43,825 bases of DNA from positions 1-43,825 of the forward strand of contig JAKIUE010000005.1 of assembly GCA_021647715.1 (NCBI GenBank), read 5' to 3'. Position 1 is the stretch's first letter; every line of letters begins with the position of its first letter. The DNA comes from Sulfurovum sp. GTDB taxonomy: Bacteria; Campylobacterota; Campylobacteria; Campylobacterales; Sulfurovaceae. Under the pieces are notes generated by a model that was not told the DNA's origin, did no database searches, and saw only the letters and a list, made by a program, of their open reading frames with translations. Both the position numbers and the translations under genes were made by a program. This document shows, in pieces, positions 1-43,825 of the stretch.

Positions 1-127
1 TCGTAACTGCGATATTTCTACCTGTGTTATCAACTGCAGTTGCACCTAACTCTGTATATCTATCTCCAACTTTAAGTCTTATTGTAGATTTACCTTTCAT
101 TGTTATCACTGGTGCTGTGGTACCTGG
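1..127 (-). repeat. 127-bp perfect direct repeat, copy 2 (inside CDS)
   Basis: Bases 1-127 are identical to 595-721 (offset 594 nt, 198 codons, in frame). They encode the start of a DUF5011-like Ig module (GTTAPVITMKGKSTIRL and following residues). Identity continues up to the window edge, so the true repeat may be longer. Perfect nucleotide identity points to recent duplication or gene conversion. Confidence 0.95.
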
Positions 128-2092
128 ATTATCATTTCCTTTTGTGATAATGATTTTCCCAGAAGTTCCCGCAGCAGCTGCATATCCCAATAAAGATGCA
201 GGAAGAGTCTCATCCGTAACCTTTATTTGTGTAGAGAAAAATAACTTTTCCTCATGTGGCCATGGATATCCGCTGTTAATTGTACTTATAAACCAGGCTC
301 TATATGTCTTACCTTCCCAATCCCAAGTATGTCTATATAAATAATACTGCTTTCCGTCAGTAACATTTTTTCTTTTATATCTATCTGTGCCGTCTGTTTT
401 ACCATCTTTGATGTATTCTCCAGCAATGGCAGGAGCACTACTTAATGTAAGGATTAAACTACCATTTTCTACTGGTGGTTGTGTTTTTGAAACGATGACT
501 GTTCTTTTTTTACTTGCACTCTTTCCAGTACTATCTTTTGCACTATAGGTAATAGTATAGGTACCTACTTTACTTGTATTTACACTTCCTCTAGTCGTAA
601 CTGCGATATTTCTACCTGTGTTATCAACTGCAGTTGCACCTAACTCTGTATATCTATCTCCAACTTTAAGTCTTATTGTAGATTTACCTTTCATTGTTAT
701 CACTGGTGCTGTGGTACCTGGGTTTCCATTTCCTTTAACTTTATATTCTATATGAAGTTTTACAGCATCATTAACACCTTTTTCATACGCACTAATTGCT
801 CTCCATCTTTTACCAGAGTTATACTGTAGAATAAAGGCTAAGTTATTACCACTACTCCATCCACCTCTATTGACTATTTCCTGTATAATACTTTTTAGTT
901 CAGGTGTTTGATATCTATCACCACTTCTGCTTACATCTGGTGTTCTAAAGAATACACTATTTTGTGTTTTAAGTCTGTTTGAAATGTTACTTCTACTTGA
1001 GGTAAAGGTATTAGCATTATCAGAAGCTTCCGCGTAAATATTATATGCAGGGTTACTACTTCCTCCATTGTCTCTCCATCTTGATTGTAAACTAAGATAT
1101 GCATTAGTTATTTCTGCATTTTTTGGTATGTTTATAGTTTTAAATCTCAAACCAATGTAAGGTCTACCTTTATCTACAGTGATATAGTTATATTTATTAG
1201 ATCTATTAAGATATACTCTTTTATATCTATCTTCTGCTGCATCATCACTGCCTTGTGAAATACTTACATCTACTGTACCTGTAGTTGGAACTTCAGTTAT
1301 AGGAGGCTTAAGGTAACCAGAACTAACCATTGAATCATACCATTTTTGTGCCATTTTTATATAGCCATTTGTATTTGGGTGATAGTCTGCCTTCATATCT
1401 TCTTCATGAATTGGTTGCATATCATATGGTAATCCTGCTGGGCTATATGTGAGTGCAGAATACATATCTACCATTTCAATACTCTCAGTATATAAATGAT
1501 CATTTACCATGTATTCAAGTTGTTTATTGTAATTATTCGTCCAATTTATTATTCCAGTACGTTGTTCTTTAATGATCTTTGCTAAAAAAACTTTTGTATT
1601 AGGATTGGTTTTAAATATCTTATCTAATATACCTTTCACATTTTTAACACTTTTATCAATGTCTCCACCACTATCATTGGTTCCAATATGTAATAAAACA
1701 ATGTCTGCTGGTTTAAGGTTTGCATTTATTTTTGAAAGTAGTTGTGCAGTGTTTATTCCACCATATCCTTCATGATTGGTATCAAAATCAGGTGTGTTGT
1801 TTTTATAACTAACACCAGAAGTTCTTGAGCCAATATAGTCAATCTCGTATCCATCTGCTTTTAGTAAATCCCATAATCTTCCTCTGTATCCTATACGATC
1901 TTTAATATTAGTCAGATTTATCTGACCATTTTTTTTAGGATATTGACTTATGTTTTTATTAGGATTTAATGGTATTTGGGAAATACCCTCTGTAATAGAG
2001 TCACCTAAAGCCATAATCCTAATAGGTGCTGCAGAAAGTGACAGTGGTAAAACCATAGTCACAACAATAAAATAAAACATTTTTTTAAACAT
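1..2092 (-). CDS. Secreted SGNH/GDSL hydrolase, modular (3' end outside window)
   Basis: Open reading frame of about 697 codons that begins at 2092 and is still open at base 1, so the C-terminus is missing. A signal peptide (MFKKMFYFIVVTMVLPLSLS) leads into an SGNH hydrolase: block I ALGDSITEG, block III IGTNDSG and the block V pair D-Y-H-P are all present, so it should be a catalytically competent esterase/lipase-type enzyme acting outside the cytoplasm, probably on acylated glycans (inference). Next come a DNRLRE-like beta-sandwich (about residues 274-449), a DUF5011/HYR-like Ig domain (about 455-535), an unnamed module (about 540-650), then a second DUF5011-like domain running off the edge. 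Start chosen for the AAGGA site 8-10 nt upstream, shared with the paralogue at 2289-5555. A GEMM-like leader lies upstream. Confidence 0.85.
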   Translation of the reverse strand, partial: MFKKMFYFIVVTMVLPLSLSAAPIRIMALGDSITEGISQIPLNPNKNISQYPKKNGQINLTNIKDRIGYRGRLWDLLKADGYEIDYIGSRTSGVSYKNNTPDFDTNHEGYGGINTAQLLSKINANLKPADIVLLHIGTNDSGGDIDKSVKNVKGILDKIFKTNPNTKVFLAKIIKEQRTGIINWTNNYNKQLEYMVNDHLYTESIEMVDMYSALTYSPAGLPYDMQPIHEEDMKADYHPNTNGYIKMAQKWYDSMVSSGYLKPPITEVPTTGTVDVSISQGSDDAAEDRYKRVYLNRSNKYNYITVDKGRPYIGLRFKTINIPKNAEITNAYLSLQSRWRDNGGSSNPAYNIYAEASDNANTFTSSRSNISNRLKTQNSVFFRTPDVSRSGDRYQTPELKSIIQEIVNRGGWSSGNNLAFILQYNSGKRWRAISAYEKGVNDAVKLHIEYKVKGNGNPGTTAPVITMKGKSTIRLKVGDRYTELGATAVDNTGRNIAVTTRGSVNTSKVGTYTITYSAKDSTGKSASKKRTVIVSKTQPPVENGSLILTLSSAPAIAGEYIKDGKTDGTDRYKRKNVTDGKQYYLYRHTWDWEGKTYRAWFISTINSGYPWPHEEKLFFSTQIKVTDETLPASLLGYAAAAGTSGKIIITKGNDNPGTTAPVITMKGKSTIRLKVGDRYTELGATAVDNTGRNIAVT
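595..721 (-). repeat. 127-bp perfect direct repeat, copy 1 (inside CDS)
   Basis: Partner of 1-127. It encodes the first half of the first DUF5011-like module of the secreted hydrolase. The flanking sequence diverges immediately at the DNRLRE side (722 onward), although both copies are preceded in the protein by a short Gly/Asn/Pro linker. Confidence 0.95.
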
Positions 2093-2169
2093 AGATATTT
2101 CCTTACTTACAATACAAATTAATATAACACATCAATGATATGTAACCGACAAACCAAATTTACTTTACG

Positions 2170-2251
2170 TAACCCAGCCGTCTGTCTTTATAAGTAAAGA
2201 AGACCTGTAAGCTTTCTGTCCTATTCTCGCAAATAGTTTAGCTGTAGATTA
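2170..2251 (-). promoter_or_regulatory. GEMM-like (cyclic-di-GMP-I class) riboswitch candidate, copy A
   Basis: Read on the minus strand, this 82-nt leader has closing stem UAAUC/GGUUA, a 6-bp hairpin CUAUUU/GAAUAG capped by a GCGA (GNRA) tetraloop, the segment GGACAGAAAGC (GEMM consensus is close to GGACGCAAAGC), a second stem GUCUU/AAGAC, then GACGGCUGGGUUACG (GEMM consensus AGCCGGGUUACCG). It lies 77 nt before the start of the 1-2092 hydrolase gene. Compared with copy B the changes keep pairing or the GNRA loop. No U-tract terminator follows, so control may be translational. The ligand (c-di-GMP or cGAMP) cannot be told from this. Confidence 0.7.
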
Positions 2252-2252
2252 G

Positions 2253-2274
2253 AATATTACCATAGTATTACTTA
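2253..2274 (-). promoter_or_regulatory. Candidate promoter of riboswitch copy A
   Basis: A 22-nt block directly upstream of the aptamer is conserved at 21 of 22 positions with 5711-5732 (minus-strand core TAAGTAATACT). A -10-like TAATACT sits where transcription would start just before the closing stem. It lies between the stop of the upstream paralogue (2289) and the aptamer, so the second gene probably has its own promoter. Confidence 0.4.
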
Positions 2275-2288
2275 AGTGTAACTTACAT

Positions 2289-5200
2289 TTATTCTTGATT
2301 AGCATCACATATTGTGATAACAATCCTTTCTGAAGACCCCATTGTAACTTCATACCCTTCTAAATATAGAGGAAGAGTTTCATCTGTAGTATCTATATAT
2401 GTATAAAAAAACAATCTTTTATTTGCTGGCCAAGGATATAGACTGGTTTGTATACTTACAAACCAAGCTCTATATGTTTTACCTTCCCAGTCCCAAGTAT
2501 TTCTATATAAGTAATATTGATTACCATCAGTAATATTTTTTCTTTTATATCTATCTGTTCCATCTGTTTTACCATCTTTTATATATTCACCAGAAAATGC
2601 AGGAGCACTATTTAATGTAAGGACTAAACAATCATAATCTTTGGGTGTTTGTCTTTTAGAAGTGATTACCGTTCTTTTTTTACTTACACTCTTTCTAGGA
2701 ACGTCTTTTGCACTAACGTTGTATTCAATATATAATTTTGCTGATTTAGATATATCTTTTTCATAAGACTGTATGGCTCTCCATTTTTTCCCTGAGTTAT
2801 AATGAAAAATAAAGGCTAAATTATTGCCACTTCTCCATCCTCTTCTATTTACAACTTCTTGCACAAGACTTTTTAATTCAGGTGTATTATAGCTCTCGCC
2901 GCTTCTATTCACATCTGGTGTTTTAAAGAAGACTCTATTTTGTGTTTTTTCTCTATTTGAGATATTTTTTAATCTAGATTTAAAAGTATTTGCATTATCA
3001 GAAGCTTCGGCATAAATATTATATGCAGGATTATATTTTCCTCCATTATTATTCCATCTTGAAGTCATTGTAATATAGGCATTCGTTATCACCGAATTCT
3101 GTGGTATATTAAGATTCTGAAATCTTAATCCTACATAAGGAGCACTTCTATCAATCATTATGTACTGATTGTTATCAGATCTTTTAGTATAAACCCTTTT
3201 ATACCGATTTTCATATGCGTCATCACTACCTTGTAAAATATGCATATCAACTTTTATAGTAGCTGAAGTTGGAAAAGTTATTTCTTTATCCACATAATTC
3301 TTTTTTATTTCTTCTTTGCTCAAAATAGAATCATATATAGTTACATTATCTATACTGCCATTAAAATTATAATCATAAAATTCATCTATCACTTCTTCAT
3401 AGCTGCCTATATATAATTTAGATGCACTTAATCTTGCTGGATTACTCGTATATGCATTTATTTGTTTACCATTTAAATAGGCATATACTTTATTGTTTAG
3501 TGCATCGTTTACAACAACAATGTGATTCCAACTGTTTATCTTAAGAGGTGACACTTGCTTATGTGACGATTCACCTGGAAGTTGTATACGCAGTTGATTA
3601 TCCTTCCTTCCTATCCAAAGGTTTCCATAACGTAAAGCTACTTCAGTGTATTTTGATGTGCTACCTTTTGGCTTCATCCATAATTCAAAACTATAATTCA
3701 TTGATGCATGAAAGCTCCTAGTTATGTTTGAAATTAGAACGTGTTTACCCTTAAATTCCCTGGCTTTATCTATTTGACCGGTAACCTGAGATGGACATTC
3801 ATCCTCATTACATACTGCATCTACACTCCCCTTTGAATCGATGAATGGAGAAGCTATTTCATCAAGACTCCATTTATGTTGAGCCACAGTTTCCAAGCTA
3901 GTATCTACCGTAAAAGGTGACACAGTAAGTATATTAGATATATTAGAGTTTTTATCAATTATTTGTATTTTACAATTACTATATGTACCATCAGCTAACT
4001 GATTAAAGGTAATCATATTATTTCCTCTAATCGCATTGTATATATTTGATTTACATACACCTAAATATTTAATAGTTCCTTTTTTACTACTATTAAAACT
4101 ATAGTAAGGAGTCATTTTATTTGTTGGGCTTTTAATAGCACTAACTTCTTCAATGAGTGGTGCTAAATTATCAATACCAGATTGTTTTTTATACTCTGCT
4201 AAAATTTCTACCGTTGTCAATCTTGAACGATAGATAGATATATGATCTAATTTACCTCTAAAATTGTAACTATCATAAAAACTACCAATTGTATCTATTG
4301 TATTTTTTAATTCAACTACTTCAGTATTATATTCACTATCTAATCTGCCATTAATATAGAGTCTCACTTTTTTCTGTTTTACATCTTTAACTAAGGCAAT
4401 ATATATCCAAGTATTTAAAGCTATCTCTTTTCTACTAGCTTGGTTAAAAGGGCCTCCAGGTATTTCAAATTTTATTTTATTATTTTTAGCACCAATCCAA
4501 AGATGTTTTTTTGTGCTATTTCCACCTCCTAATGCTACATGGTTTTGTGAAATATCATCTGTAATATTCATCCACAACGCAATGGTATAACTATCCTTTT
4601 TTGAAAAATTTAAAGCATTTGTTGAACTAATAGATAGTTTATTCGTTCCATCAAAACTAAGTCCATTACCCACTTGTCCATTCTCCACACTAGGACATTC
4701 TCCTGCACTACAAATCGCTTTTATCTTTCCTATAGTGTCTGTATAAGGAGAACTACTCTCTTCAAAGTCCCATAAGTTCTGAGGTATTCTATGTTTTTTT
4801 GTGCTAAGGTACCCAGAATTAACCATTGAATCATACCAGTTATGTGCTATTTTAAGATAGCCATTTTTATTGGGATGGTAGTCTGCTTTTTTATCTTTTT
4901 GATGAAAAGGTTGCATATCATAAGGTAATCCTGTTGGATTATTGGTAAGTCCAGAATATATATTTACCATTTCAATACTTTCATTATATAAATGTACATC
5001 AACCATAGATTCAAGTTTACTATTATATTCATCGGACCACTTGGCTAAGAAAACTTTTGCATTTGGATTAATTATAAATATTTTGTCTAATATACTTTTC
5101 ATATTATGAATACTTTTATTGATATTTATACCGATATCATTGGTTCCAATTTGCAATAAAATAATATCTGCTGATTTAAGATTTGAACTAATTTTCATAA

Positions 5201-5555
5201 GTAATTGAGCTGTGTTGAATCCACCATACCCTTCATGATCGGTATCAAAATTAGGTGTGTAATTTGCATAACTACTTCCAGAACTTCTTGAGCCAACATA
5301 GTCAATCTCATATCCATCTGCTTTTAGTAAGTCCCACAATCTTCCTCTGTACCCTATACGATCTTTGACTTTAGTCAGATTTATCTGACCATTTATTTTA
5401 GGATATTCACTTATGTTTTTATCAGGATTTTGTGGTATTTCGGATATACCTTCTGTAATAGAGTCACCTAAAGCCATAATCCGAATAGGTGCTGCAGAGA
5501 GTGTAAGCGATAAAAGCATAGTCATAACACTATAATAAAATAATTTTTTAAACAT
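2289..5555 (-). CDS. Secreted SGNH/GDSL hydrolase with two LamG domains
   Basis: 1088-aa paralogue of the gene at 1-2092. Signal peptide at residues 1-21. SGNH hydrolase at about 24-250 with Ser32 (GDS), block II Gly109/111, Asn139 (GTND), Asp225 and His227, so a full catalytic set. Then LamG-type concanavalin-like domain 1 (about 261-455), an Ig-like linker domain (about 463-552), LamG 2 (about 559-755), a DNRLRE-like sandwich (about 767-945) and the unnamed C-terminal module (about 976-1085) shared with the paralogue. Residues 948-970 match the last strand of the paralogue's DUF5011 domain, as if the rest of that domain was deleted. Probably an exported carbohydrate-binding esterase; the substrate is unknown. 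The AAGGA site and GEMM-like leader upstream fix the start. Confidence 0.88.
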   Translation of the reverse strand: MFKKLFYYSVMTMLLSLTLSAAPIRIMALGDSITEGISEIPQNPDKNISEYPKINGQINLTKVKDRIGYRGRLWDLLKADGYEIDYVGSRSSGSSYANYTPNFDTDHEGYGGFNTAQLLMKISSNLKSADIILLQIGTNDIGININKSIHNMKSILDKIFIINPNAKVFLAKWSDEYNSKLESMVDVHLYNESIEMVNIYSGLTNNPTGLPYDMQPFHQKDKKADYHPNKNGYLKIAHNWYDSMVNSGYLSTKKHRIPQNLWDFEESSSPYTDTIGKIKAICSAGECPSVENGQVGNGLSFDGTNKLSISSTNALNFSKKDSYTIALWMNITDDISQNHVALGGGNSTKKHLWIGAKNNKIKFEIPGGPFNQASRKEIALNTWIYIALVKDVKQKKVRLYINGRLDSEYNTEVVELKNTIDTIGSFYDSYNFRGKLDHISIYRSRLTTVEILAEYKKQSGIDNLAPLIEEVSAIKSPTNKMTPYYSFNSSKKGTIKYLGVCKSNIYNAIRGNNMITFNQLADGTYSNCKIQIIDKNSNISNILTVSPFTVDTSLETVAQHKWSLDEIASPFIDSKGSVDAVCNEDECPSQVTGQIDKAREFKGKHVLISNITRSFHASMNYSFELWMKPKGSTSKYTEVALRYGNLWIGRKDNQLRIQLPGESSHKQVSPLKINSWNHIVVVNDALNNKVYAYLNGKQINAYTSNPARLSASKLYIGSYEEVIDEFYDYNFNGSIDNVTIYDSILSKEEIKKNYVDKEITFPTSATIKVDMHILQGSDDAYENRYKRVYTKRSDNNQYIMIDRSAPYVGLRFQNLNIPQNSVITNAYITMTSRWNNNGGKYNPAYNIYAEASDNANTFKSRLKNISNREKTQNRVFFKTPDVNRSGESYNTPELKSLVQEVVNRRGWRSGNNLAFIFHYNSGKKWRAIQSYEKDISKSAKLYIEYNVSAKDVPRKSVSKKRTVITSKRQTPKDYDCLVLTLNSAPAFSGEYIKDGKTDGTDRYKRKNITDGNQYYLYRNTWDWEGKTYRAWFVSIQTSLYPWPANKRLFFYTYIDTTDETLPLYLEGYEVTMGSSERIVITICDANQE

Positions 5556-5627
5556 ATATTTCCTTACTTACCATACCTAATTACAAATATTATTAATGTG
5601 TAACTGACAAACCAAATTTACTTTACG

Positions 5628-5709
5628 TAACCCAGCCGTCTGTCTTTAAAAGTAAAGAAGACCTGTAAGCTTTCTGCCCTATTTTCACAAATAGTTTAGC
5701 TGTAGGTTA
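5628..5709 (-). promoter_or_regulatory. GEMM-like (cyclic-di-GMP-I class) riboswitch candidate, copy B
   Basis: 82-nt leader of the 1088-aa hydrolase gene. Closing stem UAACC/GGUUA, hairpin CUAUUU/AAAUAG with a GUGA tetraloop, GGGCAGAAAGC, stem GUCUU/AAGAC, and GACGGCUGGGUUACG. Against copy A the closing stem changes U-G to C-G and the tetraloop GCGA to GUGA, both structure-preserving. It ends 72 nt before the ATG. The layout (GNRA hairpin, AAAGC, second hairpin, GGGUUAC) is that of GEMM RNAs, which often control secreted chitinases, adhesins and glycan-binding proteins. Confidence 0.72.
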
Positions 5710-5710
5710 T

Positions 5711-5732
5711 AATATTACCAAAGTATTACTTA
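5711..5732 (-). promoter_or_regulatory. Candidate promoter of riboswitch copy B
   Basis: Conserved with 2253-2274. The -10-like TAATACT (minus strand 5729-5723) would start transcription a few bases before the aptamer's closing stem. No convincing -35 box, as is usual in Campylobacterota. Confidence 0.4.
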
Positions 5733-5785
5733 ATAGATAGCCTAATGATTAAAATTAAATAACTCTATCCCCAATTGAGTTACGT

Positions 5786-5791
5786 TATAAT
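5786..5791 (+). promoter_or_regulatory. -10 box TATAAT of the TRAP binding-protein gene
   Basis: TATAAT 38 nt before the ATG at 5824, in an AT-rich tract divergent from riboswitch copy B. AGGTGA at 5815-5820 is the ribosome binding site. Confidence 0.5.
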
Positions 5792-5823
5792 AATAAAAAT
5801 ATTCTAATATACTTAGGTGATTT

Positions 5824-6921
5824 ATGAAAAGAAGAGATTTTTTAACTACTAGTGCACTTGTTGCTACGAGTCTCACAGTCAAGGGATGTCATAGAACAGA
5901 AAAAAAGAACAAAAATAGCTCAATCAATGCTTCAACAGTCAATAAAGTTACACTAAAACTTGCCACTTCATGGCCTGCACATTTTCCTATTATGGGTACT
6001 GGTGTTGACAACTTTGCTAAACGATGTTTCGAACTCAGTGGTGGCTCACTTGAAATAAAAATATACCCAAAAAATATTTTAGTTCCAGCTCTTCAAGTAT
6101 TTGATGCTACTTCTGCAGCACAAATTGATGCATTTCATTCTGGCGTATACTATTGGAAAGGTAAAAATCCTGCATTTAGTATTTTTGGAGGAATGCCTTT
6201 GGGTCTCACTTCAGAAGAGATGATTACATGGATGAAGTTTGGTGGGGGCTATGAACTTTGGCGCGAACTCTATGATAAGTTTAACCTCTACCCGCTTATA
6301 GGCGGAACTACAGGACCGCAAATGGGTGGATGGTTTAAAACACCGATCAATACACTTGATGATCTTAAAGGTCTAAAAATGCGTATTCCTGGACTGGGGG
6401 GAGAAGTCATGAAAAAACTAGGTGTAAATCCGGTTCTTCTTCCTGCGGGAGAGATATATACATCACTTGAACGCGGTACCATAGATGCAACAGAATGGGT
6501 AGGACCTGCACTTGATAGTATGATGGGATTTTCTAAAGCAGCTGACTATTACTATACAGGATGGCATGAACCTGGTAGTATATTAGAGATTACATTCAAC
6601 AAAGCACGTTGGGAAAAACTTAGTGATGTACACAAAGCTATTATAACATCTGCTAGTGAGGAGATGACCGGGAACATGCTCCAAGAATTTAGATACAAAA
6701 ATGCCAAAGCCTTAAAAGAACTTCCCAAAAATGTACAGATAAAGACTTTTCCTAACGATATGATGGATGAAGCGAAAGTAGCACTAAGTGAAGTATTGAG
6801 AGAAGAGAGTAAAAAAAGTGAAGATTTTAAACGTGTTTTAAAAAGTTATGAATCCTTTTATAGACTTAATAAAATGTATGATGATATTAGTACTAGAAAC
6901 TTTTTAAATATTAGAAGTTAA
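5824..6921 (+). CDS. TRAP transporter substrate-binding lipoprotein (DctP/TakP-like)
   Basis: 365 aa. Twin-arginine signal MKRRDFL at the N-terminus with a lipobox ending at Cys22 (TVKGC), so it is probably exported folded by TAT and lipid-anchored. The body is a DctP-family solute receptor; the stretch KMRIPG plus LPAGEIYTSLERGTIDATEW matches the TakP (2-oxo acid binding) subgroup, where the Arg binds the substrate carboxylate. Such proteins feed a DctQ-DctM permease, but neither gene is nearby. It is a single gene with its own promoter, divergent from the riboswitch-controlled hydrolases. The ligand is an inference. Confidence 0.88.
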   Translation: MKRRDFLTTSALVATSLTVKGCHRTEKKNKNSSINASTVNKVTLKLATSWPAHFPIMGTGVDNFAKRCFELSGGSLEIKIYPKNILVPALQVFDATSAAQIDAFHSGVYYWKGKNPAFSIFGGMPLGLTSEEMITWMKFGGGYELWRELYDKFNLYPLIGGTTGPQMGGWFKTPINTLDDLKGLKMRIPGLGGEVMKKLGVNPVLLPAGEIYTSLERGTIDATEWVGPALDSMMGFSKAADYYYTGWHEPGSILEITFNKARWEKLSDVHKAIITSASEEMTGNMLQEFRYKNAKALKELPKNVQIKTFPNDMMDEAKVALSEVLREESKKSEDFKRVLKSYESFYRLNKMYDDISTRNFLNIRS

Positions 6922-6950
6922 ACTTATTTAGAATGCAATCTACCTTTAGC

Positions 6951-6956
6951 TATAAT
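6951..6956 (+). promoter_or_regulatory. -10 box TATAAT of the ywbE-yaiI pair
   Basis: TTTAGCTATAATAC, 28 nt before the ATG at 6984. The same TTAGCTATAAT string precedes the genes at 23078 and 43456, a house-style sigma-70 promoter for this genome. Confidence 0.6.
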
Positions 6957-6983
6957 ACACTAAATCAACACAAAGAATAAACT

Positions 6984-7181
6984 ATGACAGAAGGACAAAA
7001 ACGTTCTGAAATAAAATATGGTATGAATGTAGGTATTGTTCTTAAAGAAGACCAAAGTACAGGCTACATAACCTATGGAAAAGTACAAAAGATACTCACC
7101 AACTCCACTACACACCCTCATGGTATAAAAGTACGTTTAAGTTCTGGTGAAGTAGGTCGAATCAAAGAATATGTAAAATGA
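6984..7181 (+). CDS. ywbE: YwbE family protein (DUF2196)
   Basis: 65 aa, the usual family length. The family signature is clear: RSEIKYGMNVGIVLKEDQ, then LTNSTTHPHGIKVRL and a final GEVGRIKEYV. The fold is a small beta-rich KOW/S1-like barrel; the function is not established. The last bases overlap the start of the next gene (ATGA), so the two are translationally coupled. Confidence 0.9.
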   Translation: MTEGQKRSEIKYGMNVGIVLKEDQSTGYITYGKVQKILTNSTTHPHGIKVRLSSGEVGRIKEYVK

Positions 7182-7624
7182 CACTATTCATCGATGGTGA
7201 TGCTTTTCCTAATCTATTAAAACCTATCATCCTCAAAGCCATAGAACGTTTAGCAATTCCCACAAAGGTCATTGCAAATAAGAAAATATACATTGGACAG
7301 TCAAAGCATATAGAATATATCATAGTCTCTCAAGGTGCAGATGAAGCTGATCATCATATAGTTAAATTATGTAATGCGTATGACCTTGTTATTACTGCGG
7401 ACATACCTTTAGCTGACCGTATCATATCTAAAAAAGCACATGCTATAGACCATAGAGGAGAACTATACTCCGTAGACAACATCAAGCAGTATCTTGCCAT
7501 GAGAAACCTCATGGAGACTATCAGGGAAAGTGGAGAGATGACTAAAGGACCTAAGGCTTTTGGCACAAAAGATGCCCATGCATTTGCGAACCAACTTAAT
7601 GCTTTCTTAGCAAAAAATAACTAG
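7178..7624 (+). CDS. YaiI/YqxD family protein (DUF188)
   Basis: 148 aa, full family length. It begins FIDGDAFPN and contains the conserved GADEADHHIV, LVITADIPLADR and the C-terminal GPKAFGTKDAHAFANQL. The acidic residues at the N-terminus and the ADIPLA loop recall PIN/NYN-like nucleases, but no activity is established. Overlaps ywbE by 4 nt; its stop meets the stop of the convergent gene at 7625. Confidence 0.9.
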   Translation: MTLFIDGDAFPNLLKPIILKAIERLAIPTKVIANKKIYIGQSKHIEYIIVSQGADEADHHIVKLCNAYDLVITADIPLADRIISKKAHAIDHRGELYSVDNIKQYLAMRNLMETIRESGEMTKGPKAFGTKDAHAFANQLNAFLAKNN

Positions 7625-9160
7625 TTAATCTTCATACCTATATTCATTCATAATTAATGATTCATATCCATCCGGATATATTTCGTCTACGTTTATTACA
7701 TCTGTATCTCTAATTATCCATTTTTCAGAAGGTTCTTGAGTCTCTAATATCAGAGTAATATCTGGGGTATCTGGTCTCGTTGTTTTAAGTTCTGTTAATG
7801 TGATATATTTAGGATCTACACCATTTAATAATAGCCATTCCATCGCTGTCAAGGCAAAGTCTTCACGGTCACCCATTGCATGATCTGCATCCATAATTGT
7901 CCAGTAATCAACACTATCATATATATCACTATCATCTACATACGTAAAGGTTGATAAAAATACTTTCAATGCTTCTAAAAATTCTGTGCTTCCACCTTTT
8001 ACCTTTTGATGTCCTATGCCAAAACGTGTACCTCTAAGTAAGATAGATGTATTAACACTTGTATGGTTATTTTCTAACAATATAGCCATACCTCTATCTA
8101 AAACTGTTTTATCTGCGATGTATTTTTTATATTGAATAAGTTTTAAACTTTTAGTGGAATTGAAGTCAGGGAGTATAAGACTTGTAGATGCATATCTTTC
8201 TTCATAATACTTGTTAGAAAATTTTGCCATAACAAATGTTTTTGTCACATGTAAATGTGTCTTAATCCAAGTTTTATTATCATCTATTGTTAAATGTGTT
8301 GGATCCATATACCAAAGGCCCTTTAGGTAATATGATATTGTACATTTTAGACCCTCTTCCCCATGAACAATGCATGTCTTGATTGATTTTTCGCACTTCA
8401 TCTGAGTATTATTATCAAAGTAACAATTATGCTGTGCTTCTTTAGAGTCAGAAGGAAAAACACTTTGGCTATTGTCAAAAACAACATAATTATTATTATG
8501 GTTAAGTACACCTGAATTATTACTAGCATTACTGTCACTAGCAGTAATAGCAGACCCAGTCATATAACCTGGATAAACTGTAGTGCTATCACTTAGTTTT
8601 TCATTTGGTTCTATATTCTCTTTTTCAAGGTCTATATCATCTTGCTTATCTATTATATTTTCATCCTTGTATCCACTTGTAGTTCTCATTACTTTATCAT
8701 TATGATTTCTATCATCCTTTGCAGATACTCTTGCCCTAGTATAACTTGTTGATTTATTATGATAATTTACACGTCTATCTTCAGATACACCTATACTCCT
8801 ATAAATATTATCATTACTTGCCACTCTATCCATAACATAAGGCATGCCATTTTCTGCTACACGCCTACTAAAATCTTCATCGGCTTTCATCATTGCTTTT
8901 GCATAGAGTATTTCATCTATTTCAATATCTGTGCTATTATTTTCAATTATACTAGACTTTTTACCTGCATTAAATCTAAAAGTATCCTGTTTAGAATTAT
9001 CCGTTTTATCTTCAATTATATTTTTTGAGTGTGTCCTTTCATCTATAATTAGATTATCATTAAATGCTTCTTTATTCATAGTAAATATTGAAAATCCTGC
9101 TATCGCAGCAATAAGTAAAAATGTTTTAGATTTAAATAGTTTATATACCCAAGATATCAT
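7625..9160 (-). CDS. Membrane-anchored protein with degenerate transglutaminase-like domain
   Basis: 511 aa. One N-terminal membrane segment (about 12-28), then a long polar Asn/Asp/Ser-rich region (about 30-240) of low complexity, a Cys-containing segment (Cys246, 256, 263, 273), and a C-terminal domain. Residues 418-457 (DYW...MGDREDFAL...NGV) align by eye with the BTLCP/LapG transglutaminase-like signature DYW...GDCEDFAL. The catalytic Cys is Arg432 (codon CGT at 7867-7865, one transition from TGT) and the usual His before a V-L strand is Asp467. It would be a periplasmic pseudoenzyme if this reading is right. AGGAAG lies before the ATG. No other family recognised. Confidence 0.6.
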   Translation of the reverse strand: MISWVYKLFKSKTFLLIAAIAGFSIFTMNKEAFNDNLIIDERTHSKNIIEDKTDNSKQDTFRFNAGKKSSIIENNSTDIEIDEILYAKAMMKADEDFSRRVAENGMPYVMDRVASNDNIYRSIGVSEDRRVNYHNKSTSYTRARVSAKDDRNHNDKVMRTTSGYKDENIIDKQDDIDLEKENIEPNEKLSDSTTVYPGYMTGSAITASDSNASNNSGVLNHNNNYVVFDNSQSVFPSDSKEAQHNCYFDNNTQMKCEKSIKTCIVHGEEGLKCTISYYLKGLWYMDPTHLTIDDNKTWIKTHLHVTKTFVMAKFSNKYYEERYASTSLILPDFNSTKSLKLIQYKKYIADKTVLDRGMAILLENNHTSVNTSILLRGTRFGIGHQKVKGGSTEFLEALKVFLSTFTYVDDSDIYDSVDYWTIMDADHAMGDREDFALTAMEWLLLNGVDPKYITLTELKTTRPDTPDITLILETQEPSEKWIIRDTDVINVDEIYPDGYESLIMNEYRYED

Positions 9161-9465
9161 TATTCTTCCTATTAACTATATGTTATTGTCTATATTCTAC
9201 CTTTTTTTATTTCAACTTTTCTGTTTAAATACTATATATATGTGATACTAAAAAATATTTTTAACTATACCTAATAAAGCATTCTGATATGGGTATTTTT
9301 AATAACTATTAACCATTCTATGTTGCTTAGTAAGTACATTAAACTTCATTTTTAAATACCTACTTTGTCGATTATAGTCTTATTACTATTTTGCTATACT
9401 TCCCTGCGTACTGTTACACTTGTTTATTAACTTTAAGTCATTATCTTCATTAAGGAAGTAACCTC
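9161..9465. other. Divergent intergenic region
   Basis: 305 bp between two divergent genes, very AT-rich. AAGGAAG at 9454-9460 is the ribosome binding site of the rightward gene, and GCTATACT near 9393 is a possible -10 box. No hairpin, repeat or small gene that could be supported was seen. Confidence 0.5.
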
Positions 9466-10053
9466 ATGCATAATACAAGTAATCTCTCTAAAAATCTTTT
9501 AGCACTACATAAACCAAAAGGCTATATAGTCACACGTTCTGATGAACGTGGACGTAAAACTGTGTATGACTTACTACCTAAATGGGCTTTTGATGAAGGT
9601 TGGATGCCTATAGGACGTCTAGATTTGGACTCTAAAGGTCTTTTACTTTTCACTAAAGATGGTCAAATTGGTAATTATCTTACTAAACCAGGAGGTTGCA
9701 TAAAAGTCTACGAAATTTGGGTCAGAGGTCATGTCACAGAGGAACATATTGAACAAGCTAAAAGAGGTATAGAGAGTGATAAACACGGTCTCCTAAAAGC
9801 CATTGTGGTTGAGAAACTAGGCACAGGTGGAGCTAAAACCAAGCTAAAAGTAGTTATAAATGAGGGTAAGAACAGGCACATTCGTCGTCTTTTTGGTGCA
9901 ATGAACGATCCAAAGTTTCATACACCTTTAAAGGTCTTAGCGTTAAAACGTATTTGTATTGGTAATTTTAAACTTGACATTATTAGTAGTAAATGGCGTT
10001 TCCTAACAAAATCAGAAGAAAATATGCTCATAGGAAATTTTGCTCAACAATAA
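9466..10053 (+). CDS. RsuA/RluE-family 23S rRNA pseudouridine synthase
   Basis: 195 aa. It starts directly with LLALHKPKGYIVTRSD, has the catalytic GRLDLDSKGLLLFTKDG motif with nucleophile Asp53, and the family's C-terminal GKNRHIRRLF. The N-terminal S4 domain of RsuA/RluB is absent, as in RluE. It should isomerise a uridine in 23S rRNA; the exact site is not visible. Strong AAGGAAG ribosome binding site. Apparently a single gene. Confidence 0.88.
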   Translation: MHNTSNLSKNLLALHKPKGYIVTRSDERGRKTVYDLLPKWAFDEGWMPIGRLDLDSKGLLLFTKDGQIGNYLTKPGGCIKVYEIWVRGHVTEEHIEQAKRGIESDKHGLLKAIVVEKLGTGGAKTKLKVVINEGKNRHIRRLFGAMNDPKFHTPLKVLALKRICIGNFKLDIISSKWRFLTKSEENMLIGNFAQQ

Positions 10054-10155
10054 AAGATATATATAATATGCATATGACAACACAATATTTCTAGTTATTG
10101 GTCTAAAGTCAAAGTAATTTGAGTAAGATAAGTCCAAAAGTTTAATGGAGAGACA

Positions 10156-10704
10156 ATGAATGGTGTGAGAATTGCAGAAGAAAAGATTGCCAAGTGTAAA
10201 GCAGAGAAAATAGACTACTTAAATATCAGCGATCTTGAACTAGATGTCCTACCCTCATCCATCGGTGAACTAACTTGGCTAGGTGCACTTTCAGTATCAC
10301 GCAACAACCTAAGTAACATTGATGCATTAGCTCCACTCACAAACCTACATAAACTTGCTTTCTCCAACAATGAAATTGAAAACATAGCTGTACTTAAAAA
10401 ACTATCAAAAATACGACATATTTTTATGAAACACAATAAATTGAGTGACATATCTGTACTAGAAACACTCAAAAAACTTAAAAAAATAGAAGCAAATCAT
10501 AACCTCATAACAAATATCGAGAGTATTACTACACTGAAGAACCTAGTATTTTTAGACCTTGCCCATAACCGCATAGAAAATCTAAAACCCATTAGCAACA
10601 TAAAGTCCTTAGTATGGCTCTGTATTGAGAACAATACCACAAAAGAAGAAGTGCATCAAACATTAAAAGCTTCTTTAGATAAATTAGCACACTTTACCTA
10701 CTAG
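10156..10704 (+). CDS. Leucine-rich-repeat protein (internalin-type repeats)
   Basis: 182 aa, no signal peptide, so cytoplasmic. After a short N-terminal cap, about six 22-residue repeats of the LxxLxxLxLxxNxIxxI type (for example LVFLDLAHNRIENLKPISNI) fill residues 30-160. Such repeats form a curved solenoid that binds a protein partner; the partner is unknown. GGAGAG sits about 8 nt before the ATG. Confidence 0.82.
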   Translation: MNGVRIAEEKIAKCKAEKIDYLNISDLELDVLPSSIGELTWLGALSVSRNNLSNIDALAPLTNLHKLAFSNNEIENIAVLKKLSKIRHIFMKHNKLSDISVLETLKKLKKIEANHNLITNIESITTLKNLVFLDLAHNRIENLKPISNIKSLVWLCIENNTTKEEVHQTLKASLDKLAHFTY

Positions 10705-10789
10705 GTATCATGTATAGTTGTTTTACTTTATAATATGGACATATTTTGCTATACTCACTCAAATTATAAAAAGATTGTTAAGGATTAAA

Positions 10790-11209
10790 ATGACATACAA
10801 TGACTGGTATGAATCACATGCCAAAAAGCATGCAGTTATTATGAAAAAGCTTGAAGGTCTTGATGAATTTGATGTGGTTCAGTACTTCATCTTTGAGAAT
10901 ATGGTAAAAAATGAGCCAGACTTTTGTGAACTTTATGCTACTAACACCAAATGCCACGAAATGTACGAACTCAACTGCTATATGTGTGGCTGCCCGCACT
11001 TTAGATTTAACAAATCACCTGTCATGGATGGGGAACTTGAGTTTCATTCTGTGTGCTCCATTAACTCACGACAAGGAAAACGTTCTATAAGAGAAGAAAA
11101 TCAAGTGCACCAAGACTGTACAGGTTGTAAAGTGCCTCATGGTGAAGATTATATCTTTAGTAAATTTGATAGAGATTGGCTTACAATGATGGAGAAGGTT
11201 CAAAATTAG
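10790..11209 (+). CDS. Cys-rich protein resembling the zf-like cysteine-rich small domain
   Basis: 139 aa from the ATG at 10790; a longer frame opens at 10718, but AAGGA at 10779-10783 supports the internal start. The middle contains CHEMYELNCYMCGCPHFRF, close to the C-x-x-x-x-x-x-NC-x-x-C-x-CP pattern of the cysteine-rich small domain, followed by more Cys/His (C-S-I near residue 92 and DCTGC). It probably binds zinc or another metal. No function can be assigned. Confidence 0.7.
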   Translation: MTYNDWYESHAKKHAVIMKKLEGLDEFDVVQYFIFENMVKNEPDFCELYATNTKCHEMYELNCYMCGCPHFRFNKSPVMDGELEFHSVCSINSRQGKRSIREENQVHQDCTGCKVPHGEDYIFSKFDRDWLTMMEKVQN

Positions 11210-11224
11210 AAAATATTTAAAAAC

Positions 11225-12151
11225 CTAATATTTCTTGTTCTTATATACCAACACATCATCTTCGCTCAAATTATCTAACAGCGAAGACAGGTCTTTACTA
11301 GATAACAGTACCACTTCCTTCTCTTTTAAGGTTTCTACTTCTGGAGTAAATCCATTTTTAGAAAAGAGCACATAGTCAGCTATCTCTAGTTCTGCTTTTG
11401 TACATTTTTCTATAAGGGTCTGCATCATGTTACTCTTTGCAGGTTCTTTAGAGTATTTACATGCTCCTGCTATCATAACACCTGACTTTCTCTTAGCTAG
11501 TATATCTATCTCTAGTTTCTTATCGTAGTAGCTACCTATTTTGACTATGGGGTCACTTTCACATTTAGCGTTAAATGTTTCTTTGACCAACTCCAAGAGT
11601 AAAAGGTTAGAAAGTAAAATAGAAAAGTTTTCTCTTGTTTTGTGCCACTTCTTAGCAAACTCATCATAGTCACCCTCCATGATACTTTGATAGTTCGGAG
11701 AAATCATAGCAAACCAAAAACGCATAAAAGGCAAGTCAAACAAAATCCTGTCTGATTTACTACTACCATCATGTAAAGGTTTTTCCACAGACAAATCAAA
11801 CTTGATTAGACTTTTACTAACCAAATAGTCTATGGCTTCTTCGCCCTTGTCTTTACCTACCTTGGCTTTTTTGAACACATCATTTTCATAGTTCACACCC
11901 AAAGCGATGATGCTTAGCATCATATGGTACAATCCATTGTTGTGGGTGTAGCGTGTCATGCTTTCATGCAATGCCTCGTAGTTAGCAAGTATTTTCTCTT
12001 CTATGAGGGTAGCCACACGTTGTGAGACATCCACATCCCAGCCCGTACCACCAAAAACGGTAAAGTACTCCAATGCCGTGTCAAAATCTTTGATGTTGTT
12101 TTGGTAAGCAAAAGAGCGAAAGTGTTGTAGTAGTGTGGGATGTTTTGCCAT
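11225..12151 (-). CDS. DUF234-type protein lacking the ATPase domain, paralogue 1
   Basis: 308 aa. It corresponds to the C-terminal part of archaeal-type ATPases of the DUF234 family: a winged-helix-like N-terminus, FMRFWFAMISP, then a PD-(D/E)XK-like core (LEIDILAKRKSG...AGACK). The usual catalytic Glu of the E-x-K motif is Ala here, so nuclease activity is doubtful. No P-loop. A paralogue at 23078-24001 on the other strand begins with the same KHPT-LQ-FRSF and ends NKKY. Function unknown. Confidence 0.75.
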   Translation of the reverse strand: MAKHPTLLQHFRSFAYQNNIKDFDTALEYFTVFGGTGWDVDVSQRVATLIEEKILANYEALHESMTRYTHNNGLYHMMLSIIALGVNYENDVFKKAKVGKDKGEEAIDYLVSKSLIKFDLSVEKPLHDGSSKSDRILFDLPFMRFWFAMISPNYQSIMEGDYDEFAKKWHKTRENFSILLSNLLLLELVKETFNAKCESDPIVKIGSYYDKKLEIDILAKRKSGVMIAGACKYSKEPAKSNMMQTLIEKCTKAELEIADYVLFSKNGFTPEVETLKEKEVVLLSSKDLSSLLDNLSEDDVLVYKNKKY

Positions 12152-12195
12152 AAAGTAGCCTTATTTTAGATGGCTAATTATAGCTTAACATTCAC

Positions 12196-12624
12196 TCAAA
12201 TATACTGTGACACCCACTTTTGTATCTGTTTACTACTGCGTGCACCAGTAAATCTATCTATCTCTTTTCCCTCTTTGAAAATAAGTACCGCTGGTATATT
12301 GATGATGAGATGTTTAGAACCTAAAGTTTGATTGTCGTCATTGTTTATTTTTAAAAATTGTGCTTCTAATGACATATCCATGGAAGCTACATCAAAATGT
12401 GGCTCCATAGATATACATGGCCCACACCAAGGTGCCCAAAAATCCACAACTATCGGTAAGTCCGATTTTTTAAGAAAGTACTCCAAGATGACTCCATTCG
12501 CTTTAAATGGCTTAGCGTCCAAGAGTGAGTCCCCACACGCTGCACATTTCTCAGACACGTATGACTCTTTTTTCTCTACACTACTTACTTCAAGACAATG
12601 ATGACAAATAACATTTACATGCAT
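12196..12624 (-). CDS. trxC: TrxC-like thioredoxin with N-terminal zinc ribbon
   Basis: 142 aa from the ATG at 12624, chosen because GGAG lies 9 nt upstream; an in-frame ATG at 12639 has no such site. N-terminal zinc ribbon with Cys7/Cys10 and Cys27/Cys30, then a thioredoxin fold with active site WCGPC (residues 66-70) and the cis-Pro segment NIPAVLIF. Cytoplasmic disulfide reductase, thioredoxin-2 type. It lies close to a truncated globin, which suggests a shared stress role (inference). Confidence 0.9.
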   Translation of the reverse strand: MHVNVICHHCLEVSSVEKKESYVSEKCAACGDSLLDAKPFKANGVILEYFLKKSDLPIVVDFWAPWCGPCISMEPHFDVASMDMSLEAQFLKINNDDNQTLGSKHLIINIPAVLIFKEGKEIDRFTGARSSKQIQKWVSQYI

Positions 12625-12684
12625 AAGTGAAGACTCCATATTTTATATTATTTCAATTAAGTGTTTATTTGATGATAATGTATC

Positions 12685-13068
12685 TTAAAGCTCTAACTTA
12701 TGCATAAAGTTTTCTGCAATATCTGCACTTTTTTGTTTAAATAATTCTCCTGTATTCTTATCGTAGATTTCATCTACTGTTTCATAAAAAAGTGTAATCC
12801 AACGCTCAAATGCCTCACGGCTTAACCCTACAATGTCAAAATGTGGTTTTAGTGGATGTCCTGTATACGCGTCATCATAAAGAGCTACAAACTTCCAAAA
12901 CTGTGTTAGTAAAACCAAATGTTCTTCCCATGTATCACTTTTTATGTCATTTCCAAGTTTCTCTATGAAGAAAGGGCCTATCATTTCATCTTTTATGACT
13001 TCAGGGTAAAATGTTCTTACCAATTTCTCTATGTTTTCATCATCAATACTCTTTGCCAATGTTACCAT
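12685..13068 (-). CDS. Group III truncated hemoglobin (Ctb-like)
   Basis: 127 aa, the size of Campylobacter jejuni Ctb. Likely haem residues: Tyr21 (B10), His50 (E7, in WEEH) and proximal His76 (F8, in HPLKPHFD). Family knowledge suggests O2/NO handling under nitrosative stress or microaerobic respiration. Its start overlaps the arfB stop (TAATG), so the two genes form one transcript. Confidence 0.92.
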   Translation of the reverse strand: MVTLAKSIDDENIEKLVRTFYPEVIKDEMIGPFFIEKLGNDIKSDTWEEHLVLLTQFWKFVALYDDAYTGHPLKPHFDIVGLSREAFERWITLFYETVDEIYDKNTGELFKQKSADIAENFMHKLEL

Positions 13069-13490
13069 TATTCCCTCTCTACTTTTCCACGTAACTTTTT
13101 TTGAATGCTCTGTTTTTTCTTAGAGTCGAGTCGTCTACCTACTGAACCTTTGGTAGGTCTGGTAGGTACACGTCTTTTTTGCACGACATTTACGCTTTTA
13201 ACCAGCTCTACCAGCCGCTCCATAGCCTCATCTCTGTTTTGCTCTTGGCTTCGGTGCTGTTGGGATTTTATGACTATGATACCCTCTTTGGTAATGCGTT
13301 TGTCTTTGTGTTCAAGTAGCTTCTCTTTGTAATATTCTGGCAAAGACGAAGCCTCTATGTCAAAACGCAGATGTATTGCAGCAGAGACTTTATTAACCTT
13401 CTGCCCACCAGAACCACTGGCGCGTATGGCAGAAATCTCTACTTCGTTTTCATCTATGGTGACGGTGTTTGATATTTTTAGGGTTGGCAT
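13068..13490 (-). CDS. arfB: Peptidyl-tRNA hydrolase ArfB (ribosome rescue)
   Basis: 140 aa. Contains ASGSGGQKVNKV with the catalytic GGQ at 28-30 and a basic C-terminal tail (RRLDSKKKQSIQKKLRGK) that inserts in the empty mRNA channel of stalled ribosomes. It hydrolyses peptidyl-tRNA on non-stop complexes. The stop overlaps the start of the globin gene. Confidence 0.93.
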   Translation of the reverse strand: MPTLKISNTVTIDENEVEISAIRASGSGGQKVNKVSAAIHLRFDIEASSLPEYYKEKLLEHKDKRITKEGIIVIKSQQHRSQEQNRDEAMERLVELVKSVNVVQKRRVPTRPTKGSVGRRLDSKKKQSIQKKLRGKVERE

Positions 13491-13554
13491 GTTTTTTCTT
13501 CATGGTATTTTTAGACATTCTAGTCCAATAAAACACTCTTGTCAAATCAAACCT

Positions 13555-14817
13555 CTATTTATCTCTCCACCCAAGTAAAATCTTATATAACGAGTGAGCA
13601 TCATCTGCACCTGCTAGTTCACGTATAGAGTGCATTGCATAGGTAGGTAGGCCAATGTCTAGTGTTTCTAAGCCTAGTCTAGTTGCAGTAATAGGGCCAA
13701 TGGTTGAGCCACAACCCATGTCTGAACGTGTAACAAAATGTTGGTACGGTTCACCCACACTTTTTGCCACATGCATAAACTTCGAAATACCTGTGGTACT
13801 TGATGCATACTTTTGGTTGGCATTTACCTTAATTACTGTGCCTTTGTTTATGTAGGGACTGTGGTCTTTGTCGTGTTTGTCTGCATAGTTTGGGTGTATG
13901 GCATGTGCATTGTCTGCGCTTATCATGATGGAGGTACGTATCATCTGCATATAGGCATCATAATCAGGGTACATTCTAGTCAGTGTATTTTCCAAAAAGC
14001 TTCCCCCCGCTCCAACACTAGAACGACTACCTACCTCTTCATGGTCACTGGCGATTAGAAGCATAGGGACATCAGCCTCTACTGCACACAATGCCACCAG
14101 ACCTACATAACAAGACAAGAGGTTATCTAACCTTGCTGAGGCTATAAAGTCATCATTTAAGCCTACATAGGATGCTTTTTGTGTGTCATATAAGCTCAAC
14201 TCTGAAGCGTAAAGTTCTTTCACATCTTTTATCTTATTTTGTGCAAGTTGCGTACGTATAAAGTCTTCAAAGTTAAAGTCATCATTGGTTGAGAGTATGG
14301 GTGAGATATGTGTTTGTTTGTTAACAGAACGTTCTGTATTTGCTTGTTTGTCTAAGTGTATGGCAAGTGAGGGGATGATGGCTATAGACTTACGTACATC
14401 AATGAGTGTTTCTTTTATCTCATTTTTGGCATTGAGGTAGGAAACTTTTCCTGCTAAGGATAAATCTCTGTCAAACCAAGGGTTCAGTAGTAGTCCGCCA
14501 TAAGGCTGTACTGCAAACTTTACTACACCATGTTCTTTTATGATAGGATGTGGTTTAAGTTTTAAATTAGGTGAGTCTGTATGACAGCCTAGCATCATAT
14601 AATCAGAGGATTTAGGGTAAGTAAATGCTATGAGTGAAGAGTCATTGCGTGTTACATAGTATTTACCTCCCTCTTTTAGCTTCCATTTGTTCTCTTCAAG
14701 CAGCCTTACAAAGCCAGTATTTTCAAGCACTGAAGCCATATTTTGTGTGGCATGAAAAGGTGTGGGGGAGGCATCTAAAAAATCTAAAAGACCTTTATTA
14801 AATTTTTTCTTGTTCAT
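13555..14817 (-). CDS. apeB: M18 family aminopeptidase
   Basis: 420 aa, full length. Metal and catalytic motifs of the M18 (aspartyl aminopeptidase-like) family are all visible: GCHTDSPNLKLKP, SARLDNLLS, SDHEEVGSRSSVGA, and SADNAHAIHPNY. Cytoplasmic dodecameric zinc aminopeptidase by family. Single gene with its own upstream gap; the stop is 64 nt before arfB. Confidence 0.93.
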   Translation of the reverse strand: MNKKKFNKGLLDFLDASPTPFHATQNMASVLENTGFVRLLEENKWKLKEGGKYYVTRNDSSLIAFTYPKSSDYMMLGCHTDSPNLKLKPHPIIKEHGVVKFAVQPYGGLLLNPWFDRDLSLAGKVSYLNAKNEIKETLIDVRKSIAIIPSLAIHLDKQANTERSVNKQTHISPILSTNDDFNFEDFIRTQLAQNKIKDVKELYASELSLYDTQKASYVGLNDDFIASARLDNLLSCYVGLVALCAVEADVPMLLIASDHEEVGSRSSVGAGGSFLENTLTRMYPDYDAYMQMIRTSIMISADNAHAIHPNYADKHDKDHSPYINKGTVIKVNANQKYASSTTGISKFMHVAKSVGEPYQHFVTRSDMGCGSTIGPITATRLGLETLDIGLPTYAMHSIRELAGADDAHSLYKILLGWRDK

Positions 14818-14934
14818 TTATTTCCTTGGTTTGACTGTACATTTTATGGGGTATATTATAGCAGATAATGTAGAAAATCAGTTCTCTATTATCAAATAAT
14901 CGTCATAATCCTACTCAAAATAAGGTCTAATAGT

Positions 14935-15279
14935 ATGTTTGAACATTTAAAATCTATGGTTACAGAAGGTAAAGATAAAACGGTTTCTTATGCTATCAAG
15001 AAAATCATCCGTTTCAAAACAGAAAAACTAGGTGTCATCATCCAGGACTTTAGCATTGACTCCATACATAAAACGATGGAGATTACTGTTTTGCTTCACG
15101 AAGAAGATACACCTTTGAACTTAAAAGCTATAGATTATCACATAACCACTAAAAATGAAAAACATTTTTTAGAAGTAAAAGAGATTCAAAAGTCCAGAGA
15201 GTGGAAAAATCCTTATATTGATGGAAAACGATATAAAATTCCTCCTGAGATTTTAAAAGTTTCAGAACTTATCTTATAA
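14935..15279 (+). CDS. Conserved hypothetical protein
   Basis: 114 aa, not recognised. Soluble, without signal peptide, mixed alpha/beta, starting MFEHLKSMVTEGKDKTVSYA and ending with a KIPPEILKVSELIL helix. AAGG lies about 9 nt before the ATG. Isolated between the divergent apeB and the superoxide-reductase-like gene. Confidence 0.65.
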   Translation: MFEHLKSMVTEGKDKTVSYAIKKIIRFKTEKLGVIIQDFSIDSIHKTMEITVLLHEEDTPLNLKAIDYHITTKNEKHFLEVKEIQKSREWKNPYIDGKRYKIPPEILKVSELIL

Positions 15280-15353
15280 ATTATAGATATTTATACTTCA
15301 TTAACACAGAAGGTATATCATTTGTACACCAAATTATTATTTAAGGACATAAA

Positions 15354-15776
15354 TTGAAAAGAAGAACAGCACTAAAACTATCTCTTGTGGCACTTGCTAC
15401 TAGCTATGCGCAAGCATTTGAAAAAAGTAAAGTTGTCAATACGATAAAAATGAAAATCAAAGACCCTAAAAATCCAACCCAGGCTGAACTCAAACACACA
15501 CCAGAGATAAAATTAGGAGATGTTGATGCAAATGGTTATGTATCAGTAGATGTATCTATAGGGCAACAAGGGATTATTCATCCTAGTACGGCTGATCATT
15601 GGATATACAAAATAGAACTTTTTGCAAATGGTAGTAAAGTGGCCAAAGTGGATCTAGAACCACTTATATCAGGAGGTTACCTTTCTTGCAAAGTTAAAAA
15701 AGAAGGTCTCAAAGAGCTCAAAGCTATCGCATGCTGTAATCTGCATGGTGACTGGGAAGAGACACTAAAAGTGTAA
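15354..15776 (+). CDS. TAT-exported superoxide-reductase-like protein (class II SOR domain)
   Basis: 140 aa starting at TTG, with AAGGA 7 nt upstream. MKRRTALKL begins a twin-arginine signal ending near AQA21. The mature part has the whole mononuclear iron set of neelaredoxin/desulfoferrodoxin: His48 (KHTP), His76 (IHP), His82 (DHW), Cys128 and His131 (CCNLHGDW). It lacks the desulforedoxin domain. Known members reduce superoxide; export by TAT fits a folded metalloprotein working in the periplasm. The first Glu/Lys of the active-site loop could not be verified, so a related electron-transfer role remains possible. Confidence 0.8.
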   Translation: MKRRTALKLSLVALATSYAQAFEKSKVVNTIKMKIKDPKNPTQAELKHTPEIKLGDVDANGYVSVDVSIGQQGIIHPSTADHWIYKIELFANGSKVAKVDLEPLISGGYLSCKVKKEGLKELKAIACCNLHGDWEETLKV

Positions 15777-15804
15777 AGTTTTGGCTATAGAAGCCAAAAC
15801 TTTA
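15776..15804. terminator. Strong stem-loop between convergent genes
   Basis: Perfect 12-bp stem AAAGTTTTGGCT / AGCCAAAACTTT with a 5-nt loop, starting on the last base of the TAA of the superoxide-reductase-like gene. No long T-run follows on either strand, but position and symmetry suit a bidirectional terminator. Confidence 0.6.
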
Positions 15805-15836
15805 TACCTGAACATTATTTGTAAAGAAAGAGTGGA

Positions 15837-16142
15837 TTACTCAATACTTCCTTCCATTCTCCACAATTTATAAACAAGTTTTTCAAGTGCATATTGACTC
15901 TTTTGTGTAAGAAGTCTCTTCTCTTCATCGTTTAGGTTAAACTTTTCAAATATATCAAATATTTCATCTTCAACTAAACCAAAACATACATTTTTTGTAG
16001 ATGGTGAATAAGGGAATTTTTCAATAGTTTCATTTAAAACTTCACCATTATCTAATTTAAACTCACAATGAAGATCAACAAAGGCATTCTCGCCAGTACT
16101 TCCTTCAAAATCACCAGAAATCTCTACTGTTTTTACTTTCAT
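15837..16142 (-). CDS. Hypothetical protein
   Basis: 101 aa, not recognised. Acidic, soluble; an N-terminal beta-rich half (MKVKTVEISGDFEG) and a helical C-terminal half. AAGGG about 5 nt before the ATG. Convergent with the superoxide-reductase-like gene across the 15776-15804 stem-loop. Confidence 0.6.
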   Translation of the reverse strand: MKVKTVEISGDFEGSTGENAFVDLHCEFKLDNGEVLNETIEKFPYSPSTKNVCFGLVEDEIFDIFEKFNLNDEEKRLLTQKSQYALEKLVYKLWRMEGSIE

Positions 16143-16296
16143 TTTCTACCCTTTTATTTGTTGTATAGACACATAATATTTAGTAGCTGTTGAGTGTTAT
16201 TTAGCTTCATCAGCATTGTAGTTATTTATCTGTACTTTCAGGTAATTATAGTAAAATTGTTTGCTTTATTTATTGACAAATATCAACAAGCTAATT

Positions 16297-17037
16297 TTAA
16301 AATATCCAATGCCCCAGCAACACATTCACCACAGTCTCAGTGCGTAAAATCCTTTCCCCTAAACTCACAGAGGTACAACCATGTTTGCAAAGTAAGTCCA
16401 CCTCATAGTCTATCCAACCACCTTCTGCTCCAACACATAGTACTTTTGGCATGGCATAATCATTGTCACCCTTAGACTTTAGAAGATATGATTTGAAAGA
16501 TTGTGAAGCATAAGGATGGGCTATCACTGCATTAGCTTGTGCTTCATCCCCCTTTTTATCTACCAATAAAGCAGGAAATTCATCTTCTACAAATGGCTTA
16601 AAACGTTTTTGAAGTTCAACCTCTAACGGCACGGTATCTATGGCTTGCTGTAACCCCTCAAAGACAAACTCATCTATGCGGCCCAGCAATGGGCTTTGCC
16701 AGTAACTTTTTTGCGTCCTATAACTATTGACGATGATGAGTTTATTGACACCTAGAGATGTCATATCCATAATCAATCTACGCAGTACTTTTGGACGTGG
16801 CAGGGCAAGCACAACGGTTAAGTCAAGCTTCGCTGGTGGCTTTTTATCTAGTGTGATATCAGTGAGAAGTACTTCATTCCTATGTATCTCGGCAATAGTA
16901 GCCGTACCTATGTTTCCACCCATCTCTCCTATGGTTAGCCTATCTCCTACCTTAGATTTTAGTACCTCTTTTATATGTCTAATTTGTTCTTTGTCGCTAA
17001 TGCTTGTGGCATTTTTGGGTAGTATTATACAGTTCAA
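16297..17037 (-). CDS. rsmE: 16S rRNA (uracil1498-N3)-methyltransferase RsmE
   Basis: 246 aa. N-terminal PUA-like domain (HIKEVLKSKVGDRLTIG), then a SPOUT domain with LPRPKVLRRLIMDMTSLGV, the SAM-binding CVGAEGGWIDYE and the knot signature LSLGERILRTETVV. Methylates U1498 in the 16S decoding region. 30 nt downstream of the 131-aa hypothetical, with which it probably shares a transcript. Confidence 0.93.
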   Translation of the reverse strand: MNCIILPKNATSISDKEQIRHIKEVLKSKVGDRLTIGEMGGNIGTATIAEIHRNEVLLTDITLDKKPPAKLDLTVVLALPRPKVLRRLIMDMTSLGVNKLIIVNSYRTQKSYWQSPLLGRIDEFVFEGLQQAIDTVPLEVELQKRFKPFVEDEFPALLVDKKGDEAQANAVIAHPYASQSFKSYLLKSKGDNDYAMPKVLCVGAEGGWIDYEVDLLCKHGCTSVSLGERILRTETVVNVLLGHWIF

Positions 17038-17067
17038 ATGAGGTTCCCTTTAGGTATATTCATGTTC

Positions 17068-17463
17068 TTATAACTCAAAAGCCAGATTGGCAAATGCACC
17101 TTCTGCACTGAGTGCATTCTTGTAGCGGGTAGCAAGTACTCTTACCTTTTTGGTCTGCATGTCACATATGGCTATACGCAAGCTTGCACCCATTTGTGGC
17201 TCGACTATACAGATGATTTTACCTTCATATTCTCGTGTGGCGTGTATGGTACCTTGTAATGTTGAGAAAAAGTATTTCGGGTAACTCAGCGGTGTAATCT
17301 CTACAATCTTTATCTGCTCTTCTCTATCAAGGCAATCAAGTATAAGCTCTGCATCTTCCATACTCTCAAACTGCACACACCAATCATCAAAAATCTTATT
17401 GAAGTTTTTCAGATCTTCATCTAAAAACCCTCCAGCAAGTGATTGCAAAGCAAAAATTTTCAT
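17068..17463 (-). CDS. Conserved hypothetical protein
   Basis: 131 aa, not recognised. No signal or membrane segment. Notable features are a helical acidic region (SMEDAELILDCLDREEQ) followed by a beta-rich half. Directly upstream of rsmE with a 30-nt gap, so it may be co-transcribed. Confidence 0.65.
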   Translation of the reverse strand: MKIFALQSLAGGFLDEDLKNFNKIFDDWCVQFESMEDAELILDCLDREEQIKIVEITPLSYPKYFFSTLQGTIHATREYEGKIICIVEPQMGASLRIAICDMQTKKVRVLATRYKNALSAEGAFANLAFEL

Positions 17464-17524
17464 GTGTGTTGTCCTCTACTTTGAAAGTAGAATATTAGCA
17501 TAATATTTTCTATTGCTTTATTTA

Positions 17525-17643
17525 TTATACTTCCCTTAACTTCTCCAACACCCGCACCATCGCCAAAGTATCCAACTTACAGTACGCTAGTAGTGCCTCT
17601 CTCATCTTCTCTTTCTCTCTGTCTTATAGCTTAGACATATTGT
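17525..17643 (-). pseudogene. Tail fragment of a DUF2779-type gene, copy A
   Basis: Minus-strand remnant encoding MREALLAYCKLDTLAMV and a final LEKLREV before TAA; the YC-x-LDTLAMV tail is that of DUF2779 (Cas4-like/PD-(D/E)XK) proteins. An in-frame TAA interrupts it (MSKL*DRE). About 80% identical in DNA to 18405-18530. No start or upstream body is present. Confidence 0.6.
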
Positions 17644-17755
17644 CCTTTTTTTTTACGTATTTTTTGTGCAATTTTCTACTTGGTATAATATTTTCAAAAA
17701 TATATCATCTCCAGAATACACATAAGGTACATAGTGCACATACCCTCCAAGCTCA
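17644..17755 (-). pseudogene. Frameshifted BrnT-like toxin remnant
   Basis: Minus strand encodes YLYVVELGGYVHYVPYV and DDIFLK, then after a one-base frameshift IPSRKLHKKY, collinear with the C-terminal half of the intact toxin at 18054-18326 (YTYYVPFV...VFLKNIIPSRKYHKKY). The N-terminal half is missing. It runs directly into DUF2779 tail copy A. Confidence 0.65.
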
Positions 17756-17774
17756 ACAACATAGAGGTATTGTA

Positions 17775-18050
17775 TTACGCTATCTTACTCTTGTCTACTA
17801 ACTGCCCGGTAATGTACTTATGCAGTACAGAGTTTAGCAGTGTTTGGTACGGCATACCCTCTTCAAGTGCTTTTGATTTTAGCTTCTCTAGGTCACTCTC
17901 TAGCACTTTGATGTTGATGGCTTTTCGTTTCGTGTACTTCTTTGTGACAGCAGACTTTATCTTGTCCATCTTACTAGCTACATCTTGTACAGACTTTGGG
18001 TTTTCATTTTCTACATAGTCTACTATCTCTAGTTCATCTTTGTCATACAT
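17775..18050 (-). CDS. brnA: BrnA/CopG-like antitoxin
   Basis: 91 aa. The C-terminal half (KRKAINIKVLESDLEKLKSK, then EGMPYQTLLNSVLHKYITGQL) is a ribbon-helix-helix of the kind paired with BrnT toxins; it should bind DNA and the toxin. Follows the toxin gene with a 3-nt gap, giving the usual toxin-first BrnTA order and probable autoregulation. Confidence 0.85.
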   Translation of the reverse strand: MYDKDELEIVDYVENENPKSVQDVASKMDKIKSAVTKKYTKRKAINIKVLESDLEKLKSKALEEGMPYQTLLNSVLHKYITGQLVDKSKIA

Positions 18051-18053
18051 AGG

Positions 18054-18326
18054 CTACTCCTCACTATATTTTTTATGATACTTACGACTAGGAATGATAT
18101 TTTTCAAAAATACCTCCTCATCATTCATTACAAACGGCACATAGTATGTATAGTTGTGTATCCACACTATCATCAACTCTTGATGGGAAAGATTCTCTTG
18201 GTTATGATGAGGGATGATATCTAGTATCTTATCATTCATAATAGCATTCTCTACATCTTCAAAACTCACATTTCGTGTCTGTTTTAAAATGCTATTCTTC
18301 TCATCACTCCATCTTATTTCCATCAT
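18054..18326 (-). CDS. brnT: BrnT-like toxin
   Basis: 90 aa. Begins with IRWSDEKNSILKQTRNVSFEDV and ends FLKNIIPSRKYHKKYSE, the BrnT/RelE-fold arrangement. Family toxins are ribosome-linked or free RNases neutralised by the downstream antitoxin. Start at 18326 or the adjacent ATG at 18323. Flanked by DUF2779 gene tails on both sides of the pair. Confidence 0.85.
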   Translation of the reverse strand: MMEIRWSDEKNSILKQTRNVSFEDVENAIMNDKILDIIPHHNQENLSHQELMIVWIHNYTYYVPFVMNDEEVFLKNIIPSRKYHKKYSEE

Positions 18327-18404
18327 GTGCCTTTGTTACTTCATGTCTATTGTAGCATATATTATTAATATCTTTAGTGTATACTTAATATATACTATAT
18401 TTTA

Positions 18405-18530
18405 TCAAACTTCTCTCAACTTCTCCAATACACTCACCATCGCCAAAGTATCAAGCCTACAGTACGCTAGTAGTGCCTCTCTTATCTTCTCTTTCTTGCT
18501 GTCTTCTAGCTTAGATATATTGTCTTTTTA
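18405..18530 (-). pseudogene. Tail fragment of a DUF2779-type gene, copy B
   Basis: Encodes ISKLEDSKKEKIREALLAYC, then RLDTLAMVSVLEKLREV and TGA. Intact over this stretch but with a stop just upstream and no start, so only the 3' end of a DUF2779 gene remains. Near-duplicate of 17525-17643; the two bracket the BrnTA pair as direct repeats. Confidence 0.6.
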
Positions 18531-18628
18531 ATACGATTACGTTCATCTGACACCTTTTATTTTATCACCACGTATAATACAAATGTAGCATTTTAGCTAC
18601 CCAGTAGTCAAAGTATCCAAACGCTCTT

Positions 18629-18829
18629 TTAGCTTCCCTTTTCAAAAGGGTTATCCATCGTTATAGTCCCATCTGGGAGTTGAAAGTAAAGTACGCCATT
18701 TTTACTATAAACATTAGGTATACCGTTTTCTAAGCTTTTACTCTGTGCCTCTCTTACTACATCGTTACCTATCTTCTGTATGGTGTCTGATATGTCTATT
18801 TTAGATAACCGTGACATACTACTTTTCAT
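18629..18829 (-). CDS. Small hypothetical protein, third gene of DUF4258 cluster
   Basis: 66 aa, not recognised. N-terminal amphipathic helix (SRLSKIDISDTIQKIGND) and a C-terminal beta part with GVLYFQLPDGTITMDNPF. Two nt separate it from the 71-aa gene. The 15-bp palindrome at 18636-18650 lies within its last codons. Confidence 0.6.
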   Translation of the reverse strand: MKSSMSRLSKIDISDTIQKIGNDVVREAQSKSLENGIPNVYSKNGVLYFQLPDGTITMDNPFEKGS

Positions 18830-18831
18830 TC

Positions 18832-19047
18832 CTAAGCCGCAACAGGCTTAAGTATATAAACCTTACCATATTTCTTAGCTTCTGCTATGTTCTCTTCTCG
18901 CAATAATTCACGCACAGTATCAAGCTTCAATGTATCATCCAAACTGATATAAGGAGACCAAGCATTTTCATTATCTATAATCTCAATCTCAACCTCTGCA
19001 ACATATTTACCTTCATGTAGTAGCTTGGTATGTTTTCTATTTAACAT
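18832..19047 (-). CDS. Putative antitoxin of DUF4258 pair
   Basis: 71 aa. The pattern [20 protein letters not shown], followed by [16 protein letters not shown] and VYILKPV, is that of the small protein regularly encoded next to DUF4258 proteins. Its start overlaps the end of the DUF4258 gene by 11 nt, typical of toxin-antitoxin coupling. The antitoxin role is inferred from context. Confidence 0.65.
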
Positions 19048-19372
19048 CTCTTCTCCTCGTAAAATCTTCTGTCCATCTTTCTAAACTAGGACGATATGCT
19101 GTAATGAGCACAGCAGGTCTTTGCATTCCAAAAGAAATGCCCCATACTGCATGTATAGGTTTATTCTCTCTATCTTGTTGCAGTACAAGACAACACGGAC
19201 CTTTGCCAAAATCTGGATAATCTTCTAAAACAATGGCTTGATTAATACTGTGAATAATCTCTTTAACCAGTATCCCATCTTCTGCTAATTCATCATATCC
19301 ATGACTTGAAATAAGCACATCAGACTTTTCGATAAGGCTTTTCACTTTTTCAAAAGTACTACTAACTACCAT
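19037..19372 (-). CDS. DUF4258 domain protein, putative toxin
   Basis: 111 aa. DUF4258 features are clear: [38 protein letters not shown] and [12 protein letters not shown]. The domain belongs to the RelE/BrnT-like superfamily of RNase toxins by fold prediction in the literature. First gene of three on the minus strand. Confidence 0.75.
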
Positions 19373-19432
19373 GAAAAAGCCTTCTGTGTTATTTTAACAC
19401 TATTATAACATAAGTCAAACATCTCCCTAGCC

Positions 19433-20803
19433 TTACTCAATATCTTGTCCTCTATTCTCCTCATCAAACCTAGCCTTCATAGTAGGATTTCCATGCGTCA
19501 GCTTTTTGATGGTCAAATCATCCGCTTTATTGTTAGCCAAACGTAAGTTATTTTCCGATGACAGCAGAGCATCTTTTGTTTTTTGAAGATGGGTGATGGT
19601 TTTATCTATCTCATCTATGGCAGTTTTAAATTTACGACTTGCCAAGTCATAGTTACGTGCGAAACCTGTCTTAAATGCATTTATCTTCTCTTCAAAGTTG
19701 GTGATGTCTATATTTTGATTTCGCATCATATTGAGTTCTGCTTTGTACTGCATGGAGTTCATGGCAGCATTTCTAAGCAGTGTGATAATAGGGATGAAGA
19801 ACTGAGGACGCACCACGTACATTTTTTCAAACTTGTGCGAGACATCGACTATGCCTGTGTTGTAGAGTTCATTGTCTGTCTCAAGCAGAGAGACTAGCAC
19901 TGCATACTCACACCCTTTGGCTTTACGGTCTTTGTCTAGCTTTGCTAAGAAATCATCATTTTTCTTTTTGGTGGCTGTCTCATCATTTTCATTTTTCATT
20001 TCAAACATGATGGAGATGACTTCATTGCCCTCATCATCCACTTCTTTGTAGATGTAGTCTCCCTTTGTGCCTCCTGTACTGTCATTGTCCTTTTCAAAAT
20101 AAGCATTTTGAAAGCCTGTAGCCCTCAGTTTATTAAACTCATATTCACAATGCTGTTCTAAAGTCTCACCCACCATCTTGGTAGAAAGCTTCTGTTTAAA
20201 GTCTCTAAGACGTTCTATCTCATCTTCTTTCATTCTAATAGTGTCATCTTTTACAACAAGTTGTTGGCTAAACTTTTCTTCAATAGTTTTTTCTAATAGC
20301 TTTTTTTCTCTCTCTTCTATTTCTAAATCATGAATAAGTTTATCTCGCTCTTTCTCTAACTCTTTCGTAGCTTCAAAGAGTTCAAGCTGCTTTTCAATCT
20401 CTTTATTTTTCAAGCTATTGAGAAGCTCATCACGCTCTTTTTCTATTTGACTCACAGCCTTTGATATCTCTAACTCTTTCTGTGTCTGGGCACTCTTTAT
20501 TCTCGATTCCATTTCAGAAAGCTCTATCTCTTTTTGTGCTAATTTTTCAGCAAGTTCAGCATCATTTTTGGCTTTTAGTTCGGCTAGCTCTTTATCTTTT
20601 TGGGCAAGTTCATCTTGTATTGAATTTTTAATATGGGCAACAGCTAGCTCAACAGCACTCTGTTTTTCTTTCTCGGCAAGAGCCAGTCTATTGTCTAACT
20701 CTTTATCAAACTCACGGTCACGAACCTGTTTAAGTATATCAGCAAACCCAGCTTCATCTACTTTAAAAGCTGTTTTACAATTGGGACAAATAATTTCATT
20801 CAT
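19433..20803 (-). CDS. DUF2130 coiled-coil protein
   Basis: 456 aa. N-terminal CPNC zinc-knuckle remnant, a very long Glu/Lys-rich coiled coil (about 20-205), then the DUF2130 domain (about 210-440, with [29 protein letters not shown] and [12 protein letters not shown]). The E-x-K and D residues resemble a restriction-endonuclease-like core. The cellular role is unknown. It separates the toxin-antitoxin island from tex. Confidence 0.88.
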
Positions 20804-20880
20804 TTTTATTCCTATTCTTTATTACTACTATTTTATCTAAAAAGATTGAGGTATGGTAAAATTATGTCATATTGCCATAT

Positions 20881-22980
20881 TTATGAAGCGTCTTTTATAC
20901 TCAGCCCCACCTTCCCCTTCTCTCTATCAATAGAGATGATTTCTATACTAGGCAGATACTGATTGACACTCAACACCTCTAACGGATGCCCTATACGCTT
21001 CTCACTCATCTGAGAGATATGTATCATCCCGTCATTTTTGAGTCCTATGTCTACAAAGGCTCCAAAGTCTGTAATGTTTCGTACTACGCCAGAGACTATA
21101 CTACCCTCTCTTAAGTTTTCTATCTCTGTGAGTCCATGCTTAAATGGGATACTTGGTAACTCTTCTCTAGGGTCAAACCCTGGTTTGGCTAGCTCTTTGA
21201 TGATATCTTTGAGGGTGGGTTCTCCTACGCCTAGTTCCTGTGCTATCGTTTTGGTGTCACTTAGGTCAGTGTATTTTTCTAGTGCCTTGGCTACGGCATA
21301 GCTCTCTGGGTGTATGCCTGTGTTATCAAAGAGACTCTTGCCCTCTCGTATACGCATAAAGCCTGCGGCTTGTTCATAGGCTTTAGCTCCTAAGCCTTTG
21401 ACTTTAAGTACAGCCTTTTTAGAGTCAAATACCCCTACACTCTCACGATGTTTTACGATGTTCTCTGCTACCTTCATACCTACACCTGCCACATAGCTCA
21501 GCAGTGACGCAGAAGCGGAGTTTACATCTACGCCTACTGCGTTGACCAGACTCTCTACACCCTCATGCAGTTTACGCTCCAAGAGCTTTTGGTCTACATC
21601 GTGTTGGTACTGCCCTATGCCTAAACTTTTGGGGTCTATCTTCACGAGCGTCGCCATAGGGTCACGTAAACGTCCTGCTATAGAGATAGCCCCTCGTATC
21701 GTCACGTCTAAGTCTGGGTACTCCTGCGATGCTATGCTAGAAGCCGAGTATACCGATGCCCCTGCTTCGGAGACTACAGTATATGGTAGATTTAGCCCGT
21801 CGGTATTTAGCTTGGCGAAAAAGGCTTGGGTTTCATTGGACGCTGTGCCGTTACCTATGGCTACGCCTTGGATGTTGTACTTTTTGACTAGCTTGGCTAC
21901 CACATCACGTGATTTCTCATACTCATCACGTGGTGGCACAGGATAGATAACGGCATGGTCTAGGTACTTACCCTGTTCATCTATGACAGCCAGCTTACAC
22001 CCCGTACGAAAGGCAGGGTCAGCACCCAAAAGCACCTTGCCTACCACGGGAGGAGTCATAAAAAGCTGTGTCATGTTCTTACCAAAGATACCTATGGCAA
22101 TAGTATCTGCTTTCTCTTTTAGGAGTGCAAAAACCTCACGTTCTATGGACGGATAGAGTAACCTTTTGAACCCATCTTTATACGCATCAAAGAGTAACTC
22201 TTTAGAACTTCCCATCCACTCTTTGAGCTTATAACGCTTCAGTGTCTCCATGTATCGGTCTACATCGATGTTTATCTTCACAGAGAGCTGTTTCTCTTTC
22301 TCTCCACGCTTGATGGCCAAATAACGATGGCTAGGTACATAGGCGACCTTTTCACTGTGAGCCTTGTAGTTTTTAAAACTACCGTTTTCTTCGAATTTCT
22401 TCGTAGCTTTTACCTCTAGCATCCCATGACGCATCAGAGACTCACGTAACACCTCACGCTCTTTAGCTACATCGGCATACCGCTCTGCGATGATGTCTTG
22501 TGCCCCTTTAATGGCATGGGTTACATCTAGCACCTCTCCCCGCACAAAGCTCTTTGCCTTAGACATAAACTCTTGCTTACTTAGCTTAGCAGATTGTAAC
22601 ACATTTGCCAAAGGCTCTAGCCCTTGCTTGATGGCTGTGGCTGCTCGTGTGTTCTTCTTCTCTTTGTAGGGTCTATAGATGTCTTCTAGGGCTGTCATGG
22701 TAGCTGCTTGGTCTACTTGGGCTTGTAGCTTACTATCTAACATCTCACGCTCTTTAAGTATGTGTAGTATCTCCTCTTTACGCTCTAGCAGTCTACGTGC
22801 ACACATATACACATCATAAAACACCCGTAACTGCTCATCATCTGCCCCACCAGTAAGCTCTTTACGGTAGCGTGCGATGAAAGGTATGGTATCTCCCTTG
22901 TCTAGGAGAGTTAATATGTTTTTGATTTGGTTTTCGTTGAGGGTGGTTTTTTGTGCTAGGACTTGGGTGAGGGTTTGCAT
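20881..22980 (-). CDS. tex: Tex family RNA-binding transcription accessory protein
   Basis: 699 aa, slightly shorter than the usual 720-780. N-terminal Tex helical domain, a YqgF/RNase H-like domain (about 310-430, GADPAFRTGCKLAVID), two helix-hairpin-helix regions (VGVDVNSASASLLSYVAGVG) and a C-terminal S1 domain (about 625-695, GSIVSGVVRNITDFGAFVDI). Binds nucleic acid and affects transcription; the mechanism is still debated for the family. Confidence 0.93.
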   Translation of the reverse strand: MQTLTQVLAQKTTLNENQIKNILTLLDKGDTIPFIARYRKELTGGADDEQLRVFYDVYMCARRLLERKEEILHILKEREMLDSKLQAQVDQAATMTALEDIYRPYKEKKNTRAATAIKQGLEPLANVLQSAKLSKQEFMSKAKSFVRGEVLDVTHAIKGAQDIIAERYADVAKEREVLRESLMRHGMLEVKATKKFEENGSFKNYKAHSEKVAYVPSHRYLAIKRGEKEKQLSVKINIDVDRYMETLKRYKLKEWMGSSKELLFDAYKDGFKRLLYPSIEREVFALLKEKADTIAIGIFGKNMTQLFMTPPVVGKVLLGADPAFRTGCKLAVIDEQGKYLDHAVIYPVPPRDEYEKSRDVVAKLVKKYNIQGVAIGNGTASNETQAFFAKLNTDGLNLPYTVVSEAGASVYSASSIASQEYPDLDVTIRGAISIAGRLRDPMATLVKIDPKSLGIGQYQHDVDQKLLERKLHEGVESLVNAVGVDVNSASASLLSYVAGVGMKVAENIVKHRESVGVFDSKKAVLKVKGLGAKAYEQAAGFMRIREGKSLFDNTGIHPESYAVAKALEKYTDLSDTKTIAQELGVGEPTLKDIIKELAKPGFDPREELPSIPFKHGLTEIENLREGSIVSGVVRNITDFGAFVDIGLKNDGMIHISQMSEKRIGHPLEVLSVNQYLPSIEIISIDREKGKVGLSIKDAS

Positions 22981-23043
22981 AGGATATCCATAAGTTTTTG
23001 GATATTCTATCGGATGTAACTAAAATAATCAAAAACATTTAGC

Positions 23044-23049
23044 TATAAT
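23044..23049 (+). promoter_or_regulatory. -10 box TATAAT of the DUF234 paralogue 2 gene
   Basis: TTTAGCTATAATC 29 nt before the ATG at 23078, same style as the boxes at 6951 and 43419. Confidence 0.6.
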
Positions 23050-23077
23050 CTTATAAATTAAACCAAGGTCTACCACC

Positions 23078-24001
23078 ATGTCTAAACACCCTACTATCCT
23101 TCAACAGTTTCGTTCTTTTTGTTATCATAATAATGCTACAAACCTAGATCTTGCCTTAGAGTATTTCTGTGTTTTTGGTGGTATGGGTTGGCATGTTGAT
23201 ATGCGTATTCCTTTGGATGAACTCATAGAAGAAAAAATTTTAGACAACTACCGTTATATTCATGGAGATATTACCAAAATAACCAAAAGCCAAGAGATTC
23301 ATCATAAAATCTTAACTGCACTGGCATTAGGTGATAGACGTGAACATTCTGCATTTAAAAAAGCACAAGTGGACAGGAACTATGGTGAGGATTCTATAGA
23401 TTTTCTTGTAGATGAAGGACTTTTGATGGTAGATAAATCGGTGGAGAAACCTTTGAAAAAAGATGAAGAGGTTTCAAATAAACTTCTCTTTACTCAACCT
23501 TTTATGCGTTTTTGGTTTGCTCTTGTCTCTCCTATGTACAAAAGTATAAAAGCTGGGGAATATGAGGAAGTACAAAATCGTTGGATGGACATGAAATCTG
23601 AGTTTATACATCTTATTTACCAACAACTCTTTTTAGAACTAATCCAAATAAGTTTTAATGAAGAGAGTACAGACCCTATTGTGAAGATAGGTTCTTATTG
23701 GGATGCCAAAGTAGAGATAGATATTTTGGCTAAAACCAAATCTGGAAAATTTTTGGCAGGAGCTTGTAAATTTTCAAAAGCTAAAGCCAAAAAAAGTGAA
23801 TTTACAAAACTCAAAGAGTCTTGTAAAAAAGCAGAACTTAAAATTGAACATTATGTTCTTTTTTCTAAAAATAAATTTTCTACAGAACTTAAAAAAGAAA
23901 AAGGCGAACATTTGCAACTCTTTTCTTTAAAAAGTTTAGGACACTTACTCATTGACCTCGATGAAAATGATTTGCTTGTGAATACAAATAAGAAGTATTA
24001 A
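23078..24001 (+). CDS. DUF234-type protein lacking the ATPase domain, paralogue 2
   Basis: 307 aa, close paralogue of 11225-12151: same start (KHPTILQQFRSF), FMRFWFALVSP, a PD-(D/E)XK-like segment VEIDILAKTKSG then AGACK, and the NKKY end. As in paralogue 1, the E-x-K Glu is replaced by Ala and there is no P-loop. Single gene with its own promoter. Stand-alone DUF234 proteins have no known function. Confidence 0.75.
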   Translation: MSKHPTILQQFRSFCYHNNATNLDLALEYFCVFGGMGWHVDMRIPLDELIEEKILDNYRYIHGDITKITKSQEIHHKILTALALGDRREHSAFKKAQVDRNYGEDSIDFLVDEGLLMVDKSVEKPLKKDEEVSNKLLFTQPFMRFWFALVSPMYKSIKAGEYEEVQNRWMDMKSEFIHLIYQQLFLELIQISFNEESTDPIVKIGSYWDAKVEIDILAKTKSGKFLAGACKFSKAKAKKSEFTKLKESCKKAELKIEHYVLFSKNKFSTELKKEKGEHLQLFSLKSLGHLLIDLDENDLLVNTNKKY

Positions 24002-24011
24002 AGAACTCTGT

Positions 24012-25112
24012 TTAATTAGCTTGAATTTCAGGTTCTCCACAGTTATTTATAGTACTTTGGGTCTTACCATCTGAGCCTTTATGGTACGTATTTGCATACG
24101 TACAACTATACTGATAGCTATCAATAGAAAGTACTTTTTGATAGGCATTTAAATAAGGGTTTAATTTTCCTACTCCTTCTAGTGCAACAGCATGATGTGT
24201 ATCACTCTGCATGTTAAAGGTATATTCTATAAGTGCATCTAGTGGTTTGAGCATACCTTGCATTTTAGTTATATCTTGCCTTGTTGGATACATATGATCG
24301 TTATCATCTGCTAAGACTATATAGTTTTTATCTATACCTTCTCCTATTAGTAAACTATAGTTGGTCAATACCATTCTAGGGTCAGTACTGTTTCCACTAG
24401 GTCCAAACTGTAAAAAAACCATATTGGTATTATTTAAATCATGCATATTACTCTTGTCCATATTTACAGCGAAATAAGGATCCATTGCAAATAAAAATCT
24501 TCCATTCTCGCCGTATGATTTTGCTATCATGTGTTCTAGTATCTTAAATGTAAATCCTCCACCTGATGAATGTCCTATCACCCCAATTTTACTAGTGTCT
24601 AATTTATCTATATATTCATTTATAATATTATCAAACTTTATTCTTTGAGAATAATAAGAGCCGTCATCAGGCACATATATGACACTATAGCCATGACTTG
24701 CTATAAATTCTAAAAGTTTCTTATACTGATTGTGATCTGTGTTTTTCCATCCTGTAGCAAAGAATACTATAGGTGTAGGTAAAGTCTCCCATAAATAAGG
24801 ATGATAAACAACTGCTCTTGAATCTTGATTATATTCACTTATTTCTACTTTGTGTGTACCCATTTTTCCGTATATATAAGGTACTTTACCGACTATCCAG
24901 TCTTTAGGTACATCACATGGCGTAGCATAATCTTTTTCTTCAAGTGTTTCAGGATGATATGCATGTGTAATGACTTGTATACACTCTGCTTCTGTTGTCA
25001 AGTTTTCTTCCATACTGGATGAATTTTCTACTACTGAAGTTGCATTAGAACCACAAGCACTAAAGAGGAATAAACTTAAAACTATAAATAAAGATTTAAT
25101 ATCATATGCCAT
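24012..25112 (-). CDS. Lipoprotein alpha/beta hydrolase
   Basis: 366 aa. Lipobox LFSAC with Cys20, so membrane-anchored after export. Alpha/beta hydrolase fold with nucleophile elbow GHSSGG (Ser182), an oxyanion-type strand TPIVFFATGW, and a late DDNDHMYP that can supply Asp and His. Resembles PHB-depolymerase/dienelactone-hydrolase-type enzymes (platelet-activating-factor acetylhydrolase group). Cys pairs at the N- and C-terminal ends (44/66 and near 335/357) may form disulfides. Substrate unknown. It sits 11 nt downstream of the small gene at 25124. Confidence 0.8.
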   Translation of the reverse strand: MAYDIKSLFIVLSLFLFSACGSNATSVVENSSSMEENLTTEAECIQVITHAYHPETLEEKDYATPCDVPKDWIVGKVPYIYGKMGTHKVEISEYNQDSRAVVYHPYLWETLPTPIVFFATGWKNTDHNQYKKLLEFIASHGYSVIYVPDDGSYYSQRIKFDNIINEYIDKLDTSKIGVIGHSSGGGFTFKILEHMIAKSYGENGRFLFAMDPYFAVNMDKSNMHDLNNTNMVFLQFGPSGNSTDPRMVLTNYSLLIGEGIDKNYIVLADDNDHMYPTRQDITKMQGMLKPLDALIEYTFNMQSDTHHAVALEGVGKLNPYLNAYQKVLSIDSYQYSCTYANTYHKGSDGKTQSTINNCGEPEIQAN

Positions 25113-25123
25113 AAATAAACTCT

Positions 25124-25444
25124 TTACTTTTTATTTATATTTTGCATAGATTTATCTATCTCACCTACAAAACCCTCCACAAGTTTTCCTAGATTTGACA
25201 TAAAATCTTTTGTCTTTTCTAAATCAATATTGATATTTTCCTTGTCTATTTTTATGCCAACATTTTCGGACATATCTACTTTACCATCAGCCATATCTTT
25301 TTTTAGATTTTCTGCTGCACTCTCAAACATACTCTGTAATGAATTGAAAAACGCTTTTGTTTGGTTTATATCTATATTAATTTTACCATCACCTACATCT
25401 ACCCCTAGTTTTGAAAACAGGTCGTTGTCATTTTTTGCTTCCAT
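25124..25444 (-). CDS. Small protein with internal duplication
   Basis: 106 aa, not recognised. Residues 14-44 (VDVGDGKINIDINQTKAFF...) and 62-93 (VGIKIDKENINIDLEKTKDF...) are two copies of one beta-strand-plus-helix unit, so the protein is a two-repeat. No signal peptide. Probably co-transcribed with the lipoprotein hydrolase downstream. Confidence 0.65.
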   Translation of the reverse strand: MEAKNDNDLFSKLGVDVGDGKINIDINQTKAFFNSLQSMFESAAENLKKDMADGKVDMSENVGIKIDKENINIDLEKTKDFMSNLGKLVEGFVGEIDKSMQNINKK

Positions 25445-25481
25445 TATTTATCCTTTTTTTGTTTTATACATTATATCATAT

Positions 25482-26255
25482 TCAAAGAAAGGCTAAAAGT
25501 GAAGCTGTGACTGCAACATTAAGTGATTCAACACCTCTTTGCATCGGGATGCTTATACTTTTATCACACATACGTTCTACTTCCTTACTCACGCCTTCAC
25601 TCTCATTACCCAAAACAAAGATTGTTTTCTTAGGATAAGTTTCGTCTTTATAACTTGATTTAGCATGCGAAGAAAGCGTATAAATCTCTGTATCGTTTTC
25701 TCTAAATGATTTCAGTGTCTCTTGAAGATTGCTTGTTTTGATGATGGGCATCTTAAATAGTGTCCCCACACTGGCTTTGATGACCAGTGGACTTATCTGT
25801 GCAGCCCCTTTTGTAGGAAGGATAATGGCATCTATATTACCCGCTGCACAAGAGCGTATAATCATGCCTAAATTTTGAGGATTAGTGATACCATCTAATG
25901 CTATGATACGGTATGTTTTATGCTTGTTTTTAAAACTTTTTTCATCACCAAAATGCTCTAGTACAATGTCAAGTGCCACCCCTTGGTCTTGTTTGGCATT
26001 TTTAGAAATGCGTGAGAGAGACTGTTTGTCATGGTATGCTACCTCTATGCCTCGCCTTTTGGCTATGGCTTTCATCTCTTCAAGTACCTTGGCATCTTTG
26101 TTGGACTTGGAGAGGTGTAATTTATGAATAACTACCACTTCATCTTCAAGTGCTTCTTTAACAGCATTGCGTCCATAGATTGTCAGTACCTTATCAAAAA
26201 ATGCTTTTTTAGCCAAATAATCTGGAGAGTCATTAAAAGAAGTTTTTTGCATCAT
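25482..26255 (-). CDS. TrmH/RlmB-family RNA 2'-O-methyltransferase
   Basis: 257 aa. N-terminal substrate-binding domain (GRNAVKEALEDE), then a SpoU SPOUT domain with ALDGITNPQNLGMIIRSC, VLGNESEGVS and the knot motif IPMQRGVESLNVAVTASLLAF. A 23S rRNA Gm2251 methylase (RlmB) or a tRNA Gm18 enzyme is possible; the N-terminal domain favours RlmB-like. 37 nt upstream of the small repeat protein gene. Confidence 0.87.
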   Translation of the reverse strand: MMQKTSFNDSPDYLAKKAFFDKVLTIYGRNAVKEALEDEVVVIHKLHLSKSNKDAKVLEEMKAIAKRRGIEVAYHDKQSLSRISKNAKQDQGVALDIVLEHFGDEKSFKNKHKTYRIIALDGITNPQNLGMIIRSCAAGNIDAIILPTKGAAQISPLVIKASVGTLFKMPIIKTSNLQETLKSFRENDTEIYTLSSHAKSSYKDETYPKKTIFVLGNESEGVSKEVERMCDKSISIPMQRGVESLNVAVTASLLAFL

Positions 26256-26305
26256 TATGCCTTGTTTTCTCGTATTTTAACACAATTAATGGTTACAATA
26301 ACACT

Positions 26306-27385
26306 ATGATAAAAGTATTGTTTAAAACATTTATACTCATAGTTGTGATACTCAGTGGTACTCTCCTCTACCAAAAACACACCTATGCTTACCATACACT
26401 AGCTCAGATTGACCCCTTACCACAGACAAAAGCACTCATAAAAGCGTCTCACTATGCAGATGCACATGTGTATCTACAATACTTTATGGCATTTGACTAT
26501 GTCAAAAAGAATCCTGATGCTATCAGACTACTTCATCAGATAAAAAGCAAACGTGACTCCATATCCTATCAATCAGACAAAGTTTTAGAGGGTATTGCTA
26601 CAGGTAAAAGTGATGAAGTTCTGGGTCAAGCTTCTGCGATAGGTTCAGACTTTTTTCTTATAGGAGATCTAAGAGATTTAGCCATAGAAGCGACACACTA
26701 CTTTAAAGATGAAGAGGTAGATTCTTTTTTAGTGGCACTCTCAAGTGTAGGACTTGTAGCCACTGCAGGCACACTTTTTTCTGGGGGAAGTACTGGTGTG
26801 GTCAAAGCAGGGGTATCGGTACTTAAATTGGCACAAAAAAGTAAGTGTATTCCTCCTTGGCTTCATGGCTTTATAGTCAAACAAAGCAAGCAGATACGTA
26901 AGCATCACACTATAGCTTCCCTCACCCCACTCTTTAACACACTTCAAACGCTACAAAAACAGACAGGACTCAGACAAACACTGAAACTACTCTCAACAAG
27001 CACATCACTTAAGGGTCTTCAAAAACTGATTAAACTTAGCCATCATTATGGTAAAGATACAGCCATGCTCCTGAAACTTTCAGATAAACAAATACTTAAA
27101 CACGCAAACAGATTTAAACAGGTAAATACCAAGACCATTAAGCTAGCATCTTCTTATGGGAGTAATGGATTTACACATCTTTTAAAAGGAGGAGAAAAAA
27201 ACTTCTTAAAGACAACACTACGTCTTAAATCTTATAGTAAAGTCGGCTATAAAGGTGACGCATGGAAAATCTTTCTTACGCTTATGAAGTCTCTTAATGA
27301 CAAACTATTACTACTTGTGATGTCAGTGGGGTTTCTTTTTCTTTTGCCTTGGAGAGGTATCATTAATTACTCCCACGACGAATAG
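26306..27385 (+). CDS. Membrane protein of unknown function, 3' end altered by a foldback element
   Basis: 359 aa. N-terminal membrane segment (about 5-22), a long helical, mostly soluble region with possible hydrophobic hairpin around 143-175, and a C-terminal membrane segment (about 334-351). Not recognised. The last five residues (YSHDE) and the TAG are supplied by the inverted repeat of the element at 27366-27636; without it, one TA would restore TAA right after ...GIIN. Divergent from the methyltransferase gene. No clear ribosome binding site. Confidence 0.7.
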   Translation: MIKVLFKTFILIVVILSGTLLYQKHTYAYHTLAQIDPLPQTKALIKASHYADAHVYLQYFMAFDYVKKNPDAIRLLHQIKSKRDSISYQSDKVLEGIATGKSDEVLGQASAIGSDFFLIGDLRDLAIEATHYFKDEEVDSFLVALSSVGLVATAGTLFSGGSTGVVKAGVSVLKLAQKSKCIPPWLHGFIVKQSKQIRKHHTIASLTPLFNTLQTLQKQTGLRQTLKLLSTSTSLKGLQKLIKLSHHYGKDTAMLLKLSDKQILKHANRFKQVNTKTIKLASSYGSNGFTHLLKGGEKNFLKTTLRLKSYSKVGYKGDAWKIFLTLMKSLNDKLLLLVMSVGFLFLLPWRGIINYSHDE

Positions 27386-27636
27386 TCCGAATCTTTGATG
27401 CTGTGATTTTGCTCATAGACAAGGCAGATTTTCGTAGGACTAGCCGTAGCTAATTCAAGAAAATCTAACGAAGCTCTATGGGCAAAAGCACTGCACCCTT
27501 CGGGGAGAACGATAAGAGGCAATCTACAAGCAGATAAATATTTGAATTCCCTACGGGGAGTCCTACATATTTCTCTACTCACATCTTACCTCTTCTCGTT
27601 CTCTCAAAGTTTCGGACTATTTGCCGTGGGAGTAAT
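27366..27636. mobile_element. 271-bp MITE-like foldback element
   Basis: Terminal inverted repeats at 27366-27391 and 27611-27636 match at 24 of 26 positions (ATTACTCCCACGRCRAATAG type). Taking CTCCC...GGGAG as the ends, the flanks are TA on both sides (27368-27369 and 27633-27634), as in IS630/Tc1-type insertions. Inside, TTTTGCTCATAG pairs with CTATGGGCAAAA and AGATTTTC with GAAAATCT (27407-27487), and 27434-27449 pairs with 27551-27566 at 14 of 16. No transposase. It overlaps the stop of the upstream gene and fills the gap to the asparaginase gene. Confidence 0.7.
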
Positions 27637-27690
27637 AAATACCTCTAAAACTTTCATAGCTATTTGGGTAAAATAATCTTTATGAACACT

Positions 27691-28179
27691 ATGAAAAAAA
27701 TATGTATTATTAACACAGGTGGTACTTTTAACAAGATATATAATCCTATAAATGGCTCTCTAGAGATAGATACAGAATATAGGGCTCTTAAAAGTATTGC
27801 CAAGAGATGGATGTGTCATTTTGATATCAAAAGTATTATAAACAAAGATAGTCTAGAGATGACAGATGAAGACAGAGATATACTGTTAGAAACCACAAAA
27901 GAGACTTCTGCTTCACATATCATCATCATCCATGGCACAGATACAATGCATGTAAGTGCATCCTACCTAGCCCAAGCAAAACTTGAAAAGTACATCATCT
28001 TTACAGGTGCTATGGTACCATACAGCATTGACCCCACAGAAGCCACGGCAAATCTCGCTTCTGCTTATGGATATCTGATGGCTTTAGACAAAGATGGTGT
28101 TTATATTGCTATGAATGGAGTGTTTGGTTCTTTTAATAAAGTCAAAAAAGACAGAGTAAAAGGCTATTTTACTCACTAG
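27691..28179 (+). CDS. Single-domain asparaginase family protein
   Basis: 162 aa from the ATG at 27691 (MKKICIINTGGT); an ATG at 27682 and a TTG at 27664 are alternatives, none with a good ribosome binding site. It equals only the N-terminal domain of L-asparaginase: Thr12 in NTGGTFNK, Tyr17, Thr83-Asp84 in HGTDTM and a Lys near NKVKKDR, i.e. the catalytic set. The C-terminal domain, which completes the dimeric active site in classic enzymes, is missing. Such short forms recur in Campylobacterota, so it need not be truncated. Activity uncertain. Confidence 0.78.
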   Translation: MKKICIINTGGTFNKIYNPINGSLEIDTEYRALKSIAKRWMCHFDIKSIINKDSLEMTDEDRDILLETTKETSASHIIIIHGTDTMHVSASYLAQAKLEKYIIFTGAMVPYSIDPTEATANLASAYGYLMALDKDGVYIAMNGVFGSFNKVKKDRVKGYFTH

Positions 28180-28182
28180 ATT

Positions 28183-29217
28183 TTATCTATGATTCTCCAC
28201 AGTAGGTGGTACATTCTCTCCTGAAGCCTGCAATTTTAAAGCTTCTGGAAACTCCTTGTAGTGTGTACGCACGGCATTAGCCAAACGTTTTTTGACTGTG
28301 GGCGTTACATTGACTATCTTCCCTTCTGGTAAAGCATCAAGGATACGTAGTAGAAGTCTCTCTTGGGGGTGAGGCATTAAATCTAGCCAGCTGTAAAGTA
28401 GTGGTTTATTGATGTGTGAGGGGATAGACCCCATAATCCCTACATCATTTTGATCATGAACGAGCAGACCTGATGTGGTACCCCTATCAAGGGTAAGTAC
28501 TTGAAAAAGATAGAGTGTATGATAGTCTATTTGTGTCATTTTTTCTTCTTCTGTGTAGGTGTTCTCTTTTTCTAACATACTGCTTACTATAGATATATAG
28601 CTATCTATAATAGTGCTACCCATCTTTTGTGCATAAGTGCTATCTTCATAGAAATCATCTCTGTTGAAATTTTCAAGATAGAAGTGGCTTACCCCTCGTG
28701 TTCGATTTAACACAGGGATATTAAAATATCTCTCTCCTTGTGCTTTGGCCTCTTCATAAAAATCACCAGATGCGTTCTGAAGTGCAGTGTCAAATTGATT
28801 TTGCAAATCATCATTTTGTAGACTTGGGTTCAAGTCGCCCATAATACGCCAATATCCTTTACCCTCACGCATCTGTGTCCATGAAATATGCATATGCATA
28901 GAAGGAGCATGTGGGTTTTGTGGATGAATAATAGTAGATATGGCTGTAGCTGAAGAGAGTTTTTTACTCTTATCTTCATCGTAATGCACTTGAGATACAT
29001 TGACTGAAGCACTATTAAAGAGACTTTCATCTGTGGATTCATAGCGTACGCCTCCGCCATGTAAACCCTCATCTCGTTCCCACTCTACTGCTTCAAAGTG
29101 ACCTGCTTTGCCAAAGCTATCACTTAAAGTATTTAGTTTCTCTACAAAATACGCTTGCAATGTTTCTACCAAATGCAAAGCTTCTTTCGCTTCTTTTGAT
29201 TGAGCAGGAATTCTCAT
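28183..29217 (-). CDS. hemF: Oxygen-dependent coproporphyrinogen III oxidase
   Basis: 344 aa. HemF motifs: WERDEGLHGGGVRY, ISTIIHPQNPHAPSMHMHIS, YWRIMGDLNPS and the C-terminal SGLLVHDQNDVGIMGSIPS with RGTTSG. Converts coproporphyrinogen III to protoporphyrinogen IX using O2. An aerobic enzyme in a Campylobacterote implies growth at least under microaerobic conditions. Convergent with the asparaginase gene, 3 nt apart. Confidence 0.92.
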   Translation of the reverse strand: MRIPAQSKEAKEALHLVETLQAYFVEKLNTLSDSFGKAGHFEAVEWERDEGLHGGGVRYESTDESLFNSASVNVSQVHYDEDKSKKLSSATAISTIIHPQNPHAPSMHMHISWTQMREGKGYWRIMGDLNPSLQNDDLQNQFDTALQNASGDFYEEAKAQGERYFNIPVLNRTRGVSHFYLENFNRDDFYEDSTYAQKMGSTIIDSYISIVSSMLEKENTYTEEEKMTQIDYHTLYLFQVLTLDRGTTSGLLVHDQNDVGIMGSIPSHINKPLLYSWLDLMPHPQERLLLRILDALPEGKIVNVTPTVKKRLANAVRTHYKEFPEALKLQASGENVPPTVENHR

Positions 29218-29315
29218 CTTTTTTCCTTATATTTGTCTAAAAAAGTATAGCATATCAAAGTAATATTTATACTATGTTAGATACAATGATATTTATAAAT
29301 AGAAAAAGGCAAATG

Positions 29316-29663
29316 ATGAAATATAAAATATTATTGGCGATGTTCGCAGCCCTCATCTACACAGGTTGTAGTTCTAAAAATACACCAAAAGTTGACCAAG
29401 TTATCTATGAGCAACCAACTCCAGCAAAAGAAGCAAGATTTCATCCTACTATGGTAAAAGTTGCTATGAGTACTAAAGATAATGCAAACTACAACAGAAT
29501 GTCACTCGATACCCCAGAAAAAAAGACATGGTTTAAAGGTTTAATGTATAGACTGTGGGACAGACAAATTACACGTAGTCAGTTTATTGCTGAAGGTCTA
29601 AGTAAATATCCTAAACATCGCTATGAATTTCAGTATATTGCTAATGGGTTTCAAAGGTTTTAA
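29316..29663 (+). CDS. Small lipoprotein of unknown function
   Basis: 115 aa from ATG 29316, with AAGG 6 nt upstream; longer in-frame starts (29274, 29313) fit less well. MKYKILLAMFAALIYTGC is a lipoprotein signal with lipobox Cys18. The mature part (about 97 aa) is basic with aromatic residues and not recognised. Its stop abuts the queC stop on the other strand. Confidence 0.72.
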   Translation: MKYKILLAMFAALIYTGCSSKNTPKVDQVIYEQPTPAKEARFHPTMVKVAMSTKDNANYNRMSLDTPEKKTWFKGLMYRLWDRQITRSQFIAEGLSKYPKHRYEFQYIANGFQRF

Positions 29664-30329
29664 TCACTTTTTATAAGGAAGTGGATCTATACTCCCTGCT
29701 TCTTCAAACCCTTTAAGCCTCAACCTACAAGAATCACATACCCCACAAGCCTTCTCTTCTTCTTTATAACAAGACCAAGTATGTTCAAGTGGCACACCTA
29801 ATTCCAATGATTTTTGTACTATCTCACTCTTTTTCAAAGCAACCAATGGCATCTTTATTTCTAAGCTTGTTTCATCTTTAGTTCCAAGATTTATAGCCTT
29901 TTGCATTTGTAGTATATAACTCTCACGACAATCAGGATAGCCAGAACTATCTTCTTCTACCACACCTATAAACAAAGCCTCTGCCTCATATTTCTCGGCG
30001 ATAGCCGCTGCAATAGAGAGAAATATACCATTTCTAAAAGGTACATAGGTCACAGGCACACCCTCTTCTATGCCATCAGTAGGGACTTCTATGCTTTTGT
30101 CTGTAAGTGCAGATGCACCTATGTGTTCAAAAAATGGTAAATCAATCTCATAGTTTTTGACTGCACCCACTGAACTAGCTACTTGACGAAAGCATGAGAG
30201 TTCTTTTGTCTGTGTTCTTTGCCCATAGTTAAAATGTACTGCTATAATTCCATACCCTTGATTTTCTGCTATTTTAGCACTCAAAGCACTATCCATACCT
30301 CCAGAGATAATACATACAGCTTTTTTCAT
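29664..30329 (-). CDS. queC: 7-cyano-7-deazaguanine synthase QueC
   Basis: 221 aa. PP-loop SGGMDSALSA at the N-terminus, HFNYGQRTQTKEL, VPFRNGIFLSIAAA and the zinc site with C-Y-K...CGVCDSC near the C-terminus. Makes preQ0 from 7-carboxy-7-deazaguanine in queuosine synthesis. Single gene here. Confidence 0.94.
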   Translation of the reverse strand: MKKAVCIISGGMDSALSAKIAENQGYGIIAVHFNYGQRTQTKELSCFRQVASSVGAVKNYEIDLPFFEHIGASALTDKSIEVPTDGIEEGVPVTYVPFRNGIFLSIAAAIAEKYEAEALFIGVVEEDSSGYPDCRESYILQMQKAINLGTKDETSLEIKMPLVALKKSEIVQKSLELGVPLEHTWSCYKEEEKACGVCDSCRLRLKGFEEAGSIDPLPYKK

Positions 30330-30381
30330 AATGATCCTTTACTTTACTGCCATTTTACCAATATTTGGGTAAACTTCGTGC

Positions 30382-30819
30382 ATGATAGATTTAGATAATC
30401 AAACAGACTTAGAGGTGAACCTCTCTGCTTTAGAAAAAATTTATGCTTCACTCACCACAGCAGAAGTAGAACTTCTCATTGTCAGCGATGATACGATGCA
30501 AAGTATGAATAAAAAGCATAGAGATAAACTCTGTAGTACAGATGTACTCTCTTTTCCTATGGATAGTTCTTTTACACCAGAAAGTATATTGGGTTTTCCC
30601 TTAGGCAGTATTGTCATCTCTGCATCGTTTGTAAAAGAGAAAGCAAAAACCTTAGAGCATAACATACAAGATGAGCTCTCACTACTCTTTATTCACGGTA
30701 TGTTGCACCTACTTGGCTTTGACCATGAAAAAGACTCTGGAGAGATGCGAGAAAAGGAAGAAGCACTCATAAAAAAGTTTGATTTACCTAAAAGTCTAAT
30801 TGTAAGAACAGGAGAATAA
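30382..30819 (+). CDS. ybeY: Endoribonuclease YbeY
   Basis: 145 aa. Zinc motif HGMLHLLGFDH and the preceding DVLSFPMD are diagnostic. Acts in 16S rRNA maturation and ribosome quality control. No strong ribosome binding site before the ATG. 4 nt upstream of the antiporter gene and probably co-transcribed. Confidence 0.94.
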   Translation: MIDLDNQTDLEVNLSALEKIYASLTTAEVELLIVSDDTMQSMNKKHRDKLCSTDVLSFPMDSSFTPESILGFPLGSIVISASFVKEKAKTLEHNIQDELSLLFIHGMLHLLGFDHEKDSGEMREKEEALIKKFDLPKSLIVRTGE

Positions 30820-30823
30820 AAAA

Positions 30824-31756
30824 ATGGATTTCATCATATTTATCGTTGCTATGGGTGTACTCATCTGGGGTGCAGATGTACTTATAAACCAAAGTGAGCG
30901 TATTGCCTTGGAGTTTAAAATTCCAGAGTTTATTATAGGGGCAACACTGATTGCCTTAGGTACATCACTACCAGAGATGGCAGCGAGTATCGCTGCATCA
31001 TATAATGGTAGTCCAGAAATTGCTGTGGCAAATGTCATAGGGAGTAATATACTCAATATCACACTTGTACTTGCCACAGTCTTTCTTATAGCCAAACAGA
31101 TAAACCCTAACCGTGATTTTTTTTCTAAAGACAGTACCTGGGCACTGATACCTGTCTTTGTTTTTATTCTTATGAGTATTGATGGTGTTATCTCACGCTT
31201 TGATGCGATGCTACTTCTTTTACTCATGGGAGCTTACCTCATGTTCTTACTAAACGATGCGAGAAGTATGCTTGAAGATGAGATAGAAGCAGAAGAGAGT
31301 GAGCCTTTTTCTTGGTCAACAATTGCCCCAATGCTTTTGCTAGGCTTGATACTGGTCATAGTAGGAGCACACTTTACTATAGAGAGTGCATCTTCTATAG
31401 CAAAAAGTTTTGGTATCTCTGAATGGGTGATTGGTATTATTATGATCTCTTTAGGTACTTCTTTACCAGAACTAACTGTTAGTGTAACAGCAGCACTTAA
31501 AGGCAAAGTAGACATGGCTATAGGAAATATCATAGGCTCAAACATGGCAAATACCACTGTTGTCCTTGGTGCAGCTGCACTGGTTCAGCCCATAACTTTC
31601 AATCCTACATCTTACATTTTTGATATTGCTACTATGCTTGTAGCAACACTTATCTTAGTATTTATCACTGCAAATAAGCTTTACAGTAAACCAGCAGGTA
31701 TCAGCCTTATTATTATATTAGGCCTCTTTTTGAATAATACTTTACAGCAAATGTAG
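30824..31756 (+). CDS. CaCA-family calcium/sodium antiporter (YrbG-like)
   Basis: 310 aa, about ten membrane segments in two inverted repeats. Each repeat has the alpha motif: GTSLPEMAASIAA plus GSNILNITLV, and GTSLPELTVSVTAA plus GSNMANTTVV. Inner-membrane exchanger of Na+ or H+ for Ca2+ by family. GGAG 9 nt before the ATG. Its stop abuts the mrdA stop. Confidence 0.9.
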   Translation: MDFIIFIVAMGVLIWGADVLINQSERIALEFKIPEFIIGATLIALGTSLPEMAASIAASYNGSPEIAVANVIGSNILNITLVLATVFLIAKQINPNRDFFSKDSTWALIPVFVFILMSIDGVISRFDAMLLLLLMGAYLMFLLNDARSMLEDEIEAEESEPFSWSTIAPMLLLGLILVIVGAHFTIESASSIAKSFGISEWVIGIIMISLGTSLPELTVSVTAALKGKVDMAIGNIIGSNMANTTVVLGAAALVQPITFNPTSYIFDIATMLVATLILVFITANKLYSKPAGISLIIILGLFLNNTLQQM

Positions 31757-33595
31757 TTACTTCTGTGTAATATTCATCTTTAGTTTACTTTTCTTTTTTT
31801 CCTTTATTCTAGGAAAATAATTGTTTTTGTAAAGCCATTTATAGATATCTGCAGCAATAGGACCTGCTGTACTTCCTCCATGCCCACCATGTTCTACAAG
31901 TACAGTGACTACATACTTTGGATCATCATATGGTGCATACGTTGTAATCCACGCATGTGAACGATGATAATACGCTAATTCATGTTCTTTGAGTCTTACT
32001 TTTGTAGACTGAGGTATGGAAGTTACTTGTGAAGTTCCTGTCTTTCCTGCTACTTTTATAGGAAGTTTATGCATGGTCCTATATCCCGTACCCCCTCTGA
32101 CATTACATACATCATACATACCTAGCTGAACATCTGACAAATGTTTTTTATTGAAAGGAATATGCTTTATCATTCTTGGTGTATGTTTACCATCAATGAC
32201 ACGTGCAACATGAGGAGTAACAAGCTTAGATGTTGCCATAAGTACAGTATACCTCGCAACTTGCAATGGTGTTACAGAGGTATAGCCTTGTCCAATAGCA
32301 GAAATAACTGTTTCTCCCATGTACCATGGTTGTTTATAACGTTTCATTTTCCACTGTTTATCAGGTATAATTCCATTGTATTCTCTAGGTAAATCTACCC
32401 CAGTTTTCACACCTAATCCAAAAGAACGTAAATGTTTAGCCATAGCATCAATACCTACTTTTAAACTTTTATTATAATAATAGACATCACAGCTTTCTCG
32501 TATTGACTTACGTAGTCTTACTTTCCCATGTCCCCACCTTGACCAACATCTAAATTTGTGTTTACTTCTACCTAAGGTAATATGACCATTACAGACCTCT
32601 TTTGTATCTAGGACACCTTCTAGTGAATTTGAAAATGCTAATGCCATACCCATTTTTATCGTTGAACCTGGGGGATAAGTACCATGTATTATTTTATTAG
32701 AGAATGGTTTGTCTACATCATCTTGTAGCGCTTTCCAATCTTTTTGACTAATCCCACCAACAAAAAGGTTGGGATCATACGCGGGATAACTTACAGCGGA
32801 GAGAATCTCTCCATTGGTACGCATTACTACCACAACCCCTGTTTGATTTGCTTCTTTAAAACGCTCATAAATTATTTGCTGCAGATCTATATCAATATTG
32901 AGTTGTAAGTTTTTATTATCTACTGGTAATTTTTTTTCTATCATATCTATCGCTTTGTTTCTTGCATTCACTTTTGATACTTGGTATCCTAAATCTCCTT
33001 TAAGCACCTCATTATAGTATTTTTCTAAACCCGTTTTACCAATGCTACCTACAGTATTCACTACTTTATCATTTGCATTTTCTTTTGCATTTGAACGTCC
33101 TGTATAGCCTACAATATGTGCTATATACTTACCATAAGGATAGTATCTTTTAGTCTCCGCATCAATTTTAAGTTCTTTATGTAAACTCAATTCTGAATAT
33201 TCACTCATCATCTGTGCATAATGAATGAAATCTACAACTTTAATATAATTATGATTATAGGGTGAATTGAATTTCTTATATACCTTAAGCATAATTGACT
33301 TATTTAAATCTGGAAATTTTACTACAAGCCTATCGATGATAGTATTTAATTTTTGACTCGTAGACTTTAAATGTGGTTGGATAGATACAGAAAAACCTAT
33401 TTGATTCATTGCAAGTAACTGTCCATTGATATCAGAAATCTCTCCTCTTACTGGTTTGATAAACTGTTTTCTCTCTATATTTTCTTTTGCTAATTCTTCA
33501 TAATAAAAATTTGATTTAATACTTACATGATACAGTCGTCCTATCATACCTATCCAGAAGAGTATAAATATAAGAATAATCAGTCTATATCTCAT
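31757..33595 (-). CDS. mrdA: Penicillin-binding protein 2 (elongation transpeptidase)
   Basis: 612 aa. One N-terminal membrane segment, PBP dimer domain (about 45-215), transpeptidase with Ser311-Thr-Ile-Lys314, the SCD triad at 368-370 and KTG at 518-520. Cross-links peptidoglycan with RodA/MreBC for side-wall growth. Start overlaps the upstream membrane gene by 4 nt (ATGA). Last gene of the long envelope cluster. Confidence 0.94.
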   Translation of the reverse strand: MRYRLIILIFILFWIGMIGRLYHVSIKSNFYYEELAKENIERKQFIKPVRGEISDINGQLLAMNQIGFSVSIQPHLKSTSQKLNTIIDRLVVKFPDLNKSIMLKVYKKFNSPYNHNYIKVVDFIHYAQMMSEYSELSLHKELKIDAETKRYYPYGKYIAHIVGYTGRSNAKENANDKVVNTVGSIGKTGLEKYYNEVLKGDLGYQVSKVNARNKAIDMIEKKLPVDNKNLQLNIDIDLQQIIYERFKEANQTGVVVVMRTNGEILSAVSYPAYDPNLFVGGISQKDWKALQDDVDKPFSNKIIHGTYPPGSTIKMGMALAFSNSLEGVLDTKEVCNGHITLGRSKHKFRCWSRWGHGKVRLRKSIRESCDVYYYNKSLKVGIDAMAKHLRSFGLGVKTGVDLPREYNGIIPDKQWKMKRYKQPWYMGETVISAIGQGYTSVTPLQVARYTVLMATSKLVTPHVARVIDGKHTPRMIKHIPFNKKHLSDVQLGMYDVCNVRGGTGYRTMHKLPIKVAGKTGTSQVTSIPQSTKVRLKEHELAYYHRSHAWITTYAPYDDPKYVVTVLVEHGGHGGSTAGPIAADIYKWLYKNNYFPRIKEKKKSKLKMNITQK

Positions 33596-34056
33596 AAAAC
33601 CATCACTACTAACATATCGATAATAAGAGAATAAGCCAATATTTTATCTAACATGATACTGCTTGATTGAAAAATAAAATCATAACCAATAAGAGATCCT
33701 AAGTAGACTAAATCTAAAAGAAGTACAAGCATCATTTTTATACATATTTTACACCTCTTCACTTGTGCTAGTTTAGTATAAAATACTGCATAGACTACAA
33801 GAGAAGAAAGTAACATCAGAAAAAAAGGTAAAGATAGATTTACTTCTAGGTTTATCAAATAAACCATTGATAACAGTACATAATGCCATTTACCTTGCTC
33901 TACCCCTAAAATAAATACATAACCTACAATACCAATAAAAAGTGGTAAAAACACATAAATAGAAATAAGCATAGGATAAAAGAGTGTAAATGTACCTATG
34001 AGAAACCATATAAAAATAGGATATATAAGTCTTATAGATGTGTTCATTGTTAGCAT
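33592..34056 (-). CDS. Small integral membrane protein, MreD-like by position
   Basis: 154 aa, about five membrane segments. Sequence not clearly recognised. Its place directly before mrdA with a 4-nt overlap is that of MreD in many bacteria, and size and topology agree, so a role in the elongation complex is inferred. ATG at 34047 is an alternative start. Confidence 0.65.
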   Translation of the reverse strand: MLTMNTSIRLIYPIFIWFLIGTFTLFYPMLISIYVFLPLFIGIVGYVFILGVEQGKWHYVLLSMVYLINLEVNLSLPFFLMLLSSLVVYAVFYTKLAQVKRCKICIKMMLVLLLDLVYLGSLIGYDFIFQSSSIMLDKILAYSLIIDMLVVMVL

Positions 34057-34061
34057 GTTTT

Positions 34062-34526
34062 TTATGCCACTTTATAGACTAAAGCAATTTCATTACATAC
34101 TGGAAAATGGATACATTTAATACAGTCTGCCCATATTTTATGTTCAGGTATCTCTTCCTTGTTCATCGCAATAAAACCTAACTTTTCAAAAAAGAGAGGT
34201 AAATATGTTAAAACAAGTACATCTTCTTCTACCCCTAATTCATTAGCCTCATTAAGGGTAAACTTTACTATAGATTCACCTATTTTCTTACCTCTGTATT
34301 CTGAATCTACAATAAGACTTCTTATCTCTGCCAATCTATTTGAGTGAACATGTAAGGCAGCATAACCAACAATTTTTTCATTCTCTTTTGCCAGGACATA
34401 AGAGCGAATATTTGTTGCAACTTCATCATCTGTACGATCTAAAATAATTCCATCTTTTATTTCCTGTTTTACAAGTACCTGCATTTGAGGTATATCCTCT
34501 AACACAGCTTTTACAAGTTTTATCAC
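34062..34526 (-). CDS. GNAT N-acetyltransferase, N-acetylglutamate-synthase-like
   Basis: 154 aa. GNAT core with IRSLIVDSEYRGKKIGESIV (acetyl-CoA pyrophosphate loop) and the C-terminal FFEKLGF, HKIWADCIKCIHFPVCNE pattern found in short NAGS-type enzymes. These acetylate glutamate for arginine synthesis; a different amine substrate cannot be ruled out. Overlaps engB by 4 nt. Confidence 0.8.
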   Translation of the reverse strand: MIKLVKAVLEDIPQMQVLVKQEIKDGIILDRTDDEVATNIRSYVLAKENEKIVGYAALHVHSNRLAEIRSLIVDSEYRGKKIGESIVKFTLNEANELGVEEDVLVLTYLPLFFEKLGFIAMNKEEIPEHKIWADCIKCIHFPVCNEIALVYKVA

Positions 34527-35161
34527 TTCTCCCCCTCACTATTCTTCTGCGATCCTTCATTTATAGCAAAAATAGACTCTAGTATTTCAAAGTGTACTCG
34601 GTCATGTCCATTTCTTTTAGAATTAGACACAGTTATAGAACCAGGGAAATCACGTTTGAGTTTATTACGTTCTTTTTGATTGAGTTTATCTATTTTTGTA
34701 AAAACAGTTAAGTATTTTTGATCAGGTCTTATAAATTCACTAATATACGTTTCTACATCATCATCAATTTTAGCATAAGGATGGCGTGCATCACGAAGAT
34801 GTATAAAAAGACGAATTGATACACGATGTTGGATGAATTCTACTAAATTTTTTTGCCATACTTCTTTAAGCGTTTTTGAGACCTTTGCATAACCAAAACC
34901 TGGTAAATCTACAAAACGAACAGGATAACTCTGTTCATCATACAAATATCGTGTTTCAAAAAAATTAATAAGTTGTGTTTTTCCTGGAGTTGCCGAAGAT
35001 TTTGCTAAGTTTTTCCTATCTGTGAGCGCATTTAAGGTAGAACTTTTACCTACATTTGATCGACCGAGAAAAACAACTTCACTCATATCCTCTTGTAAAG
35101 AATCAGCAATACTTTGTGCTGATTTAATAAAATTTGCTTCTACTACTCGAGGTGAAGTCAT
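34523..35161 (-). CDS. engB: Ribosome biogenesis GTPase EngB/YsxC
   Basis: 212 aa. P-loop GRSNVGKSS (33-41), switch segment SATPGKTQLINFF, DLPGFGYA (G3) and TKIDK (G4). Needed for 50S subunit assembly. Overlaps lptA and the acetyltransferase gene by 4 nt each. Confidence 0.94.
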   Translation of the reverse strand: MTSPRVVEANFIKSAQSIADSLQEDMSEVVFLGRSNVGKSSTLNALTDRKNLAKSSATPGKTQLINFFETRYLYDEQSYPVRFVDLPGFGYAKVSKTLKEVWQKNLVEFIQHRVSIRLFIHLRDARHPYAKIDDDVETYISEFIRPDQKYLTVFTKIDKLNQKERNKLKRDFPGSITVSNSKRNGHDRVHFEILESIFAINEGSQKNSEGEK

Positions 35162-35637
35162 TTTGCACTCTCCATATCAAAGATGAATTTCACAGGTTTC
35201 TTTTTATTACCATGTACTTTAGCATTTCCACTGATCATGTCTAATATAATGATGTCACCATTTATATGACGTTTATTCTCTATGTCATCAATGATAGATT
35301 TACCTGTTAATGTGTACTTAGATTTAATTGGCAAATATATTAAAGAATCTGTACTACCTTTATAATGATTCTTCATATCCTTGAATTCAAACTTTACGTT
35401 TTCTAAGGCTTCATATTTGTTGGTTTCATTGTTTTCATTAAAATATACAATCACTTTATCTGCGTGTATCCAGTTTTTGTCTTGTTTTATTTTGACATTA
35501 CCCATAAAATGTACTTCTTTTTTAATATTTTGAGCATACATATCATCTGAAACTATTTCAACTTTTTCAGCATGGTTTAGTATAGAAAACACTAAAAATA
35601 CAAATATATAATGAGATATCACGTTAAATAATTTCAA
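35158..35637 (-). CDS. lptA: LPS transport periplasmic protein LptA
   Basis: 159 aa. Signal peptide (MKLFNVISHYIFVFLVFSIL), then an OstA/LptA-type beta-jellyroll: VEIVSDDMYAQNIKKEVHF, GNVKIKQDKNWIHADKVIVYF. Carries LPS across the periplasm from LptC to LptD. 42 nt after lptC, 4-nt overlap with engB. Confidence 0.88.
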   Translation of the reverse strand: MKLFNVISHYIFVFLVFSILNHAEKVEIVSDDMYAQNIKKEVHFMGNVKIKQDKNWIHADKVIVYFNENNETNKYEALENVKFEFKDMKNHYKGSTDSLIYLPIKSKYTLTGKSIIDDIENKRHINGDIIILDMISGNAKVHGNKKKPVKFIFDMESAK

Positions 35638-35679
35638 TCAAAAACCTTTATGAAAAATAAACTAGATTATAACATTAGT

Positions 35680-36192
35680 TTACTTTTTGGTCGTATAAAT
35701 AATTGCATCTATGTTTGTAGCATTCATCTCTTTTTTTAAGCTATCATAATATAGAGATAACCCATGAATAATGTTTATCCCGTTATCAGCAGTAAATTTT
35801 GAAGGTACCGTCAATACAGCAGTTTTTTGATTATACTCCGCATTATCTGCATGGTATGAATAGCCTTTATTTTCTTTTAAATATATATTTCCATCTAAAT
35901 GTAATATATTTTGATAATATCTTGCTTTGTCTGCAACCAACGAAGTGATGTTTTTAGTACTATACTTTAAATACTCTAAATTCAAGACACCTTCAACTCT
36001 TATGCCTTTTTCAACAAAAGATTTAGAATGCATTTTATATCTATCTACTTCGATAAAAGTTGTTTTATAAAACTCCAACTCTTTGGCATTGGATTTTTGT
36101 CCGTCAATAGTATTTGTAAGTTTGACCATGGTTGTTATACCTACGGTTAACACTATAAGTAAAATGACTAACCACTCTAACTTTAGTCCCAT
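35680..36192 (-). CDS. lptC: LPS export protein LptC-like
   Basis: 170 aa. Single N-terminal membrane anchor (about 7-25) followed by a periplasmic beta-jellyroll with the repeating G-x-L-x-L and YHADNAEYNQKTAVLTVPS pattern of LptC. Position between kdsC and lptA supports the call. Start lies 10 nt inside kdsC. Confidence 0.82.
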   Translation of the reverse strand: MGLKLEWLVILLIVLTVGITTMVKLTNTIDGQKSNAKELEFYKTTFIEVDRYKMHSKSFVEKGIRVEGVLNLEYLKYSTKNITSLVADKARYYQNILHLDGNIYLKENKGYSYHADNAEYNQKTAVLTVPSKFTADNGINIIHGLSLYYDSLKKEMNATNIDAIIYTTKK

Positions 36193-36680
36193 AATGCTAG
36201 ATATTTCTCCTCAAGACCTTCTTTGATAATAAGATATTCAATCATCTCTCTTACTGCACCATCACCACCTTTTTTAGTTAAAATAACATTTGCTATTTTA
36301 TCTACATAGACAGAGGAATCTCTTGGAACAAAAGAAATTTCTGCTGCTTTTAACATTTGTAAATCATTTAAATCATCACCAATTGCAGCTACATTTTCCA
36401 TACTTAAATCTAATTTCTCTAGTAAGTTTTCTAAAACTTCTTTTTTGTTGTGTATACCTTGATAAAAATGTTCAATGTGCAATTCTTTTGCACGACGTGC
36501 CACAATCTCAGATGATCTACCTGTAATGATAGCAACCTGCCTGCCTAGTTTTCTCCAAGAAGCAATGGCCAAGCCATCTTTCACATTAAAAGATTTAATC
36601 TCATCACCTTTTTGACTGTATGTGATACGTGAGTCCGTCATCGTACCATCAACATCTAAAACAATGAGTTCTATACTCAT
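36183..36680 (-). CDS. kdsC: KDO-8-phosphate phosphatase KdsC
   Basis: 165 aa HAD phosphatase without cap. Nucleophile motif LDVDGTMTD (Asp9, Asp11), ITGRSSEIVARRAKEL and the late GDDLNDLQML. Removes phosphate from KDO-8-P for LPS inner core. 4-nt overlap with hisB and 10-nt with lptC, so it is translationally coupled both ways. Confidence 0.93.
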   Translation of the reverse strand: MSIELIVLDVDGTMTDSRITYSQKGDEIKSFNVKDGLAIASWRKLGRQVAIITGRSSEIVARRAKELHIEHFYQGIHNKKEVLENLLEKLDLSMENVAAIGDDLNDLQMLKAAEISFVPRDSSVYVDKIANVILTKKGGDGAVREMIEYLIIKEGLEEKYLALWD

Positions 36681-37249
36681 ATCACGCCCTTTGTACTTGG
36701 TATTCCAGCATTTTCATTTATAGTTACTGCACGACGGAGTGCAACTGCTAACGCTTTAAATGCACCTTCTATAATATGATGTTTATTCTTACCGCGGTTG
36801 TATACAAGATGTAAAGTAAGAGGTAAGTTAAAAGCAAAAGCCTTAAAGAACTCTTCAACCAACTCTACGTCAAAGTCTCCTACTTTTCCACCTATTGGCA
36901 GTTCAAAAACCAAAAAACCACGATTTGAAAGGTCGATATCACATGTCACAGATGCTTCATCCATGACAACTGTGGCATTACCAAAACGTTCTATGCTCTT
37001 TACTGGATAAATAGCTTTTTTAAGTGCTTGCCCAATAACAATAGCCACATCTTCAACCGTATGATGATCATCAATATGTGTATCCCCTACACACTTCACT
37101 TCTAAATCAATATGCGCATGTTTAGTAAATGCCTCCAACATATGGTCGTAAAATCCTACACCTGTATCTATGGTAGCCTTGCCTCTTCCATAAAGATTTA
37201 GTTTTACAGTAATTTGTGTCTCTTTTGTTTCTCTAGTTACTTCAATCAT
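36677..37249 (-). CDS. hisB: Imidazoleglycerol-phosphate dehydratase HisB
   Basis: 190 aa monofunctional dehydratase with both manganese motifs: DTHIDDHHTVEDVAI and the C-terminal NKHHIIEGAFKALA. Histidine synthesis step. It starts the run of overlapping genes that continues into LPS synthesis, a known Campylobacterota arrangement. Confidence 0.94.
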   Translation of the reverse strand: MIEVTRETKETQITVKLNLYGRGKATIDTGVGFYDHMLEAFTKHAHIDLEVKCVGDTHIDDHHTVEDVAIVIGQALKKAIYPVKSIERFGNATVVMDEASVTCDIDLSNRGFLVFELPIGGKVGDFDVELVEEFFKAFAFNLPLTLHLVYNRGKNKHHIIEGAFKALAVALRRAVTINENAGIPSTKGVI

Positions 37250-37268
37250 TTTATCACTTCCTCGTTAC

Positions 37269-38051
37269 TTAAGTTCTAACAATAAATGCACTGTAGATAT
37301 CATTGTTTTCTTTGAAATCCCTTGCTTCTTGTTCTGAGTAAAACCCCATGAGCCAAACTCTATAAGAGATTATACCTTCATTATCAGGTATAGACTTAAT
37401 GATAGGTTTATAGTTTAAATATTTATCACTGTAATAGTTTTTATTCTTTGTCGCACCTGAATAACTACCAAATGAGCCAACTTGCAAACCAAAAGCTGAT
37501 GATTTTTTACGTACAGCTATAGGAGTATGTGACTTCTTCTGTTTAGCCATATGTACTTTTGGTCGCTGATTACCTGCAAACCCTAATACTTCTACCTTTA
37601 CTTTTGCTATACCCATCTTATCAAGACCTATCTCTTTGCCTGCCTTGTAAGAACAATCAATGATACGTCCTTTAACAAATGGACCTCTATCATTTATACG
37701 TACAACCGTACTTTTTCCATTTTCAACATTACTTACACGTACCATTGTATCCATTGGCCATGTTTTATGTGCAGCTGTACGTGCATACATGTCATAAATC
37801 TCACCATTACTTGTATACTTACCATGAAAGTTTGGACCATACCATGAAGAAATTCCTCTTTGAACTTGTCCTTTTGAAACATGTCCAGGATGGTACCTTT
37901 TACCCATCACATTATATGACCTCATAGTAGCTTTATGTCTGGCTGCACTTGTATATTTTGTTTTACCTAAACCCATTCTTTTTTGTGAACAAGCAGTCAA
38001 TGAAACTATAATTATAATAGCACAAAGATAGAGAGAAGTAAGTTTTTTCAT
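37269..38051 (-). CDS. rlpA: RlpA-family septal lytic transglycosylase, lipoprotein
   Basis: 260 aa. Lipobox LTAC with Cys21; a double-psi beta-barrel (GISSWYGPNFHGKYTSNGEIYD ... VRINDRGPF, about 67-155, with the catalytic Asp/Glu region) and a C-terminal SPOR domain (about 185-258, FGLQVGSFGS). Cleaves denuded glycan at the septum. 19 nt upstream of hisB. Confidence 0.92.
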   Translation of the reverse strand: MKKLTSLYLCAIIIIVSLTACSQKRMGLGKTKYTSAARHKATMRSYNVMGKRYHPGHVSKGQVQRGISSWYGPNFHGKYTSNGEIYDMYARTAAHKTWPMDTMVRVSNVENGKSTVVRINDRGPFVKGRIIDCSYKAGKEIGLDKMGIAKVKVEVLGFAGNQRPKVHMAKQKKSHTPIAVRKKSSAFGLQVGSFGSYSGATKNKNYYSDKYLNYKPIIKSIPDNEGIISYRVWLMGFYSEQEARDFKENNDIYSAFIVRT

Positions 38052-38078
38052 GAAACCTCAATTATATATTTTTAAATA

Positions 38079-39179
38079 TTATCTAATATTATCTCTATAT
38101 TTATCCTTAAATATACTTTTATCTACAGGAACAACTAATAGTTGGTCAAGCATTATATTTTCATTTGTTAACTTATTGACACTTAAGATTTCTTCTATAT
38201 TTGCATTATATATTTTTGAAATACTCTCTATGGTTTCTCCCAGTTGCACTTCATGTGAAATATAATGCGTCTTAAAAATCTTTTTCTCTTTTTTAAATTT
38301 GTACTTTAGATAAAAGGAAAATACTTTTGAAATAGGAATTCTTATTTTGTACATTTTCATTGGCATCTCTCTTTTTTCTATCAGTACATTTTCATTTAAT
38401 TTTTCAAGTAACTCCACTTTAATGTTTATAAGTTTTGCTATATCTTTTAAATTGGATTTAGATGAGATTTCAACTTGAATAAAACCATTTTCAAGAGAGT
38501 CACTATTTTGATCAAAATCTAAAGTCATATTCTCACCTATCATAGCAACTAATAATATTTTTTTTATATATTCTCGTGTTTCAAAAGGCAAATAACCTAA
38601 GTCTGAATCTAATAAAACTGTTAATTCATCTGTTCCAGCCTTAGTTATAGCACGTTGCATACATCCTTCCCCACAGTTATATGCCATGGCAGCTAGATAC
38701 CATTTACCAAACTGTGTTTGAAGTTTATTAAGATACTTAATCGCAGCACTAGTAGCACTTTGCGTGTCATATCGTTCATCATAACCATAAGATACATTTA
38801 GGTTATATGCTTGTGCTGTTTTAGGGATAAACTGCCATAAACCTACAGCTTTCTTCGGTGATATTGCGGAAGTTGAGAGTCCAGATTCAACCATAGAGAG
38901 GTAGATAAACAAGTCACTCACACCATCAATAACCAACAAGTCTTTCATTGTAGGTAAAACATCCTTACCTCTTTCTAAGGAGCGTTTATAAAATATTTTT
39001 AGTGATGTCTCATTTTTAAGTACAAACTCATTAAAGTCATTATCATATATATATTCTTTCTCTATATCAAATTCATTAAAAACATACGCATAACTTGGGT
39101 ATTTCTTGCTTAATTCTTCAGCATAAATATATGAGATGAAGAGAGAAAACAAAATAAAAATTTTAAAGTATTTATACAT
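38079..39179 (-). CDS. MltD-like lytic murein transglycosylase with LysM
   Basis: 366 aa. Signal peptide 1-20, SLT domain with catalytic Glu98 (MVESGLS), AVGLWQFIPKTA and MAYNCGEG, then a weak LysM-type repeat and a clear LysM at about 308-357 (VQLGETIESISKIYN). Cleaves peptidoglycan to 1,6-anhydro products. Pairs with RlpA downstream in the envelope cluster. Confidence 0.88.
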   Translation of the reverse strand: MYKYFKIFILFSLFISYIYAEELSKKYPSYAYVFNEFDIEKEYIYDNDFNEFVLKNETSLKIFYKRSLERGKDVLPTMKDLLVIDGVSDLFIYLSMVESGLSTSAISPKKAVGLWQFIPKTAQAYNLNVSYGYDERYDTQSATSAAIKYLNKLQTQFGKWYLAAMAYNCGEGCMQRAITKAGTDELTVLLDSDLGYLPFETREYIKKILLVAMIGENMTLDFDQNSDSLENGFIQVEISSKSNLKDIAKLINIKVELLEKLNENVLIEKREMPMKMYKIRIPISKVFSFYLKYKFKKEKKIFKTHYISHEVQLGETIESISKIYNANIEEILSVNKLTNENIMLDQLLVVPVDKSIFKDKYRDNIR

Positions 39180-39193
39180 TAAATAAGTATCTC

Positions 39194-39964
39194 TTAAAAT
39201 GAAAACAATCTATGTGCATTATTTGTACTCAGTTGAGAAATATGTTCTAAAGTACTATGAGAGAGTTCTGCCATTTTTTGGGCAACTAACCTTGTATAAC
39301 TTGGTTCATTTCTCTCCCCTCTATGTGGGTGAGGCGTTAAATAAGGAGCATCAGTCTCAATGAGTAACTTATCCTCTGGTATTTTAGTATACACATTTAT
39401 AAGTTTTTTTGCATTTTTAAATGTCAAGACTCCTCCTATACCAAAATAAAAATTCTTCTGTGCTAGTTTTAACAATGATTCATCAGCATTATAACAATGC
39501 AACACTCCACCTTCTTCTCCAGCATGTTCTTCGAGCAATGCTAAACAATCTACACTCGATTCTCTCACATGTACTATCAGTGGCTTTTGTAATTCTTTCG
39601 CCCAAAGTATTTGGTTGAGGAAAACTTTTTTTTGTGCTTCTTTTTCTTTACGTATATCATCCTCATGTTCAGGTAATCTAAAGTAGTCTAAACCACACTC
39701 ACCAATAGCCACACACTTAGGATGATGTACAAACTTTTCTAAAAAATTTCTATCATACCCCTCTATATCATAAGGGTGCACACCTACAGAAAAGTATACT
39801 TCTTTATATTTTTCTGATATTTCAACTGCTCGATGTAATGTCTTTACATCTGCACCTGGTATAATAAACTTCACTACGCCATTGTCTTTCGCATTTTGAA
39901 GTACCTCTTCTAAATCATCTTTATAACGTGTATCATCTAAATGGCAATGGGTATCTACAATCAT
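39194..39964 (-). CDS. TatD family metal-dependent hydrolase/DNase
   Basis: 256 aa from the ATG at 39964 (MIVDTHCHLDD), chosen for AGGAAAG 3-5 nt upstream; the ATG at 39985 adds seven residues. TatD signatures: HCHLDD, GVHPYDIE, GECGLDY, IVHVRES, HCYNADE and ETDAPYL. Probably a 3'-5' DNase. First gene of the minus-strand cluster that runs to mrdA. Confidence 0.9.
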   Translation of the reverse strand: MIVDTHCHLDDTRYKDDLEEVLQNAKDNGVVKFIIPGADVKTLHRAVEISEKYKEVYFSVGVHPYDIEGYDRNFLEKFVHHPKCVAIGECGLDYFRLPEHEDDIRKEKEAQKKVFLNQILWAKELQKPLIVHVRESSVDCLALLEEHAGEEGGVLHCYNADESLLKLAQKNFYFGIGGVLTFKNAKKLINVYTKIPEDKLLIETDAPYLTPHPHRGERNEPSYTRLVAQKMAELSHSTLEHISQLSTNNAHRLFSF

Positions 39965-40054
39965 CACTTTCCTATTCTTAATCAAACTTTTGTAATTTCT
40001 CTTTAGTATATCAAAATATTTATATTCTTCTTTAATGTTTATAGATTATTAGAG

Positions 40055-40060
40055 TATAAT
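40055..40060 (+). promoter_or_regulatory. -10 box TATAAT of the HPt gene
   Basis: GAGTATAATG 30 nt before the ATG at 40090; CAGGGAT just upstream of the ATG serves as ribosome binding site. Confidence 0.5.
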
Positions 40061-40089
40061 GACCTATAAAATATTATCAGGGATTTTAC

Positions 40090-40659
40090 ATGATTACTTC
40101 TATTTTAGTCATATTTGTTTTAATTATTATTCTTATTGTATATAAAGAATATAAAAATGACAAAGTATATAAAAAGAAACGAAACGAAAAGACTAGTTCA
40201 GAAGATTATGAGTCATCTTATAAAAGCCAATCTGTATCAAGTGAAGATACAAGCACCCTAGCAAAGAAAAAAAATGAAATATCTCAAAATAATGATAATT
40301 TGGCATCAAGTATTAATACTGATGCAAACATAAAATATCCTGAGTTCACACATAAACGTCTTTTAGATATGGGGTTTACTACTAATGAAGCAAAAGAGTT
40401 TGTTTCAGAACTTATTACCCAAATTGAAACACAAATACCACTTATAGAAGAAGCCATTCATCTTTCAAATTTATCTCAGATAGAAAGATTAACACATCAT
40501 ATAAAAGGCTCAGCAAGCAACATTGGAACAGGTGGAGTGTCTGATCTACTAGTAGCCTATAATATATATCTTAAAAAAGGAACAGATATTTCGATTGTCC
40601 AATCCTACTTTCAAGACCTTATTCATTATACCAATAAACTTAAATCACAATATGCTTAA
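40090..40659 (+). CDS. Membrane-anchored histidine phosphotransfer (HPt) protein
   Basis: 189 aa. N-terminal membrane segment (about 3-18), a polar Ser/Lys/Asn-rich linker (20-80), then a helical HPt domain (about 85-187) with phospho-acceptor His137 in THHIKGSASNIGTGG. HPt proteins relay phosphate between hybrid kinases and response regulators; no kinase or regulator is encoded nearby. Its stop overlaps the recN stop in CTTAAG. Confidence 0.82.
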   Translation: MITSILVIFVLIIILIVYKEYKNDKVYKKKRNEKTSSEDYESSYKSQSVSSEDTSTLAKKKNEISQNNDNLASSINTDANIKYPEFTHKRLLDMGFTTNEAKEFVSELITQIETQIPLIEEAIHLSNLSQIERLTHHIKGSASNIGTGGVSDLLVAYNIYLKKGTDISIVQSYFQDLIHYTNKLKSQYA

Positions 40660-42179
40660 GATCTCAATTTCTTAGCAAACTCTATGGCTTCACTATGAGG
40701 ATTTTCTCCTGCAATAATACGTGATATTTCATGTATTCTTCCCTCTTCACTCAGTTCAATTACTTGACTTTTATTCTCATCTTTTGTGATGACTATGTGT
40801 TGATTTGATTGAGCAGAAAGATGGGGTTGATGGGAAATTGCAAATATTTGGTACACTTTAGAGAGCTTTTTAACCATATCAGCAATGGCTATAGATTCAT
40901 CTCCACTTACATTGGCATCTATCTCATCAAGTATGAGAACACCTTCTGATTTTTCGTCTATTGTGGATGCCATAAGTGCTAAACGAAGACGGTTAAACTC
41001 ACCTCCACTTAATGTTGTTGTCTTGGACTCACCTAGTGTTATATCTAAGCTATCCGTACCATCAGATGACAAGGTTTGTACTTCAAAAACAAACTTAAGT
41101 TTGGGTAGTTTAAGTGTTAGTAAATAGCTGTCTATCGCACTCTCTAAAATGATAGCCTCTTTTTTGCGCTTGGTTGTTATCTGTCTTGCAAGCGTGGAAA
41201 GTTCTGTATATTCCATAGCTAAAAAGCTTTCCAATATACTTTTGTCTTGTGCTATATTTTGAAAACCTTCTAGCTCTTTTTTCTTCATTTCTTTGTATTG
41301 TATTGCCTCGTCTATAGAACCATAACGTTGTTCTAAAGAAGTAATATCTGAGAGTCTATCAAGTATATTTTCTACATCCATCTCTTCAAGTTCTGCAGCT
41401 AAATGTTCTGTCTCTTCAAAATCTGCACGCACGGTATTCATCGCTTCTACAAATACAGATACATCTTTATCTAATAACTTATACACCTCTTGTACCGCAC
41501 TCTCTGCAGAAAATATATCCATGGCTGTAGCCAGTGAAGCTTTTATCTTATCTATGCGTGAAAGTTGTTTTTTAACTTGCAACAACTCTTTGTCTTCCCC
41601 TATTTTAGGATTGATTTTTTCTATCTTATCGACTTCATACTTAGCAAACTCTATAAGTTCTGTAAGTTTGGTTTCATCTTCTTTTATCTTGGATAATTCT
41701 TGTGCTTTTTGCTTATAATTAGTGTAACGTTTTTTATATTCTTTGAAGAGTTTCTTGAAGCTTTTATCATGAGTAAGTAACGAGCTATCTAACATAGAGA
41801 TAAGCGTACTAGATTCAAAACCACTTTTATCACGTACAGATAGGTATTGTACATAAGGGGAAAAAAGTGCATTTAAACCTTTTTTAGAAATATTTTGTCC
41901 TTCTATAAAATAACGTAATTTCTCTTTTTTAAGTGTTTTTATAGTGAGTTCATCCTCAAGTTCGTATAGTTCACTTTCAAGTTTAGAAGGCTTCTTTAGT
42001 CTCACTTCACAAAGGGTTGCTGCTCCTTGTGTACTGTATCCAAAACTAGAAAGTATGGCAGACATGAGTACAGACTTTCCTGCTCCTGAAGGGCCAGTAA
42101 AAACAACTAGTCCCTTATTAAATGCTAATTCCACTTCATCAAAAGTCACTAAGTTACGCAAATACAAGCGTTCAATCAA
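40656..42179 (-). CDS. recN: DNA repair protein RecN
   Basis: 507 aa from TTG at 42179, which forms a TTGA overlap with the nadK stop and has GGGGAG 7 nt upstream; a TTG at 42194 gives 512 aa. SMC-like ATPase: P-loop FTGPSGAGKSVLM, central coiled coils (about 150-340), TTTLSGGEFNRLRLALM signature and ILDEIDANVSG Walker B. Acts in double-strand-break repair. Slightly shorter than E. coli RecN (553), mostly in the coiled coil. Confidence 0.92.
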   Translation of the reverse strand: MIERLYLRNLVTFDEVELAFNKGLVVFTGPSGAGKSVLMSAILSSFGYSTQGAATLCEVRLKKPSKLESELYELEDELTIKTLKKEKLRYFIEGQNISKKGLNALFSPYVQYLSVRDKSGFESSTLISMLDSSLLTHDKSFKKLFKEYKKRYTNYKQKAQELSKIKEDETKLTELIEFAKYEVDKIEKINPKIGEDKELLQVKKQLSRIDKIKASLATAMDIFSAESAVQEVYKLLDKDVSVFVEAMNTVRADFEETEHLAAELEEMDVENILDRLSDITSLEQRYGSIDEAIQYKEMKKKELEGFQNIAQDKSILESFLAMEYTELSTLARQITTKRKKEAIILESAIDSYLLTLKLPKLKFVFEVQTLSSDGTDSLDITLGESKTTTLSGGEFNRLRLALMASTIDEKSEGVLILDEIDANVSGDESIAIADMVKKLSKVYQIFAISHQPHLSAQSNQHIVITKDENKSQVIELSEEGRIHEISRIIAGENPHSEAIEFAKKLRS

Positions 42180-43051
42180 AGTTTGTCTCCCCAATGTAGC
42201 TTTTCTCTAAGAACAGAAAAGTAATTACGATCTTTTCTATGTAAAAGTTTAGCCCCTATTTTAGCCCCTTCTATATAAAGTGTATCACCTTCTAGAAGTT
42301 CATAGACCTCTTGACCATCTATGGTTGCTATGGCTTCATACTGTTCTGCATCAAACTCTATACTAAAGTCTGAAGGTACCACTAAAGGACGCTGGTTCCC
42401 TAATGCATGTGCCAATACAGGCGTAATAATAAATGCCTTTGTCAAAGGATAAAGTACAGGACCTCCGGCTGCAAGATTATATGCCGTTGAACCTGTAGGT
42501 GTAGAGATAATAACCCCATCACCTCTATAAGAGTTAAACCTCTCACCAAGTATAGATGCATTTACTCTTACCATTTTCGATGGTTTAGGGGATGTGATGA
42601 CTACATCATTAAAAGCAAAAAATTCATGTTTGGTGCCATCGTTTTTCTTGATATATCCTTCTATCATCATCCTGTCATCTATACGGTATTCATCTGAAAA
42701 AAGTTGTTCTAAAAATGTCTCTACTTCTTCTATGGTCACATCTGCTAAAAAACCTAAAGTGCCTGCATTTATTCCCACTACTGGCTTCTTATGTGCATTA
42801 GAACGACGTACTAAAGAAAGTAGTGTACCGTCACCTCCTAATGAAACTAAAAAGTCTGACTGTTCACACATTGTGTCAAAATCAACACCTTTAACCCCTA
42901 TCATTTCAGCTGATTGATCTCCCAGGAGTACAGTAATACCCTTCGTTTCAAACTGCACTTTAATACGCTCATAGAGTGTACGTATCTCAGGATCAGTAGG
43001 TTTCAGTATAAACCCTGCTGTTTTGATTTGTTTTAGTTTTTCATTACTCAT
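42176..43051 (-). CDS. nadK: NAD kinase
   Basis: 291 aa. LGGDGTLLS (71-79), NAGTLGFLAD, the conserved GSTAYNLAAGGPVLYP and PLVVPSDF. Phosphorylates NAD to NADP. GGAAG 6 nt before the ATG. Coupled to recN by a 4-nt overlap; the nadK-recN pairing is widespread. Confidence 0.93.
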   Translation of the reverse strand: MSNEKLKQIKTAGFILKPTDPEIRTLYERIKVQFETKGITVLLGDQSAEMIGVKGVDFDTMCEQSDFLVSLGGDGTLLSLVRRSNAHKKPVVGINAGTLGFLADVTIEEVETFLEQLFSDEYRIDDRMMIEGYIKKNDGTKHEFFAFNDVVITSPKPSKMVRVNASILGERFNSYRGDGVIISTPTGSTAYNLAAGGPVLYPLTKAFIITPVLAHALGNQRPLVVPSDFSIEFDAEQYEAIATIDGQEVYELLEGDTLYIEGAKIGAKLLHRKDRNYFSVLREKLHWGDKL

Positions 43052-43192
43052 ATATCACTTCCATTGTCTCTTTATCGTTAGATATTTAATGGTGTTAGAG
43101 TAGCATAAAATTACTTTGTAGGTGAAAAATATTACAAATTGACATACTTTTTACATATATATCCTAAGATACGGATATGAAAATACTTACTT

Positions 43193-43285
43193 TCATTTTG
43201 GAATAGCTGCCACAACCAATATCGCAATAATAACAATCACAAATATGACTTCAATCACAGTAAAAGCTCGTTTAGTACCTGACAT
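43193..43285 (-). CDS. 30-aa prepilin-like mini protein
   Basis: Short frame from ATG 43285 with GGAG 6 nt upstream to TGA at 43193-43195. It encodes MSGTKRAF then TVIEVIFVIVIIAILVVAAIPK. This is a class III prepilin leader (cleavage after A/F site with Glu at +5, as in FTLIEL proteins) plus the hydrophobic helix, and nothing else. Either a truncated pseudopilin gene or a real minimal pilin-like peptide. The reading continues into no pilin-like sequence in any frame. Confidence 0.55.
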   Translation of the reverse strand: MSGTKRAFTVIEVIFVIVIIAILVVAAIPK

Positions 43286-43418
43286 ATTGCACTCCATTTT
43301 AATATATTAACACACTTTAAACATCTTCAGTTTTAAATAATATTTTGTTAAATTATATGTTAATATAGTCAAAAATAGTCAAAAGAAAACTAAGCATCTA
43401 TTTTAAACAACATTTAGC

Positions 43419-43424
43419 TATAAT
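43419..43424 (+). promoter_or_regulatory. -10 box TATAAT of aspS
   Basis: TTTAGCTATAATC 32 nt before the aspS ATG, the same string as at 6951 and 23044. Confidence 0.6.
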
Positions 43425-43455
43425 CGCGACCATAATAAATAAGAGGAAAACGTAC

Positions 43456-43825
43456 ATGAGAACACATTATTGTGCAGAAATAAACGAAGAACACATAGGA
43501 CAACAAGTAACCATTGCTGGTTGGGTGTCTAGCCGTAGAGACCATGGTGGATTGATATTTATAGACCTTAGAGACAAAGATGAAGTGATTCAGCTTGTCT
43601 GTGACCCTGCTGACAATGCAGAAGTACATAAACTGGCTGAAGAGGTACGTGACCAGTTCGTACTTGTAGCCACTGGTAAGATGAGAGCACGTGGTGAAGG
43701 GCTAGAAAACCCTAAACTCAAAACGGGTAAAGTAGAGATGGTAGTAGATAAGCTTGTTATCGAAAATCGCTCTAAGCCTATGCCATTTGACCTAAATGAT
43801 GACAAGGTAAATGAAGAGATTAAAC
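43456..43825 (+). CDS. aspS: Aspartyl-tRNA synthetase, 5' part
   Basis: First 123 codons; the gene continues past the right edge. [39 protein letters not shown] and the following OB-fold are the anticodon-binding domain of bacterial AspRS. In Campylobacterota lacking AsnRS such enzymes are often non-discriminating (Asp/Asn), which cannot be judged from this part. AGAGGA 9 nt before the ATG. Confidence 0.94.

Follow-up and report, generated by a model that had tools for sequence, protein, structure and literature searches.

LapG-type proteases are known for releasing biofilm adhesins by cleaving them. C135 was identified as the nucleophile of LapG, and the C135A variant was found to be dead (PMC3032545). 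In P. fluorescens LapG, calcium is bound next to the active site, with D111 among its ligands (PMC4359373). Cleavage by DvhG of D. vulgaris is abolished in the variants C317A and D316A/E318A; D316 and E318 flank C317 and form a predicted calcium site that is required for activity (PMC13090378). DvhG was recovered mostly with membranes in fractionation; since signal peptides are present in most of its orthologues, this anchoring could be peculiar to the strain studied (PMC13090378). HvyA of Caulobacter is a BTLCP member outside the Lap circuit for which C192S, C192A, H226Q, H226A, and D241A were reported to be non-functional and D241N to be functional (PMC4241560). Inactive papain-like domains are also described as scaffolds, menin and Rad4 being among the examples reviewed (PMC10318531). 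In the open-access literature searched, no text read named an inactive LapG, which speaks only weakly for its absence from print, and no paper on LapG in Sulfurovum was found.

The gene under study (hereafter the target) is located in a 43,825-nucleotide stretch of Sulfurovum sp. DNA that was analyzed as a whole (hereafter the window). The host genome (G000) has 2.15 Mb and is 97.5% complete. The target is an unbroken open reading frame of 511 codons, and its product consists, from the N-terminus on, of a hydrophobic segment, a linker, a region with four cysteines, and a C-terminal domain (Table 1). Over 19 residues the N-terminal segment has a hydropathy of 1.63, as compared to 0.72 for the next best segment of the protein, and the membrane tether proposed in the preliminary description of this DNA is a prediction from hydropathy alone. 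The four cysteines are the only ones of the protein and are all common to its orthologue; their spacing, C-x9-C-x6-C-x9-C, looks like that of structural disulphides. In the linker, the motif YxGYxTGSAI stands out from its fast-changing surroundings.

Table 1. Coordinates of the target, its parts and neighbours in the window, and of the Ser/Tyr pseudo-LapG genes found in other Campylobacterales genomes
Feature	Position	Strand	Basis
Coding sequence, predicted membrane-tethered pseudo-BTLCP protein, 511 aa	7625..9160	-	Open reading frame; orthologue in G080/L005 with DctP neighbour kept
Only hydrophobic segment, near the N-terminus (approximately residues 8-26); predicted to be an anchor or a signal left uncleaved	9083..9139	-	Hydropathy alone
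Poorly conserved linker, residues 27-186, S/T/N/Q/D/E/K-rich	8603..9082	-	Composition, codon differences
Short conserved linker motif T-x-x-Y-x-G-Y-x-T-G-S-A-I, residues 193-205	8546..8584	-	Invariant alignment columns
Four-cysteine region, residues 240-340	8141..8443	-	C246, C256, C263, C273
C-terminal pseudo-BTLCP (LapG-like) domain, residues 341-511	7628..8140	-	PF06035, LapG profile matches, AF2 model, fold matches
Asp410, aligned with the calcium ligand Asp111 of P. fluorescens LapG (PMC4359373)	7931..7933	-	Alignment
Best-conserved 30 residues, 429-458	7787..7876	-	27 of 30 identical in orthologue
GDRED, residues 430-434; Arg432 in place of Cys, D431, E433, D434 matching LapG GDCED	7859..7873	-	Alignment, codons
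Asp467, in place of the catalytic His; orthologue with Glu	7760..7762	-	MAFFT, hhalign, codons
DctP-type solute-binding protein, conserved neighbour, also adjoining the orthologue	5824..6921	+	Pfam, synteny
c-di-GMP-I (GEMM) riboswitch before the GDSL/laminin-G gene 2289-5555	5623..5710	-	RNA match
Second c-di-GMP-I riboswitch	2165-2252	-	RNA match
Ser/Tyr pseudo-LapG, G362	L050:8725-9342		
Ser/Tyr pseudo-LapG, G357	L051:8676-9311		
Ser/Tyr pseudo-LapG, G452	L187:9623-10258		
Ser/Tyr pseudo-LapG, G379	L188:9416-10045		

The C-terminal domain had been likened to the BTLCP/LapG family from the sequence. The only relevant Pfam match of the target, PF06035 (Peptidase_C93; 21.5 bits, E 2.2e-4), lies below the curated cut-off of 27, but a LapG HMM, profile searches, and hhalign support the assignment. 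The HMM, built from 10 canonical Campylobacterales LapGs, scored the target with 25.5 bits and the orthologue with 33.6 bits; the best of 2000 domain shuffles reached 7.0 bits, and the next best of the 137 open frames of 60 or more amino acids in the window reached 5.8 bits. Given these distances, the membership of the domain in the LapG family is more than chance. A profile made from the two orthologues retrieved the canonical LapGs of the order with E-values down to 1.9e-9, and its alignment by hhalign with canonical LapGs covered 98 columns (probability 95.7, E 9.5e-9). A wider profile had a single match in the PDB at E up to 5, namely, the LapG 4u65_E (E 0.0055). The orthologue itself matched PF06035 with 26.5 bits by hmmscan and 28.3 bits in a genome search, on either side of the cut-off. 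NCBIfam NF045674, the LapG equivalog with a cut-off of 320 bits, gave 17.3 bits for the target, and an intact LapG of the genome G095 also remained below it with 194 bits. In PHROGs, the target matched a family of phage peptidases (E 3.1e-4) and, more weakly, two families of unknown kind, and a PADLOC search with it returned nothing. A match of residues 14-104 to PAD, at 13.6 bits, was below its cut-off and was dismissed.

The catalytic Cys and His are missing from this domain. The preliminary description had placed Arg432 at the nucleophile position and Asp467 at the His position, and both codons (CGT and GAT) and alignments confirm this; MAFFT and hhalign agree on Asp467, and the third triad position, either D485 (MAFFT) or R484 (hhalign), is uncertain by one residue. 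Orthologues with an intact Cys-His-Asp triad had been named there as refuting evidence. None was found: the only orthologue, a 531-residue protein of the same genus (G080, L005), has N447 and E482 at these positions, so a point mutant or a sequencing error in the target can be ruled out, and the protein appears as a pseudo-protease and not as a recent mutant. The earlier remark that the Arg codon is one base from TGT is misleading, as the orthologue has the Asn codon AAC here, from which a Cys codon would take two base changes. Within residues 341-511 the two proteins have no Cys or His in common, their common histidines being at 134, 244, and 302, and a Cys-His protease site common to both domains is therefore excluded on this alignment. 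With both the nucleophile and the general base gone, the domain would be unable to cut.

The target has a narrow distribution. Using a full-length profile, it was detected in 2 of the 78 genomes of the genus (G000 and G080), and a third match in the genus (E 0.18, 40 positions, with stops) was considered noise. Protein searches found no orthologue in 60 related genomes, in the genome contig collection, where the two-row profile found only the contig of G080, or among viral contigs, plasmids, and phages. When two-row profiles were run against 398 genomes of the order and 249 of the phylum, they detected no other full-length match; four other matches in the latter were LapG-sized frames, and eight of the weak long-frame matches across the order, recognized by eye as enzymes such as citrate synthase and glutamyl-tRNA synthetase, were taken as chance. 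PF06035 matches were present in 6 of the 175 genomes of the family. Among 80 distinct LapG-like rows, which came from loci returned by searches (mostly the best-scoring ones, the window protein left out) and were limited to proteins of 100-600 amino acids with a W followed within 6-16 residues by D-x-[ED]-D, 74 were C/H/D, 4 were S/Y/D, 1 was the orthologue, and 1 was a misaligned short lipoprotein. The host genome also encodes a 183-residue BTLCP-like lipoprotein, as judged by eye, with GDCEDY, a later His, and a PF06035 match below the cut-off (L049:1243-1794, G000:C54). In the viral collection, a short BTLCP-like frame was found on fourteen contigs (L138-L151); it contains GDCED, a motif that the search pattern demanded.

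Codon differences between the two orthologues show purifying selection on the C-terminal domain, insofar as one pair can. In residues 341-511, codon positions 1, 2, and 3 differ in 29, 25, and 54% of cases, and in residues 400-460 in 23, 23, and 57%, as compared to 52, 52, and 58% in residues 1-186. The overall identity of 39% increases to 48% across target residues 187-511, and the nucleophile position is among the three changes in the best-conserved 30-mer. The neighbouring genes evolve more slowly, with identities of 80% for DctP and 76% for an M18 aminopeptidase. In an alignment of 14 rows, two for the orthologues and 12 for viral-contig BTLCPs (of the 14 found, one truncated and one near copy were left out), the residues D410, D418, G430, D431, E433, D434, and G447 are invariant (alignment positions 71, 79, 91, 92, 94, 95, and 108). 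D410 aligns with the Asp located 24 residues before the LapG nucleophile, and D431, E433, and D434 match the acids of the LapG motif GDCED, the first two corresponding to the predicted calcium-site pair of DvhG. The target has thus lost its catalytic pair but retained the acids of a putative calcium site.

These data bear on the idea that a protease has lost its substrate and that the gene now drifts without a current function. The patchy presence in the genus, the fast divergence, the nearly unconstrained first 186 residues, and the different residues at the triad positions of the two copies would all agree with such a decay. However, both open reading frames are full length and free of stops, third codon positions in residues 341-511 have changed at roughly double the rate of the first two, the stretch around the dead site is the best-conserved part of the protein, and the neighbourhood with DctP and the M18 aminopeptidase has been retained. 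We consider decay unlikely, although it keeps some weight. A change of chemistry, in which other residues such as the acidic one that replaces the His (Asp467/Glu482) would have taken over catalysis, draws on the acidic nature of this position in both copies; as neither a Cys nor a His is common to the domains, and as the nucleophile position has Arg in the target but Asn in the orthologue, so that no common nucleophile is present at the head of the helix, such a repurposed enzyme is quite improbable. It is barely credible that the target is an active protease that uses a cysteine of the four-cysteine region: the four conserved cysteines do belong to the same protein, but they are located approximately 160 or more residues from the motif in a pattern that looks structural, and they would find no common His in the domain.

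Of two models, the one of residues 190-511 from a two-row alignment was poor (pLDDT 40.1, pTM 0.38). It is the only model that covers the four-cysteine region, and the lack of any match for this region carries, with such a model, no information on its fold. An AF2 model of residues 340-511 based on the 14-row alignment reached a pLDDT of 64.6 and a pTM of 0.71; its best PDB matches by Foldseek were LapGs (4u65_E, 2.7e-6), and VIA-align superimposed it on LapG 4fgo over 113 residues (Z 10.1, rmsd 3.0), the first non-LapG row having a Z of 7.1. The structural comparison with LapG proposed in the preliminary description returned LapG as the best fold match, which is partly circular given the 12 LapG-like rows in the alignment. 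Because these rows shaped it, the model is consistent with the LapG (transglutaminase-like) fold rather than independent proof of it. Fold rows below LapG, such as CPR-C4, vasohibins, arylamine acetyltransferases, and XPC, were read as the wider fold only. Arg432 and Asp467 might form a salt bridge where active members have their Cys-His pair.

DctP is adjacent to the gene in both genomes, and the M18 aminopeptidase is located upstream on the same strand in both, adjoining the orthologue in L005 and 4.4 kb off in the window. The DctP surroundings (about 7-9.5 kb each) were read in 20 of the 66 genomes of the genus with a DctP match, and none of the 20 contained a blastp match to the target. 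A promoter and terminator scan was uninformative, with 12 promoter-like sites as compared to 13.7 expected, and no terminator. The two GEMM riboswitches that had been noticed near the target are real; they lie 1.9 and 5.4 kb away from it, with two plus-strand genes between the nearer one and the target. The gene at 2289-5555 encodes a 1088-residue protein with GDSL-lipase and laminin-G parts.

The preliminary description had pointed on this basis to c-di-GMP-controlled surface adhesion. In such a reading, the target would be a pseudo-LapG that a LapD-like receptor holds as part of the circuit, and the nearby riboswitches as well as the usual role of LapG homologues in such circuits speak for it. 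The search for a receptor of the LapD type nonetheless gave no LapD_MoxY_N (PF16448) match in G000 or G080, assemblies that are incomplete (97.5 and about 87%). No LssB/LapB-type T1SS transporter exceeded the cut-off in either genome (best score in G000, 251.5 bits as compared to 693.1), G000 had no PF06035 match beyond the target and the short lipoprotein, and no riboswitch was found on the 10.4-kb contig of the orthologue. The proposed link to LapD/LapG-type adhesion control is not supported by these searches, and we give a role of the target in such a circuit little chance. Across the genus, LapD_MoxY_N was detected in 1 of 78 genomes, G095, where it adjoins an intact LapG; this incomplete genome likewise has no LssB/LapB-type transporter.

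The reading that we favour, and consider fairly probable, is that of a membrane-tethered, protease-dead BTLCP domain retained as a binding module. The protein would be periplasmic and tethered to the inner membrane by its single N-terminal helix; the disordered linker and the probably disulphide-bonded four-cysteine region would present the C-terminal domain, in which nucleophile and general base are replaced by Arg and Asp here and by Asn and Glu in the orthologue. Since the calcium-site acids and the helix carrying the dead nucleophile are held, we infer that the domain may have been kept for binding, as a calcium-stabilized module that would hold a putative periplasmic or secreted partner near the membrane. 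Several points count against the binding module: there are only two sequences, so that conservation is that of one pair; the fold match is partly circular; the whole protein has evolved much faster than DctP, as a gene under weak constraint might; and the triad positions differ between the copies, so that the dead state is not fixed to one residue. The target alone is consequently of modest value.

Among known systems, DvhG has a similar layout, with an N-terminal transmembrane helix, a disordered linker of about 180 residues, and a C-terminal BTLCP domain (PMC13090378), the layout of the target being derived from hydropathy and composition. Calcium-site acids are kept in both. In contrast to the target, DvhG has the C-H-D triad and cuts adhesins, and its gene adjoins those for its partner DvhD (dCache, PAS, HD-GYP) and a T1SS adhesin; the target has lost the catalytic pair, has an additional four-cysteine region, and was not seen to have DvhD or adhesin neighbours. 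The LapGs of Pseudomonas and Legionella (4u65, 4fgo) share with it the homologous domain, the best fold match, the D-x-E-D motif, and the Asp111 equivalent, but canonical LapG is a soluble C-H-D protease and the target a 511-residue protein with R and D. HvyA, likewise a BTLCP protein outside the Lap circuit, differs in that it needs its triad (PMC4241560).

A second group of pseudo-LapGs was identified in four Campylobacterales genomes of three genera (Table 1), with the motifs GDSEDF and [AS]YMVL. Like the target, these proteins have a BTLCP domain in which Cys and His are both replaced and the acidic motif is kept; unlike the target, they are LapG-sized, and their genes adjoin those of LapD and an adhesin. 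With a profile made from the G357 and G362 proteins, which score 411 and 393 bits by construction, the search gave 339 and 344 bits for the other two members and 221 bits for the next protein. HvyA is killed by the same kinds of replacement, C192S and, from a screen, H226Y (PMC4241560). In a quick tree that carried a long-branch warning, the Ser/Tyr group forms one branch (SH-aLRT 100) and the target pair has its own supported branch. Since a tree joining the two was not rejected (p-AU 0.394), one and two origins of the dead state are indistinguishable, and no independent origin of the two kinds of pseudo-LapG is claimed.

All four Ser/Tyr pseudo-LapG genes precede a LapD-like gene, and their clusters also contain genes for LapB- and LapC-like proteins and for a large adhesin. 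In G357 and G362, LapD was confirmed by Pfam and LapB exceeded the cut-off of TIGR03375; the LapD, LapB, and LapC of G379 and G452 have identities of 71-83% with their G357 counterparts. The GW in the loop region is kept in all four LapDs. The cleavage consensus of LapG was given as [T/A/P]AAG (PMC13090378). None of the four adhesins beside a Ser/Tyr pseudo-LapG contains [TAP]AAG, based on whole genes in G357, G379, and G452 (8055, 3783, and 4566 aa) and on 883 residues in G362, which has LAAAANAG instead. The site is present in all five adhesins with a readable N-terminal part beside an intact LapG, which all belong to one genus (g20) and are not five independent controls; its AA is at residue 118 or 119 in G155, G266, G233, and G129, and the start is not fixed in G142. 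Eleven other loci with an intact LapG showed no adhesin start and were left out of this count; in one of these, G223, the large open frames examined have no [TAP]AAG. In this small sample, the pattern suggests that the Ser/Tyr lap clusters have lost both cleavage and the site on which it acts.

The Ser/Tyr group is perhaps more interesting than the target itself. That LapG has given rise to non-cutting, calcium-dependent binding proteins in two Campylobacterales settings, one tethered and remote from lap clusters and one in complete lap clusters with adhesins that have lost the site, and that these hold or gate a secreted adhesin or other surface partner by binding rather than release it by cleavage, is a tentative and rather doubtful proposal. 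If the favoured reading is true, a LapG-like domain under selection without its cutting residues would imply that this fold also serves for binding. The Ser/Tyr relatives make such a use directly testable, with a likely partner receptor and adhesin encoded next door.

Further genes in the surroundings of the target include one for a leucine-rich-repeat protein (10156-10704) and one for a 308-residue protein with a DUF234 match only (11225-12151), DUF234-like proteins being encoded near DctP in several relatives. The target is AT-rich, with a GC3 of 0.188 as compared to 0.246 for DctP and 0.337 for the M18 aminopeptidase. The gene at 2289-5555 is similarly low (0.185), and four other nearby genes range from 0.22 to 0.34; the low values of both are as for recently gained or surface-protein genes.
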